Source of the DNA: Polytrichum commune
Taxonomy: Eukaryota > Streptophyta > Polytrichopsida > Polytrichales > Polytrichaceae
Assembly (NCBI GenBank): GCA_950295325.1
Contig: OX485806.1
Span: 45,751,169-45,815,168, forward strand
Reading direction: 5' to 3'
DNA: 64,000 nt
Shown: positions 1 through 64,000 of the stretch, in pieces
How positions within the stretch are numbered: the stretch's first letter is position 1
Layout: each line of letters starts with the position of its first letter
Notes under the pieces: model-generated
Database searches by the model: none
The model's input: only the letters and a program-made list of their open reading frames with translations
Told to the model about the DNA's origin: nothing
Program-made: the position numbers and the translations under genes

Positions 1-461
1 AGGCCATCACACTTCGGACAATAACTTGGCATTGCTCTCGGAGCTACTGTCTGTGGCATTAGAATGGAAGGCTCCCTAGGAGCCATCATGGCATCCAAAG
101 GATTCACCATGGATTTGGGTTGTACCACTCTAACCGGACTCTCCGTGGTAGGGGATTTTTTCCTCTGGTGGTTGAACTCTAGACCTAGATTATCATCTTT
201 TGCTTCCTTAGTTTTTTTGGATTTCAGTCATTCGTTCTTCGGCCTCTTATCTTGTGTCGCCACCGATGCAGACATGATTAGCATTGTTGGGGTGTCGTAC
301 AATCTTCCCCTAGTAATACCATTGCACACGTGGCCTATGGCGTATGACGAACTTCTATTTGGTTAAACTCTTCTTCTCTTAGTCTAAATGTATAAGTACT
401 CAAGGAAATGTCATCTAGGCGTGGCGAAGGCATCCACCCTCCTTAGCATGGTCGCCAATTA
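1..461. other. Unassigned sequence left of LTR-A copy 1
   Basis: No gene or repeat family is recognisable here. The + strand has a 100-residue open frame at 64-366, but it matches nothing I know and has no supporting context. It may be the tail of an older retroelement that LTR-A copy 1 interrupted. Confidence 0.3.
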
Positions 462-2935
462 TGTGGGGTTTTCGGGCCACACCCTCTGAGAGAGCCTAAA
501 AGTGCCGCACAAATCCTTCTGTGAAGGTGGCCTGCACTTGCAGGTGCCCAAGCCGAACCCGGATGGTAGGTGTATAAGGTGACTGCTAAGATTTTTGGAA
601 GAACATTGAAATTGCCGTTGTAATACCTTTGGAGGTTGGGCATTAGTTTTTACTATTGTGGCTCTAATATCCATTGATCATTTTCATAACTAGTTCTAAC
701 CTAGACCTATGACCTAGTCTAAGCGCACATGTACCAAACTTGAAACCAAGGCAATCCTAACTTATGTATCAAAATGGCTTTGGTACACACCAACTGGTGT
801 GATTCATACCATCCTTAGGCTCCGTGGACGAAACAACAACGGTTTGATTGATTGTTCAATTTCTTCATACTTCCTTATGTAGTTGTGTTTAGATTTCCTA
901 AGCAGGGGGACTTGGCTTAAGTCCCACCTTCTCCACAACTTCTTTCTTACTTAGTTAATTTTTTTACACATCATACCTTACTACATTCATGTATTAGGCA
1001 TCACCCCTAACTTGGTTGGTGCATCCCTTAGTTTGTAACCTCCTAAGGCCTCGTACATGTCCCTTGAAGGTCGGGTGATAGCTCAAACCTTTTGGACTTC
1101 AACGGTCTGAAGAGTGGTGTCACCCTACCAAATTAAGTTTCCAATTTGGATTTTTCTACGAACAAGGGTTCACGATATTTTTTAATGTTTTTATTGCTAA
1201 GTGTGTTACACTAGATGTATCGCAAAATGCAATTTAATGGGACCAAGATGATAAGCAACTTATTGCACAATTTTCATGGATTGGGACTATAACTCCCAAT
1301 CCATGGGGCCAACAATGCCGCACACCTCTCCATGAGGAGTGCCCAAAACACCATGGGCACAAGGGGGACCCCGGAGTGACACCTGGGACTTGTGGCGCCG
1401 TTGGTGAGAAGGCCCAAGTGATCCTAGTGTGGGAGAGGGCCCCGGGCGTTGGGAACGCCTCCCACCCACGGAGACTAGGATGCACGAGGGTAAGGCCATA
1501 AGCTCTGCGTAGCTTATGGCGTGTAGATTCCATAATGCTCAAGAACACCTCAATCGGAGGTGTGAGCTAGGAGTTATGGCAATTTGAGTGAGGCGCTCTC
1601 CCGGGACAGCGCCCTGGTACAGCAGTGCCTGGGAGTGCTTCCCGAGACTGCCAAGGTTCAAACAAGCATAATTTCCTCAATACTTGCCTGAATGGGGCAA
1701 GTGAGGATTCCATCGGCATCTACCTGAAGCCTAGATGAAGATGGAGTGGTTTCTTGTTATCATCAGACTTCATACAAGGAAGTTATGATGGTCTGAAGCT
1801 GCTGGGGCTTTTTGGCCCAGCAACTAAGAGAAAATGTCCACTTGGCCCCAACTCTTGGTAGAGAGACAAGAGGTTTCTTGACGGTGGGGTAGGGGCCCCG
1901 CGTAGAGTCCTAGAGGCTTATATGGGTGAGGTGGTGTGGCCTCACCCCCCGAGGCCGAACGGCATGGCCTCCATGGGCATTGGCCCAATGTGAGGCCATA
2001 GTTGCCTAGTACACTTCGGGTTGTTGTAGTGTGGCTCTGGCAACACGATGATCAACATAGGATTGGACTTCCATGGATGGAAGTCCACATCGAAGAAATG
2101 GGTTACCGATTAAGGGGTGAGTCCTGAAAGCAAAGTAGGAGGGTTGGTTCCCTCCTATGAACTATAAGGTCCGGGGTAGGAGGAGCTAACCATTAGCATG
2201 GTGGAATGCGAAGGGTTAGCGCTCGTAACCTCTGCTAGAAACAAAAATTGGCAAAATTATTAAGGGGGGCTAGCAAGGGTTGCGACAAACAATACAATAA
2301 TGAATTCGTGGGTCATTAACCTGATCTTTCCACCAACAACATACACAGTGGTTGTGCCAGTGATTAATATGATTTCACCACATACAAATTTTTTTTAATA
2401 ATCACAACTATTACCACGAAGCATATTAAAGGGTCCCGAAAATAACGAAATTGGGTACCCCCCTTGGGAGTCAAGTGGTTCAACCACTTGACTTTACGAG
2501 ATATATGAGTGGGTTTAGAAATACACACCTCGGCCACACTCCCTCCAATCCTAAATGAAAAGCTCGGATAAGTTGGCTTACTTGAGTGCTATTTGTTTAG
2601 TTGGGCTCGTGTAGGCCGAGCTGCTACCTCCTTGTTTTGCTTCACTTCCTGAGAATAGACCTTATTTCATTTCTTGTAGCTAACTTAGTTGTGAAACTTA
2701 GGTTATTCAATGGTCATAATACTATTTTAATGCACTATAATTTTGGCTTCACCATAATCAATCCACTAGTACATATTATTAGCTTTCTAGAGACCTAAAA
2801 TCCACTCCAAGTGGATAAAAATTGCAAAAGTTGTGAGGCTTGGGAGCACAATGTCTATTCAACCTATCCTTCCACCTCCACCTATCTAATCTTTTATTCT
2901 AAGAATTCACAATTAGTTCGTTATTACTCGGGTTG
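462..2935 (+). mobile_element. LTR-A copy 1, truncated solo LTR, split by LTR-B
   Basis: This stretch is homologous to the 2.84-kb LTR at 26,062-28,902, in the opposite orientation. It begins with TGTGGGG at 462, followed by the family's GGGCCAC and GAGAGCCTAAAAGT motifs, and can be followed to about 2,930, where the similarity stops. The distal end of the LTR is missing. It is clearly more divergent than the two arms at 26 and 41 kb, and it holds about 115 extra bases near 1,020-1,130. A family-B solo LTR interrupts it at 1,316-2,287. No internal retroelement genes flank it. The strand given is arbitrary because the LTR's transcription direction is unknown. Confidence 0.7.
1316..2287 (+). 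mobile_element. Solo LTR, family B (copy B1)
   Basis: This 972-bp LTR has TG at its start (TGCCGCACACC) and CA at its end (GGGTTGCGACA). A perfect 5-bp target duplication, AACAA (1,311-1,315 and 2,288-2,292), flanks it. It matches the LTRs of the full element at 21,700-31,548 over its whole length. It sits inside LTR-A copy 1, so it is younger than that copy. There are no internal genes; it is the product of LTR-LTR recombination. Confidence 0.9.
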
Positions 2936-4540
2936 GGGTGACAAGCAGCGACACTTATTATCACTTATCAATGTTGCAGGTAATCCACAAAGCATAAACT
3001 GATAAGTTAATTGTTCCACAAAGACTACCGATGTAGTCGCGTGAATGATTAAAATGAACTGAACCAGGGTTCTAAGGTGCACCAAGATCAATGAGTTTGA
3101 ATGCAATTAGGGTTGCCACAACCACATCATGACTCAACCTCTATAGTGCCTACCCATTTACAACTCTCTAATGCACATGAGGCATCCAAGCACGTTCCCA
3201 GGAACCCTGGCAAAGCGACGTTCTATTTCCCACTCACATACACCTACCAGAACACGAAATGATGTTTAGCTTGTCCAAACTACCAGTATCCCGCTACCAT
3301 CGTAGAGAGCTCCACTGTGCATTAATTCCCCCACTCTCTAACAACCTCCATTTTGTGCTACAACTTTTACAATGCCTCCAATCTACCACCATGATAGCCT
3401 ATGAACCCCAAAGAGCCAAATTGCCTCTCCACAAGTAACTATGCTCACTCCCCTCCTTCAGGCACCCTGAGTTCTCCCCTCAGTTCCATTTTTTTCTATA
3501 TCATCCTTCTTGCATCATCTTCCAAGGGAATATGCTCAGATGAGCAGCAATACGAGGTCGTTACTACCAAGCAGCAGAACCCGACCATAAGCTTTACCCT
3601 ATTTGCGCAGAAGATCCTCGAGAATCAGGTACCCAATCGGACGACTACATGCATCTCACCACTAAGGTAATCACAGCCTGCATCAGCAAATAAGGCGTAG
3701 TGACAGGGGATTCAGTGCTTGAGGAAGGCTGGATGAGGGGTGCATAGACATCAATGAGTGGGGACCTGCATTGAGTTGCGTAAGGGCAGAGGCTGAACAC
3801 TCACTGCTTTCTCTACAGTATGATCTAGACAGTGACATAACATTCTTGGTGATCACTAATACAACTTCATCCAATTACTTTGTGAATGGTTGCAACCACT
3901 TCTACGAACCATTCTTCTGCCTCCTATGGTTTAGTTAGCTAACGACTTTACCGATGCAGCTCCACTAGCCTACGCCCCTCGAAGCTCAGAACACTTAAGT
4001 TTCTCTCATTCTACCCAACCAAAAAGGGAGGGAAAGAAGGATATCCTGTAGGTGAATCATTAGCAAGCCTAATTAGTCCTCGGTAAATCCTTCCACCCTC
4101 TTGGCTTTGTAATGACTGAGAGGGATGTGCAACATTGTCTCCCAATCTCCTCTACTTCCCCCACAAATCTCAGAATCATCCTCATTCTTGCTACGACGAC
4201 AGTGCAACGGCATCGGTTTCCCACCGAGACAGAGTTTCCGCCTCCTAACTAAGAGTATTTCCCTCCAATGTGCCTAGTAACCTCTCCTCTATGGGTTCGT
4301 GAGACCCCTCCAACTCCCTTTTTTTTTCCGCGTTGCCTAGCATCTTTGGGGCGGCCCAAAGAAAAAAAACAAGCTACCACTTGACTATTTCTCTTCTCCC
4401 TTTTCCTTACTTCTTAACTTAACTTTTCAACTTAACCTATCTTCACGTAATTTACTTTACTTTGGTTTCTCTTCCCTTTTGAGTATTTCTCAAGTTCTTA
4501 AATTGTTTCCAACACTAAAATTACCTTGCGTTCACATTAA
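2936..4540. other. Unassigned intergenic sequence
   Basis: I recognise no protein family or repeat. Short open frames (2,924-3,106 -, 3,401-3,670 +, 3,683-3,874 -) lack family motifs and are probably chance. The right part (4,320-4,480) is rich in T and CT runs. Confidence 0.3.
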
Positions 4541-4546
4541 TTACGC

Positions 4547-4873
4547 ATGTGGGCACAATCTTGGGCTCACAGTATCATCGTGGAGATGGCAAAGAGCATG
4601 TTTCATGCTCCAAACCTCGACATATCATTTTGGACGGAAGTGGTGGCTAATGCGGTTTACACACGAAACCGTTGTCCAACAAAGGTGTTGGATTTCATTA
4701 CACCCAAGGAAGCGTGGAGCGGAAGGAAGCCTTGCATTACACACATGTGTGTGTTTGAGTGCATTGCCTACGCAATAATGCCGGTGAACAAAGGAGTTGT
4801 ATTTTCCTTCATCGCTATTACCTTCATCAGTTGTTGCCCTCTAAGCCCTAGTCATAATGCACACGGCAAGTGA
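4547..4873 (+). pseudogene. Ty1/copia integrase fragment
   Basis: The first ~70 residues of this frame read as the end of a copia integrase core and its following linker: IVEMAKSMFHA, then FWTEVVANAVYTRNRCPTKV, then PKEAWSGRKP and VFECIAYA. In intact copia polyproteins this stretch follows the last catalytic Glu and precedes RT. No zinc-binding N-terminus, catalytic Asp residues or RT are attached. Sequence after about residue 80 no longer resembles copia. It is a broken fragment, and an opposite-strand gag remnant starts right after it. It may come from the same family as the copia pol at 8.9 kb, but that cannot be shown because the regions do not overlap. Confidence 0.75.
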
Positions 4874-4914
4874 CACTATACTAGCTCCTACATTCAGGAA
4901 ACTGCTACAATAAT

Positions 4915-6100
4915 TGTTCAATTTTTGTTGGTGTTTGATAAAATGCAGACATTCCATATTTTGGTGTCCCTTTTTATGACAATAGAAATACTCGTCAATG
5001 TTGCCATCTTGTTTGGTTAGGACAGTTTACTTAGTTCTTGGTGCTAACTTGGTGTGTATATTATTCATTAAGTTTTTACGATTGATAGTTCTTCCTCAAC
5101 CTCCTTGGTAAGGGAATCCTTCTACTCTCTAGAAATCTTGACCCCTATAAGGGTAATAATCTTCACTTCTAAAAGTATTTCTAAGACCATCATTCGTTCT
5201 ATGAGAAGAAATAATGGTAGGGTCTTTCCTCTCAACGATACTCATTTCTATGATAAGGGTTTCCCATCTCTTGCTGGTAATCAATTTCCTAGATGGGGAT
5301 TTTTCTTTTTTTAGTAATCCATTCTCCCTTTTTGATAAGGTGGTCTTTTTTTTGGTCTATATTCAACCATGGTTCAAACCAAACCGTTTTGTCCATCATG
5401 TCACTGCATGGATTGTTTTTCCTAGCTAAATATTAGCTTGGGTTTGTACTTGATTAACATCATGTTGTCCTTCCCTCCGTTTTTGAGATTCATGTCTCTC
5501 ATATATGCATTGTTATAATTAATGCATTATTTTATTTGACACTCTTGGACATGATAATGTTTTTCATTCGTACAACATTGGAAAATTATGCCCATGTAAA
5601 AATTTCTTGCTACTAAATGCCAATTCTTCTAACTCTTGTCTAAGAGCTTTGATGGATTCTTTGGTTGATTCTCTTTTCTGAATTTTAATTCCTATTTTTT
5701 TTCTTTTTTGAATCATCACTTGATTTGTCACTGTTGTTGTCATCGATGAAACTCCTTTTTTTTTGTTTGGCCCAACATTAATTTCTGTGTTGAGGTTTTA
5801 GCTTGTGCTAAAGCATCTGTTGGCATTGAATCAATATGTTTTGCATTTGTTTTTTACCATGTTAAGGATCTATATTTTCTTGAATCGATTGTGGGGTTGG
5901 AAATTGATCTTTCCCAGTTCCACCATATCCCGTTTGTAGAATTCTTCCACTCTTTCACCTTTTTCTGTTTAAGGGATCCCAAACCTTCAATAACTTCTCC
6001 TTTTAGTTTTTTTTGTCCTAAGATATGAATTGAAAGTTGTCCTTAATGCTGGCCAATCCGGGAAGGGTTTGGTCCAATGTTGGTTGGCTTTTGAATATAT
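4915..6100 (-). pseudogene. Retroelement gag remnant with zinc knuckle
   Basis: On the minus strand near 4,940-4,990 I read YFYCHKKGHQNMEC. This is a CCHC zinc knuckle in which the first Cys is Tyr (a TGT to TAT change would explain it). Upstream on the same strand (5,000-6,100) there is low-complexity, lysine-rich sequence typical of a decayed gag, including a stretch reading EEFYKRDMVELGK-like in one frame, broken by many stops. The element class cannot be decided: copia is possible given the neighbours. No LTR was found. Only the knuckle is well supported. Confidence 0.4.
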
Positions 6101-6494
6101 ATAGAAACACAGTTCTGGGTCTTCTTGAATCTATATGTCAAGAACCTAAAGTCACCAAGATATTTTGTTTTTATTATGTTAAGGAACCTTCCCAGGTGCA
6201 ATTATTTCATATTTGAAATGTAGAGGTTCCTTACAAGGCCGATTACTCGTCAACCCAAAAACTTAACAGTCGTATGCAATGGTTTTTTAATCCTAAGAGC
6301 CTTACTATGTCACAAATGTATAAAAGTCCTTAATACGGTTCTAAGATGTACTAGCATATATTTGCAATAAGCACCATTTTCAAAGACATCCAATAATTTC
6401 AAAGAGTCTCAAAGCCAACAAGTCAAATATGATTTAAATTTAAAATGATTATATGTATTTAACTTCACCCAAAAAAATGCCACATATGTCTCAC

Positions 6495-8760
6495 TCAGGA
6501 ACAACGTGCATCAATCAAGGATGTCCTCACATTCCAAAACACCTTCAAATTCTTCTTCCAACCTTTAGCTAACACTGGTTCAAGGTCAATCAACTGTGTC
6601 ATATTTTTGGGAGCATTGTAATCATATCTAGAGTCATTGCGCCATTTTTTGTTTACAAATATTAGTCTCTCAAGATTATCAGTTTGAAGCATGCATTGGC
6701 ATAATATAATCAAGATACCAACATGAGAACAAGATTTCTTTCTGTTTCAAATTGAGATCCTACAATGCCCAAAATTTGATGCGCAAGTAGACCTACAGTT
6801 GGAAACATGGATTCATGTTTGCTCCACCACTGCAAAGGACACTGTCTTTCACGATAGTAACTCCCGGTTGACACACTCCTTTGTTGGTTCACTGCTGCTC
6901 CCAGGCATCTCAAATATGTCCAAGGCACACCATGATCAATTTGAGTTGATTGTGAAATACTTGAGGTTCTTGAAATACGATGCAAGTGTTCATAACACTT
7001 GAGCAACATGGATTCTGATCATATTCTTCAACAATCTTGATGCCTTCGTCACAGCCAATGTACGAAAACACAAGGCGCAAGTTTTTGAATCGAGGATCCA
7101 ACACGAGACATCACATGTTGTGAGTTTTTGTGGGCTCATATGTCCATAGGAAAGATAGGAAAGATAGGAAAGATAAGAAAGGATTCAAAGTAGCAATTAC
7201 TTCGCTTTTGATATGCACAACAAGATCAACCAACTTGTCATCAACTTTATGGATCAGTCAACAACCAATACGCACAAGATTGTTTCAAAGCACAAGCTGA
7301 AACAACAGGTGCAAGGGTCTCCACAACTCTTTGAGCAACATGCCACGTTAATGGTGGAGATGCTCCGCTAGAGGTACGAGTCCCTGTCTGTCGGCTGTGG
7401 CACAAAACAACCACTGCTCGATATTGCAACACATCTTGGAACATAACCATTCTAATTGCAAACCTATAAATATAACATAAAGAATTTAATTACAATAGCA
7501 ATATATCAGAACCATCATGATGTCAAATTATTCACATCTCTATTACAATTATGAATTACTAATAAATACACCAAATCCAGGGATCCAAAAAATCGAACAC
7601 ATCTAGAACTCCTGAATTTGAGTACACGTGACTGTAGCACAATGCAAGGAAAATTTAATTCACCATAACCCTAAATAGGAAGAACCGACCACTACTTACA
7701 GATAAACTAGTTGAGACTGAGAAATAGCCAGTTGAGGTTCAAGACATCAGGCTCGTAACTGAATATTTTACAAGAATCTTTCAAATGTACCTCAAATTAA
7801 TAAAGGAAAACAGAAAGATGTCAATTAGTTGCACTCAGAAACACTAGGATCTTGACAAATTATGCCAAAAATCTCCCCAGACATTGATTAGAACATACTT
7901 GACCACGTACCAAGAAACGGGTTGCAAATAATGCTCAATGAACAACACAAGGTACAGGTCACATTGAACATGTACAGATTAAATCACTCATTTTACTTGT
8001 AAAAGTTGTTGGGAGAAAGCCACATCTTTGACACATCTACTGTAAAGAACTGCATGAAAACATTGTTAAAAGAAAATTTAAAAAAAAAAAAAAAAAAACT
8101 TGGCACCTTTACATGTTCATTAGGATGGCAGAAGCAAGTCTTAAATCCCAAAATCAACTGAGATGACTCACCTAGTCTTGACAGGAGTGCTCAACTTCCG
8201 TGGTCACAATCCTGAATCCATGCAAGCCATTGTCCATTCTTGACGCCCTTTTCCAAACTTCGGCCATGTTATGCATTTCTGAAAGTCAGCTTGGACAGCT
8301 TTGATAGACACCTCACGCAAAACAGAACATACTTTTCCATCATTTGTTCCATATTGACAAGCTTTTGACATTGTGTGCCCAAAACACGTTCCCTGAAAAG
8401 CCTCTTGCAACTCTAAGTTGTCACAACCAACTACAGACTTTGAAGTTGTTGTCATTGCTCCTAGATTTGCACCCTTATCCTTGACTTAAAGCTTAAAACT
8501 CCTTCCTCAATTGATACTTGTCAAGCAGAGCTTCAAGTTTTACTGCCATCGCTTGACTAGTGGTCTCAGTAGCCTCAAACAAGCTTATTGTGATATGTCT
8601 AGGTTCCCAATTAGCATTAAGGAAATTAATGACAACTGCAAAGATATCATGAGCACTTTTTAGACATCCAGAAGTCAAAGGTCATTGTTGCTGATAAACA
8701 TTCAAAAAAAGTTGGCAATACATACATATTTCTTGTTTTCTCTACCACATAGGGGAGCAC
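6495..8760 (-). pseudogene. hAT-superfamily transposase remnant
   Basis: Several minus-strand blocks appear in the order expected of a plant hAT transposase. Block 1 (8,493-8,700) has TFDFWMS then NFLNANWEPRHITISLFEAT. Block 2 (8,204-8,455) has FQGTCFGHTMSKACQYGT and KCITWPKFGKGRQEW. Block 3 (7,247-7,450) has MFQDVLQYRAVVVLC and VVETLAPVVSACAL. Block 4 (6,910-7,104) has MLDPRFKNLRLVFSYIGCDEG. The C-terminal hAT dimerisation block (6,600-6,800) has WWSKHESMFPTVGLLAHQIL followed by SQFETERN. The blocks lie in different frames with stops and noncoding gaps, so this is a pseudogene or a multi-exon gene in decay. Terminal inverted repeats and the 8-bp target duplication were not found. Confidence 0.8.
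7147..7182 (+). repeat. Short AGGAAAGAT tandem repeat
   Basis: About four units of (A)GGAAAGATA lie between exon-like blocks of the hAT transposase remnant. It is an ordinary microsatellite. Confidence 0.7.
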
Positions 8761-8945
8761 CTCATATGAGAACACCTTCCTGACATGAAAAACTAATCTT
8801 GGACATAAGCATAACCCTCAATGCCGCAGCCATATGCTCTCAACAATAAGGATTGGTAAAAAACTTTTGTAATGAAAAAAATCAAAATTTTATCAACATC
8901 ATCGGCACGACTGATACCATTTTTTAGATTGTTTTACTAATTAAA

Positions 8946-9903
8946 GGTGAATTTGAGATGAAAGATCTTGGTGTGACCACATTCTGTCTTGGCCTACAGG
9001 TTGGACACCTTGCATGGAATATTTTTCTACATCAGAGTTTGTATACTCGAAAGATACTCAAACGTATCTCAATGGATGCGGCTCACCCACTAAGTTCCCC
9101 AATGGTGGCACAGTCATTGGATTTGAAAAATGATGAGTTTAGACCATGTGATGAGGGGGAGAAATGTTTGGGACCCGAAACTCCATATTTGGCAGCAATA
9201 GGTGCATTGATGTATTTGGCAAATTGTACCAGACCTAACATTTCATTTTCCATTAATTTATTGGCTAGATTTAATGCCAATCCAACAAAACGACATTGGA
9301 ATGGTGTCAAATATATCCTAAGATACCTCAAGGGCACTGAGGATTTAGGATTGTTTTATAAAGTTGGAGAGGATAGCAACATCAAATGATACATGGATGC
9401 GGGTTACCTTTCCAATCCGCTTGAAGAATCACAAACATATTATGTTTTCCTTAGACAAGGAATAGCAATATCTTGGAAATTAACAAAGCAGAGTTTTGTA
9501 GCATCATCCTCAAACCATTTAGAAATCATAGCCCTACATGAGGTTTCCCGCGAATGCGTTTGGTTGAGACTAGTGGATGGCTTCATCAGAGGTTCTTATG
9601 GTCTTTCCAATGTTCTAGAATCTCCAACAATGATCTATAAAGATAATGCAACGTACTTTGCTCAAATAAAGGCGGGCTACATCAAAGGAGATTGAATCAA
9701 ACACATCATACCAAAGTATTTTTCACCCATGAATTATTAGGATCAAATCTAGATGTGATGCAAGTAAGGTCTTTTGCTAACCTAGCATACTTATTCACTA
9801 AGTCATTACCAACAACTAATTTACCAACAATTAACATAGGCATAAGCAAATTGTTCAGGAAATATGGATTTAGATGTTTTCATTCCTATTTGACATTTAA
9901 ATA
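8946..9903 (+). pseudogene. Ty1/copia RT C-terminus plus RNase H
   Basis: Three consecutive frames give the 3' part of a copia pol. The first (8,958-9,389) opens at the RT segment EMKDLGVTTFCLGLQV, continues through LYTRKILKRISMD and YLAAIGALMYLANCTRPNIS, and ends in the WNGVKYILRYLKGT block. A stop (TGA at 9,387-9,389) then precedes YMDAGYLSNP, the RNase H start. RNase H continues with ISWKLTKQSFVASSS, HEVSRECVWLRL and IYKDNATYFAQ. After another stop (TGA at 9,693-9,695) come IPKYFFTHELL and the terminal LAYLFTKSLP block. Everything upstream of the late RT region, including the YVDD catalytic motif, is missing, so the element is 5' truncated at about 8,945. Confidence 0.9.
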
Positions 9904-10035
9904 ATCATGTCTAGGCCCTTCCACTCTTATTTCCTTCACTCATGATTTTTTTACCTCATTTGTGAGGATATTTTTTATCACGATAAGGTTTTAACGAGGG
10001 AAGACAATGTGTTGTATAAACTAGACTCGTTGTGA

Positions 10036-10560
10036 CTAAGGGGAGTACTATGACACTATCGTCAATGAATAGGTGTCCGTAGACCCAACCTCGTCATTTT
10101 AGAGTAAAATGATCTATGTACCTATGTACCTCGTTAAAACCTATGTACCTATGTATCTATATACCTCGTTAAGAAACTTGGGTCTAAGTTTAGTAAGACT
10201 TTAGACTTCTAAAGGTATCTCTTAGATACTATGGGTAAAGAACAATAAAACTAGTAGTAAAGACTTAGGAATTCTAAAAATATCTCTTAGATATTATGGA
10301 TAAAGAAGGATAAGGCTAGGAATCCCTTTGGAGACCTTAAAGAGAGCTCAGGGGGTCAAAGATCTTGACCTCTCAAGGATTATGCAATTTTGCTTGCATA
10401 ATGTGCTCTCATTTTATATTCATTTTGGTATCCATTTTGTAACACATCTTCCTAAGACATTTCTTAATTTAAACTACCTTCATTTATATTTCATGTCCTT
10501 GGTTTGTTTCTCCTTCACTTTGATTTTTATTATGGCTTGGTTTAGGGTATGAAAAACTTT
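10036..10560 (+). mobile_element. Candidate copia polypurine tract and 3' LTR
   Basis: A purine-rich tract ending in AAGGGGAGTA lies at about 10,036-10,047, about 130 bp after the pol stop, where the copia 3' LTR should begin. The following sequence starts TATGACACTATCG. It contains CTATGTAC tandem copies (10,110-10,180) and two similar copies of a TATCTCTTAGATA block (10,213 and 10,283). I could not find the far end of the LTR or a second copy, so the right boundary is a guess. Confidence 0.35.
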
Positions 10561-13460
10561 GCATGCGGCTCAAAAGTAGGATTTATTTTCTTCATTTCCT
10601 TTGGACATTTTATCGTGCGCGTCTATCATACCTCTCGTTCCTCATTCTTTTGTGGTTTGGCCAATCCTACCGGGTCATCTCCATATTGCATGCTCTCCAC
10701 ATGCTTCCTTTATACCTATTGTTCTCTACAAAAAGGTGATGTATTTTTTGTGCTAGATGTAACTTCACAATCAACCATGTACACCACTTAGAATGTTCCG
10801 TGATCCTCTTCTTGGCAAGCCCTCTTGGCTTTGTTGCCTCAATGCATCCGTATTTTACATGTTTGCTTATGGATGGTTTCCAAGTGGAATTTACAATTCC
10901 ACTAGAATCTAGTGGGAGGGCAACCTACATTGAAACTAACCTTTATTATTGGTATGCGTAGAGTAACTTTGCAAGTTGGAAGAGTGTAAGGGTGTTTAGT
11001 TGGTATCAATCGGTTAACACTTAAGAGTGTTGATGGTAGTATTGGATGGCTTGTAGGTGAGGAGGATTTTGGTATGTGAAACATTCATGATTTTATTTGG
11101 TGAAGTGTGTGGTGGTGGTTAGGAAGAGGCTTTGTTGTTTGAAGAGTGTTTTTGAGATGAAGTGGGATGGATTTATGTGTGTAGAGCTAGGTTTTCTTTG
11201 TGATTTTTTTTGCTCGATCTCATTGATGATTGTAGAGTTGTATGTCTTTGTTGAGAATGAAGGATGAGGTTTTTTTGTGTGTGTGGGGGGGGTCATAGGT
11301 TCTATGTCAAAACTCCAAGTGGAGACTGTGACAATCAATTATGGAGTATTATTTTGACAACAAGTGTGGAAGGATTTTGTCACAATTGGTGTATTTTTTT
11401 TGGCGGAAATTTTGAAAGAGTTTTTAGTCATATATTTTAAAGGTCATTTCAACAATCATGTTGAGAACTATTTGCCAAAAATCAAATGTGTACTAGATTT
11501 GGTAAAATTTCACTGGGATTTTCCCAATTTTGTGCTTTTAAAGTTTTGAAAATGGAGCAATGGATGAGAAGTTACCTAGCTTCAAAAAAATGGTTTATGC
11601 CCGCTATTGTGGTGGGATGGTTCCAAAGTCGTTCTTGTTGTATGCCCTCTGCTTTATGTCTTTGTGGAGTCACTCGCTTCTTGTTCCTCTCTGCAAGATC
11701 CATGTGCGTTGAAGGAGGTGTCGCAAGGTTTGAGTGATCTGGCTCATGTTCGCCATAAAACTTCTTGGCATGTAAATGTGTTTTTGGAGTAGATTTGAGT
11801 GGTTGCTTAGATTGGATTTGACTGTTTGTTAGTGGTACTTTGGATTCGTTCTTGTATTTGAGTGCTTTGGTGGAGATGGATGAATGGTAGAAAAGGTTTT
11901 AAATTTTGGGTGTTTATAGTTTAAGTGTGTATAGTGGTTACGTTGTGTAGTTTGTGGATTGTATTAATTTGAAATTATTAGGATTTGGGTAATGTTTTGT
12001 TTTGTTTGCAAGAGGAATGTTTCGCTTGGAGTTGGAGTTCTATGAAGGTTTTGAATAAAAAGATAAATGCAAGCAAATCTTGAATTGCATTGGGTTAGCG
12101 TGTTTACATGGGCCATCTAAGGGCTTTGCTCGATTGGATACTCACGTCAAGTTGATCCCCGTATCAAGGTTTTTCCCTCCCTTTGCTCTATTGTTTGCAG
12201 CCACATGGGATTCCAAAACGATCTATGTGTGTGTGAAAAATTCCCTACATAGGGTGCGGGTCTGCCAAAAATAACGACTTTGCTCCATATGCATGAATAT
12301 CATAGTAGTTTGCACATGAGCTAGTTTATGGTTGTCAAGTGTTGAGTGTGGAGGTGCTACTGATATCCTAACCACCTATTTGGTGTGGTATGATTCATGG
12401 TACATTCTCTGGCTTGTTGCTAAGTTTTGCCTTAAACTATGTCAAATCATATCTATGTTGGTGCTGAAATAAATGCCGCACATAGGGATTTCCCTCGGGA
12501 AGCACCACATTCAAACTCAAACAAACTTAGTTGTAATGAACAATTATGTAATCTATGGTTTGTATATGCGATGTGATCGCTATGCTTGTGTGTGGAATCC
12601 GGTTAACAAAAAAATATATGTATCCGTTTGTTTGATGCCTCTTGTTCCCTATGTTGAATATGGTTGTTGAAAATTGGTGAATACCACTATTATTAATATT
12701 GAAGGGATACTTTGTGGATCAGCACGTGGGGGCTTATGTATATCAACTCTCGGCTACAACTATGCGCGTAGGGTATCCTCATGTAGATCAAGAACTCATG
12801 GTGATCGGTATTGGGTCGGCATTGTGATGGTGTTGAAGTGCATGCGATTGATCTTGTGGGAGGCTTCAAAGCAAATCAAATTGTTGGTTTCCTTTGATAA
12901 CGTCAATGCAGGGTATGCTCAAATCCATGGTTACTTCACCCGCATAATTGAAATAAATAGTTTACAATATTTCTTGATTGTGCCATAAAGGTGCATGTTT
13001 CATAAAGTAATAAAAAAGTTCCAATAAATAGATTTACCCAAAACAAGTCTAGGATGTCTATAAAAATTCACTAAATATTGAGTGTGGGAGCCATGTGCGG
13101 GCAATGCCTCTTATTAAAGCCCTTAAATACAAGGTTGTTGTTATAAAAAAACATACCATATGTAACATATCTCACAATAATGAGATTCAAGAGGCATGTT
13201 CCACCCAACTTTAGAGCTTATATACTATATACTACTATGAGTTGAGGCTCCCTTCAACTAATAGTTCCAGATATCTTAACTAGCTCTCCCTCCATGCCTT
13301 TAGGATAACTCTAAGTATAGTTAACTCATGGTCGTTACTTACGAGGTGATAACCTAGGGTATGACCATAGTCTCAACTAGTAGTGACTCCTTTTACCTTT
13401 GGAACTGCTAGAGCACCTAGGGTGGCACCTCTAGTCTTCTAGTAAAGGAGTTTAGTTGAA
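10561..13460. other. Unassigned AT-rich sequence
   Basis: Open frames of 60-104 residues occur on both strands (10,549-10,791 +, 11,093-11,338 -, 11,486-11,737 +, 12,674-12,988 +), but none has a motif I recognise. A TAAA-type simple repeat follows at about 13,470-13,502. This is most likely old, unrecognisable element sequence. Confidence 0.3.
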
Positions 13461-13831
13461 CTAGAGGTTGTAAATAATAAATAAATAATAAATAAATAAA
13501 TACACGTTACACACCTTCCCACTTAGGAATGAACGTCCGCGTTCATGTATTATTCCAAATTGTAGTGCATCAAGACATAGAGTCAAAACCACCACTAATG
13601 AAAGCGAGCTTTGGGATTTGCATCTGTACCCATGCTCCATGCCAATTGGCAGGGTGAAACAACTTAATAATAACACCCCGTTTACAGGATTTTGTGCAAG
13701 CCTGAAAGAACAGAAGGCGTTTATCCTGAAGATTTTTTCCGCCTCAAACGTTTCTGTGCAGTTGGGGCTTTGTGGTCATGCTTGACACCTTTACATGTTA
13801 GCCTGTCCTCCGACTTGGCTACCACATCCCA

Positions 13832-14101
13832 CTACTCCTTGAGGACTTCTACACTCAAGTTGCATTCCGACTCCCATGAATTATGCTCAAGTGCATATCC
13901 GAGCCATTTGATAAGATAGAATTTCTTCGGGCAAGAACAAGACCCTCTATCCTCATGTGAAAGCACACGTTCTACTTCATAAGATGCATCTTTCGCAGAG
14001 ATTGGCGGAGGGGGAGGTTGTACCCTGCCATCGGCCACATAAGGCCTAAGAAGTGATACATGAAAGACATCGTGGAACTTAAATGTATTTTGCAGTTGCA
14101 C
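13832..14101 (-). pseudogene. Gypsy E chromodomain and upstream linker
   Basis: The frame starts with FKFHDVFHVSLLRPY, the conserved block that ends the integrase region in gypsy elements. It continues through a proline run into a chromodomain: YEVERVLSHEDRG, then KKFYLIKWLGYALEHNSWE. The aromatic-cage region and the W-E segment of a chromodomain are recognisable. In chromoviruses this domain reads histone marks and steers integration toward heterochromatin. Upstream (14,101-14,440, minus) there is readable but interrupted integrase C-terminal sequence with VLISTANIKLKVPG and RKLLPRWIG, the GPF/Y-like module. Confidence 0.85.
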
Positions 14102-14440
14102 GCGGTATGCTACAACCCTTACCCTCTTGAATATCTAAAATGAACCAATCCACCTTGGTAAAAGCTTTCGAACTCCTGGGACCTTCAACTTAATGTTGGC
14201 AGTACTTATAAGCACTTGCTGGTCCACCTCAAACGATACCTCTCGTCTGTGCTTGTCAGTATAGAACTTTTGTTGTTATTGCGCAACAATCAAATTTTTC
14301 TTGGTCAAACCAATTACATATGTCATATGCTCGATAAAATTTTGCGCAGCAGGGACTTGACACCTGCTGTTCCCACTTATTGGTGTCCGGGGATGCTGAC
14401 CATAAATCAGAACAAACGGAGTATTCCGTACTGATTTTTG

Positions 14441-15031
14441 TCAGAAGTTATTATATGCAAATTCAACCACTGCAAGGAATTCGTCCCAATCATCTTGCAC
14501 TGGGTTGACCCGTTCCGTCTGTCCGTCGGTTTGAGGATGGAATGTGGTGGACATTACCAACTTTGTCCCCAAAAGACCATGCAACGCATCCCAAAACCTA
14601 CTTGTGAATCTAGTGTCCCTATCGCTTAGAATTACCTTGAGTAGACCATGAATCTTATAAACATGATCACGAAATAACCTTGCCGTTCCTTCAGCAGTAA
14701 CATGTGTGGTGGTTGGCATAAAGTGGGCCATCTTGGACAACTTATCCACACACACAAAGATGGCATCATAACCATTAGCAGATGGATTCAAACCATAAAT
14801 AAAATCTATGCTTACCATTTCCCAATTACGATCAGGATTCTCCAATGGTTGTAACAAGCTTGTTGGCTTAAGAGTAGGGGCCTTATTCCTTTGGCAAATC
14901 TCACAAGATTTTATATAGCTTCTAATGGACCCTTGCATCTCAGGCCGCCAAAAGTTTATTTGCACCCTCTTATATATCTTAGTTATTCCTACATGACCGC
15001 TATATATCGCGTCATGGTATTCACGAAGCAA
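14441..15031 (-). pseudogene. Gypsy E integrase
   Basis: The frame of 196 residues has an N-terminal HHCC zinc module (YHDAIYSGHVG, then CEICQRNKA) and the catalytic core. The three catalytic acidic residues are all readable: Asp in VSIDFIYGL, Asp in LSDRDTRFTSRFW, and Glu in HPQTDGQTERVN. Straight after ERVN the sequence jumps to PVQDDWDEFL, so roughly ten family-conserved residues are missing there. The frame closes after VVEFAYNNF. The active site looks whole, but the surrounding element is broken. Confidence 0.9.
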
Positions 15032-15122
15032 AAATGATTGATATTCGATCCTAGGAAGGACAAATCTGGAACCACAACCGCCTTACCATACCACCAGATG
15101 TGGTTCTCATAAACAAAATGTT

Positions 15123-15800
15123 TCAGATTATGTGGGTTTGATAACCAAGGATCAAGAGCATACCCGGCAATGATAGTTTGATATAACTTCTAATCACTGA
15201 TGACTCCGGGTACCCCTTCACATTGTTGTCTCGTTGTCTGGGATCACTTCGCATAGCGTCTGCAGCCACCATTTGGAAGATCAAGTTACTTGGAGCAGCC
15301 TTAGGTGCCATCAAGGCTTTTTGGCCACCCGTGTTTAGTGGATTTCGACTTAGGGGATTAGCCATATTAATCCTTCCTGGTCGGTATACTGGACGGCAAA
15401 CAAAATTTTGCTCCAATAACTTCAACTATTAAGCTTGACGCCTTGATAATGTCTGTTGTGTTTTTGAATACACTAAAGGATTATGATCTGTAACAATAGT
15501 ACAGTTAGCTCCCTCTAGGTAACACCCCCAGGTTCGCATTGCATGCACAACTGCTGCTAGTTCTTGCTCACCAGTAGTGTAATTTCTCTCAGCTGGAGAA
15601 AATTTCTTACCCTCAAAAGCAATAGGTTTACCTCCCTGAAGCATCACTTACGACCTCAAATGGCTCCTTTAACTTGGGTAAGGTCAGTATTGGCGCATGT
15701 GTTAAGGCATATTTAACATCCTCAAAAGCACGCTCACAATTGTCAGTCCAATTGAACTTAACCTTGCTTCGCGTCAGAGAAATCAATGGTGCAACTAGAG
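15123..15800 (-). pseudogene. Gypsy E RNase H and connection region
   Basis: The upstream part (15,650-15,800) reads KFNWTDNCERAFEDVK, then LTHAPILTLPKLKEPFEV and VSDAS, the RT-RNase H connection and first catalytic Asp. The RNase H core (15,429-15,647) reads PIAFEGKKFSPAERNY, TGEQELAAVVHAM and VTDHNPLVY. A short loss removes residues between the DAS motif and PIAFE. The following frame (15,123-15,425) has KLLEQNFVCRPVYRPGRINM and ANPLSRNP, the post-RNase H segment that ends in the 'ALSR' block of gypsy elements. Confidence 0.85.
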
Positions 15801-15819
15801 TGGAATATCCGTGAATGAA

Positions 15820-16966
15820 TCAGCAAAAGTAATTGCAAAGTCCCAACTTAGAAAAAGGTTTTTTGCCCTTCTTAGCAGTCTGCTGCTCTGCACATTTTTT
15901 GTGATCAAGACAATCTCGAGCCATGTGTCCCTCCCTATGGAAGAGGAAACAACAACCATCTTTCTTATCGGTGCTTTTAATTTCAGAGTCCTCCCCCTTA
16001 GATTGTTTGTTCTTCTTATAGAAGGTTGAAGAACGACCTTTAGAGCGACGTGACTCCTTGTCCCTTACCGGCCCTGTGTTGCCAACATCTTTGGCAACTA
16101 TTGCAATTGAATGAGATTTTACATCGTCCCGTCCCTTTGCAGCTTGGGTATGGGTATCGTCTATTGTTACAACATAGTTGATTAGATGCTTAATGTGCTC
16201 CCATGGCCCACCGTCACCTCGTGGATCCACCAAGACTTTGCTCCGAACATCGTCTTTAAGCCCAGAAGGAAATCTTTCTGCCTTGGCTCCCTTGGAGATA
16301 GGTGATTTGGTAATCTAGGAACACACATATTGGAACTCATTGGCGTACTCATCCACAGAACCTCTCTATTTCAGAGTGCGGAGCTTATTCCGGGCCACCA
16401 TTTTCTGGTTCACACTACCATATGCAGTGTTGAGTGCATCCTGGAAATTGTCCGAGATTAACGGATTTTTCTTATCCGTTCGGAGCTCCATTGCCAATAC
16501 ATCCCAATGTTGTGCAATATTGGTCTCCAAATATGTAGACGTAATGACCATCCATTCCACACTGGGCACCTGACGTGCTGTCAAATACTTTTACATTTGA
16601 GCCAGCCATGCTAGACTAGTGACCTTAGACTTATCTTTGAATTTCTCCGGTTTAGCAGACGTAGTGGTGGACCCGACCTTGTCCGTGTCTTGGTATTCTT
16701 GTAAGACAGTCAACTTACATTCATGCGTATCCAAACGTCCGTCATATTTAGCATATATAGACATTAATTGGTCACATTGTGTCTCTATCCGTTGAAACTA
16801 ATCATGGTCGTCAATGAGTTTCCCCTTACAATATTGCCGGATCTTTCTGGCTACCAGATGACCCATAACTTAATCTGTATCTACGGATGTGGAAGATGTG
16901 ACCACGGGAGGAACTACAAGAGGGCTACCCTCAGTTGATGGACCAGATGTATCCATGTCAATGGCC
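15820..16966 (-). pseudogene. Gypsy E gag with zinc knuckle
   Basis: The gag can be read from an ATG at about 16,966 (MAIDMDTSGPSTEG), interrupted by in-frame stops near 16,870 and 16,800 among others. The capsid-like core (16,366-16,584) contains WMVITSTYLETNIAQHWDVL and NTAYGSVNQKMVARNKL. After KGRSSTFYKKNKQSKG the knuckle reads CFLFHREGHMARDC. Its second Cys is Phe, so zinc binding is doubtful. The frame ends at KKPFSKLGLCNYFC, close to the internal deletion junction. Confidence 0.8.
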
Positions 16967-16974
16967 ATTGGACC

Positions 16975-17500
16975 AAACAAATACCCAAAACCCAAATAAA
17001 ACGTTCAAATTTTGAAGAAAACCGAAAATAAAATACTAGAAAAATTTCTCAAAATTATAGAAATTGCTTCAACTATGAATAAAAATAAAATTTTAGCTGA
17101 TGACCGGCTGACCCGGTACTCAAGTCGCACTGGAAAAGTTTTTCACCCCGGATCATCTAGGAGATTGGCAACACGGAAGTAGAGTTGGTAGACATAGAAA
17201 CACCTCCAAACTGAATATATAGTGTTCAACCGGGCGAGTGACACATGGCACAATTGAGTATTGTAATACAAAATTTTAAAGGGAATAAAAATAACCATTG
17301 AAATTTTATTTATTATAACAAACAATTATGAGGTCACATGAGGTCCAAAAATGGCCACATCTATGAGGGCACAATATAGTGCTAGGCTGAGAGGAATTCT
17401 AGGAAGTAGATTGTGTCAAGAGGCCCCCTTCGAAGATGAGTTTGACCTCATTGAAGCTAAATGTCGGGGCGTCAATGAACAAGTCAACATCCGGGTTTAC
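16975..17500. other. Unassigned AT-rich spacer
   Basis: This is sequence between gypsy E gag and the MULE-like transposase. A primer binding site or LTR for gypsy E would be expected here, but none was seen. The 17,399-17,500 part is the probable shifted-frame continuation of the MULE-like protein's C-terminus. Confidence 0.3.
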
Positions 17501-17501
17501 A

Positions 17502-19721
17502 TTAGAGACCTTGACAAAGACGCACCAATTCCATGAAGCCACCCCATTGTTGATATCGGAAGTGCCAGAAGGCAAGCCAAAGTTGAGGGTGTTTGAGTCC
17601 ATCCTCGGAGGTGCAGTTAGACGAAGCCCACCAGGCCTTGATGGCAAGGTACCTTGTCTCAGCCTCCTGCATAGAGGATGCATCGCGATACTGGAGGCAC
17701 AGACGTTTGTGTTGGTCTTGCAAGTCGTGCTTGATATAGTGTTTGGTGTGTTTCTCCAAAGATTGTGTCCAATGGAAGTAGCAAGTTCTCTCACGCCCAT
17801 CGATGGGAACCTTTGAATCTCCGGACCCGTAGACAATTTTGACGGCATTCCAATTGGCTTGCGCACTGTCTGCCATGAAGCCTTTGAAGTGAGGCTTGGG
17901 GATTCCATGGCGAGCCATGACGTGGTTGAGGTTTTGCCAGAAAAGGACTTGAGCATCCTTGTCCTCGGATTGGAAGTCGCAGCAAGCGATGGTCATGACG
18001 CGCTGGTAGGGTTTGTCGTATACGTGGCAGGCCATGGTGGTCCACTTGGCGACGCGTTTGACATGGTCGGACATGATCCAAGCATGCTCGAGATCCCCGC
18101 CAGGTTGCATGCGCTTAACCAAGTCGACCCCACTACCAAGGCCGACCTCGGACATCTTGAAGACGAAAACTTTGTCCGTCTCGTCACCTTGGCCTGGGAA
18201 TGGATTCCGCTAGACATAGGCCCAGGTGCTGACACCTCTGAGTTTGGCGATGCCATCCATAACTCCTAGCCTACGCAAGTATTTGAAGGTGGTAACCTTG
18301 TTTTGGAGGTGGGGGGAATTCAACTCCTTGCAACGATAAAAAACGGGCTCAAGTTCTTCCAAGGAAAGAAGTTGATGAGGATCACTATCATTGCGGAGGA
18401 GGAACTCACCCACAAGGTCTTTGCTGGCCTCAAGAATGATTTTGCTATGAGTGGCTTGGGGCGTTCGCTCGACGTGCTCCTCAATTGGGGCGTCGATGCG
18501 CTGGCGGTTATCTCTGCAATTGCCGACCTTGACGAGGTGACGATGATTGCCAAGATGAATGCACGCTCGCTGAGTGGTATCGTTGCCGTGGACATAGAAG
18601 ATTTTAGCAATGCATGGTGCAATGCATTTGGGTGGCTCCTTACAGATCTTGCACACTATAGTGGAGGAGGCAAGCACCGGACCACTGACTGGAAAAGGGT
18701 CCTTGGTAAATCCATCAAATTCAATATCATTGACTGAGGAGGTACGATGAACACGTTGGAGGTAGTTGCAATGAGGATTGTGGCACTCAAGGTGGCCAAC
18801 GCAGGTGGAGGAGCAAAAAGCAAGGCCTAAGTCATTGCTAATGTTGGTGGTTTGGGTTTTGGTCCAGACATGGTCGTCGTAGCGTTTGTCCATGCCGTCC
18901 ATGGATTTGGCCTTGGTATGAGAGGATGAAACACCAACAGGGAGTAGGACAAACATCTGATTACCATCAAAGCGAAGAGGGAGGAAATTGACCTCTTCAA
19001 TTTGCAAGGTGTCATAATCTAGCTTCTTGAGGATGTTTTTCCTACCGGGCATGGAAGCAAGAGAACGTAGGCATTGATGAATGGAAATGGATGGTTTGGC
19101 AGGGGATGGAGGAAGAGGACATAAAGGTTGAAGGCTTACAGGGGGGGTCAGAAAGGAGGAATTGAGGGAGGAAGGGGATGGCTTGAGAATGGGAGTGGAT
19201 AGAGGGGACTCATCACCATCGGAGGAATCTGAAAGATGTATGACAGTGTGTATACCAGGTTCAATTTTAACTTTGACTACGGGAGGAGTGTTTAAAGTGG
19301 AAGAGGATGAATGGAGGGGGGTACGGATTTCCGTGGATACAGTTGTGCAAGAATTTGGGAGTCTGTACACTTTGTATTTTCCAGCGCAAAGTTCCCACAC
19401 TGATGATCTGTTGTCGGCAACCCTAGGATGCTCACGCATGGTCAATGACAAAAGAGAAGTAGCATTATCATAAATCTCGGGTTCGACCCATATTGTATTA
19501 TTTCGCAACGAAAACCTGATACTAAGGTGAAGGGAAGAGACAGATGCAAATCCATTCGCATTTATGGAGAAAAAAAAGGGGATCCCGACGTCATGGGCAC
19601 GCAATTCAACCATTTCTGATACACATGGCATTGTGGTTGAGGAAGCCATGGACAAAAAGAGGGACAAACAAGAAAAAATTCCAAAAAAAGAAAACGAGGC
19701 ACGGCTACCAGACAATTTCAA
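17502..19721 (-). pseudogene. MULE-like transposase with GCM-type zinc cluster, one in-frame stop
   Basis: A reading frame of about 740 codons is broken only by one TAG at 18,210-18,212. The N-terminal 300 residues are serine/proline-rich. A zinc-cluster region follows (about residues 300-400): TCVGHLECHNPHC, then VCKICKEPPKCIAPC and CIHLGNHRH. The Cys/His spacing resembles the GCM branch of the WRKY-GCM1 fold, which is known to occur in MULE-type transposases. After the stop the transposase core reads WIMSDHVKRV, HVYDKPYQRVMTIACCD, FKGFMADSAQANW and RTCYFHWTQSLEKH, a MULE-like DDE arrangement. The main frame ends at 17,502, and a shifted minus frame carries similar-looking sequence to 17,399. 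I place the start at the first ATG (19,721), but an internal Met about 24 codons in is as plausible. No terminal inverted repeats were found. Confidence 0.7.
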
Positions 19722-19756
19722 GCCCTAAATTTTCAACAATGGTACTATATAGGTAA

Positions 19757-20500
19757 AAGAAAATTGGTGAAGGGTCATTTTGTGAGTGAAGTAAAAGGAT
19801 GCCCAGAGAGTAGAGAGCATGAAAGAGAGAAAGAAAGGAGAACTGGAACGCACACATGAAGGAACCAGACCAAAAAACTGTCTCCACAATCGATCCAGGA
19901 AAGAAGCGAAAGAAGAGAATGGGAGGCACGAGCTTCAGCAATTCGAAACAGAGGAGACGGAAAGAACTTAAGAAGGAGGTTACGTGCATAGAAGGAAGAG
20001 GGACCCCATCAGATTGGCAGAATACGTGTGCAGTGGACAAGGGAGGGTTGAATCTGCAGTCGATAGATGAAGAAGGGGAGGACAGTGGTTCACAAGCACC
20101 ATCTATGGCAGAGAGCGAGCATCGCAATAGTTCTAATCAGAGCGGGTTTTGCGAGGAGAGAAAACAGAATTTGATTATTACAGTAAGTTTGTCGTAGACG
20201 TTATATGCACAAGGGGTACTTCAAGATTTAGGTTTATGGGAATATGACACTAGAAATTCAATTCTCTAAACATGGAAGAGAACTTGCAAACAATAAGACA
20301 AACAACATATGGATAGGGCTATGGAAATCAAGAAGGAACCAGGTGTGGGTGACTTGCGCCTTAGTGGGTTTGACACCCAACTGCCGGCATTATTGTAAGA
20401 AACCTTGGTTCTTGTATACTAAACGGCATAGGCCCTTATACGTAGCAACAAGAAAAAAAACCCACCAACAAAAACCCAATGAGGATCCCCACATCAAATT
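19757..20500. other. Unassigned sequence upstream of the MULE-like gene
   Basis: This purine-rich sequence (many GAAG and AGAGAG runs) lies on the 5' side of the transposase frame and may hold its leader and promoter. I saw no clear TATA element or terminal inverted repeat. The + strand frame at 19,856-20,197 is lysine-rich and looks like chance. Confidence 0.3.
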
Positions 20501-21694
20501 TTGCTTGGGACACATAGGTTTGATGTATGTGTGAAGTTTTTGTTTGTGTATCTAGTATGTGCAAGTAAGGGGTTCGGGTCACATAGGCACCGTCTCGGTT
20601 GTACTTGGAGGCAAGATTGTGTTTAGTGAGGTTGCTTAAAAATATTTCCAAGGAAGGGGATCGCGTCAAATTTTGCCCATCTTAATTTATAGAGGTGGAA
20701 GGAGGTTGTGATTGGAGGCCATATTAGGTAGGTTGCTTTAAAATGTTTCCAAGTAAATGGGTCGGGTCACATAGACACCCTCTCGGAACCGAGAGGGTGG
20801 TGGAGGGGTAGGATCCCCACATCATGTTGTGCATAGGTAACGTAGGCCAGATTGTGGTTAGTTAGGTTGAATTGAGATATTTCCAAGCAAGGGTCGGGCC
20901 ACATAGCCAACCTCAGGGTTCTAAGAACCCCACAACAGATTTTCCTTCCGGACCCAGGTTTGATTCCAGAGTGAAGTTTTCTTTGTGTATCTAGTATGTG
21001 CAAGTTCGGGGCGCGGGGAGGATCCCCACATCAGATTGTACATAGGTGACGTAGGCCAGATTGTGGTTAGTTAGGTTGCCTTGAGATATTTCCACGCAAA
21101 GGTTGGGCCACATAGCCAACCTTAGGGTTCTAAGAACCCCACAACAGATTTTGCTTTCGGACCCAGGTTTGATTCCAGAGTGAAGTTTTCTTTGTGTATC
21201 TAGTATGTGCAAGTTTGGGGCGCGGGGAGGATCCCCACATCAGATTGTGCATAGGTCATCTAGGCCAGATTGTGCTTAGTCAGGTTGCCTTGAGATATTT
21301 CCACGCAAGGGTCGGGCCACATAGCCAACCTCAGGGTTCTAAGAACCCCACAAAAGATTTTCCTTCCGGACCCAGGTTTGATTCCAGAGTGAAGTTTTCT
21401 TTGTGTATCTAGTATGTGCAAGTTCGGGGCGCAGGGAGGATCCCCACATCAGATTGTGCATAGGTCACCTAAGCCTGATTGTGCTTAGTCAGGTTGCCTT
21501 GAGATATTTCCAACCAAGGGTCGGGTCAAATAGCCAACATCAGGGTTCTAGGAACCCCACAACAGATTTTCCTTCCGGACCCAGGTTTGATTCCAGAGTG
21601 AGGTTTTATTTGTGTATCTAGTATGTGCAAGTTTGGGGCGCGGGGAAGATCCCCACTTCAGATTGTGCATAGGTCACCTAAGCTAGATTGTGCT
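20500..21694 (+). repeat. Satellite array, left part, ~209-bp units
   Basis: The array consists of tandem units containing TTTGATTCCAGAGTGAAG, TCTAGTATGTGCAAGTT and GAGGATCCCCACATCAGATT. The best-preserved units recur every ~209 bp (TTTGATTCCAG near 20,950, 21,170, 21,380 and 21,590). Near 20,776-20,799 there is a palindrome, CACCCTCTCGG-AA-CCGAGAGGGTG, that recurs throughout the array's right part (31.5-36.6 kb). Gypsy element B inserted into this array, because the sequence resumes across the element after the duplicated TAGTC. The open frames here repeat unit by unit and are not genes. Confidence 0.85.
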
Positions 21695-21699
21695 TAGTC

Positions 21700-22672
21700 T
21701 TTCGCGCACCTCTCTATGAGGAGTGCCCGAAACACCATGGGCACAAAGGGGACCCCGGAGTGACACCCGGGACTTGTGGCGCCGTTGGTGAGAGGGCCCA
21801 AGTGATCCTAGTGTGGGAGAGGGCCCCGGGCGTTGGGAACACCTCCCACCCACGGAGACTAGGAGGCATGAGGGTAAGGCCATGAGTTGTGCGTAGCTCA
21901 TGGCGTGTTGATTCTAGAATGCTCAGGAACACCTCAATTGGAGGTGTGAGCTAGGAGTTATGGCCATTTGAGTGGGGCGCTGTCCCGGGACAGCGCCCTG
22001 GTACAGCAGTGCCTGGGAGTGATTCCCGGGGCTGCCAATGTTCAAACAGGCATAACTTGGTCAATACTTGCCTGAATGGGGCAAGTGAGGAGTCCATCGG
22101 CATCTACCTGAAGCGTACTTGAAGATGGAGTGGTTTTTTGTTAGCATTAGACATCATAGAAGGGAGTTATGATGGTCTGAAGCTGCTAGGGGCTTCTAGG
22201 CCCAGCAGCTAAGGGAAAATGCCTACTTGGCCCCAACTCTTGGTAGAGAGACAAGAGGTTGGTTGACGGTGGGGTAGGGGCCCCGTGTAGAGTCCTAGAG
22301 GCTTATATGGGTGAGGTGGTGTGGCCTCGCCCACCCGAGGCCGAACGGCACGGCCTACATGGGCTTTGGCCCATTGTAAGGCCATAGTTGCCTAGTATGG
22401 TTCGGGTTGTTGTAGTGTTGCTCCGGCAACGCGATGATCAACATAGGATTGGATTTCCATGGATGGAAGTCCACATTGGGGAAATGGGTTACCGATTAAG
22501 GGGGTGAGTCCCGAAAGTAAAGTAGGAGGGTTGGTTCCCTCCTATGAACTATAGGTCCGAGGTAGGAGGAGCTAACCATAAGCATGGCGGAATGGGAAGG
22601 GTTAGCGCTCGTAACCTTTGCTAGAAACAAAAATTGGCAAGATTGTTAAGGGGGCTGGCAAGGGTTGCGACA
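21700..22672 (+). mobile_element. 5' LTR of gypsy element B (copy B2)
   Basis: The 973-bp LTR starts TTTCGCGCACC, where other copies have TGTCGCGCACC, so its terminal TG has mutated. It ends GGGTTGCGACA. It contains a G/C-rich block with CACCATGGGCACAA and a TATATGGGTGAGGTGG segment near 22,310 that could belong to its promoter; that role is a guess. Confidence 0.9.
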
Positions 22673-22674
22673 CT

Positions 22675-22686
22675 TGGTATCAGAGC
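22675..22686 (+). promoter_or_regulatory. Primer binding site of gypsy element B
   Basis: TGGTATCAGAGC begins two bases after the 5' LTR. This is the classic plant retrotransposon site complementary to the 3' end of initiator tRNA-Met. It fixes the element's orientation as plus strand and its LTR end at 22,672. Confidence 0.93.
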
Positions 22687-22712
22687 ACGGTTCCAATATT
22701 TGAGCTAGCATT

Positions 22713-23630
22713 TTGAGGGAGATATGGCTATTGAAAATGCGTGTTATGATGGTGAACCCGGGGTTTCCAGAAGTTTGTGAGGCTCAAATTGGAACAAAGA
22801 TCATGTGCAAATTGAGTTTGACCATATCATTGATTTTAATGATAATGGTGGGCATAAGGGTTGATTCGGTGAGGAAAGTGGAGGAGTCCTTTGAATGGGC
22901 TCCCGCAAACCTTAACACGTATTTGGGGCCTAGAATACCGTATTCACCTAAAACCTGGAGGATATTAATGTTGGATTGAAATTCCAATTCAAGATGCTTA
23001 GAAGGTGGGGATGTTGAAATGAACATGGTGCAAATGAGGCACGCGGGGTCTCTTAAGGCGTAAATGCGCGAATTTCACACCCAAATGAATTGTACATCTT
23101 AGATGGACGAGCTTTCTAAGAAATGCATCATTTTAGGTGGGTTTCAAAAGTGGGTGGTGAATACCATGTTCTACTCCCCAAACCTTCTTGAGGACGTATA
23201 GGGGATCTTTAGGATTTGAAGAGTATTGAAGCCGATGGTCCCGAAAACAACTTGAGCGGCGCATCACCACAAAGTGGGTTTAGCCGAAAGAGGTCCCAAG
23301 GAAATGAGTGCAAATTGTTTGGTCCATTTTACTTAGGCAAAACATGTTGGTGCCGCGGACGGAATGTTGGGAGGTGGGTTTGTCCTACCAAGGCAATTCA
23401 TGTTCGTGCCGCGGACGGAGTGTGGGAAGGTGGCTTTGTGCTACCAAGGCAAATCATGTTTGTTCCGCGGACAAACTATTAGAAATTGGTTTTGTGGCAC
23501 CAAACCAATTTGTCCCGTGGACGGAATGTTTAAAGTTGGCTTTGCAGACCAAGCCAAGCCAAGTTGCCAAGGACCAAATGTTGGGCGATGGCTTTGTGGC
23601 CAAGGCTAGTAGCCTTAAGCCGAGGCCAAG
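22713..23630 (+). pseudogene. Gypsy B gag remnant with tandem repeat
   Basis: This is the gag position, between the PBS and protease. Only traces of protein are readable. Near 23,216-23,345 a segment SGFSRKRSQGNECKLFG looks like the basic region before a zinc knuckle, with just one of its Cys residues plus a later Cys. From 23,345 to 23,590 there are about four copies of a ~59-bp unit (GCCGCGGACGGAATGTTGGG, GGTTTGT, ACCAAGGCAA). The frames at 23,216-23,482, 23,308-23,748 and 23,364-23,609 all read through these repeats in different phases. Confidence 0.5.
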
Positions 23631-24228
23631 TATTTTGTACCTTGAGGTTCAAATGAATGGGAGATTTGTCTCATGGGTTGACAAAGAGGCAAGGAATTCC
23701 TTCATGAGCCGAAAGCTCACAAGGGAGTTGGGGCTTGCCGACCGGTAGAGCGGGCAAGCCCATCAAGGTGCGGTTTGCAAAGGGCGACCGTATGAGGCAA
23801 AGGCGGCAGCAATGCATGTAACCTTTCAACGTGGGACATTGGATTTTAGTCAAGATTTCACACTATGTGAAATAAATGAGGTGCATGTCATTGTAAAGGT
23901 CACCTTCTTTGAAACTCACATGATAGATGTGAGGCGCAAGCCGGTGAGGTTGCGGTGCATTTGTGATGTGCCATGATGGCAAACAATTGAAGTTCAAATT
24001 GACAAGGACTCCTATGGTAGGAGGAGCCAAATCGAATTTGGTCTTAATGGACCAAATGAATAAACTAGAAAAATAATAATAATGGTCGTGGTTCAATTGG
24101 AACAACTCCAAGGAACGCATGGGGAGGCTAGGAAAGATAGGCCTCCCCCAAACTACATTGGTGGGATGTTGGTGAGATACAAGGATGTATTCACCAATGT
24201 GTTGTTCAAAAAGTTACAGCCAAGGAGT
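23631..24228 (+). pseudogene. Gypsy B aspartic protease remnant and RT N-terminus
   Basis: Residues LYLEVQMNGRFVSWVDKEA, then FMSRKLTRELGL, match the strand-flap region of a gypsy protease. The catalytic Asp is kept, but the usual D-T/S-G triad reads DKE, so it cannot be active. Downstream, broken frames give IEVQIDKDSYGRRSQ and then YIGGMLVRYKDVFTN, the segment just before RT. That sequence stops at about 24,228. Confidence 0.65.
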
Positions 24229-25440
24229 GAAAAACGATTTTGCTCCACGAAAGATTGAGTTCTTGGGTTATGTGGTGACAAATGAAGTGGGTGGACGAAC
24301 ATGAAGAATGTCAAGGCAATCCAAAAGGAGAATTTGCCCTTCATTCAAAAATGGCTTAGGCCATTTGTTGGCCTAGCCAACTACTACCACTTTTCTCATT
24401 CGAGATTTTTCTATGATTGCTAGGACCTTACTCAACTTGTTGAAAAATAAGAATAAAAATGGCTATCCCAAGAATGGGATGAGCCTTGTCACCAAGCCTT
24501 TGGGGAGCTCAAGAACAAGTTCTCTTCATAAGATGTGGTCAAGTTCTCGGGTTTTCACAAGCATTTTGAGGTGCATAAGAAGGCACAGGACTTTACCATT
24601 GGCGGATGTTGATCCAAGATAGATGATCATTGCATATGAGAGCATTAGGCTCAATGGTTGTGGAACCTTGTCCGGCTTGTGGGAGAACTGGCTATCCCAA
24701 GAGTGGAATGAGCCTTGCCACCAAGTCTTTGAGGAGCTTAAGAGCAAGTTCTCTTCGCCGCCCGTGCTCAAGTTCGCGGAGTTTGACAAACCTTTTGAGG
24801 TGCATCGGGGGCGAGTGACTTTACCATTGGCGGATGTTGATGCAAGATGGATGCCCATTACATATGAGAGCATGAAGCTCGATGATTGGCCGACCTTGTC
24901 CGACTTGTAAAAGAAATGGCTATCCCAAGAGTGGGATGAGCATTGTCACCAAGTCTATGGGGAGCTTAAGACCAAGTTCTCTTCGCCGCCCGTGCTCAAG
25001 TTCGTGGAGTTTGACAAACCTTTTGAGGTGCATACGGGGGTGAGTGACTTGGCCAATGGCGGATTGTTGATGTAAGATGGATGGCCATTGCATATGGGAG
25101 CATGAAGCTCGATGGTTGTCAAAGAAGACAACCAACTCATGACAAATAACTTCTTTGCCGTAGTGTATTGCTTGAAGAAGTGGCGACACTATTTGGGGTC
25201 ACACAAAGGAAAGGTCTACACGGACAATGTGTCCTAAAAGTATTTTGATATACAAGCGCAAGTGAGCGCCAAGTCATTGCGGTGGCATGATAGTTTGGCA
25301 CTTATGAAGGTGGATTTGATCCACAAACCGGACCGTGGAAATGTGGTGCCGGATGCGCTAAGTAGACCGGAAGAGTTTCAAGCAATGAGAACCATCCAAA
25401 CCTTGTGGCTAATGTGTGTCGGCGAAGGAAACTTGTAATG
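24229..25440 (+). pseudogene. Gypsy B RT thumb and triplicated RNase H start, RT palm deleted
   Basis: At about 24,228 the sequence passes directly from the pre-RT linker to the RT thumb (WLRPFVGLANYYHF near 24,350), so the RT fingers and palm with the catalytic Asp pair are gone. Three tandem ~228-bp copies of the RT-RNase H connection follow, starting with GGCTATCCCAAGA at 24,461, 24,690 and 24,918. The third copy leads into RNase H sequence: VYCLKKWRHYLGSHKGK, YTDNVS, KSLRWHDSLALMKVDLIHK and VVPDALSRPEEF (to about 25,383). Several in-frame stops are present. The first RNase H catalytic Asp is lost in the third copy, where TDASD reads as TGVSD. Confidence 0.75.
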
Positions 25441-26056
25441 CAAGATACGGGAGGGGTAAATTAACTACCCCAAGGCACAAAATCTTTTAGGTGAGCTTTG
25501 CAAGAGCAAGGTGCTCAAAGAGGTTAAGTTAGTGGACGGATTGTTCAAGTGTAAGCAAAGTCGGGTGTATGTGCCACAAAGCAAGTTGAGGCTATCGGTT
25601 TTGAAGGAGGAATTTGATAGTCCTATTGTGGGCCATAAAGGAGAAACAAAAAGCCGCCATAGAATGGTGTGATGGAGGTATCATTAGCGGTGCACAAAGA
25701 AGGATATAGCCCACTTTGTGGAGGCTTGGATGAAGTGCCAATTGAACCAAGCCTCTTACCAAAAGCAAGGCGGTTTCTTGCAACCGTTGCCTATCCCGCC
25801 GGGCCCATGACATGGTATGTGCATGGATTTGATCACAAGTTTGCCAAGGGCACATGGGTATGATGCCATCTTGTTGATGATAGAGCGGTTTGCTAAGTTG
25901 CCACACATGGTGCCGATTGTGGGAACCGCGACCCTGTTGGAGACCGCATAGTCTTTTCTCAAAAGATGGTTGAGGCACCACGGGTTGCCAAGAGTGATTG
26001 TGTCGGATCAACATCCAAAGTTCACAAGTGCATTTTCAATGCATTTCTCTAAGGAG
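25441..26056 (+). pseudogene. Gypsy B integrase, 5' part
   Basis: Readable pieces are VKLVDGLFKCKQSRVYVP, LRLSVLKEEFDSPIVGHKG (start of the HHCC module) and, after a broken stretch, IERFAKLPHMVPIVGTA, LKRWLRHHGLPRVIVSDQ and FTSAFSMHFSKEVG. The second catalytic Asp (VSDQ) is present. The CC half of the zinc module and the first catalytic region are scrambled. The coding sequence is cut at the KEVG codons by the LTR-A insertion and resumes at 28,908. Confidence 0.8.
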
Positions 26057-26061
26057 GTCGG

Positions 26062-28902
26062 TGTGAACCCTTTGAGTGGTCCACCACTCTGCGGGATCAC
26101 TTTTAGTTAGAATGTTAGCATTAAAAGTTAGAATTGATAGGGAATTTAGGAAAAAATTAGTTCATTTAGCATTTAGCCTAGAAGAAGGAAGGTCAAAATG
26201 AAACTAAGTAGTGCTAGAAGATAGCAAAGTAGAAAAAAATATGCTAGCTAGTAAAAACAACTAGCTAAGCAAATATTAGTAGATGCTAGCTATTAAGCAA
26301 ATATTAGTAGATGCTAGCTAAGCAAGTGTTAGTTTATTAGTTAGTGTGAGGCACACAAGGCTATTAGAGGTGGTTTAGGTAAGAAGATAAAATCGGCGTG
26401 AAGAATTTTGAAGACAAAAAAGAAAGAAAGCAAGGGGGATACTTGCCCACTTGCCCCCTTGCCAACTCGATGGCGGAAAAATTAGAAAGATTTCTAAAGG
26501 TTTTTTGTCGGAGCCACCTCGGCGAGAGGGTGGCAACCTCAACCGGGAAAACCCCCGAGCCAAAATTTCGGGAAAGGGTTTGAAAAATGGATCCGGTGGA
26601 GGAGGGGTCCAACCCTTTTGTGAGAGGGTTTAAAAACCCCTCCTTCCACCTTGTAGCTCTCTCTCTTTCTCTAGTTTTTGGGCGAAGCCCTGCTTCAATG
26701 TAGTTAGGAAAAAATCCTTTAGCATGTATTCTCAATGGTCTAAAAGAAAGGCTTGAGAACCTCCTCTACTCTCTCTCTCCTAGTTAGGTTGTGTGTTTAT
26801 TAACACACCAACAAAATTATTCCTTCTTTTGTAGAGGTAGGTTGGATGGTAGAGTTTTGAGTAGAGGCATTATAGACCTCATCTGCCAATGCCCTGAAGG
26901 CTTAGTTCAAAAGCTAGAACAAGATACTTATCATTTTTCTCTTAGAGAGATTTCATATAGCTATCCATAGCCGTTTCCCATTTGTGATTTGGTTGAGATG
27001 AAAATTAGTTATGGATTTTCAAAGATGGAGTAGAAAAACTGGGTGGTCTTGTGGGTAGCGGCTGCTGGATCAGACCTGCGAGCCCAATAGGAATTTTAAT
27101 TCCAAGAAATTATATTTTTCCCAAGTAGAACTTTTGTGTAGCTTTCCAAAATGGCTTAGAACATTTGATTTGAGCATGATTTGAATTAGATATGAATTGT
27201 GCAAGATGGGACACATAGTTTGAGAACTTTTGGTTGACTGCTGCATTACAGAGGACCTGCTGGGTTCACTTCGGCTTACCTTTCTAATCACATATTTTTA
27301 TCAAATACATCTTTTTAATATCTCTCCAGGGTCATATAGAACGTTTGATTTGACTAAGATTTGAATTAGATATGAATTGTTGAAGGCGAGATACATAGTT
27401 TAAGCCTTCTTGATTGACTGCTGTGTTACAAGGAGTCCGCTGAATTTCTATTAGCTTAACCTGCTGATGTCATAATTTTTCTAGTTAGAGCTTGTTCATA
27501 GCTTTCCAATGGTATAAGGAAAGCCTAGATCCAAGTAGTAAGGAATGTGCTATGAATTTTTGAAGTTAGAAGGTAGATAGGTGGGTTGGAAGGGTCGGTT
27601 GAATCGACCTCACACTTCCAACCCTCATAACTTTTGCATTTCTTATCCGATTAGAGTGATTTTTAGATCATTGGAAAGATAATTTGGTGCACTAAGTATA
27701 AATATTATTCTTAGGATTAAATTACAGGGCAGAATAACACTTTATATTTTAATTGTTAACTAAGGTACGCTTACTACCAAACTAGTTACAAAGAAGGAGG
27801 CAAGGTCGACACTCGGAAAGTGGAGCAAGGAAGGAGGTAGCGGCTCGGCCTACATCAAGTCCAAATCAACCGAGGAAAATTGAGGTAAATTAACTAACCT
27901 TAAGCCTTCCATTTAGGATTGGAGGGAGCACGGCTAAGGTACGCATTTCTAAACCCACTCACCTATCTCGTAAGGTCAAGTGGCTTGACCACTTGACCGC
28001 CAAGGGAGTACCCAATTCCATTGTTTTCGGGGCCCTTGGTATGTTTTGTGGTAGTAGCTTCATTTATTAGCAAGTTCCGTGTGTGGTAAGTCGGATTAAT
28101 CACCGACACGACCACTCTGAATGTTGTTGGTGGAAAGGTGGGGTTAATGACCCGCGAATCCACTATTATGTTGTTGGCCCCATAGATTGGGAGTAATGGC
28201 CCCAATTTATGAAGATTGCGCAACAGGTTGAACCTACAGGTCGCCCGTCACCCTGGTCCCATTGAGTTGCATTTCGTGGTCTATCCAGTGTAAACACATT
28301 TAACAATCAAAACATACAAAATAAATCGTAAACCCTTGTTTGCAAGAGACCCGAGGTAAGGGGTGATGCCTAATATGTTAATGTAGTAAGTTAGGACGTG
28401 CAAACAAAAGTAAGTAATTAAGAAGGAATTTGTGTGAAGGGTGGGACTTAGGCCAAGTTCCCCCGCTTAGAAAACTAAATAGAACTAAATAAAGAAATAG
28501 GAAGAATTGAATGGTCCATCAACTTGTCGTTATTCCGTTCGTTGAGTTAGGGTGGTATGAGTCACACCCGGTTGGGTGTATCAGAACCATCCCAATTCAC
28601 AAATTAGGATTGCCTTGGTTTCAAGGCTGGTGCGTCTGCGCGTAGAATAGGTTGTAGGTTAAGGTTAGAACTAGATATGAAATTGGTTAGTGGAGTTTAA
28701 AGCCACACTAGTAAAAAACTAAGGCCTAACCTCCGGAGGTACTACGACGCATATTTAATCTCCCTTAAAAATCTAACTACTCACGTTATACACCTATCAT
28801 CCGGGTTCGGCTTGGGCGCCTGCAAATGCAGGCCACCTTCACCGAAGGGCTTGTGTGATACTTTTAGGCTCCCTCGAAAGGGGGTGGCCCAAAAGTACCA
28901 CA
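26062..28902 (+). mobile_element. Solo LTR, family A (left arm), inserted in gypsy B integrase
   Basis: This 2,841-bp LTR starts TGTGAACCC and ends GTACCACA, with a perfect 5-bp target duplication GTCGG (26,057-26,061 and 28,903-28,907). It lies inside the integrase frame of gypsy B; removing it and one TSD rejoins the two integrase pieces in the expected order. Near its left end it has a short hairpin (GAGTGGT-CC-ACCACTC). From its first base to 28,804 it is the inverted, almost identical counterpart of 41,140-43,882. The open frames inside (26,364-26,735 -, 27,963-28,223 -, and others) are LTR sequence and match no protein. Orientation is arbitrary. Confidence 0.9.
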
Positions 28903-28907
28903 GTCGG

Positions 28908-29376
28908 AATGAAACTAAGGTTTAGCACAACCTTGCATTCCCAAATGGATAGGAAAGCGGAGCGTGTGAATGGAGTCTTGAAGCAATACTTGAGGAACTT
29001 GGTGGGGGCGGACCAAGGAGATTGGGCGGACTAGGTGGGTCGAGCGGAGTGTAATTGCAATGTAGCCACGCACTTGGCTACCAAGGGGTGGTCTTTCATG
29101 GTGGCTTATGGAGTGGATGCGCTCCAACCTACTAACCTAGCTCTTGAGGGGCACATTCAACATTAAAGTTCAACCAAGATGGTGAGGACTTGGCCAAGGA
29201 GCAAAAACAAGTCTTGGACATGACCAAGTTGTTGGTGGAGAAAGGCCGAAGGTGCTACGGAGTGCAAGTCAATGCCGGAAGATGCGAAGTGGAGAATGAG
29301 GTGGGCCAAAAAGGTGTTGTTGAATGTGTACAACTTCACCTTGCCCGAAGGCCTCATTCCAAAGTTCATGTCCTAA
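28908..29376 (+). pseudogene. Gypsy B integrase, 3' part
   Basis: Directly after the second GTCGG the plus strand reads MKLRFSTTLH and then, with a frame change, QMDRKAERVNGVLKQYLRN and LVGADQGDWAD. This is the block around the third catalytic acidic residue (Glu in ERVN) and the helix after it. CNVATHLATKGWSFMVAYG follows, the conserved stretch after the core. Stops and frameshifts continue to 29,376. Confidence 0.85.
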
Positions 29377-29756
29377 ATGGGAACTCCGTTTTCCATTGAG
29401 GAACAAGTGTTCAAGGATATGCATAAGTTGGAATTACCGCCCGAGATCAAAGTGCATCCGACATTTCATGTCTCATTACTAAAGCCATTTAAGGACAACA
29501 CCTTGTGGCCCGATCATAAGCAAGTTATTAGGCCACCTCCCGACCTTGTGGACGTCTTTGGAACATGAGGTAAGAGGGCATCCTCAAGTGTAGGAAGCCC
29601 AAGTGAAAAGAAAAGAGAAATTATCAAAGGAGTACTTGGTGAAATGGTGAGGATACCATGAGAAAGAAACTGCTTGGGTAGCGGCAAGAGACATTATGAA
29701 CGGCAAGAAATTCGTAAAACACTTTGAAGAAATTAAGGCTAGACATTCCAATAAAA
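29377..29756 (+). pseudogene. Gypsy B integrase tail and chromodomain
   Basis: The frame at 29,377-29,568 has HKLELPPEIKVHPTFHVSLL and KPFKDNTLWPDHKQ, the conserved block that precedes the chromodomain. In the shifted frame from about 29,535 to 29,750 the chromodomain itself is readable: LEHEVRGHPQV, KLSKEYLVKW, GYHEKETAWVAARDI and MNGKKFVKHFEEI. A stop sits where the W-x-G-Y motif should be continuous. The aromatic residues of the reader cage appear partly retained. Confidence 0.85.
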
Positions 29757-30586
29757 AGAAGTGTGGGCATTGATGAGGACATCAATCTCCTTTAGTGGGG
29801 TAGAGACACTAGTAGCACACTTAGCTTCGAGGCTAATTGCTCCACAACATGTACTTGTTCTTTGGCTTAAGGCAATAAAGTTCAACTTTAGTGGTGCAAA
29901 GAGAAAAGTATGAGATGAGGTCCTAGTCTTGTACTTGTGTTTGGTTAGTGGAAGAGGGGGAATAGACATGCCAAACTTGGTTGGGTAAGCCGAGTAATTG
30001 GGGGCCATGGCTTGGAAGGGCCTTGGATAAAACCAAGAAACTTCTTAGCCGTGGGCTTGTCCGGGCGGGGGCAAGGTGATGGCGCGTGCTCATAAAAATG
30101 CTACCCGCGAGCTAACAAGAGTTGGCGCATGGGAGTAATGAACCCCTGTCTCGAAAGAGCAAAGTGGGAACCGAGTCAGGCGGGACTTGGCATCACCCCT
30201 GTGCGATCGAGGCGTGGCTTAACAATGGAAAGCCATCTCGGAGTTGTAACCGAGACAACTTAGTGGAAGTGTTGAGGTCTTCCCTAGATGTGTCATGTTA
30301 GGCTAGTGGAGCCTAACGGGGGAGGCCCCAAAGGAGGGGCAACCCAAGTGAGTCCCAAAATAGGTGGGTGAAGCGTAGGTTAGGTCCTTGGAGGAGAGAT
30401 CCAAGGTCGCTAATGGACCACCTAGGAACGACACCTTAGGAACTATGCCAAATTTGAAGATGCATTGTGGGGGTCACGCCCTAAGGTAAACACAATGCCG
30501 CACCATAGAGGATGGCAACTTGAGAATTGGTGTGCCGACTACGAGTATAGTTGATGAGGGCATCGACTTCATTTGGTGGGGGTGAG
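29757..30586 (+). other. Gypsy B 3' untranslated region and polypurine tract
   Basis: This is noncoding sequence between the chromodomain and the 3' LTR. It ends in GGTGGGGGTGAG (about 30,575-30,586), a purine-rich tract immediately before the LTR's TGTCGCGC, as expected for plus-strand priming. A similar GATGAGG-CATC block ending in GTGGGGTAGAG occurs at 29,772-29,810, so the tract may have been duplicated. Confidence 0.7.
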
Positions 30587-31548
30587 TGTCGCGCACCTCT
30601 TCATGAGGAGTGCCCGGAACACCATGGGCACAAGGGGGACCCGGAGTGACACCCGGGACTTGTGGCGCCGTTGGTGAGAGGGCCCAAGTGATCCTAGTGT
30701 GGGAGAGGGCCCCGGGCGTTGGGAACACCTCCCACCCACGGAGACTAGGAGGCATGAGGGTAAGGCCATGAGTTGTGCGTAGCTCTTGGCGTGTTGATTC
30801 TAGAATGCTCATGAACACCTCAATTGGAGGTGTGAGCTAGGAGTTATGGCCATTTGAGTGGGGCGCTGTCCCGGGACAGCGCCCTGGTACAGCAGTGCCT
30901 GGGAGTGATTCCCGGGGCTGCCAATGTTCAAACAGGCATAACTTGGTCAATACTTGCCTGAATGGGGCAAGTGAGGAGTCCATCGGCATCTACCTGAAGC
31001 GTACTTGAAGATGGAGTGGTTTTTTTTGTTAGCATCAGACTTCATGCAAGGAAGTTATGATGGTCTAAAGCTGCTAGGGGCTTCTAGGAGGGAAAATGTC
31101 TACTTGGCCCCAACTCTTGGTAGAGAGACAAGAGGTTGGTTGACGGTGGGGTAGGGGCCCCGCGTAGAGTCCTAGAGGCTTATATGGGTGAGGTGGTGTG
31201 GCCTCGCCCACCCGAGGCCGAACGGCATGGCCTACATGGGCTTTGGCCCAATGTGAGGCCATAGTTGCCTAGTATGGTTCGGGCTGTTGTAGTGTTGCTC
31301 CGGCAATGCGATGATCAACATGGGATTGGACTTCCATGGATGGAAGTCCACATTGGGGAAATGGGTTACCGATTAAGGGGTGAGTCCCGAAAGTAAAGTA
31401 GGAGGGTTGGTTCCCTCCTATGAACTATAGGTCCGGGTGAGGAGGAGCTAACCATAAGCATGGCGGAATGGGAAGGGTTAGCACTCGTAACCTTTGCTAG
31501 ACACAAAAATTGGCAAGATTGTTAAGGGGGCTGGCAAGGGTTGCGACA
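30587..31548 (+). mobile_element. 3' LTR of gypsy element B (copy B3)
   Basis: The 962-bp LTR starts TGTCGCGCACC and ends GGGTTGCGACA, followed by the target duplication TAGTC. It is about 11 bp shorter than the 5' LTR, mainly through loss of a CCCAGCAGCTAA segment near 31,088. Confidence 0.92.
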
Positions 31549-31553
31549 TAGTC

Positions 31554-31919
31554 AGGTTGCCATGAGATATTTCCAACCAAGGGTTGGGTCGAATAACCAA
31601 CAGCAGGGTTCTAGGAATCCCACAACAGATTTTCCTTCCGGACCCAAGTTTGATTCTAGAGTGAAGTTTTCTTTGTGTATCTAGTATGTGCAAATTCGGG
31701 GCGCGGGGAGGATCCCCACATCAGATTCATGTGTGAAGTTTTGTTTGTGTATGTAGCATGTGCAAGTTTGCTGTATGTATGAAGTGTTTGTTTATATATA
31801 TGTTTTGATTCATGTGTGAAGTTTTTGTTTGTATATATGTTATTTGAAAATATAAGTTTTTTGGATATGACATGTCACGTAGACACCCTCTCGGTTCCGA
31901 GAGGGTGCTGAACTGGTAG
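31554..31919 (+). repeat. Satellite array, segment after gypsy B
   Basis: This continues the 20.5-21.7 kb array: it resumes with AGGTTGCCATGAGATATTTCC exactly where the left part broke. It shifts toward shorter units with TTTTTGTTTGTATATATGTT and one CACCCTCTCGG-TT-CCGAGAGGGTG palindrome near 31,883-31,906. It ends at the next LTR-B insertion (TSD GGTAG). Confidence 0.85.
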
Positions 31920-32892
31920 TGTCGCGCACCTCTCCATGAGGAGTGCCCGAAACACCGTGGGCAGAAGGGGGACCCCGGAGTGACACCCGGGACTTGTGGC
32001 GCCGTTGGTGAGAGGGCCCAAGTGATCCTAGTGTGGGCGAGGGCCTCGGGCGTTGGGAACGCCTCCCACCCACGGAGACTAGGATGCACGAGGGTAAAGC
32101 CATCAGCTATGTGTAGCTTATGGCGTGGTGATTCTAGAATGCTCAAGATCACCTCAATCAGAGGTGTGAGCTAAGAGTTATGGCAATTTGAGTGGGGCGC
32201 TGTCCCGGGACAGCGCCTTGGTACAGCAGTGCCTGGGAGTGATTCCCGGGACTGCCAAGCTTCAAACAGGCATAACTTCCTCAATAATTTCCCAAATGGG
32301 GCAATTGAGGAGTCCATCAACATCTACGTGAAGCGTAGATGAAGATAGAGAGGTTGATTGTTGGCATCAGACATCATACAAGGAAGTTATGATGGTCTGA
32401 AGCTGCTGGGGGCTTCTAGGCCCAGCGGCTAAAGGAAAGTGTCCACTTGGCCCCAACTCTTTGTAGAGAGACAAGAGGTTCCTTGACGGTGGGGTAGTGG
32501 CCCCGTGTACAGTCCTAGAGGCTTATATGGGTGAGGCGGTGTGGCCTCACCCACCCGAGGCCGAACGGCACGGCCTCCATGGGCTTTGGCCCAATGTGAG
32601 GCTATAGTTGCCTAGTATGGTTCGGGTTGTTGTAGTGTTGCTCCGGCAACGCAATGATCAACATGGGATTGGGCTTCCATGGATGGAAGTCCACATCTAA
32701 GAATGGGTTACCGATTAAGGGGGTGAGTCCCGAAAGCAAAGTAGGAGGGTTGGTTCCCTCTTATGAACTATAAGGTCCGGGGTAGGAGGAGCTAACCATT
32801 AGCATGGCGGTATGCGAAGGGTTAGCGCTCGTAACCTTTGCTAGAAACAAAAATTGGCAAGATGGTCAAGGGGGCTAGCAAGGGTTGCGACA
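31920..32892 (+). mobile_element. Solo LTR, family B (copy B4)
   Basis: The 973-bp LTR runs TGTCGCGCACC to GGGTTGCGACA, flanked by GGTAG (31,915-31,919 and 32,893-32,897). It is inserted into the satellite array. There are no internal genes. Confidence 0.92.
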
Positions 32893-34122
32893 GGTAGGAA
32901 CCCCACACCAGAATTTGCTTTTGACCCAGGTTTGATTCATGTGTGAAGTTATGTTTGTGTATCTAGCATGTGCAAGTACGAGGTTCGGGTAGGTTTCCCA
33001 CATCAGATTTTGCTTTGTGACCTAGGCTTGTTGTATGTGTGAAGTTTTTGTTTGTATATATGTTATTTGAAAATATAAGTTATTTGGATATGACATGTCA
33101 CGTAGACACCCTTTCGGTTCCGAGAGGGTGCTGGACTTGTACGAACCCCACACCAAATTTTGTTTTTGACCTAGGTTTGATTTGTGTATGAAGTTTTTGT
33201 TTGTATATATGTTATTTGAAAATATAAGTTTTTGGATACGACATGTCACGTAGACACCCTCTCGGAATCGAGAGGATGTTGGACTGGTAGGAACCCCACA
33301 CCAGAATTTTCTTTTGACCCAGGTTTGATTCATGTGTTAAGTTATGTTTGTGTATCTAGCATGTGCAAGTACGAGGTTCGGGTAGGCTCAAAACATTACA
33401 TTTTGCTTTGGAACCTAGGTTTCTTGTATGTGTGAAGTTTTTGTTTGTATATATGTTATTTGAAAATATAAGTTTTTTGGGTATGACACGTCACGTAAAC
33501 ACCGTCTCGGTTCCAAGAGGGTGCTGGACTTGTAGGAAGCCCACAACATATTTTACTTTTGACCCAGGTTTGATTTATGTATGAAGTTTTTGTTTGTATA
33601 TATGTTATTTGAAAATACAAGTTTTTTGGATATGACATGTCACGTAGACACCCTCTCGGTTCCGAAAGGGTGCTGGACTTGTACGAACCCCACACCAAAA
33701 TTTGTTTTTCACCTAGGTTTGCTTCATGTATGAAGTTTTTGTTTGTATATATGTTATTTGAAAATGTAAGTTTTTTGGAAATGACATGTCACTTACACAT
33801 CCTCTCGGTTCCGAGAGGGTGCTGGACTTGTACGAACCCCACACCAGAATTTGTTTTTCACCTAGGTTTGCTTCATGTATGAAGTTTTTGTTTGTATATA
33901 TGTTATTTGAAAATATAAGTTTTTTGGAAATGACATGCCACTTGCACACCCTCTCGGTTTCGAGAGGGTGCTGGACTTGTAGGAACCCCACACCAGATTT
34001 TGCTTTTGACCAAAGTTTGATTTATGTATGAAGTTTTTGTTTGTATATATGTTATTTGAGAATATAATTTTTTGGATATGACATGTCACTTAGACACCCT
34101 CTCGGTTCCGAGAGGGTGCTGG
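32893..34122 (+). repeat. Satellite array, ~150-bp units with palindrome
   Basis: About seven units of roughly 145-155 bp. Each has AACCCCACACCAGA, TTTTGACCTAGGTTTGATT, GAAGTTTTTGTTTGTATATA, TGTTATTTGAAAATATAAG and the palindrome CACCCTCTCGG-TT-CCGAGAGGGTG (near 33,110, 33,255, 33,502, 33,650, 33,801, 33,949 and 34,097). The repeated open frames here are unit shadows. Confidence 0.9.
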
Positions 34123-36155
34123 TGTCGCGCACCTCTCCATGAGGAGTGCCCGAAACACCATGGACACAAGGGGGACCCCGGAGTGACACCTGGGACTTGT
34201 GGCGCCGTAGGTGAGAGGGCCCAAGTGATCCTAGTGTGGGTCAGGGCCCCGGGCGTTGGGAACGCCTCCCAACCACGGAGACTAGGAGGCACAAGGGTAA
34301 GGCCATAAGCTATGCGTAGCTCATGGCGTGGTGATTCTAGAATGGTCAAGAACACGTCAATCGGAGGTCTGAGCTAGGAGTTATGGCCATTTGAGTGGGG
34401 CGTTGTCCCGGGACAGCGCCCTGGTACAGCAGTGCCTGGGAGTGATTCCCGGGACTGCCAAGGTTCAAACAACCATAACTTCCTCAATACTTGCCTGAAT
34501 GGGGCAAGTGAGGAGCAGGGTTTGGGAGATTTTTGAGCTCAACCAGCTAAAATCCGCTCCTTCACAACTTCTACTGGTTTTTTCAGGATTTGATCGGTTG
34601 CAAACTTGTTGCTATTAGTTTAGACCGGCCAATATCCTATATTTTTTTTCAAGTGCCAGTTAATTTCCTCTTCATTGTAATGACAACCGGCCAAAAACTT
34701 GGGCATTGATAAGTAAGCTGGTTTTCCAATGTAGCAAAATTATATCTACAAGCAACATACACCATTCAACAACAACGTCCAAAGAACATATCAACATACA
34801 ACAATAATATGTAATGATATCAACATCCAACAACAATTATTAACAATTCATTACATACAAGAAACAACAACAATGATCAACAATTCATTCATAGCAGGAG
34901 TTGAACCTTAAATAACCCATCAACCGGTTGATGGCCGTGGATTTACTCTTCTATCATACCTAGGTCTTAAAATCTCATATTAGATTTGAGGCCGCAGCAT
35001 GGTAAAAGAGTAACCTAACATACCATACTATATACAAAAATGAAATTCATCAACTACTAGAGTCAAAATCAGCAATAATATCTTCACCTTCAAGAGGAAA
35101 ACACCCTGAAAGGTATCTCTGTGGATGTGAAAACAACCATCTAAACTTTGTAGAGTTCTTTCATAAAGCTATGGTTTCCATTAGTACATTATCAAGATCT
35201 TCACGAAGATCTTCCATAGACACACTCATAATACATTCTAAACGCTAGCCGTCAACAATGAAATGCAATAATGAAGCAAAAGCTTCGTTTGTCCGCCATT
35301 CACCAAATCACTACAAGCCTACAACAAACACATAACTTAAACCCTAGAACCAGATGATATCCAATCCTAGACGAATCAAACCGGATGAAATCCGCCTATT
35401 TCACAATTCATCCGGGTAAAAACCCTCCTCCTCAAAATGGTTGCCGGTTGAAATCCGTTTTTTTTAAAAGCACCGGTTTCACATCCTCCACTTTCCCAAT
35501 TCAACCGGACTTTTCACACAACCAAGCGGCCGCCATTACACTAAATACTGGTTCTCCCCGGACATTGGTGAGGAGTCCGTCGGCATCTACGTGAAGCGTA
35601 GATGAAGATAGAGTGGTCGCTTGTTAGCATCAGACATCATACAAGGAAGTTATGATGGTCTGAAGCTATTGGGGGCTTCTAGGCCCAGCAACTAAGGGAA
35701 AATGTTTACTTGGCCCCAACTCTTGGTAGAGAGACAAGAAGTCTCTTGACGGTGGGGTAGGGGCCCCGCGTAGAGTCCTAGAGGCTTATATGGGTGAGGT
35801 GGTGTGGCCTCACCCACCCGAGGTCGAACGGCACGGCCTCCATGGGCTTTGGCCCATTGTGAGGCCATAGTTGCTTAGTATGGTTCGGGTTGTTGTAGTG
35901 TTGCTCTAGCAATGCGATGATCAACATAAGATGGGATTTCCATGGATGGAAGTCCACATCTAAGGATTGGTTACCGATTAAGGGGGTGAGTCCCGACAGC
36001 AAAGTAGGAGGGTTGGTTCCCCTTCTATAAACTATAGGTCCGGGGTAGGAGGAGCTAACCATTAGCATGGCGGTATGCGAAGGGTTACTTCTCGTAACCT
36101 TTGCTAGAAATGGAAATTGGCAAGATTTTTAATGGGACTAGCAAGGGTTGCGACA
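34123..36155 (+). mobile_element. Solo LTR, family B (copy B5), split by a hAT-like element
   Basis: The LTR starts TGTCGCGCACC and ends GGGTTGCGACA, with target duplication GCTGG (34,118-34,122 and 36,156-36,160). Removing the 1,052-bp insertion at 34,516-35,567 and one 8-bp duplication leaves 973 bp, the normal LTR-B length. This is a third family-B insertion in the same satellite array. Confidence 0.92.
34516..35567 (+). mobile_element. Non-autonomous hAT-like DNA transposon
   Basis: This 1,052-bp element sits inside LTR-B copy B5, flanked by a perfect 8-bp target duplication GTGAGGAG (34,508-34,515 and 35,568-35,575), the hAT length. Its ends are imperfect inverted repeats: CAGGGTTTGGGAGA at the left and CAATGTCCGGGGAGA read inward from the right. 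Many subterminal copies of ACCGGNTGAAATCCG-like or CCGGTT-like words lie in both flanks (34,550-34,700 and 35,370-35,560), as in transposase-binding regions of hAT elements. No transposase is encoded. A hAT transposase remnant exists at 6.5-8.8 kb, but a link is unproven. Confidence 0.85.
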
Positions 36156-36160
36156 GCTGG

Positions 36161-36660
36161 ACTTGTAGGAACCCCACACCAGATTTTGCTTTGGACCGAG
36201 GTTTGATTCATGTGTGAAGTTTTTGTTTGTATATGTGTTATTTGAAAATATAATTTTTTTGGATATGACATGTCACTTAGACACCCTCTCGGAACCGAGA
36301 GGGTGCTGGACTGGTAGGAACCCCACACTAGAATTTGCTTTTGACCCTGGTTTGATTCATGTGTGAAGTTATGTTTGTGTATCTAGCATGTGCAAATACG
36401 AGGTTCGGGTAGGCTCCCCACATCAGATTTTGCTCTGGGACCTAGGCTTGTTGTATGTGTGAAGTTTTTGGTTGTGTACATGTTTTTCAAAAATATAAGT
36501 TTTTGGGTATGATATGTCACGTAGACACCTTCAGGGTGATTGACTGGTAGGAACCCCACAACATATTTTTCTTTTGACCCAGGTTTCAACCATGTGTGAA
36601 GTTTTATTTGTGTATCTAGCTTGTGCAAATTTGGGGTTCGGGTTAGTAAGGGGTTCTTAA
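36161..36660 (+). repeat. Satellite array, right end
   Basis: The array continues with the same words: AACCCCACACCAGATTTTGC, the palindrome CACCCTCTCGG-AA-CCGAGAGGGTG near 36,279-36,303, and CTAGCATGTGCAAATACGAGG. It decays after about 36,600 and runs into intron-like sequence of the ParB-methyltransferase gene. Confidence 0.8.
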
Positions 36661-37095
36661 GGTCATGTGTGGAAGTAAGGGGTTCGGGTTAAGGTGGAAG
36701 GGGGTTGTGCTAGGAGGCCAGATTTTGCTTAGTTAGGTTGCTTCAAACATTTTGCATTTTTGAGATTTTGTGTCAAATCTGGACCATTTTGTTTGGAGGG
36801 TGACGTGAATGTTTGTGTTCTACATCCTATCTTTAATGCTTTGGTTTAACGTGTCTTCAATTTCTACAGGAATCACAATCTATGGATCTCATTCTATATG
36901 AGGAGCCCTCAATAGAGGACCGTCATGTTCAATTGGAAGCTCCTGTGCTAGGAGTTGGGACATTAATTGATGTCTTTTGCGGCGAGGTGTTTGCTCCATA
37001 GAATTTTTTTGCCAAATTTTCAATCATCACTTTGGTTTCTTTGTATTTCTTAATATTTTGGGCTCTACCTAATAATTTTTTGTTTACCCTTGTAG

Positions 37096-38115
37096 AATGA
37101 TGCACCTATTGCAACCGACTATTTGCGTCCTCTTGATGAGTCCAACCCAGAGGAGATTGAGCTTTTGATTCGGAGATCTCAAAAATGGAATTCTAATGCT
37201 GTGATTCACCGGGTTCGAATCAAACCTCTTCTTAAGTCACGTTTCTCTATCCCATTGTGCCGCTTGCGCTGTCTTCCACTTGTTCGTCCCATCAACGAGG
37301 TTGATATTGCTCGGTTGGAAAATGAGTTCGTCATAGGTTATTGTGACGGTGACCGCGCCTTGTATGTCTCTACCTACAACAACCTCAATGAGGTACTCGA
37401 TGTCACTGATGACATCCACAATTCTTGGAGTTCATTATGGCAAGAGGCCAATGAGGAATTCGTCGCCATGCTCCTAAATGACCCTGACCTTACTCACCTT
37501 TCTGACAAGATGTTCTAAGTGTGGAAGGGTAACCATCGTTTGTCGGCTTGGTGGAGGCACATTAATAAGCATCACTCATTGGATAAAGATTGGCATATCT
37601 CTGTTGACTGTATTGTCGTGGATCCAATAAATTTCACTGCGGTCTTCTTGAATGCCATGAATGACATCAATTGGTAAGTTGAAATTTCTTTCCGTTGTTT
37701 CTTTTCATTGTTTCTTTGATTCTCATTACTTTGTTTTTTAGGTCCACGGAGCACAATCATGTTAAGGACAACCTCCCTGCCAAATTACTTCGCATTCATA
37801 CATGTGGAAAAATAAAGTTTGAGTATTTCAAGGACCTCATTTCTATTGACGACTACAAGATGTGCAAGGCCAAGATGGAAAAGAATCCTACTTGGTATCC
37901 CCTCACATTGGACGTATTTGTCAAGTTCTTGTACAAGGTAATTTTTCTCTTCGCTATTGTTTTTTTTTCTCACGTTTTATGCATTTATCCTTACACACAT
38001 TTCTGTTTGTTTTAGAGAAAGATATCCAATTCGGCGGATATTATTGCACGGTTATACCGCGAGGCCACTCCCGAGGCTCTTAGATCTGCTCCTGGGATTT
38101 GGGATGCTATGATGT
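37096..38115 (+). pseudogene. ParB/sulfiredoxin-like N-terminal region (exons 2-4)
   Basis: Exon 2 reads LRPLDESNPEEIELLIRRSQ, then LRCLPLVRPINEVDIARLE and the box VWKGNHRLSAWW followed by HISVDCIVVDP. The G-N-H-R-L-x-A element, some 100 residues after an Arg-Pro-Ile/Asp strand, is the nucleotide-binding signature of the ParB/Srx fold. A TAA at 37,516-37,518 sits just before the box. The exon 2/3 border splits a Trp codon (TTG|GTAAGT ... TTTAG|GTCC) and keeps phase, which supports a genuine spliced gene. Exons 3-4 read HVKDNLPAKLLRIHTCGKI, MEKNPTWYPLTLDVFVKFLY and LYREATPEALRSAPGIWDAM, which I cannot assign to a known domain. Confidence 0.55.
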
Positions 38116-39640
38116 GAGCCCAAAATGGTGCCCACATGTGTTTTTAAGTCTTTGAGACTATTAGAAGTTATGTTTTAACAGTTATTAATTATTCACAAAA
38201 ATATAAAAAGAGTGAAGTGTGGTGTGGATTAAGTTTAGACATTAGAATGTGTTGTTTGATTGTCTTAAGGTTTAAGTTCAATGAGGTAATGCCTTGACTA
38301 GGTGAATATGGAGTAAGGTGAGGTGAGAGGGGATCCGCGGGTTAAATGCCCACATTAGGATCCACCTTGTTGGTTTAGGAATGGAAGAGCCTTGTGGATG
38401 GGATGAGTTACTACTTAGAAGGAGAAGATTAAGGGGTTGTGATTGGAGGCTGTAATCCTCTCACCCTTTCATTTCTTTTTCTTTTTTTTCGTTCGTGCTC
38501 CTTGGCACCCCACGTGTTATAAGTGTGGGTGTGTGGGAAGCAAGATAGGAGCACGTGTGTGTACATGGGTGTAAGGTTAGGAGCCAAGGCTAGTTGGCCT
38601 TGAAGAGGGCTTGACCTCTTGTTAGTAATAGTTTGGGTGTGAATGATTTAAAGTTCAATTTATGGCTTTGTTTGAGTACTTGGATTTACATTAATTAGCC
38701 ATATACTTATGTGAATGTGTAAAGTCTCTTATTTAAAAGTTGGAGCATGTGATGTTGTTAGAAGTTATGAATTTACATCTGGATGGATTAGTATCTGCAT
38801 AGTAGATAGCTTAGTATCTGCAGCAGTAGAGCTGCATATTCACAGCGTATTTTCAGCATAGAGCTGTGTATATGTAGCAGTAGAACTGCGTATTGTAGCG
38901 TATCTGCAACGTATCTGCAGCCGTAGAGCTGCGCATTTGGATGAATTAGTATCTGCATAGTAGATACCTTAGTATCTGCAGCAGTAGAGCTGCGTATTCA
39001 CAGCGTACTTTCAGCGTAGAGTTGTGTATATGTAGCAGTAGAGCTGCGTATTGTAGCGTATCTGCAACGTATATGCAACCGCAGAGCTGCGCATGCGGAT
39101 GGATTAGTATCTGCAGAGTAGAGCTACGTATTTGCAGCGTATCTGTAGCGTAGAGTTGCGTATTTGCAGCTTATCTGTAGCGTAGAGCTGTTGTGACATT
39201 TGAGGGTGTGGGATAAACTAAGAAAGGGAGGTAGTTGTGTTGGCTTAAGAGAGAGGGGCCGATGATAAGTCATGTAAGTGTTTTTCAACACTTGCATTAA
39301 AGACTTATGTGCTCATGGAATCAACACGCGAGGTGTCATGTACTAGCGAGGAATCAACGGCTAGGACTAGATTCACACGAGGGAAATCATTGAAGGCATG
39401 CGTAGCTAAGGCGGCCATGTGGACATTGGAGAAGGCTAAGGATGTGACCTTACCCGAAATTAAGGAATATAAGATGACATAGTGTGAAATTAGTCAAGTT
39501 GTGTATATTCCAAGGGTATATTGGAATTATACATTGAATTACCGAGGGAGGATTTTCTCCGTGTCATTATAGCTTTTCCACTCGGGCTAGGACGAAATCG
39601 AAGGATGGGGAACTTTTGGTGACATATGACAAAAGCCCAA
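38116..39640 (+). other. Intron-like sequence with satellite insert
   Basis: This is noncoding sequence between exon 4 and the next recognisable exon. The first 650 bases show no feature. A minisatellite fills 38,775-39,190. The stretch 39,200-39,640 has no recognisable coding sequence, though a short open segment at 39,660-39,728 ending in a GT donor could be a small exon. Confidence 0.4.
38775..39190 (+). repeat. Minisatellite with CTGCGTATTTGCAGCGTA-type words
   Basis: A ~165-bp higher-order unit occurs twice (about 38,780-38,943 and 38,944-39,105), followed by a partial third. Inside it are short subrepeats of GTAGAGCTGCGTAT, GCAGCGTATCTGCA and TTAGTATCTGCAGCAGTAG. The words are rich in CTGCAG and TGCA half-palindromes. 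There is no coding potential. Confidence 0.85.
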
Positions 39641-39831
39641 GATAGATTGATCAAAAGTATTCGATCTCGGAGCTTTTAAAAGTTCATCTCCGTCGCCCAA
39701 AAGGACAACGGCGATGACTTCTTCCAAGAGGTACTCCCTTCACCTCTTCAATTTTTGTTTCCTTTCACATTCGTGTTTTTCAACTTGTGCTTTATGTATA
39801 TTTGCTTACATTTCACTATTCATTTTTGCAG

Positions 39832-41139
39832 ATTGACGGTCATTTTTTCACCTTCCTTGTTTCGGATATGACTATTGAAAAACTCTAAAAGGTGGCAACT
39901 ACACATGTTGATGCTTCCTTTAAGGCCATGTGGCTTCGGTGGTGGAATTCCCCTGCCGAGGTCAGAACCACAAACAAGTTTCCCTCTTCTCTTCCTCTTC
40001 GCGAGAAAGTCCTCGATGACTGGCTTCACAAAGCTTCTTTTTGGGCACAGGTTCTCCAATACCTTCATGTTTTTTTAGTTGTTCTCTTTCACTCTTTGTC
40101 ATTTCTAACTTTATGTGTGTCTCATCTTAGTTGGAGAAAGGGGTTGAGGGTGTTATTGCCTCATTTGAAACTCAAGGGCATTATGACTTGTTTTTGACCT
40201 CAAGGTTCTGAAGCTTGTTTGGGTAGATAGCCTCAACTTGTATGAAGTAGTTTTTTTGATATGTTGTAATAGTTGGTTATGGGCTGGACCTCGACCCTCT
40301 TGGATCCGAGAGGGTCTTCGTTCATTTTGTTCATAGCATCAAGACTAGATTTTGACTTCAAGGTTGGGTACTTTGATTGTATAGATAGGGTCATCTTGTG
40401 TGGTTGAGTTTGGTTGATAGAGTCGGGTAGGGCATTAGGACCATATTTCCACTTCAATGTTGTCTATATTGTATGTGTAGCTAGGTTCAACTTGTGTGGA
40501 CTAGTTCAGTTGTTAGTGTCAGGTAGGAGATTAATACCAGATTTCCACTTGAATGTATGTGTAGATGGGTTCAATTTGTGTGGCCTAGTTCGGTTGTTAT
40601 GTTGAAATAGTTGGGTTTGGACTGAAAAACGACCCTCTCGGATCTGAGAGGGTCTTTGTTAAGGACATTAGGACCACATTTTGACCACATTTCTAACTTC
40701 ATGTTTGTCTCATCTTAGTTGGAGAAAGGGGTTGAGGGTGAGATCGCCTCATTTGAAAATGAATGCTCCATCGACATCAACTGGGCTTCTACGGAAGGTA
40801 TTTTGCAACCTGCTCATTTTGTCGAGCATTGGAGGCTCATTTTGTGGGACAAGGCTTTTCGGGTGTATTTTGATGACAAGGGAGTCTTGAAGTTCACCAA
40901 AGGGCTCGATCTCATGGAGTTCGAGGAAGACCCCGTAGCTATTAAGCGCGTTGCTTACCGGTAATCATGTTTTTTTGTCCTTCATATCTTCGTTTTTATT
41001 TATTTTTTCCATGTTCTCATGTTCTCCAATTTGTAGGTACATTCATCGTGAGCTTGTCGTGAAGAATGTTCTTCCTTCTTCGTCATTGCCGTCATTCCTT
41101 GAAGATTGGATCGATGACAACTCAAATCTTTGTGTATAA
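39832..41139 (+). pseudogene. Middle exons of the ParB-methyltransferase gene
   Basis: Exon 39,832-40,050 reads FFTFLVSDMTIEKL, a stop, THVDASFKAMWLRWWN and PLREKVLDDWLHKASFWAQ, closing on CAG|GT. Exon 40,719-40,960 reads LEKGVEGEIASFENE, INWASTEGILQPAHFVEHW and DKAFRVYFDDKGVLKF. A partial duplicate of its start lies at 40,131-40,190 behind an equivalent splice acceptor. Exon 41,037-41,139 reads YIHRELVVKNVLPSSSLPSF and LEDWIDDNSNL, and is cut by LTR-A. No known domain is recognised here. The amphipathic, Trp-rich character suggests a helical linker region, which is a guess. Confidence 0.5.
40131..40718 (+). repeat. Tandem partial duplication of intron and exon start
   Basis: The acceptor and exon start CTCATCTTAGTTGGAGAAAGG occur at 40,121-40,141 and again 588 bp later at 40,709-40,729, together with the preceding TTTCTAACTT-ATGT intron sequence. 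Between them lie three degenerate ~110-bp units containing CAACTTGTGTGGACTAGTT-like words. Two palindromes (ACCCTCTTGG-AT-CCGAGAGGGT near 40,294 and ACCCTCTCGG-AT-CTGAGAGGGT near 40,630) resemble the satellite palindrome at 31-36 kb. Confidence 0.75.
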
Positions 41140-43882
41140 CCGGATGATAGGTGTATAACGTGAGTAGTTAGATTTTTAAGGGAGATTAAATATGCGTCGT
41201 AGTACCTCCGGAGGTTAGGCCTTAGTTTTTTACTAGTGTGGCTTTAAACTCCACTAACCAATTTCATATCTAGTTCTAACCTTAACCTACAACCTATTCT
41301 ACGCGCAGACGCACCAGCCTTGAAACCAAGGCAATCCTAATTTGTGAATTGGGATGGTTCTGATACACCCAACCGGGTGTGACTCATACCACCCTAACTC
41401 AACGAACGGAATAACGACAAGTTGATGGACCATTCAATTCTTCCTATTTCTTTATTTAGTTCTATTTAGTTTTCTAAGCGGGGGAACTTGGCCTAAGTCC
41501 CACCCTTCACACAAATTCCTTCTTAATTACTTACTTTTGTTTGCACGTCCTAACTTACTACATTAACATATTAGGCATCACCCCTTACCTCGGGTCTCTT
41601 GCAAACAAGGGTTTACGATTTATTTTGTATGTTTTGATTGTTAAATGTGTTTACACTGGATAGACCACGAAATGCAACTCAATGGGACCAGGGTGACGGG
41701 CGACCTGTAGGTTCAACCTGTTGCGCAATCTTCATAAATTGGGGCCATTACTCCCAATCTATGGGGCCAACAACATAATAGTGGATTCGCGGGTCATTAA
41801 CCCCACCTTTCCACCAACAACATTCAGAGTGGTCGTGTCGGTGATTAATCCGACTTACCACACACGGAACTTGCTAATAAATGAAGCTACTACCACAAAA
41901 CATACCAAGGGCCCCGAAAACAATGGAATTGGGTACTCCCTTGGCGGTCAAGTGGTCAAGCCACTTGACCTTACGAGATAGGTGAGTGGGTTTAGAAATG
42001 CGTACCTTAGCCGTGCTCCCTCCAATCCTAAATGGAAGGCTTAAGGTTAGTTAATTTACCTCAATTTTCCTCGGTTGATTTGGACTTGATGTAGGCCGAG
42101 CCGCTACCTCCTTCCTTGCTCCACTTTCCGAGTGTCGACCTTGCCTCCTTCTTTGTAACTAGTTTGGTAGTAAGCGTACCTTAGTTAACAATTAAAATAT
42201 AAAGTGTTATTCTGCCCTGTAATTTAATCCTAAGAATAATATTTATACTTAGTGCACCAAATTATCTTTCCAATGATCTAAAAATCACTCTAATCGGATA
42301 AGAAATGCAAAAGTTATGAGGGTTGGAAGTGTGAGGTCGATTCAACCGACCCTTCCAACCCACCTATCTACCTTCTAACTTCAAAAATTCATAGCACATT
42401 CCTTACTACTTGGATCTAGGCTTTCCTTATACCATTGGAAAGCTATGAACAAGCTCTAACTAGAAAAATTATGACATCAGCAGGTTAAGCTAATAGAAAT
42501 TCAGCGGACTCCTTGTAACACAGCAGTCAATCAAGAAGGCTTAAACTATGTATCTCGCCTTCAACAATTCATATCTAATTCAAATCTTAGTCAAATCAAA
42601 CGTTCTATATGACCCTGGAGAGATATTAAAAAGATGTATTTGATAAAAATATGTGATTAGAAAGGTAAGCCGAAGTGAACCCAGCAGGTCCTCTGTAATG
42701 CAGCAGTCAACCAAAAGTTCTCAAACTATGTGTCCCATCTTGCACAATTCATATCTAATTCAAATCATGCTCAAATCAAATGTTCTAAGCCATTTTGGAA
42801 AGCTACACAAAAGTTCTACTTGGGAAAAATATAATTTCTTGGAATTAAAATTCCTATTGGGCTCGCAGGTCTGATCCAGCAGCCGCTACCCACAAGACCA
42901 CCCAGTTTTTCTACTCCATCTTTGAAAATCCATAACTAATTTTCATCTCAACCAAATCACAAATGGGAAACGGCTATGGATAGCTATATGAAATCTCTCT
43001 AAGAGAAAAATGATAAGTATCTTGTTCTAGCTTTTGAACTAAGCCTTCAGGGCATTGGCAGATGAGGTCTATAATGCCTCTACTCAAAACTCTACCATCC
43101 AACCTACCTCTACAAAAGAAGGAATAATTTTGTTGGTGTGTTAATAAACACACAACCTAACTAGGAGAGAGAGAGTAGAGGAGGTTCTCAAGCCTTTCTT
43201 TTAGACCATTGAGAATACATGCTAAAGGATTTTTTCCTAACTACATTGAAGCAGGGCTTCGCCCAAAAACTAGAGAAAGAGAGAGAGCTACAAGGTGGAA
43301 GGAGGGGTTTTTAAACCCTCTCACAAAAGGGTTGGACCCCTCCTCCACCGGATCCATTTTTCAAACCCTTTCCCGAAATTTTGGCTCGGGGGTTTTCCCG
43401 GTTGAGGTTGCCACCCTCTCGCCGAGGTGGCTCCGACAAAAAACCTTTAGAAATCTTTCTAATTTTTCCGCCATCGAGTTGGCAAGGGGGCAAGTGGGCA
43501 AGTATCCCCCTTGCTTTCTTTCTTTTTTGTCTTCAAAATTCTTCACGCCGATTTTATCTTCTTACCTAAACCACCTCTAATAGCCTTGTGTGCCTCACAC
43601 TAACTAATAAACTAACACTTGCTTAGCTAGCATCTACTAATATTTGCTTAATAGCTAGCATCTACTAATATTTGCTTAGCTAGTTGTTTTTACTAGCTAG
43701 CATATTTTTTTCTACTTTGCTATCTTCTAGCACTACTTAGTTTCATTTTGACCTTCCTTCTTCTAGGCTAAATGCTAAATGAACTAATTTTTTCCTAAAT
43801 TCCCTATCAATTCTAACTTTTAATGCTAACATTCTAACTAAAAGTGATCCCGTAGAGTGGTGGACCACTCAAAGGGTTCACA
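41140..43882 (-). mobile_element. Truncated LTR-A (right arm), inverted copy of the 26-kb LTR
   Basis: From CCGGATGATAGG at 41,140 to GGGTTCACA at 43,882 this is the reverse complement of 26,062-28,804. Three open-frame translations are identical between the arms, and in the stretches I compared base by base I saw one substitution (the base at 26,091). The copy lacks the 98 bp that correspond to 28,805-28,902, so it has no TG terminus and no visible target duplication at its left edge. It lies between two exons of the ParB-methyltransferase gene and separates the middle from the C-terminal domain. Confidence 0.9.
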
Positions 43883-43883
43883 C

Positions 43884-45789
43884 GCATGCATTTGGTGGTT
43901 GGTGGTTGGTGGTTGGTATTTGGATTGTTTCCGTGGATTCGTTCCCAACGTAGAAAAACCTCTCTACAACAGCCTCACTTGCTCTGCCTTTGAGGTAATT
44001 GAATTGGAGGAAAAACCGGATGGAGATGAGAATCCAGCTCCTCCTACCAATGACAAAGAGGTTGCACCGGTGAAGGGCAAGGGCAAAGGCAAGAGGGTGG
44101 CCTCCAGTCAAGTGTACACCTGTTCTTTCACCAAGGTTTCCGTTCAACGCACCCCAGTTCCTGCTACCACGGTTGTCAAAATTCCAACGGCAACTCCTTC
44201 TGCCCCTTCTCGAGACCATGTTCCTGCTCCTTCCCATAGCGGTGTCACCATTCCCTCCGTGCCGCGCAAGAGGAAGGCCGTCGCTTCGGATACCTCCGCA
44301 ACTTCTTCGGAGAAGTCGTCTTCTCTCTCTTTGATTGAGAATGTTGACATGGGGGAGCTCATCGAGGATCTCATGCAGTCCAAGGTTCCCCCCCCCCGGC
44401 TTATCGCCGCATCCAAGAATTTCTTACTAAGGTTTGTGCGTCATTATCTTGTTTTCCCCTTCATTGTATATAATTGAACACTTGTTTTTTTAATTTTTTT
44501 TGGTTTTTTTCTTTGCAGGTTGGAACGGGCCGTACTCGTCCAAATACAAAGCCTAAGGTTCACACAGGGCTTGATCTGCTCTTCGCAGATGTGCCCGAAA
44601 ACCTTCGAGTGCCGAGCATCTCGTCATCAAAGGCCAATGTTCCTTAGTGGAACAAGCGTTCTTCAACTTAGTTTGAGGTTCTGTTTGCCTTCGCAAGCGC
44701 CAACCTCCATGACGACTGTGTTCTTGTTTTTGCATACGCCGTTGATCCGGAAGTGTCTAGATCAATTTACAACTGGGCACATACCGAGAACTTTTACGTT
44801 GCCGAAGACTAGTTTGGCATGAATAACCTCGATCTCCAATCGCCCACTAATCCTTTCGAGTTGGTAATTCCTTTGTAGCCTCATCATTTTTTGTTCTTAT
44901 ATATTTTTTAATTATATTTTCGTATTCTTAATTCTACCCTTCACATTTCTTGCAGACTTGCAAGTTCTTCATCAAGGTGCTCGTGCGTAATGAATATGTT
45001 TTGAATGTCCGGACCTCAAACTTCGAAGACATGGGTTACAATCTCAAGAGAGATGGTTGGCTCAATAGCTTCGCCAATGCGAAGACCCAGTCGATGAGGG
45101 AAGACAGGGTGCCTTAGAGAGGTGCTTGTGAAAAACACCCCGAGTTCTTCTCCATCATTTTCTCCGCCCTTACGGACAAGGACGATATTATCATGGATTA
45201 ACAATGTGACGTTGGTTGGTTTTTCATCTCATTGTCTTTGTTTTTTAATATTTTTTTTTCTTTTATACTTATTCCATTTTCCATTCATTTTTTTATGCTC
45301 ACCTTCTCGCATTTCTTTCTTCCAAGAGGTTCCGTCATTGCATGTCAATCCATTCAACGCCATATTGTGGCGTTTGAGTCGGATATCAACATCTTCAAGT
45401 CCATCCTCCTCCCCATGCGTGAGTCTGAGCAAGAACACACTTCTCAGCATGTTGCCCCACAACGAGGATCGGTTTCTGCTCCTCCTCCCCGGAAAATGGC
45501 AAAACGCAAATTTGATTTGCTGTGTGCGTAAGTTCATTCTTGGCTTCTAACTTGCTTGCTTGCATTTCTGTCTTCTCGGATTGGAATTTTCGGTTTGTGC
45601 TCATTTTTTGTTTCCTCGTTCTATATGTGCAGAGTTCAAAATGAGAGTCCGATTCGTGTCTTTAAAGCGGACACATTTGCAACCCCTTCAACGACGTTCG
45701 AGCTCCCTTCGTATGCTGCTGACCTTGCCCATCTTTTGGCGGAAACACCGTCCCCACCTCCTAGTCGCACTCGTTTTTCAACAAAGTAG
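43884..45789 (+). pseudogene. Putative beta-class amino-methyltransferase domain (exons 8-12)
   Basis: Exon 43,884-44,431 is a low-complexity, charged linker (KGKGKGKRVASSQ, many Ser/Pro). Exon 44,519-44,863 has GLDLLFADVPENLRVP, at the place of a motif IV (DPPY-type) with DVPE instead, then HDDCVLVFAYAVDPEVSRSI. Exon 44,956-45,205 has CKFFIKVLVRNEYVLNVR and, after a stop, RGACEKHPEFFSIIFSAL then DKDDIIMD. Exon 45,329-45,526 has SIQRHIVAFESDINIF. The E-K-P-x-x-L/F, D-x-V/I-x-D and R-H-I-V-A-F-E-x-D blocks correspond to motifs X, I and II of beta-class enzymes, which follow motif IV in that class. Stops sit in nearly every exon. Substrate (adenine N6, cytosine N4 or other) cannot be told. The last exon (45,633-45,789) ends at TAG. 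Confidence 0.5.
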
Positions 45790-45832
45790 TATTGGATTTC
45801 CTAGACATAAAGGCCGAGCAGGGCGAGGATAG

Positions 45833-47580
45833 TGATAGACATGGTAGTCCAAGTTGTTGACAACGTCTCATGCGTTTGGAACCTCCATCTCATGTGTATT
45901 GTTTATGTTTAAGTTTTTTATAAGTTCATTTGTTGAATTTCCATGTACCTTTTGCAAACCCCATTCAACTTCTTCTTCATCATATGTTGATGTTTGATTT
46001 CAATTGCTGACGTCAACCTTAATTTAATATGAAACCATTTGAAACCTAGACTATAAGATCTTTGATAACAAATACATTTTTCCACGCCTTTAGGTTCCGT
46101 TTGTTCCTCGAACTAGGTTGGGTTATTATCTCCACGGGAATGGGGTGTCTTTCCAACAAATTGAATTCAAACTATCTATAAATTCCACGGAAATAAGCAC
46201 TGTTTGTCCTAAAATTACCCAACAAAGTCAAAATTTTCCGCTCTCCAATCTCCGTTCTCCGCTCTCCGCTCACACTACTAAGTTTCCCGCAAGATTGTTT
46301 TCAAGATATCATTGTCCACATTATACATATTTTGCTCCACATACATGAGTAATATGCAAAGATTAAACCTCAAACTAAGAAAATTCTTTGAAACAATCAT
46401 GAGCATGATCCTCAAGAGTCAAAGTGAAATGCATAAATTAATCGTAATAGCCAGGAGGAAATAAGGGGGAAATTGAATGATATTGGAGTTTGTAAATGAA
46501 CCATTATTTATATTGGCAGTATGGGATCAATTTACTTGAAAAATTCAATCAGAATAAATAAAGTGTTGAACATGGACATAACATGAGAAAAACAACGCAC
46601 AAAAAAAAATAACCCAAAAAGTATTTGATTTTTTTAAATATATAAATTGAATCAATGTCATTAATAACATAATAAATATTATTGGCATTTGTGGGTAGTC
46701 AAACACAACAACCCACAAACGCCAATTAAACAATACATGACAAAATTGTGGTGTGGGAAGATATAGAAAACCACTATAGTAGATTTTATATAAAAAATAG
46801 AGGCACATTTCCACCCCAATTGTAATCCTAACCTTTGAATTTGATGTTTAAATGCATGTTGGGGCATGGTTTGATCAACCAACCCACTATGTTATGGCCT
46901 TCTATATTATGTTCTTTGATCCAAATAATATGGCATAGATTGTAGATCATTAAAATTACACAAAATGATAGGTTTTCAAAATAACTTAAAGTAGGTACTT
47001 TAGTCAATACAATAGAAAAAGACATAGAAAGTATTTGATACTTATATGTAAGAATATGCATCAAACATCAAACATGAACGTGATAAAATGTGGGTTGTGT
47101 AGTATTTAGATTTTAGCATCACATATGTGAGATAAAAACATCATGAAAGTGTAGAAGAAAACAGAAATGAATGTGTTTTACAAAATAATGTGAAAATATG
47201 TGAAACATAAAGGAGTATAGAGATTTTTGAATTGGACCAAAAAAATAAGGATGAAGACGTAGACCTTGATGCAAATGTAGTCAATGTTATTGCAAAAGAA
47301 TTCCATGTGCAAAACAAAGAAGAAAAATAAAGCGACAACAACACTAATGACAAACACAAAGCATGTGAAGGTGGAGGCAACTTCCAAAGTGTAAGTGCAC
47401 ACTTTAAATTTATTTTATTTATAAAAAATCATACTATTACAAAAATCAGGAGCAATTTAATAACAAATTGTAGATCCTCAACTAATATCCATTCCTAATA
47501 ATTTGAAAACAAAATCATTTAATCTTGATATCTAAACCAATATCATAGGAACATGGAATAAATATTAAGCAAAAAATATA
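45833..47580. other. Unassigned AT-rich intergenic sequence
   Basis: Nothing is recognisable beyond possible 3' untranslated sequence of the upstream pseudogene at its left edge and a short CTCTCCAATCTCCGTTCTCCG repeat near 46,240. Open frames of 60-90 residues (46,118-46,348 +, 46,545-46,814 -, 47,141-47,380 -) are low in complexity and unsupported. Confidence 0.35.
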
Positions 47581-47589
47581 TATGTGACA

Positions 47590-48410
47590 ACAAAGTGGGC
47601 TAATGGCAATGTTGCCAATACGCGAGAAATGTAAACACGATATGTTTAGATATGTCTAAGGTATTGGCGGTGCCACCAATACCCATGAGCAAAAAAATGA
47701 AAATGAATCTAAATAGGTTTTAGGGTATTGGCAGTATCCTCAATATCTAATACGGGAGAAATGGAAATGAGGTTATGTAGGTATGAGGACATTGGTAGTG
47801 CCGCCAAGACCCATGAGCGGAAAAATGAACATAGGGTTAGGTACGTTTGAGGATACTGGTAGTGCCCTCAATCTCTAGGAGGAAAAAAATGGAAATGAGG
47901 TTAGGTAGGTATGAGGGAATTGGTAGTGCCACCAATACCCATGAATAGAATAATAAAAATGGGATTAGGTATGTCTAGGAATATTGGCAATGCCACCAAT
48001 ATCTATGAGCAAAAAAATTGAAATGGATTTGGACAAGCTTGGGGGTATTGGTAGTGCCACCAATATTCAAGGATAAATGAAAATGAAGTTATATAGGTTT
48101 AGGAATATTGGCATGCCACCAATATCCAAAAGACGGAAAATAGGAATGGGGTAATGCATGTCTGGGGATACTGGTAGTGCCCTCAATAATCCAGATGGGG
48201 AAAATAAAAATGGAGTTAGCTAGGTATGAGGATATTGTCAATGTTGCCATACATATGAGCGGAAAAATAAAAACGGAATTATTTAACTCCATGTTATTGA
48301 CGGTGTTGTCAAAACATGTGAGTGAATAATGAAAATGGACTTAGGTAAGTATGGCGATATTAGTGGTGATGTCAAAATTTGTGAGTGAAAAATGAAAATG
48401 GTTTATAGAA
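47590..48410 (+). repeat. Tandem array of ~64-bp units with hairpin core
   Basis: Thirteen or so units begin at about 47,596, 47,661, 47,723, 47,789, 47,854, 47,916, 47,980, 48,044, 48,103, 48,167, 48,230, 48,291 and 48,356. Each carries TATTGG-YRGTGCC-RCCAATA, an imperfect inverted repeat, followed by CCATGAGCGAAAAAATGAAAATGG and a GGTTAGGTAGGTATGAGG segment. Units diverge toward the right end. A stray copy of the core lies near 48,650. Confidence 0.9.
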
Positions 48411-48846
48411 AAATTCATCATAAGTAGAGACCTATTCATCCAATATTTGTATAAGAAATAGGAAGCCCTAAGTTTAGATTTTTAATCTTTGGACTATAAA
48501 AAATTGAAAGGATGAGAGGTTGAAGAAGAAAAGAAAAAAAATTGACCCAAAGAGAGATAATAGTAGAAAAGCATTCCCATGTTGTGGAAGTTATGATAAT
48601 TTAGTATTCAAATTAAACAATTCTATGAGTTTGTTAATATGTATATAAGGGTATTAGTGGTGTTGCCAATACCTTAGAAATTCAATGCTTTGAGTTGTAA
48701 GAAGGTTTATTTTCCTTGAAAAGTCAAACTTGTTGGAAAATTTGTAATACAAAGTTATTATCGGTACCACAATGCCAAAACTTTAACTGTCAATAAATTT
48801 TGAAGACCGTACATTAATATTTACAATACAAATACACTACTTGTTT
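48411..48846. other. Unassigned AT-rich spacer
   Basis: No gene is seen. The stray core of the 64-bp repeat at about 48,650 suggests the array once extended further. Confidence 0.4.
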
Positions 48847-50847
48847 GATCCCTTAGAGTGGTCCACCACTCCGCGGGATCACTTTTAGTTAGAATGATAG
48901 CATTATAAATTAGAATTGATAGGGAATTTAGAGAAAATTTGTTCAATTAGTAATTAGCCGAGAAGAATGAAGGTGAAGTACTGAGGACTTTGGGCCTTCA
49001 ACCGGAAGTAACAAAATTCTAGTGAAGGGTAAGGTTGGTTAAAATGAAAACTAAGTAGTGCTAGAAAAATAACGAAGTAGAAAAAATATGCTAGCTAGTA
49101 AAAACTACTAGCTAAGCAAATGTTAGTAGATGCTAGCTAAACAAATGTTAATAGATGTTAGTTAAAAAAATATTAGTTTATTTATTAATAAGGGTCACAC
49201 AAGACTATTGGAGGTGTTTGGCGTAAGAAGACGAAATCGGCTTGAAGACTTTTGAAGAAAAAATAGAAAGAGAGCAAGGGGGTTATTTGCCCACTTGCCC
49301 CCTTGCCAACTCGATTGCAAAAAATTAGATATGTTCTAAGGTTCCCCGTCGGAGCCACCTCGGCGAGAGGGTGGCAACCTCAACCAACAAAAAACCCCGA
49401 GCCGAAATTTCGGGAAATGGTTCAAAGAATGGAGCCGATGGCAGAGGGGTCCAACCCTTTTTGAGAGGGTTTAAAAACCCCTCCTTCCACTTTATAGTAA
49501 CTCTCTTTTCTTCTAATGCTTGGGCGAAGCCCTGCTTCAATGTAGTTAGGAAAAATCCTTTAGCATGTATTCTCAATGGCCTAAGAGAAAGGCTTGAGAA
49601 ACTTCTCTACTCTCTCTCCTATTTAGGATGTGTGTTTATTAACACTCCAAAAAAAAATTCTTTTCTTTTGTAGAAGTAGGTTGGATTGTAGAATTTCGAG
49701 TGGAGGCATTGTAGACCTCAGCTGCCAATACCCTGAAGGCTTAGTTCAAGAGCTAGAAAGAAATACTTAGTATTTTTCTCTTAGAGACATTTCCTATAGC
49801 TATCTATAGCCATTTCCCATTTGTGATTTGGTTAAAGTGACAATTAGTTATGGATTTTCAAAGATGGAGTAGAAAAATTGGGTGGTCCTATGGGTAGCGG
49901 CTGCTGGATTAGACCTGCTAGCACCATAAAAATTTTAATTCTATCAAGTTATATTTTTCCCAAGTAGAATTTTTGTCTAGCTTTCCAAAATTACTTAGAA
50001 CGTTTGATTTGAACATGATTTGAATTAGATATGAATTGTTGAAGACATGATACATAGTTTGAAAATTCCTAGTTGATTGCTGCATTACAGACGGTCTGCT
50101 GGGTTCACTTTGCCTCAACTTTGTAATTACATATTATTCAAAAAAAAATTAATATCTCTCCATGGCTATATAGAATGTTTGATTTGAATAAGATTTGAGT
50201 AAAAAATACATAGTTTAAGACTTCCTGATTGACTGCTGTGTTACAAGGAGTTTGCTGAATTTGTATTGGCTTAGCCTGCTAATGGCATAATTTTTTTTAT
50301 TATAATTTGTTAATAGTTTTCCAATGGTATAAGGAAAGTCTAGATCCAAGTAGTAATGAATTCACTATGAATTTTTGAAGTTAGAATATAGATAGGTGGG
50401 TTGGAAGGATCGATTGAATCGACCTCGCACTTCCAACCCTCATAACTTTTGCATTTCGTATCCGATTAAAGTTATTTTTAGATCGTTGGAAAGATAATTA
50501 CGTGCACTACGTAAATGTATTATGTTTAGGCCTAAATTACAGTGCAAAAGAAATACTTCATATTTTAATTGTTAACTAAGGTGCGCATTACCATCAAACT
50601 AGTTACAAAGGAGGAGGCAAGGTCGACACCTGGGAAGTGGAGCAATGAAGGAGGTAGCGGCTTGGCCTACATCAAGCCCAATAAACCAAGGAGAATTAAG
50701 GTAAATTAACTAACCCTAGCGTTCTATTTAAGGTTGGAGGGAGCGCGACTAAGGTATGTATCTCTAACCCACTCACCTATCTCGTAAGGTCAAGTGGCTT
50801 GATCACTTGACCGCCAAGGAAATACCCAATTCCATTGTTTTCGGGCC
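48847..50847 (+). mobile_element. LTR-A copy 3, truncated
   Basis: This is a diverged copy in the same orientation as the 26-kb LTR. It begins near TGTTTGATCCC and carries the family hairpin in extended form, GATCCC-TTA-GAGTGGT-CC-ACCACTC-CGC-GGGATC (48,848-48,881). It can be followed through the CTAGCTAGTA region, the GCGAGAGGGTGGCAACC block and the TGCTGGGTTCACTT block to TTGTTTTCGGGCCCC at about 50,847, where it stops about 870 bp short of a full LTR. It has an insertion of ~60 bp near 48,980-49,040 relative to the 26-kb copy. It abuts the methyltransferase-bearing element. Confidence 0.85.
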
Positions 50848-50879
50848 CCAATTCCATTGCAAAGTCACATATAAACAAC

Positions 50880-51166
50880 ACACCTCGACAACAGTAGGAA
50901 GAAAGTCAAACATTTGCAAGAGCTCTAATATTTCTTCAAATGCACACAATGAGTCAAGCTATCTTTCACTTTACCACGGGAGAATCCAAGAATATAAGAA
51001 ATAGGAGAAAAACTCAAAATTTATTGCAAAACATGCAATCTTCACCTCACACAAGCTCTCTCCACACATTCACTCACAATACTTGACTTGGCAAGAATGC
51101 CAAACCAAGGAAGAGGCTCTTCATTTAAGAGCCTTGCTCTCCACATATAAGATTCATCCATCCAAA
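50880..51166 (-). mobile_element. Probable 3' LTR piece of element M
   Basis: This is a direct repeat of 59,050-59,341. Shared words include GCAAGAGCTCTAAT, ACAATGAGTCAAGCTATCT, TTATTGCAAAACATGCAATC and AAGATTCATCCATCCAAA. Its right edge meets integrase sequence directly, with no 3' untranslated region in between, so a deletion has joined integrase to the LTR. Its left edge is cut at the junction with LTR-A copy 3. Confidence 0.6.
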
Positions 51167-51763
51167 GGCAATCCAAGGCAACATAAGGTCCCAATTCCGG
51201 TGGCTCCCTTGAAGTAATTCAAACTTCCTCAAACCACATTTGGTTGTCTGAACAACCCGTTTAGCCAAGCCATCCGCCTCTGGATGATCCCGAGAGGTGG
51301 TGCGGTGATCTATGAGCGTCTTAGTGCACAACTCCTCAAAAGCGCCGAGGAATTTCCTCCTTTGGTCCGTCAATACCTCAACCGGTGCTCCAAAATGTGC
51401 CAACACACGATCCAAAAAGGCGGCCGCGGCCAACTCTGCAAAGTTTTGGGGTAAAACAATAAATTCAATCCACTTGCTAAAATGCTCTACCATCACCAAC
51501 ACGTACTTTGCTCCACGTGGCGTGACAACCAAAGGTCCCGCAAAGTCCAGCGACCAACGGTAGCCCAATCCCATGATAGGTAAGGGTTGTAACTGAGGTG
51601 ACAAGGTGTTAAAACTAGACATGACTCGGTTACAAACTTCACACCTTTTGACACAAGCAACCATCTGCTGATACATGCCAGTCCACCAATATTGACCACA
51701 CAACATTGAATGTGTCTTGCATATGCCAAAATGGCCAAGGTCCTCGTGTACTTGTTGGACCAA
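51125..51763 (-). pseudogene. Element M integrase, C-terminally truncated
   Basis: The frame has an HHCC module (VHEDLGHFGICKTHSML, then CVKRCEVCNRV) and the catalytic core. The core keeps Asp in WSLDFAGPLVV, Asp in EVLTDQRRKF, and the acidic residue in the last block (HPEADGLAKRVVQTTK, where the expected Glu position reads Lys). The third catalytic position is therefore doubtful. After LPWIAFG the frame passes into LTR sequence, so the C-terminal GPF/Y part is missing. No chromodomain is present, unlike in gypsy E and gypsy B. Confidence 0.85.
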
Positions 51764-51991
51764 GGAGGCCCTCTGATTTGGTCTAGGGACAATACGCCTT
51801 GTCCCATCCTACCACAATCAATATAACAAACCGTTCTTTCAACATGACTTTGTTATTTGATGTCCAATCCTATCCCTTTCCATTGCCGAGGTAGACGAAG
51901 GAAATGTTCACTGCTGGAGCTTATGCAATACGAGAAGATCCTCCCATATATCCGCAATAGCTTGAGGTCGATCAGTCTCATCATCCGAACC

Positions 51992-52500
51992 CTATATCAG
52001 AACCTCAACAGCCATACCAGAAAATAAAGTGAGGTAAGCAACCGCGTGCCAATCTGGAATCGTTACTCGATCACAATTTCCATGCCACCTGGTCCCAATT
52101 AAGTTCTCATCCAAAGGACTTGGATTGCATGAGAGTCCATCTACATCCAGGTTGGTAATCTCAGCATAATGCACCACCTCAAAGTCATACTCTTGGAGCA
52201 ACAAAGCCCATCTGGTGAGCTTGTCAGTAAGCTTATCTGACTCCATGAGCCACCGTAACATTTGATGATCAGTCACCAAAGTAAAGCGCTGACCATAAAG
52301 ATATGGCCAGAAATGGGCAATAGTCCACACCGCCGCCAATGCTTATCCCTCATAGGACAAATAATTGGCCTCCGCCGTGTTGTTGCTTTGCGACGCGTAA
52401 GCGACAACATACTCCCGGCCAAAGTCATCCTTCTAAGTTTTAATTGCTCCCAAATCCAATGAACTCCACTTCGTATGCAACTGGAAAGATTTGGTGACAT
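51992..52500 (-). pseudogene. Element M RNase H
   Basis: Readable blocks are AAVWTIAHFWPYLYGQ, LVTDHQMLRWLMESDKLT, RWALLLQEYDFEVVHYAE and NLDVDGLSCNPSP. The last corresponds to the post-RNase H 'DALSR' block. A frameshift or stop separates it from the preceding connection region, where the first catalytic Asp position reads Lys (HTKWSSLDLGA). Confidence 0.85.
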
Positions 52501-53339
52501 CTAGACGTCGTAGCACCAGAGCCGTATCCAATTTTTGCTTCAATGTCTCAAATGCCTGTTGCTGCTCACGACCCCAAGTCCACGGTTGGTCCTTGCTCGT
52601 GAGAATGGTAAGAGGCTTGGTGATCAAGCTAAATTTCTTGACGAATCGACGATAGTTTTTCGCCAAGTCCAAAAAAACACAAAATCTCGGCACATCGACC
52701 AGTGCCGGAATCTTTTGCAAGGCGTCCACCTTAGCTTGCTGCACTCCAAGACCTCATGGAATAATCATATGACCTAGATATGCTAGTCGGTTATGGAAAA
52801 ACTTGCACTTGCCGGTGGGAGCTGGTGATAACCGGATCTCAAGTCCAGGTGCTAAAGACCCGAGAAAATCCGATGGCATCGAACAACTCCTCCGGGGTTG
52901 GCATGGGATACCGATCCGACTTGGTCTTCCGATGAACTGGACGGTAATCCCCGTACATCCGCTTCTCCGTCCAATTGCCAAAGATATCATTCTTCGATAG
53001 CATAACCGTAGCACAAACATAATCCCCGTTGGAAAATTTGATTAGCCTTGCTGCAAAGAGCTCTCGGCAACGAGCCTGAACGCCAATCCTCTCGGAAACA
53101 CTGAGCATATAAGCTCTCCGCAAGATGGGATGGTCGTCCTCCAACTGAATGTGGATGGGTTTTCCTTTATAACCTTCGAGATCCTGAAGGCTTAAAGCAA
53201 AACACCTACAGTACGAGCGAATAAATGCTCGTACTTTCCTTGCCTCAGCACCAATGAGATGAGGGCCCAATTCCAATGGCCAATCATCAAACTTTGTGGT
53301 CTCCCTCTCCACTAGAGGAGAGCCACCTGATGTTAGCAC
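52433..53339 (-). pseudogene. Element M reverse transcriptase with palm deleted
   Basis: The N-terminal part (53,339-52,839) reads FALSLQDLEGYKGKPIHIQL, FAARLIKFSNGDYVCA and KRMYGDYRPVHRKTKSD, ending in FDAIGFSRVFS. In a shifted frame it runs to DLRSGYHQLP and then, at about 52,828, jumps to GKCKFFHNRLAYLGHMIIP. That jump removes the segment holding the catalytic Tyr-x-Asp-Asp motif, which I estimate at over 90 residues. The thumb (52,744-52,433) reads DALQKIPALVDVPRF, YRRFVKKFSLITKPL and WTWGREQQQAFETLK. Polymerase activity is impossible in this copy. Confidence 0.85.
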
Positions 53340-53354
53340 GGACTCTAACTGCTA

Positions 53355-53627
53355 CTAAGTGGAGGGGGCATTAACCATGCCTCCAACCTCCGTGCTAGCA
53401 ATAGAGTCCATCCCCTCTTCATTACCATCAATATGTGATGATGAAGCCACCACCGGAGGTGTAGAAGCCAAAGCAGTATAAACCCGTTGAGCTCGGAGTT
53501 CCTCCATCACCTGCTGTTTGAATCGAAAGATTCGTTCGGCTTCTTTAACCATGACCTCAATTCCTTCCTCCATGGATGTGGACCGTTGTGCCCCCTGACC
53601 AGAATCCTCCACCCCCAGAGACAACAA
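53355..53627 (-). pseudogene. Element M spacer between methyltransferase and RT
   Basis: This 90-residue frame directly follows the methyltransferase stop. It contains EGIEVMVKEAERIFRFKQQV, a probable amphipathic helix or coiled coil, followed by a Thr/Ser/Pro-rich tail. I know no family for it. It may be a processing linker in the original polyprotein. Confidence 0.5.
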
Positions 53628-53642
53628 CAGATCACCATGATG

Positions 53643-54710
53643 TCATTGCAATGCAAGGTATAAACCAACAGTCCACACCATGGTATGAACATCCATGGCT
53701 TGGCCCAACACGAAGCGTCGTTGGTCCTCAAAAAGGCCAGAAGTTGTGGTGGTACCAGTTCGGAATCCCATGGCACGCTCCCGTTCGTCAACCAGTGGTT
53801 CGGTGTGGATTTTGGTATGAGCATCCCACACCATACCCGGCCCCCGATCGCAGAATGCGAATGACTGTGAAAACATCATAAAGGTGGAAAAGACCCTCCA
53901 TGGTGCCCCCACTTTGTTGATCAATGCTAATGGTGATAAATCATCTCGAACAAACGGCAAAGAGGTCCGGTTTGGATCCAAGATGTCATCCACCTTCTGA
54001 TAAAAAGAAGGAGGCACTACAGAAAATGTTGTAGCTAAAGTGGATAACGGTGCGAGGTTGGTCCAAATCCACCGAGGCCGGTGGGCATAAGAACCAAGGC
54101 TCGCGGCATCCACAAAAATGGGATCTCCAAGGTGTTGACGAACATAATGGCAGCCTTCCAACACCTTGTCCCGAGAGTCTCCCAACAAATGAACATTCTT
54201 GAAGATATATCCTGGAGGGGAATGTTGGTGGGAAAACCACCACTGGATGAGGTGGATGAGGTCCCAAAATAGACTAGACCTTGGATCCTCTAGACCTCGG
54301 CTTACTCCAGCACGTGAATGGCCCTGGCATGGCCATCCCGCAATTACCATATCCACCGGACCCAAATGTCGTAACTCGGCCTCACTAATAAGTGTGACAT
54401 CACGAGGGAGACGTGAAAAACACCCACAAATGGAAGTCGGGTATAACTGTTGTGGGTACAACACTATTACCTGGTGAAGATGGTGACGAGCCACACGGAT
54501 GGACACTTGAGAGTTGTCCATATAGACATACCGTCTGACCATGAGGCCAACCTCCAATATGGCTGCTAATCCTGTGTTGATGCCCCCAAACAGTTCCACC
54601 AAAGTAATCCCCGCGTCTGGTGGGCGCCACAAAAAAATGGGGTATGCCAATGCCAATGGGTTATTTGGTATGATCGGTATTGTAGAGGCGAAAAAGGATA
54701 ATGTCCTCAC
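53643..54710 (-). CDS. C5 cytosine DNA methyltransferase domain, DNMT3-like, in element M
   Basis: The frame of 355 codons is uninterrupted. In normal, non-permuted order it has motif I (VELFGGINTGLA, residues ~38-49), motif II (YVYMDN, ~61-66), motif IV with the Pro-Cys-Gln catalytic loop (AGWPCQGHSRAG, Cys128), motif VI (YIFKNV, ~168-173), motif VIII (HRPRWIWTNL, ~210-219), motif IX (ERERAMGF, ~309-316) and motif X (VLGQAMDVHT, ~334-343). The layout and the G-I-x-T-G-L and A-H-R-x-R-x-x-W-x-N-L blocks resemble DNMT3 enzymes more than the permuted plant DRM type. Such enzymes methylate cytosine C5 using S-adenosylmethionine. The motif VI position that is normally Glu reads Lys171 (54,198-54,200), which should abolish catalysis. 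There is no PWWP or ADD reader domain. Neighbouring frames show it was probably expressed as part of the gag-pol polyprotein; the ATG is just the first Met of the open frame. Confidence 0.88.
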   Translation of the reverse strand: MRTLSFFASTIPIIPNNPLALAYPIFLWRPPDAGITLVELFGGINTGLAAILEVGLMVRRYVYMDNSQVSIRVARHHLHQVIVLYPQQLYPTSICGCFSRLPRDVTLISEAELRHLGPVDMVIAGWPCQGHSRAGVSRGLEDPRSSLFWDLIHLIQWWFSHQHSPPGYIFKNVHLLGDSRDKVLEGCHYVRQHLGDPIFVDAASLGSYAHRPRWIWTNLAPLSTLATTFSVVPPSFYQKVDDILDPNRTSLPFVRDDLSPLALINKVGAPWRVFSTFMMFSQSFAFCDRGPGMVWDAHTKIHTEPLVDERERAMGFRTGTTTTSGLFEDQRRFVLGQAMDVHTMVWTVGLYLALQ

Positions 54711-54983
54711 ATCGCCAAAATAGCTTGGTGGAATCGTGCCAAGAAGGATGAGGATCCTGGGAATTGGGCACCAATATACTGTGAGGTGTCATGTCTCGTT
54801 GTTCCTCAGCACTCCCCATAAATGCCAACGATTCCTCCAATAATGCAGACCCATAGGGCAATGTTTCAACAACAACACCACATCCAAAAACCATGGATAA
54901 AATGCTATGGTAGCGGCCGCCGCGAATGCCACATGAATACGTTCCCTATGGCCATCCCAGTCAACCAACCTGGTCGGATCCAC
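54661..54983 (-). pseudogene. Element M protease-methyltransferase linker
   Basis: Two overlapping minus frames (54,789-54,983 and 54,661-54,894) carry pieces that line up end to end between protease and methyltransferase: DWDGHRERIHVAFAAAATIA, then LPYGSALLEESLAFMGSAEE and NSQDPHPSWHDSTKLF. They are in different frames, so at least two frameshifts separate protease from methyltransferase. No domain is recognised. Confidence 0.5.
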
Positions 54984-55853
54984 GCCTCCTCAATCCAGTT
55001 GTCCAAACCAAAACCAAGAGGATAAAGTGCTTGCTGACCAACTAAAATGTCATAGTTGGTCGCATCCGTCACCGCACACCTAAAAAAAAGGTGCAAATGG
55101 ATCTCCAGGCTTCAATCGGAAGCTAAGTTGTTATGGCTCCTGAGTGTAACCTATGGCCCGTTCCACGTGGCCAATCGATGTGACGATGGTAAATGGGCAA
55201 AAAACCAAGGCGTCAGTCATCAACCGTAATTATTGTGCAAGTTTTTTGTCGATCATAACAGGTTGTGCTCCCAAATCCATCATCACACACTGAGGAGCAA
55301 CCTGAATAAGATTGCCCCTAGCTCGACTGAACACCAAAATGCCAGAATCATTCACCATACGTACAACACCATGTCGAATGCCTCGACGTTCACGAGCAGA
55401 TCGAGCAGCTACATCTAAGAGATAAATTGTGCCCGTGAAGGCTAGTGAATCACAAGATGAGGTGGGATTTTGGTCATCTGAGGCATGTGCGTTAAAAGAC
55501 GCAATGGTTTTTGCTGTAAGCCTCACTCGCCGTCTAGCCGCTTCCTCTGGATCCTCCGTGGTAGAAGAGTCAGCGGTGGCTTGAGCCACAGTCAAAGAAG
55601 ACGGCGGTGCCTTTCCTTCCAAAATCCTACTTGCTAGGTTAACCTTAGCGGGTTGGATGCCGCATACAACCACTCCATTGTTGTAAACAAAGGTGTGTGC
55701 AACACTTTGGATGCTAAAGTTGTGCACCACGTCAGTCGTCGGATTCAAAGCCTCCAAGCTCAAATGATGACCACTAACAGATTGGACAGAATCCGCCAAT
55801 CTAAAAGACAATGACAGACGGGCCTGGCCAATATGATCCGCAGGACCATTCAT
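54905..55853 (-). pseudogene. Element M aspartic protease
   Basis: The frame 55,853-55,230 ends in CVMMDLGAQPVMIDKKLAQ, the active-site strand of a retroviral-type protease in which the D-T/S-G triad reads DLG. After a stop, the second half (55,096-54,905) reads RCAVTDATNYDILVGQQALY and PLGFGLDNWIEEAWIRPGW, with the ILVGQQ hydrophobic-Gly motif typical of these proteases. The upstream 180 residues hold a low-complexity linker (EEAARRRVRLTAKTIASFN). With Leu in the triad and a stop between the halves, this protease is dead. Confidence 0.7.
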
Positions 55854-55939
55854 CCGAGCTCGTAAGTTGTCTACAGACTCCCCTGTGGTTTAAGGCGTGG
55901 CACATGACACGGATTGAGCATGTGTCACCGTTGTAGAAC

Positions 55940-56278
55940 TCACACCTCCCCCGAGGCTCCAAACATATAATAATCCAGAGTGGAAGAACTAGCCTTAGCT
56001 CTGGAGGAAGACGGTAAGTCCAAAATTTTGAACCTCTTCTCCAAGGCTTTAATCTTCACCTCCAACACCTTTTCCCGATCGAAAAAATGATGTTTCTTTG
56101 GATGGAGAACAAAGCAATTTTCCATTGTATGATTGTTCCGCCCACAATGAGAACACTTCAACTGCTTGGATAAATATTTATCTGCCCCCTTTGTCAAATT
56201 ATTAGCAAGAACAATTGGTTTCCGCTTTGTTTTACCTACGGTCTGGGTTTGACTTTGCTTCGAAGGCCAATAATACAA
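55940..56278 (-). pseudogene. Element M gag, zinc-knuckle part
   Basis: The frame has a basic region (GKTKRKPIVLANN) and a complete CCHC zinc knuckle, CSHCGRNNHTMENC (about 56,135-56,176), followed by KALEKRFKILDLPSSSRAK, a likely coiled-coil end of gag. All four metal ligands are intact. Confidence 0.85.
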
Positions 56279-56730
56279 GGTCTTGTCAGCCTCTGCTCCA
56301 CCAATTTTGCATTCGCAACCGGAGCCTTCTAGGACTTCCTAGAATCCATTAGCATGGACACCAATCAGTGGCATCGTGCTGACACAAGGCACGATCATAT
56401 TGCTCAACAATGGCAAAAATCTCTGCAAGTGTCGCCCGGCCACCATAATTCATGATGATCTTGGGCAGCGCTAAGTCAATGAGGCGTTTGTCAATTTTTG
56501 ATTAAAAAAAACTTCACCAAGTGGCTTTCTACGAAAATGCCTCCAGATTCCCTTGCAAACCTCGCCAACCTTGTGTACATGGTATGAGGTGTGTCCTCTT
56601 TCTTCTGTCAAAAATCATGGATCCGTTGCATTTGATCTCGGCGGAAACCTTCATATTCTTCTTCCAAATGGAGTTGGAATTCCTGCAGAGGTTCAAAATC
56701 AGGCGGAGCCCCTAAAGAGGCTAATGTTGC

Positions 56731-57315
56731 CTATGTAGTCTGAGCATAGCGAGATAGTGGAAATTTTGGGCTCGACGTACTCGTGAATGCGGAAGCAAGA
56801 ACCTTTTCCTTAGGTTCACTAGGAACAACTCCCTCCACGTCTACTATGAACACGCTCTCGGCTGGCTCCATCTTCATCACAAGAGGGGCTAATAAACTAA
56901 AAATCACAACCTCCTTCAATGCGGAAACCAACTCCATTCGAGTCTCCTAGCACCGCTCCACCTGGCGTAGCCCCATCCAATGAGCATCCCTCCATTTTTC
57001 ATATGTTTGAAACATTTCGTGCTTAAAATATTGAGGTAATAGCTCAAACGTATACCAATCATTAAAATGGGTATTGTGTTGACGTTTCTCCCTCATACAT
57101 GGTCTTGGTCCCTGCTCGACCGGAAAACCGGTCTCAAACTCCATCTCGTTTTTCTTCCTCCATATCGTCAAAGATTCCTGCCCAAAGGTCGTTAGAAGTA
57201 GGCTGAAGTAGGTTGAAAAACCTCGTTGGGTGTTATAACGGGTTTGACATCTAAGAGGACCGATGATTGAACTTCTGATGCTTCTAGAGATGGTGAACGA
57301 TAATGTTGTCACCAT
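56731..57315 (-). pseudogene. Element M gag, N-terminal and capsid-like part
   Basis: Two minus frames in succession: 57,315-56,947 with NDWYTFELLPQYFKHEMFQT and WRDAHWMGLRQVERC, and 56,937-56,731 with a Val/Pro/Glu-rich linker. A stop separates them, then the region 56,280-56,730 is broken into short pieces (a readable stretch near 56,400-56,500 contains an HDDCGGRATLAEIFAI-like segment). Assignment to gag rests on position before the zinc knuckle and on composition. Confidence 0.55.
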
Positions 57316-58480
57316 AAACTCACAATAAATATGATGACTGGAGCCAACAGCCTACACTACTTAGGTGTTAAGGAAAAATAGAAAAAATGAAAAAGACAAC
57401 ATGCACCTGCAATCATCACCAACCTTATGATCGACTAGTCATTATTCTAACCTCGACATGAGGGAGAATAAACATCGCCTACTTAATGCACACACAAGGG
57501 TCCCGTCGGTCATCACTAAGACCTCACCCTCACAGTACCCTGTTACAAACTAGTACAACACAAAATGGGAGAAGTTGGCAATTGCCAACAATACTGCCCG
57601 CCACGGGGGAAGGTACCACGACGAAATACAAAAAAACAATGCAATTACAACATTGGATCCTCTTCTCCAAACAACACTTAAGCAAAACTGAAAATTGACT
57701 ACGCACAACCGGCACCCACCTGCAGTTGGTGGTCAAATATGAAACATTCATGTTGCCTTGGAAAAAAATGGCACATAAGCACATCTATCATGATCCGGTA
57801 TAACATCAAAATCCTCTCCCTTCCCATAAATCCCTGGAATTTGTGTTTCCAAACACAATTCACCCTTAACAATTAGGTTGTTAAGTTGAATGGTGATTCT
57901 ATTTGCTAGTTTTCCTAATCCTTCGGCAATCCTATGCTCATATTCCCAAATGAATCCCAACATTTACAACTTGCCCCAAAAAATTCAAGTATGTGGTGGT
58001 TTAATTGTCATCCCCTTATTTTTCTTTTTAACCAGAAGAAAATGAAAACACCCTTATACGAAGTACCTCTCCCAAATTGTTGTGGAAAAAGAACAAGCCA
58101 ACCGTACGTTTGTTACAATCCCACGCCTTCTTCGTGTTTTAGGATGCCCCCGCGATGCTCCATCTCCTCCGAAACTCAAACACCTTAAATGCTCAAAATG
58201 TGCTTTGGAATGACAGCCTCGGGTTGTAACAAACCCCCAACGTCCATTCTTGATTAATGAACATCTCCTTGGCAATCCTTATGCAAAAACATTTCTTACT
58301 TAAATTCAAGGATCTATCATGAATGGAATTTAATTGGTCGGCCCCCAATAACATTTGATTGAACTATTTCTTTTATTTCTTTTATTTTTGTGTTACCATG
58401 TCAAATACTAGATAATGCAAAAAAAAATAATTAAAAAAAAATGCCCTTCCCCTACGATGCTGCTGTAACACCCTGCTGCC
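57316..58480 (-). other. Leader/LTR region of element M with two unassigned open frames
   Basis: Between gag and the right-hand direct repeat. Minus frames at 57,748-57,963 (GFIWEYEHRIAEGLGKLANR, then GEDFDVIPDHDRCAYVPF) and 58,054-58,275 (RCSLIKNGRWGFVTTRG, then KTRRRRGIVTNVRLA) have protein-like composition but match no family I know. They could be captured host exons in the element's leader, or chance. No primer binding site was recognised. Confidence 0.3.
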
Positions 58481-58481
58481 G

Positions 58482-58640
58482 CAGGGGGGGGGGGAGGTAG
58501 GTAGGGTGCCCCCCTAGGGGGGAGGGTAGGCTGGGGGGGGAAGGTAGGTAGGGGGGCCTAGCTAGGGAGGAGAAGGTGCAAGAAGGGGCGAGGAGAAGGT
58601 GGAGGGGAGGGGGGAGAAAGGCGGCGGGTCGGTCGGGCAG
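58482..58640 (+). repeat. G-run tract, quadruplex-prone
   Basis: The plus strand has many G runs of 3 to 9 bases within 160 bp, including GGGGGGGGGGGAGG, GGTAGGTAGGG, GGGGGGAGGGTAGG, CTGGGGGGGG and GGAGGGGAGGGGGG. This is strongly strand-asymmetric and quite unlike the AT-rich surroundings. The open frames over it are low-complexity artefacts. Confidence 0.85.
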
Positions 58641-59049
58641 GCAAGCTGCCGCTAGTTGCTGGCTAACGCCGAGCCAGGGAAGCACATTCAAAGCCGACCA
58701 GGAGCTCCGACTCCCAAAGCCGGCTCTTGGCCTCTCTTATTTTTTTTTGGTTTTTTTTTTAGACTTTGAATTGATTACTCTTGAATGCAAACAAAAATAT
58801 AGCTTCACAGCTCGATGGAGTGAACTCAAGCTTGTAAGCAATGAAATGACAAGCAATTCCGTGGAAAATTCCATATTTTATCATCACAATTCACCTTGAT
58901 GTGTCATATACAAACAAACATACTTCCTCTTGTTGTTTCACAAATCCGCGGTATACTTTGCTCCAACACTTCACAACTTTGTCAAACCTTGTTATCACGC
59001 CCTTCCTTGTGCATAATATTTCACAAATGAAAAAAAATAAAATAAAATG

Positions 59050-59341
59050 AAGCATTGTTGCGAAGTGAGTAGGAAGGGAGTCAAACCCTTGCAAGAGCTC
59101 TAATGTCTTTTCAAATGCATACAATGAGTCAAGCTATCTCTCACTCCATCACAGGAGAATCCAAGAGTGTAACAAAGGGGAGAAGAACTCAAGACTTATT
59201 GCAAAACATGCAATCTTCACCTCACACAAACTCCCTTCACACACTCACTCACAATACTTGACTTGACAAGAATGCCAAGCCAATGAGAAAGCTCCTCACT
59301 TAGGAGCCTTCCTCTCCACATCTAAGATTCATCCATCCAAA
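59050..59341 (-). mobile_element. Probable 5' LTR piece of element M
   Basis: Direct repeat partner of 50,880-51,166, on the outer side of gag. It ends at AAGATTCATCCATCCAAA; read on the minus strand the LTR would start TGGATGGATGAATC, with the expected TG. Similarity to the other copy fades left of 59,050, so the inner LTR border is undefined. Confidence 0.6.
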
Positions 59342-60960
59342 TCTAAATGAATGAAGCCCAACGGATAAGGTGTGCCCGCCGACGCCGCATACCGTGACAA
59401 CTTTCCCCACTGAGCACACCAGTGAGACAATCATCAAAGCTAAACTTATAATATGTCCCCTCTTCTTTGTGTTTTGAACAAAATTTAATTATAATTACTC
59501 TTGAAATTTTTATGTAATCAATAATCATCTTGTAGTCAATTCGATTTCCATATACAAAAATTTAAAACATTGAATAGCCAATTCCCATTTGCCTTGTGAT
59601 TCTGAGGACCCATGCATATCAAATGTGTGTTTCCATCTCAATTTATTAATCCTACCAAATAAAAACATTTGTAACCTTGGAAAATTATGCTCATTAGATT
59701 CAAGATTTCTATATTCCATCCTTGATATGTGTTACCCTGATAAGTTTTAAAATCACATATGTGTTGAGAAAATTGTGCTTCCCCAAAAAATAAAATATAA
59801 ACATTAATAATTGTTAATTTTTAATTGTTGAAAGAATTTATAAATATTCTGCTCCATTCTCCAATACTTTAACCTTGATAAATGTTAATTTGGATGAAAG
59901 TCATGCTCTGAACTTCATATCTTGGATAATATTGATGAAAACCCTAACCAAAAACCTTGCTACCTTATTGGAACAATTGGAATTGGTATTTGCAGAGAGT
60001 GGAGTTGGACCCACTATGAATGCTCATGAGTTCATTAATTATGTATTGGACTTTGATCCAAACAATTTATATATAACTATTGAAGAGATAATTATAAATA
60101 TGTTTGATGAAAAAAATTGATACAACTGACAATGTGCAAATTGGCGATGTTGTGATAGATATAATAGGATTCAAGGATGTTGGAAGTACATAAGTGACCT
60201 TGAAACAAATTTTGGAGAAAAAAGAAACGGATGCCACACCCTTCATTTGTAACATTCAAACCCTTCAAAAAAATATATAGATTCATTCTTCCATTATGCT
60301 TATATGTGTGATGACATTCGTATCTTTTGTAAACTCATATTTTATTATATAAGTGATATTGTTTCTAGTTCCAAAGTCATATAAGCATCATTCATGTAGG
60401 TGTTACAAATTGTCTATGTTTACCCCTATAATTGTTACAATGTTAACAACACATAATTTTATAAGTTTCTTTGTTTCGAAGTGTTAACATATATCAAGGT
60501 TGCATAATATAATTTTGTTAATGTCTGAATTGTTGATTTTATTATTATTAATAAGTGTTGTATTTCAAGAATTTAAATATGTTTAATTTATGAGTTAATT
60601 GGCATCATCCATATTGGGTAAGGTAAAGGGTGTTAAAACCAACACTCCACCCAAAACCAAGAAGAAGAAGAAGAAGAACTCCGGTCTCCGAAGGAGGCCG
60701 GAGTGAATAGATTGTCTGTTCGTAAAACATCCTTGGCCATGCCCTAGGGCAATGGCGTTAGATGTAAAACTACTTCACCTTTTGCAGGGAGTAGACACTA
60801 TATTAATAACTAATAACCGGTTAACCGGTAACCGGTAACCGGTAGCATGTGAACGTTGTTACTGGGGTTTATCCAGTATAATGGCATTGTTTTACAGGGT
60901 ATAGTGTATCGGGTTATAAGTGTGTTTATTTAGTTATGCTAGGTCATGAAGGTATGTGAC
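59342..60960. other. Unassigned AT-rich sequence with one transposase-like frame
   Basis: Mostly AT-rich and without recognised features. The plus frame at 59,875-60,120 (LATLLEQLELVFAESG, then MNAHEFINYVLDFDPN and ITIEEIIINMF) has the acidic, helical look of the C-terminal tail of pogo/Tigger-type transposases, but that is a weak resemblance. A GAAGAAGAAGAAGAAG run lies at 60,659, and AACCGGT repeats at 60,818-60,846. Confidence 0.25.
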
Positions 60961-60966
60961 AGATTG

Positions 60967-61332
60967 TCAGTTCTCTAGTCTTTGTTTATGAACTACTATT
61001 GAGTGTGCATATTGTGTGGCGATTATGTTAATTTGTTGGAATGTGTTTTTTATTTTTATGAGAGGGAGTTTGAATTTTGTTTCCAGGTTTTTCATTGATG
61101 GGATGTGTGTAGTGGCTATTGTGCCTACGACTAATACCATTAGTGGGGCTACATTCCATCCCCTCGTTATGATATTATTGATGAGCGGTTGGTATTTTGT
61201 GATTTTCCTATCGAGGGTTTTTGCGGCAAATATGTCATTACAGTATGTAAATTCTATGAATTGTATGGTGATTCCTGTTGTAGGGGCTTCTGGTGGGGGG
61301 TGGTTATATGGATGTCCTCCCAAAACCAACAC
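60967..61332 (-). pseudogene. Possible LINE-type ORF2 C-terminal fragment
   Basis: The minus frame reads TTGITIQFIEFTYCNDIF, then KTLDRKITKYQPLINNII, TRGWNVAPLMVLVVGTIA and THIPSMKNLETKFKLPL. It resembles a segment found downstream of reverse transcriptase in some non-LTR retroelements, with the order F-T-Y-C-x-D, K-Y-x-P-L-I, G-W-x-V-x-P-L and G-x-x-x-x-T-H. I recall this pattern only loosely. The plus-strand frame over the same bases is its shadow. Confidence 0.3.
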
Positions 61333-61374
61333 CTATAAGCACCTCCCAATCGGCCACACTTCATTACCTTGAAC

Positions 61375-61793
61375 CATTTCCCATAGTGTAAGAGTGCCCA
61401 TGCCCACGGAATGAAGGTTTTAGGTGTCATTAGTGGCGCCACCTCATACTAACCTCAACTTCCTCCATATAAGGCCCTTACCACATGGGTGGCAGCCTGG
61501 CCGTCCTTGCAGGCTAGGACTTCACCTAGGGGGGCAGGTGCCACGTCAGGAAGAGAGCGGCTCTCCCACCATACGGACGGCAGAGGGAAACGGGGGCAAA
61601 GCAACGTGGCAGCTACCGAGCGGCGAGGTGGCCCAGCATGTGAAGGCCCACACAGAGCTACAGCGACCTTCCTTTTTTTTGGAGCTCCAGAACACCTGCT
61701 GCTCTCCAGAGAGCTTGGTTTTTCTCTGCTATTGAACTGCTGCTGCTCTCCAGAGAGCTTATTTCTCATCTGCTCCATAGCTAAGCTGATTTT
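61375..61793. other. Unassigned GC-richer sequence before the Harbinger exon
   Basis: No protein motif is seen. It contains a short repeat, CTGCTGCTCTCCAGAGAGCTT, at about 61,697 and 61,740, with CTCTCCAGAGAG palindromes. It may be 5' untranslated sequence of the downstream transposase-like exon. Confidence 0.3.
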
Positions 61794-61847
61794 GTGGGTC
61801 ACCCATTTTCGATTAGCTTGCAGCCTCTTTGTGTGAGGGTTAGGGTT

Positions 61848-62213
61848 ATGGATGCCGAGGGCAGGAAGCTCTTGATTTTGTTCATTTTTCAGTGCTCCTT
61901 GTTCGTCATCATGGAGAGTATGCCTAGATATGAGGTTCCAATTCTGGTGTGGCAGTGGCAACAACTACGTTTCGTGGCCGTAGCACTGCGAGGATGCAAG
62001 ACACTTCTTGCGGCGCGCCCAAGACGCTGGTGGGCTCATGAAAGAGGCTTGCACCGGCCTGGATTCTTTGACCAAAATATTTTGGGTTCATTCAACGCTC
62101 GGGAATTTAAAGGCCGTATGCGCATGGATGTGTCAACATTCGAATACTTGTGCAGTATGTTAAGTGCAAAACTTAGCATTAAAGCAAACATACAAGCAGA
62201 TAATGGAACTTAG
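61848..62213 (+). pseudogene. PIF/Harbinger transposase N-terminal fragment
   Basis: From the internal Met at 61,848 the frame reads MDAEGRKLLILFIFQ and later RPRRWWAHERGLHRPGFF, GSFNAREFKGRMRMDVSTFE and YLCSMLSAKLSIK. The R-R-W-W opening and the F-K-x-x-x-R-M-x-x-x-T-F-x-x-L-C block are typical of the N-terminal part of PIF/Harbinger nucleases in plants, upstream of the DDE domain. The sequence leaves the family at about 62,190, before any catalytic Asp, so only the 5' part remains. Confidence 0.6.
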
Positions 62214-62460
62214 AAAGCCAAATTGAAAGGCACTAGAAAGAGACAGAATCGGATCCAAAAAGGAGAATGGAACTGAAGAATGGAGTTGTGACCGTAAAGA
62301 AAATGGAGCCGTGACCGTATAAAGAATGGAGCTGGTTACGAGAAGAATTGGGAGCTGGTCGAAGGAGGAGAAGGAGAGTTGTAGGAGAATGGAGCAGGTT
62401 GCGGGAAGATTGGGAGCTGGCCGAAGAAGACGACGGCTTGGCATTAGGGCTCGGTCACGG
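62214..62460 (+). repeat. Imperfect tandem repeat of GAATGGAGC-type units
   Basis: Units such as AATGGAGCCGTGACCGTA and GAATGGAGCTGGTTACGAGAAG recur. Two ~64-bp copies (about 62,320-62,390 and 62,390-62,450) share GAATGGAGC-GGTT-CG-GAAGA-TTGGGAGCTGG-CGAAG. It is non-coding. Confidence 0.65.
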
Positions 62461-63720
62461 AGATAGGACCCACGGCCTCAGGGGCCTCTACTCACGGGTT
62501 TAGACCCTGTCACGGAAACACAAGGCTTACGCGCGGCTATAAGACCTTTTTACATGATATTGGGACTACCAGGGATTAGTAAGAGGAATTTAGGAAATTT
62601 AAGGCCGAGCTAGAGACATTATGAAATAATTAGGATTGGGATTTGAAAACATTTTGAAGAAGCATTAATGAAGTATGTTAGGATATAGGATGTTGAGGTT
62701 TTAAAGACCATTAAAAAGGCATGATGGCCGAATATAGGAATATAGAATTTTGGAAACATTATGAAGTAGAATATAGGAATGATGTAAGAATGATTTCTAT
62801 ACATTATGAAGATCTTATGGAACTTCATAATATGAGATCAAAGCATGATGTAAGCATTGTCTAAATATTATAAAAAGACACGATATGTAGCTACGACAAA
62901 GATAGAGTGGCATTCCCATAATAGGAACATATAAGAGCTTCGACGGTTATAACCGTTTTTTGATAGATACGATCCACGGATGTCATAGATGAGTAGTTAT
63001 CTAGGATAAGAAAGATTGGGACTCCGCGGATATAGATTTTGAATCAAGTAAGAAAGACTATATAAGGGAAGCATTTTAGGAGACCTATACCTCGTTTTCT
63101 ATACAATGAAGTTATCTTAAATTTGAGTATAAAAAACACTTGAAGTTTTTTGTATCTCTCCTCTCGGAGCATTTTTGCAATACATTATCTTTTCTACAAA
63201 TGCGTGTGATCTTTCTACCTCTCTCTCAAATTGAACTATGAGTCGTCAATGGTACTTTGTAGCTTATGTGATTGAGTAACCGAGAGTAGAATAGATTGAG
63301 TAGACTCTTTTGAGAAAGAACTCAAAAGATAGTATGAGGGTGAGAACAAAGCACTCAAGACAAATTGGAGAATCAATGGAACTTTGAGAAGGATTGAATT
63401 AAGAAAGCGATTGTCAAACTTCAATGAAGGAAACAAGATTATCTCTCAAAGCGGAACTTATCATTGATCTCCTCAAAAGAGAATTATAAATATACATGTG
63501 ATTGAATGATTGAAGAATTATATGCATATTATGATTTAAGCAAAACAACTTAACGAATGCAACTCCTTCAAAAGAGGAGGAGCTTATTATTGAAAACTAC
63601 ATAATTGACTTATAAGTATTATACATATTATACTACATATGGATTGTTGAACTTATGATTAACAAGAATGATGAAGACATTAATTCATATCAAAGTTTGA
63701 ATACATACGAATGAAGTAAT
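62461..63720. other. Unassigned AT-rich sequence
   Basis: A short GC-richer block (62,455-62,550) is followed by AT-rich sequence with no gene. TATAAAAAACAC near 63,130 and CTCTCGGAGCATTTTTGCAATACATT near 63,160 look like the promoter and R/U5 part of an LTR, but no partner copy or terminal dinucleotides were found. Confidence 0.3.
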
Positions 63721-63744
63721 ATTACTTACTACAATTGTTATTGA

Positions 63745-64000
63745 AGCTTCTTACTTTAAGATTCTTTGTGAGTTGTTGGATGTCATTACATTTTGAAGGA
63801 TTATCTATTCAAGAGAAGATCTCTCTCTCTTGAGCAAAACTCAAGAGAGATAGGTTTATCTTCTCGTCATCAAGAAACACTTTGTAGTAAAAGTGTTTTT
63901 TCTCTTAAGATACTTTGTGAGTTGTTGGATGTCATTAACAATAAAAAAGGAGATCTTCCTCTTGAATAAACCTCAAGAGAGTTATAATTATTCTTGTCAT
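63745..64000 (+). repeat. Direct duplication of ~150 bp at the window end
   Basis: The segment starting TAAGAT-CTTTGTGAGTTGTTGG and ending TTCTCGTCAT or ATTCTTGTCAT occurs at about 63,757-63,870 and 63,906-64,000. Both copies contain an inverted pair of CTCTTGA and TCAAGAG (hairpin). The second copy runs off the window edge. Confidence 0.7.

What the first reader, a model, noticed from the sequence alone, without database searches (positions are those of the whole stretch)
53643..54710. A DNMT3-like cytosine methyltransferase is built into a Ty3/gypsy-type retrotransposon
Seen: a 355-codon frame with C5 methyltransferase motifs I, II, IV (Pro-Cys-Gln), VI, VIII, IX and X in normal order lies between protease and RT on the same strand as gag, protease, RT, RNase H and integrase. 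Known: I recall reports of cytosine methyltransferases captured by LTR retrotransposons in dinoflagellates and streptophyte algae, so the principle has precedent, but standard gypsy elements lack one. Inference: the element could methylate its own DNA copies or those of relatives, to stay tolerated by the host or to avoid instability. The DNMT3-like, non-permuted type suggests capture from a DNMT3-bearing plant lineage.
Basis: partly seen in the sequence, partly recalled or inferred. Interest (0 to 1): 0.92.

Follow-up and report, generated by a model that had tools for sequence, protein, structure and literature searches.

The report
Plant retrotransposon carrying a DNA methyltransferase
A family of jumping genes in a moss-like plant carries its own DNA-methylating enzyme plus a chromatin-reading domain; the copy in this window is dead, but many relatives in the same genome look intact and some are recent.

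Summary
The finding is real. Window 54788-53643 (minus strand) is a DNMT3-type cytosine-C5 methyltransferase (MT) in a Ty3/gypsy element. This copy is a fossil: motif VI is KNV not ENV, the protease site is DLG, RT is broken, and the integrase end is deleted.

It is no one-off. The same 408-Mb genome (a streptophyte, probably a moss) lists 251 MT places. Of the 150 best RT places, 128 have a listed MT upstream; 3 of the other 22 were examined and all have MT sequence. Two clades (62% identical, synonymous sites saturated) and a relative on a soil-crust contig share the design.

Intact copies show more than was claimed. MT sits in the gag-protease ORF, before a conserved TMV-type readthrough stop (UAG CAR YYA), so it should be made at Gag level. 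The integrase ends in a PHD finger. Terminal repeats are split (A-ORFs-B-A-B), with a self-complementary primer site, TGTC..GACA ends and 4-bp target duplications (10 of 10 testable).

Closest precedent: KnitGypsy-Dnmt3 of the alga Klebsormidium; this is a new variant of that kind. Best reading: MT travels with Gag and methylates new cDNA before insertion. The architecture is shown; target and timing are inferred.

The parts
59067..59399 (-). A1, left terminal repeat (starts TGTCACGG)
   Evidence: 87% identical to A of L017 over 335 columns
59052..59066 (-). decayed self-complementary primer-binding site directly after A1 (place derived)
   Evidence: same position holds an exact 13-15 nt complement of A in 8 of 9 tested copies
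56308..57105 (-). gag remnant, 58% identical to L010 gag, 9 stops
56075..56296 (-). CCHC zinc-knuckle region of gag
   Evidence: zf-CCHC in L010 ORF1, below the curated cut-off
54903..55349 (-). protease remnant, 5 stops; active site reads DLGA
53643..54788 (-). methyltransferase frame, 381 codons; motif IV PCQ kept, motif VI mutated to KNV, motif I to GINTG
53358..53648 (-). spacer between MT and RT, 70% identical to L010
   Evidence: fastest-evolving stretch among intact copies, median omega 0.74
53352..53354 (-). TAG of the conserved readthrough site (TAG CAG TTA here), preceded in this copy by a second TAG at 53355-53357
52848..53081 (-). reverse transcriptase remnant (first 78 of 240 query residues in frame)
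52181..52600 (-). RNase H remnant, 2 stops
51158..51817 (-). integrase (H2C2 zinc site and rve core); the C-terminal part and the PHD finger are missing
50896..51166 (-). A2, right-hand copy of A, lacking its first 58 nt
50855..50890 (-). first 36 nt of B2, the outer right repeat; the rest is lost, so the window copy's target duplication cannot be tested

Best explanation
This is a decayed copy of a large, recently active Ty3/gypsy retrotransposon family of a plant (probably a moss) that has long carried a DNMT3-type cytosine methyltransferase as part of its Gag-protease polyprotein. Shown by sequence: ORF1 = gag-CCHC-protease-MT-spacer; an in-frame UAG in the tobamovirus readthrough context UAG CAR YYA; ORF2 = RT-RNase H-integrase-PHD; purifying selection on MT; conserved catalytic motifs in intact copies; ends and 4-bp duplications typical of a DDE integrase. 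Inferred: most ribosomes stop at the UAG, so MT is made and packaged at Gag level while RT-IN-PHD comes from occasional readthrough; MT methylates the newly made double-stranded cDNA in the particle or on arrival in the nucleus, so that new insertions start out looking like host-methylated DNA; the PHD finger guides the integration complex to chromatin with a given histone H3 state. Split repeats plus a self-complementary primer site suggest that the cDNA (B-A-ORFs-B-A) is circularised and opened by the integrase at the palindrome GACAGCTGTC between B and A.
For: Identity: Pfam and PDB hits. A six-sequence profile gives DNMT3A/B/C 42-50 bits, DRM 23-32, HhaI 20-25, DNMT2 14-17; none of the 55 listed chains is named DNMT1 or chromomethylase up to E 10. 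All 50 shown Foldseek rows for the second model are DNMT3A/3B entries. Universality: 251 listed MT places; 128 of 150 best RT places have one within 5 kb upstream, and 3 of 3 checked among the other 22 have MT sequence. Intact ORF1 (at least 1340 codons, no stop): 11 of 108 and 17 of 121. Catalysis kept: ENV in 20 of 21 copies (all but the window), Cys of motif IV in 20 of 21, and ENV and PCQ in clade 2 and the crust element. Selection: median omega MT 0.246 against spacer 0.742, RT 0.114, gag 0.144 among 13 intact or nearly intact copies; between clades pN 0.23-0.26 with pS 0.72-0.76. Readthrough: TAG kept in 21 of 21 copies, CAR YYA in 19 of 21, and TAG CAA TCA in clade 2 and in the crust element although the spacer has diverged; the motif is documented for TMV (PMC2754532 and PMC3542737, passages). 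PHD: PF00628 E 1.4e-10. Ends: 4-bp duplications 10 of 10, palindrome 10 of 10; self-primer at least 13 nt in 8 of 9, with a changed but still complementary pair in the crust element. Chromosomal copies decay by C-to-T at CG 183/1688 and CHG 149/1427 against A/T transitions 340/12875. Retrotransposon DNMT3s of Symbiodinium methylate CG de novo in yeast (PMC5890265).
Against: No activity, methylome, RNA or protein data here. KnitGypsy-Dnmt3 showed no activity in the same yeast assay (the authors call this inconclusive). CG and CHG decay is what host methylation alone would give. Intact copies are not CpG-poor: coding CG o/e 0.76-0.82 in L009-L021 against 0.57 for the whole window (composition differs), so source copies show no sign of permanent heavy methylation. 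MT evolves about twice as fast as RT. Motif IV is PCQ, whereas the DNMT3 chains aligned have PCN. L018 has only a 9-nt primer match (4 of 200 shuffles reach it). The 20 fetched copies were chosen from MT hits, so they do not test universality; only the RT-based count does.
Confidence: 0.55

Rival explanations
1. Self-restraint: the MT methylates the element's own chromosomal copies (or relatives) and damps expression, sparing the host and so the element.
For: Older copies carry a C-to-T excess at CG and CHG sites; MT is under purifying selection; one of the ideas offered in PMC5890265.
Against: Host CMT/DRM-type enzymes could explain CG/CHG decay (two host DRM genes found); at least 28 listed intact ORF1s and A1/A2 pairs with 0-9 of 333 mismatches show active spread; coding CG o/e is not low.
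Confidence: 0.15
2. Counter-defence or trans action: the MT modifies other DNA or RNA (host defence loci, competing elements, or its own RNA) rather than its own cDNA.
For: Made with Gag, hence in excess over RT; PMC5890265 raises RNA methylation for the LINE class.
Against: Sequence and fold fall with DNA-acting DNMT3, while DNMT2 scores only 14-17 bits; no data on targets.
Confidence: 0.12
3. The MT fold is kept for a non-catalytic, structural or nucleic-acid-binding job in the particle.
For: MT is fused to Gag-protease and evolves faster than RT; DNMT3L is a recalled example of a non-catalytic DNMT3 relative.
Against: PC and ENV motifs and the motif I, VIII, IX and X blocks are conserved between clades 62% identical with saturated synonymous sites and in the crust element.
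Confidence: 0.1
4. One-off insertion of a host methyltransferase gene or a chance match.
For: None beyond the decayed state of the window copy.
Against: 251 listed places, RT linkage 128 of 150 plus 3 of 3 checked, and the crust relative.
Confidence: 0.01

Closest known systems
KnitGypsy-Dnmt3 of Klebsormidium nitens (de Mendoza et al. 2018, PMC5890265; I read sections 9, 10 and 11, part 1 of section 5, the outline and search passages)
   Same: Ty3/gypsy domain set with an intronless, non-permuted DNMT3-like domain under purifying selection; terminal repeats reported to be arranged as in DIRS elements.
   Different: There the domain is described as part of the Pol polyprotein ORF; here it is in the gag-protease ORF before a readthrough stop. 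No PHD, readthrough or chromodomain is mentioned in that paper's main text. Here the host is probably a land plant and at least 251 places are listed. Sequence homology between the two could not be tested, since no K. nitens sequence was available.
SymbioDIRS-Dnmt3 and SymbioLINE-Dnmt (same paper)
   Same: Cytosine DNMT inside a retrotransposon; SymbioDIRS has A-coding-B-A-B repeats and a DNMT3-type domain active on CG in yeast.
   Different: Those use a tyrosine recombinase or are LINEs; this one has a DDE integrase and 4-bp duplications.
DNMT3A/3B catalytic domain (PDB 6u8w, 2qrv and others)
   Same: Best sequence and fold matches, same motif order.
   Different: About 20-22% identity; motif IV PCQ instead of PCN; no ADD or PWWP found by Pfam in ORF1; a PHD finger sits instead on the integrase.
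Tobamovirus (TMV) type I readthrough site
   Same: UAG followed by CAR YYA.
   Different: Here it would link Gag-PR-MT to RT-IN-PHD in a retrotransposon; efficiency untested.
Tf1/sushi self-primed gypsy elements (recalled, no call)
   Same: Primer-binding site complementary to a transcript-side stretch of the same repeat.
   Different: Split repeats; the transcription start was not mapped.
REM1 gypsy element of Chlamydomonas (named in PMC2774666 passages; the original paper is not held)
   Same: Green-lineage gypsy element of unusual structure; unusual repeats are only a recollection of mine.
   Different: Described there as a chromovirus with a displaced, truncated integrase part; no methyltransferase mentioned in the passages seen.

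Membership tests
DNMT3-type cytosine-C5 methyltransferase | C5-MTase motifs I, IV (PC), VI (ENV), VIII, IX, X in non-permuted order | tested here: met
   Met in intact copies; in the window copy motifs I and VI are mutated
DNMT3-type cytosine-C5 methyltransferase | Closer to DNMT3 than to DNMT1, CMT, DRM, DNMT2 or bacterial enzymes | tested here: met
   By profile score and fold only; no tree was built, for lack of a reference set
DNMT3-type cytosine-C5 methyltransferase | De novo 5mC activity on DNA | not testable with these tools
   needs an assay
Ty3/gypsy LTR retrotransposon | gag, PR, RT, RNase H, integrase in this order, integrase with H2C2 and rve | tested here: met
   the protease match is below the Pfam curated cut-off
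Ty3/gypsy LTR retrotransposon | Identical LTRs at both ends | tested here: not met
   Repeats are split, A ... B-A-B
Ty3/gypsy LTR retrotransposon | DDE-integrase footprint: TG..CA ends and a short target duplication | tested here: met
   TGTC..GACA, 4-bp duplication in 10 of 10 testable copies
DIRS/PAT-type element | Split direct repeats A-ORFs-B-A-B | tested here: met
DIRS/PAT-type element | Tyrosine recombinase, no target duplication | tested here: not met
   Pfam finds rve and no recombinase in ORF1 or ORF2 of L010; 4-bp duplications
Chromovirus | Chromodomain at the integrase C-terminus | tested here: not met
   Pfam lists a PHD finger and no chromodomain in L010 ORF2
KnitGypsy-Dnmt3 kind | DNMT3 domain in a gypsy polyprotein with DIRS-like repeats | tested here: met
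KnitGypsy-Dnmt3 kind | Sequence homology with the K. nitens element | not testable with these tools
   No K. nitens sequence held; the protein database was switched off

The most novel reading that the evidence does not exclude
An ancient green-lineage retrotransposon type in which DNA methylation is a working step of the life cycle: MT, made in Gag amounts, marks a circular cDNA (CpGs flank the B|A palindrome, ACGACAGCTGTCACGG), the integrase opens that circle inside the LTR at the palindrome, and its PHD finger chooses histone-defined chromatin, so that each insertion arrives already written and read as silent chromatin. The writer (DNMT3) and a reader (PHD), joined in one protein in animal DNMT3s through the ADD domain (recalled), are here split between the two polyproteins of a mobile element.
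Probability: 0.12. Interest if true: 0.92.

Novelty: new variant of a known kind. Interest (0 to 1): 0.7.

Why it matters
Plants silence retrotransposons by cytosine methylation, yet here a family has kept its own de novo-type methyltransferase long enough for synonymous sites to saturate between its clades. That makes an open question testable: what does a transposon gain from methylating DNA? This family offers a host with many listed copies, two clades, intact and dead versions, a fast-evolving internal control (the spacer), and a dosage clue: the enzyme belongs to the Gag product, not to the RT product. If shared with Klebsormidium by descent, the 2018 reading of an acquisition in the K. 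nitens lineage would have to move back to early streptophytes; this was not tested.

Tried and rejected
Chance ORF or host-gene insertion: rejected. Reading the window copy as functional: rejected (KNV, DLGA, stops, deletion). Ordinary LTRs: rejected; the direct repeat at 50893-51166 / 59068-59341 is only part A of a split repeat. First target-duplication script gave 0 of 10 because I had cut B one base short; one search tried offsets -3 to +4 and found 10 of 10 at +1 and 0 of 10 at each of the others. L009 and L015 gave no A pair and L019's left end lies outside its locus, so 3 of 13 elements are untested. Host DNMT3 gene: the PF00145 search and a DRM query gave two DRM places and one fragment that looks like a decayed DRM (L046); intron-split exons could be missed. 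First AlphaFold job on L010 failed (pLDDT 31.6) and was not searched; the second, on the crust MT with 6 sequences, gave pLDDT 59.7, pTM 0.69, residues 237-339 under 50, and Foldseek TM scores were only 0.41-0.47 by query length with rmsd 9-12. Viral contigs: none, then one bacterial-type MTase (L047). L049 (Streptomyces) matched 94 residues at 35% and was not pursued. RNA structure around the stop: z -3.1 and -2.4, -1.9, -3.1, -5.1, not analysed for covariation. A methyltransferase tree was not built. Literature: listings showed no methyltransferase-bearing retrotransposon in a land plant, and no PHD finger on a gypsy integrase; these are listings from an open-licence library only. One search covered a readthrough paper and found none of the terms.

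Full report
CHECK OF THE OBSERVATION. The frame exists on the minus strand, 54788..53643, 381 codons, with Pfam DNA_methylase at E 1.1e-10 and best PDB matches DNMT3B/3A at about 5e-11 over residues 61-249 in non-permuted order. Around it on the same strand lie gag, CCHC, protease, RT, RNase H and integrase remnants. The copy is dead: motif VI is KNV, motif I GINTG, the protease DLGA, gag has 9 and the protease 5 stops within the matched stretch, RT matches only 78 of 240 query residues in frame, and the integrase C-terminus, PHD, B1 and the first 58 nt of A2 are missing.

COPIES. The window lies in a 407.8-Mb assembly of 64 contigs. Three capped searches listed 108, 123 and 121 places. One of the 123 is a host DRM gene and was left out; merging places closer than 1.5 kb leaves 251, a lower bound. 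To avoid choosing by MT, I searched with RT: 150 places scored of 1733 candidates. 128 of 150 have a listed MT place within 5 kb upstream. Of the other 22 I fetched 3: two have nearly the whole MT with frame breaks, one a 58-residue remnant. ORF1 frames of at least 1340 codons without a stop: 11 of 108 and 17 of 121.

ANATOMY OF INTACT COPIES. I fetched 20 copies, chosen from MT hits. In L010, ORF1 (1366 codons) holds gag, two CCHC knuckles, a DSGA protease, MT and a spacer; ORF2 (1048 codons) holds RT, RNase H, H2C2, rve and a PHD finger (PF00628, E 1.4e-10; zf-CCHC and protease matches lie below Pfam's curated cut-offs). The PHD finger's best PDB relatives are those of CHD4, PHF12, KDM5, ATXR5 and UHRF1; that many of these read unmodified H3K4 is recalled. 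The ORFs abut in one frame at a TAG. The TAG is kept in 21 of 21 copies including the window; in three (L016, L022, L026) frame breaks put it out of the MT frame. It is followed by CAR YYA in 19 of 21; L024 and L027 depart. Clade 2 (L045) and the crust element both read TAG CAA TCA. UAG CAR YYA is the tobamovirus readthrough signal (PMC2754532, PMC3542737; passages).

ENDS AND PRIMING. The element runs A1 (333 nt) - ORFs - B1 (106 nt) - GC - A2 - B2. In 10 of 10 testable copies the ends are TGTC..GACA with a perfect 4-bp duplication, and B1|A2 forms GACAGCTGTC. A purine tract (..AGGGGGGGCA) precedes B1 in the 6 of 11 copies where the script displayed that site and in the crust element. Directly after A1 lies an exact complement of A: 15 nt in 5, 14 in 1, 13 in 2 and 9 in 1 of 9 copies. 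In the crust element the pair has changed on both sides and still matches, 13 nt. So a replicative LTR of the form B-A lies between purine tract and primer site, while the integrated ends lie inside it. Circularisation and opening at the palindrome would explain this; it is inference. A1/A2 differences are 0, 0, 0, 1, 2, 2, 2, 5, 7 and 9 of 333, so some insertions are recent.

SELECTION. Among 13 intact or nearly intact copies median dN/dS is MT 0.246, gag 0.144, protease 0.319, RT 0.114, RNase H 0.108, integrase 0.197, PHD 0.489, spacer 0.742. Between clades, MT is 62% identical with pS 0.72-0.76 and pN 0.23-0.26. ENV is kept in 20 of 21 copies (not the window), the motif IV Cys in 20 of 21 (not L028).

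A RELATIVE ELSEWHERE. A scan of prokaryote species genomes found the element on a 9285-base contig binned as a Synechococcales cyanobacterium (AVDCRST_MAG81). It has the gag-protease-MT frame, the stop, RT and an ORF2 88% identical including the PHD. That the contig is plant or algal DNA misbinned in a soil-crust genome is my inference, helped by other gypsy-like hits in the same bin. Its ends overlap by 127 nt: a circular assembly path, from real circles or from repeat collapse. Against the host family pS is 0.65-0.67 for RT (pN 0.06), 0.74-0.76 for MT (pN 0.23) and 0.75-0.79 for PHD (pN 0.11-0.14): old divergence under constraint, no sign of recent transfer. Its MT is closer to clade 2 (69%) than to clade 1 (64%).

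CLASS OF THE ENZYME. Profile against PDB: DNMT3 42-50 bits, DRM 23-32, HhaI 20-25, DNMT2 14-17, no chain named DNMT1 or CMT among the 55 listed up to E 10. The second AlphaFold model (pTM 0.69; residues 237-339 poor) finds only DNMT3A/3B entries in the 50 rows shown, at modest TM (0.41-0.47). Motif IV reads PCQ rather than DNMT3's PCN. No tree was built.

HOST. Two DRM places show a streptophyte (DRM2, E 5.5e-52; a second at 75%). Its LHCA3 scores 367 bits with 6l35, 7xqp and 7ksq, which I recall to be Physcomitrium patens, and 334 with the next group. Seven contigs hold about 406 Mb (lengths). Probably a moss; not proven.

METHYLATION MARKS. In eight older copies, at sites where six reference copies agree, C-to-T is 183/1688 at CG, 149/1427 at CHG, 377/6730 at CHH; A/T transitions are 340/12875. 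Copies are thus methylated in the host at CG and CHG, but host enzymes suffice to explain it. Intact copies are not CpG-poor (0.76-0.82 against 0.57 for the window).

MECHANISM. Shown: MT belongs to Gag-protease, RT-IN-PHD follows a readthrough-type stop, catalysis motifs and constraint are kept. Inferred: Gag-level packaging, methylation of cDNA before insertion, PHD targeting, circle opening. I give about 0.85 that intact MTs are catalytic, 0.45 that new cDNA is the main target.

KNOWN OR NEW. DNMT3 domains in a gypsy element with DIRS-like repeats were reported for K. nitens in 2018 (PMC5890265), so the principle is known. New here, as far as (listings) show: a probable land-plant host, the Gag-side position before a UAG CAR YYA stop, the integrase PHD finger, the self-complementary primer site with compensatory change, and 4-bp duplications on permuted ends. 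Hence: new variant of a known kind.

Noticed in passing
L048, L050, L051 (CADCWO010000201.1): A gypsy-DNMT3 element and other retroelement-like hits sit in a genome bin named Synechococcales cyanobacterium; probably eukaryotic contamination from a soil crust.
   Followed up: partly
L018: The element is inserted in the spacer region of another copy of the same family (nested insertion; 541-bp repeat, flank, duplication CAGC).
   Followed up: partly
G000 C4: C4 holds more listed MT places (51 of 176) than any other contig, 16-28 on the others (before clade 2 was searched).
   Followed up: no
RNA around the TAG in L010, L045, L048, L025: Predicted folds are more stable than shuffles (z -1.9 to -5.1), with a hairpin downstream of the stop in L010 and L048; a possible readthrough enhancer.
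   Followed up: partly
window 47663-48233: Tandem-like repeat with spacing of 64 bases, 128-base units.
   Followed up: no
window 14441-15082 (minus): Integrase of another element: H2C2 zinc domain E 2.3e-18, rve below its cut-off.
   Followed up: no
window 18210-19724 (minus): 504-codon open frame without a Pfam match.
   Followed up: no
window 8928-9389 (+): Weak copia-type RT match (RVT_2, E 7e-5, below cut-off).
   Followed up: no
G000 C5:1751760-1846160: Cluster of 14 near-equal light-harvesting protein matches.
   Followed up: no
L046 (G000 C6:4823200-4825400): Fragment of what looks like a decayed DRM methyltransferase gene.
   Followed up: partly
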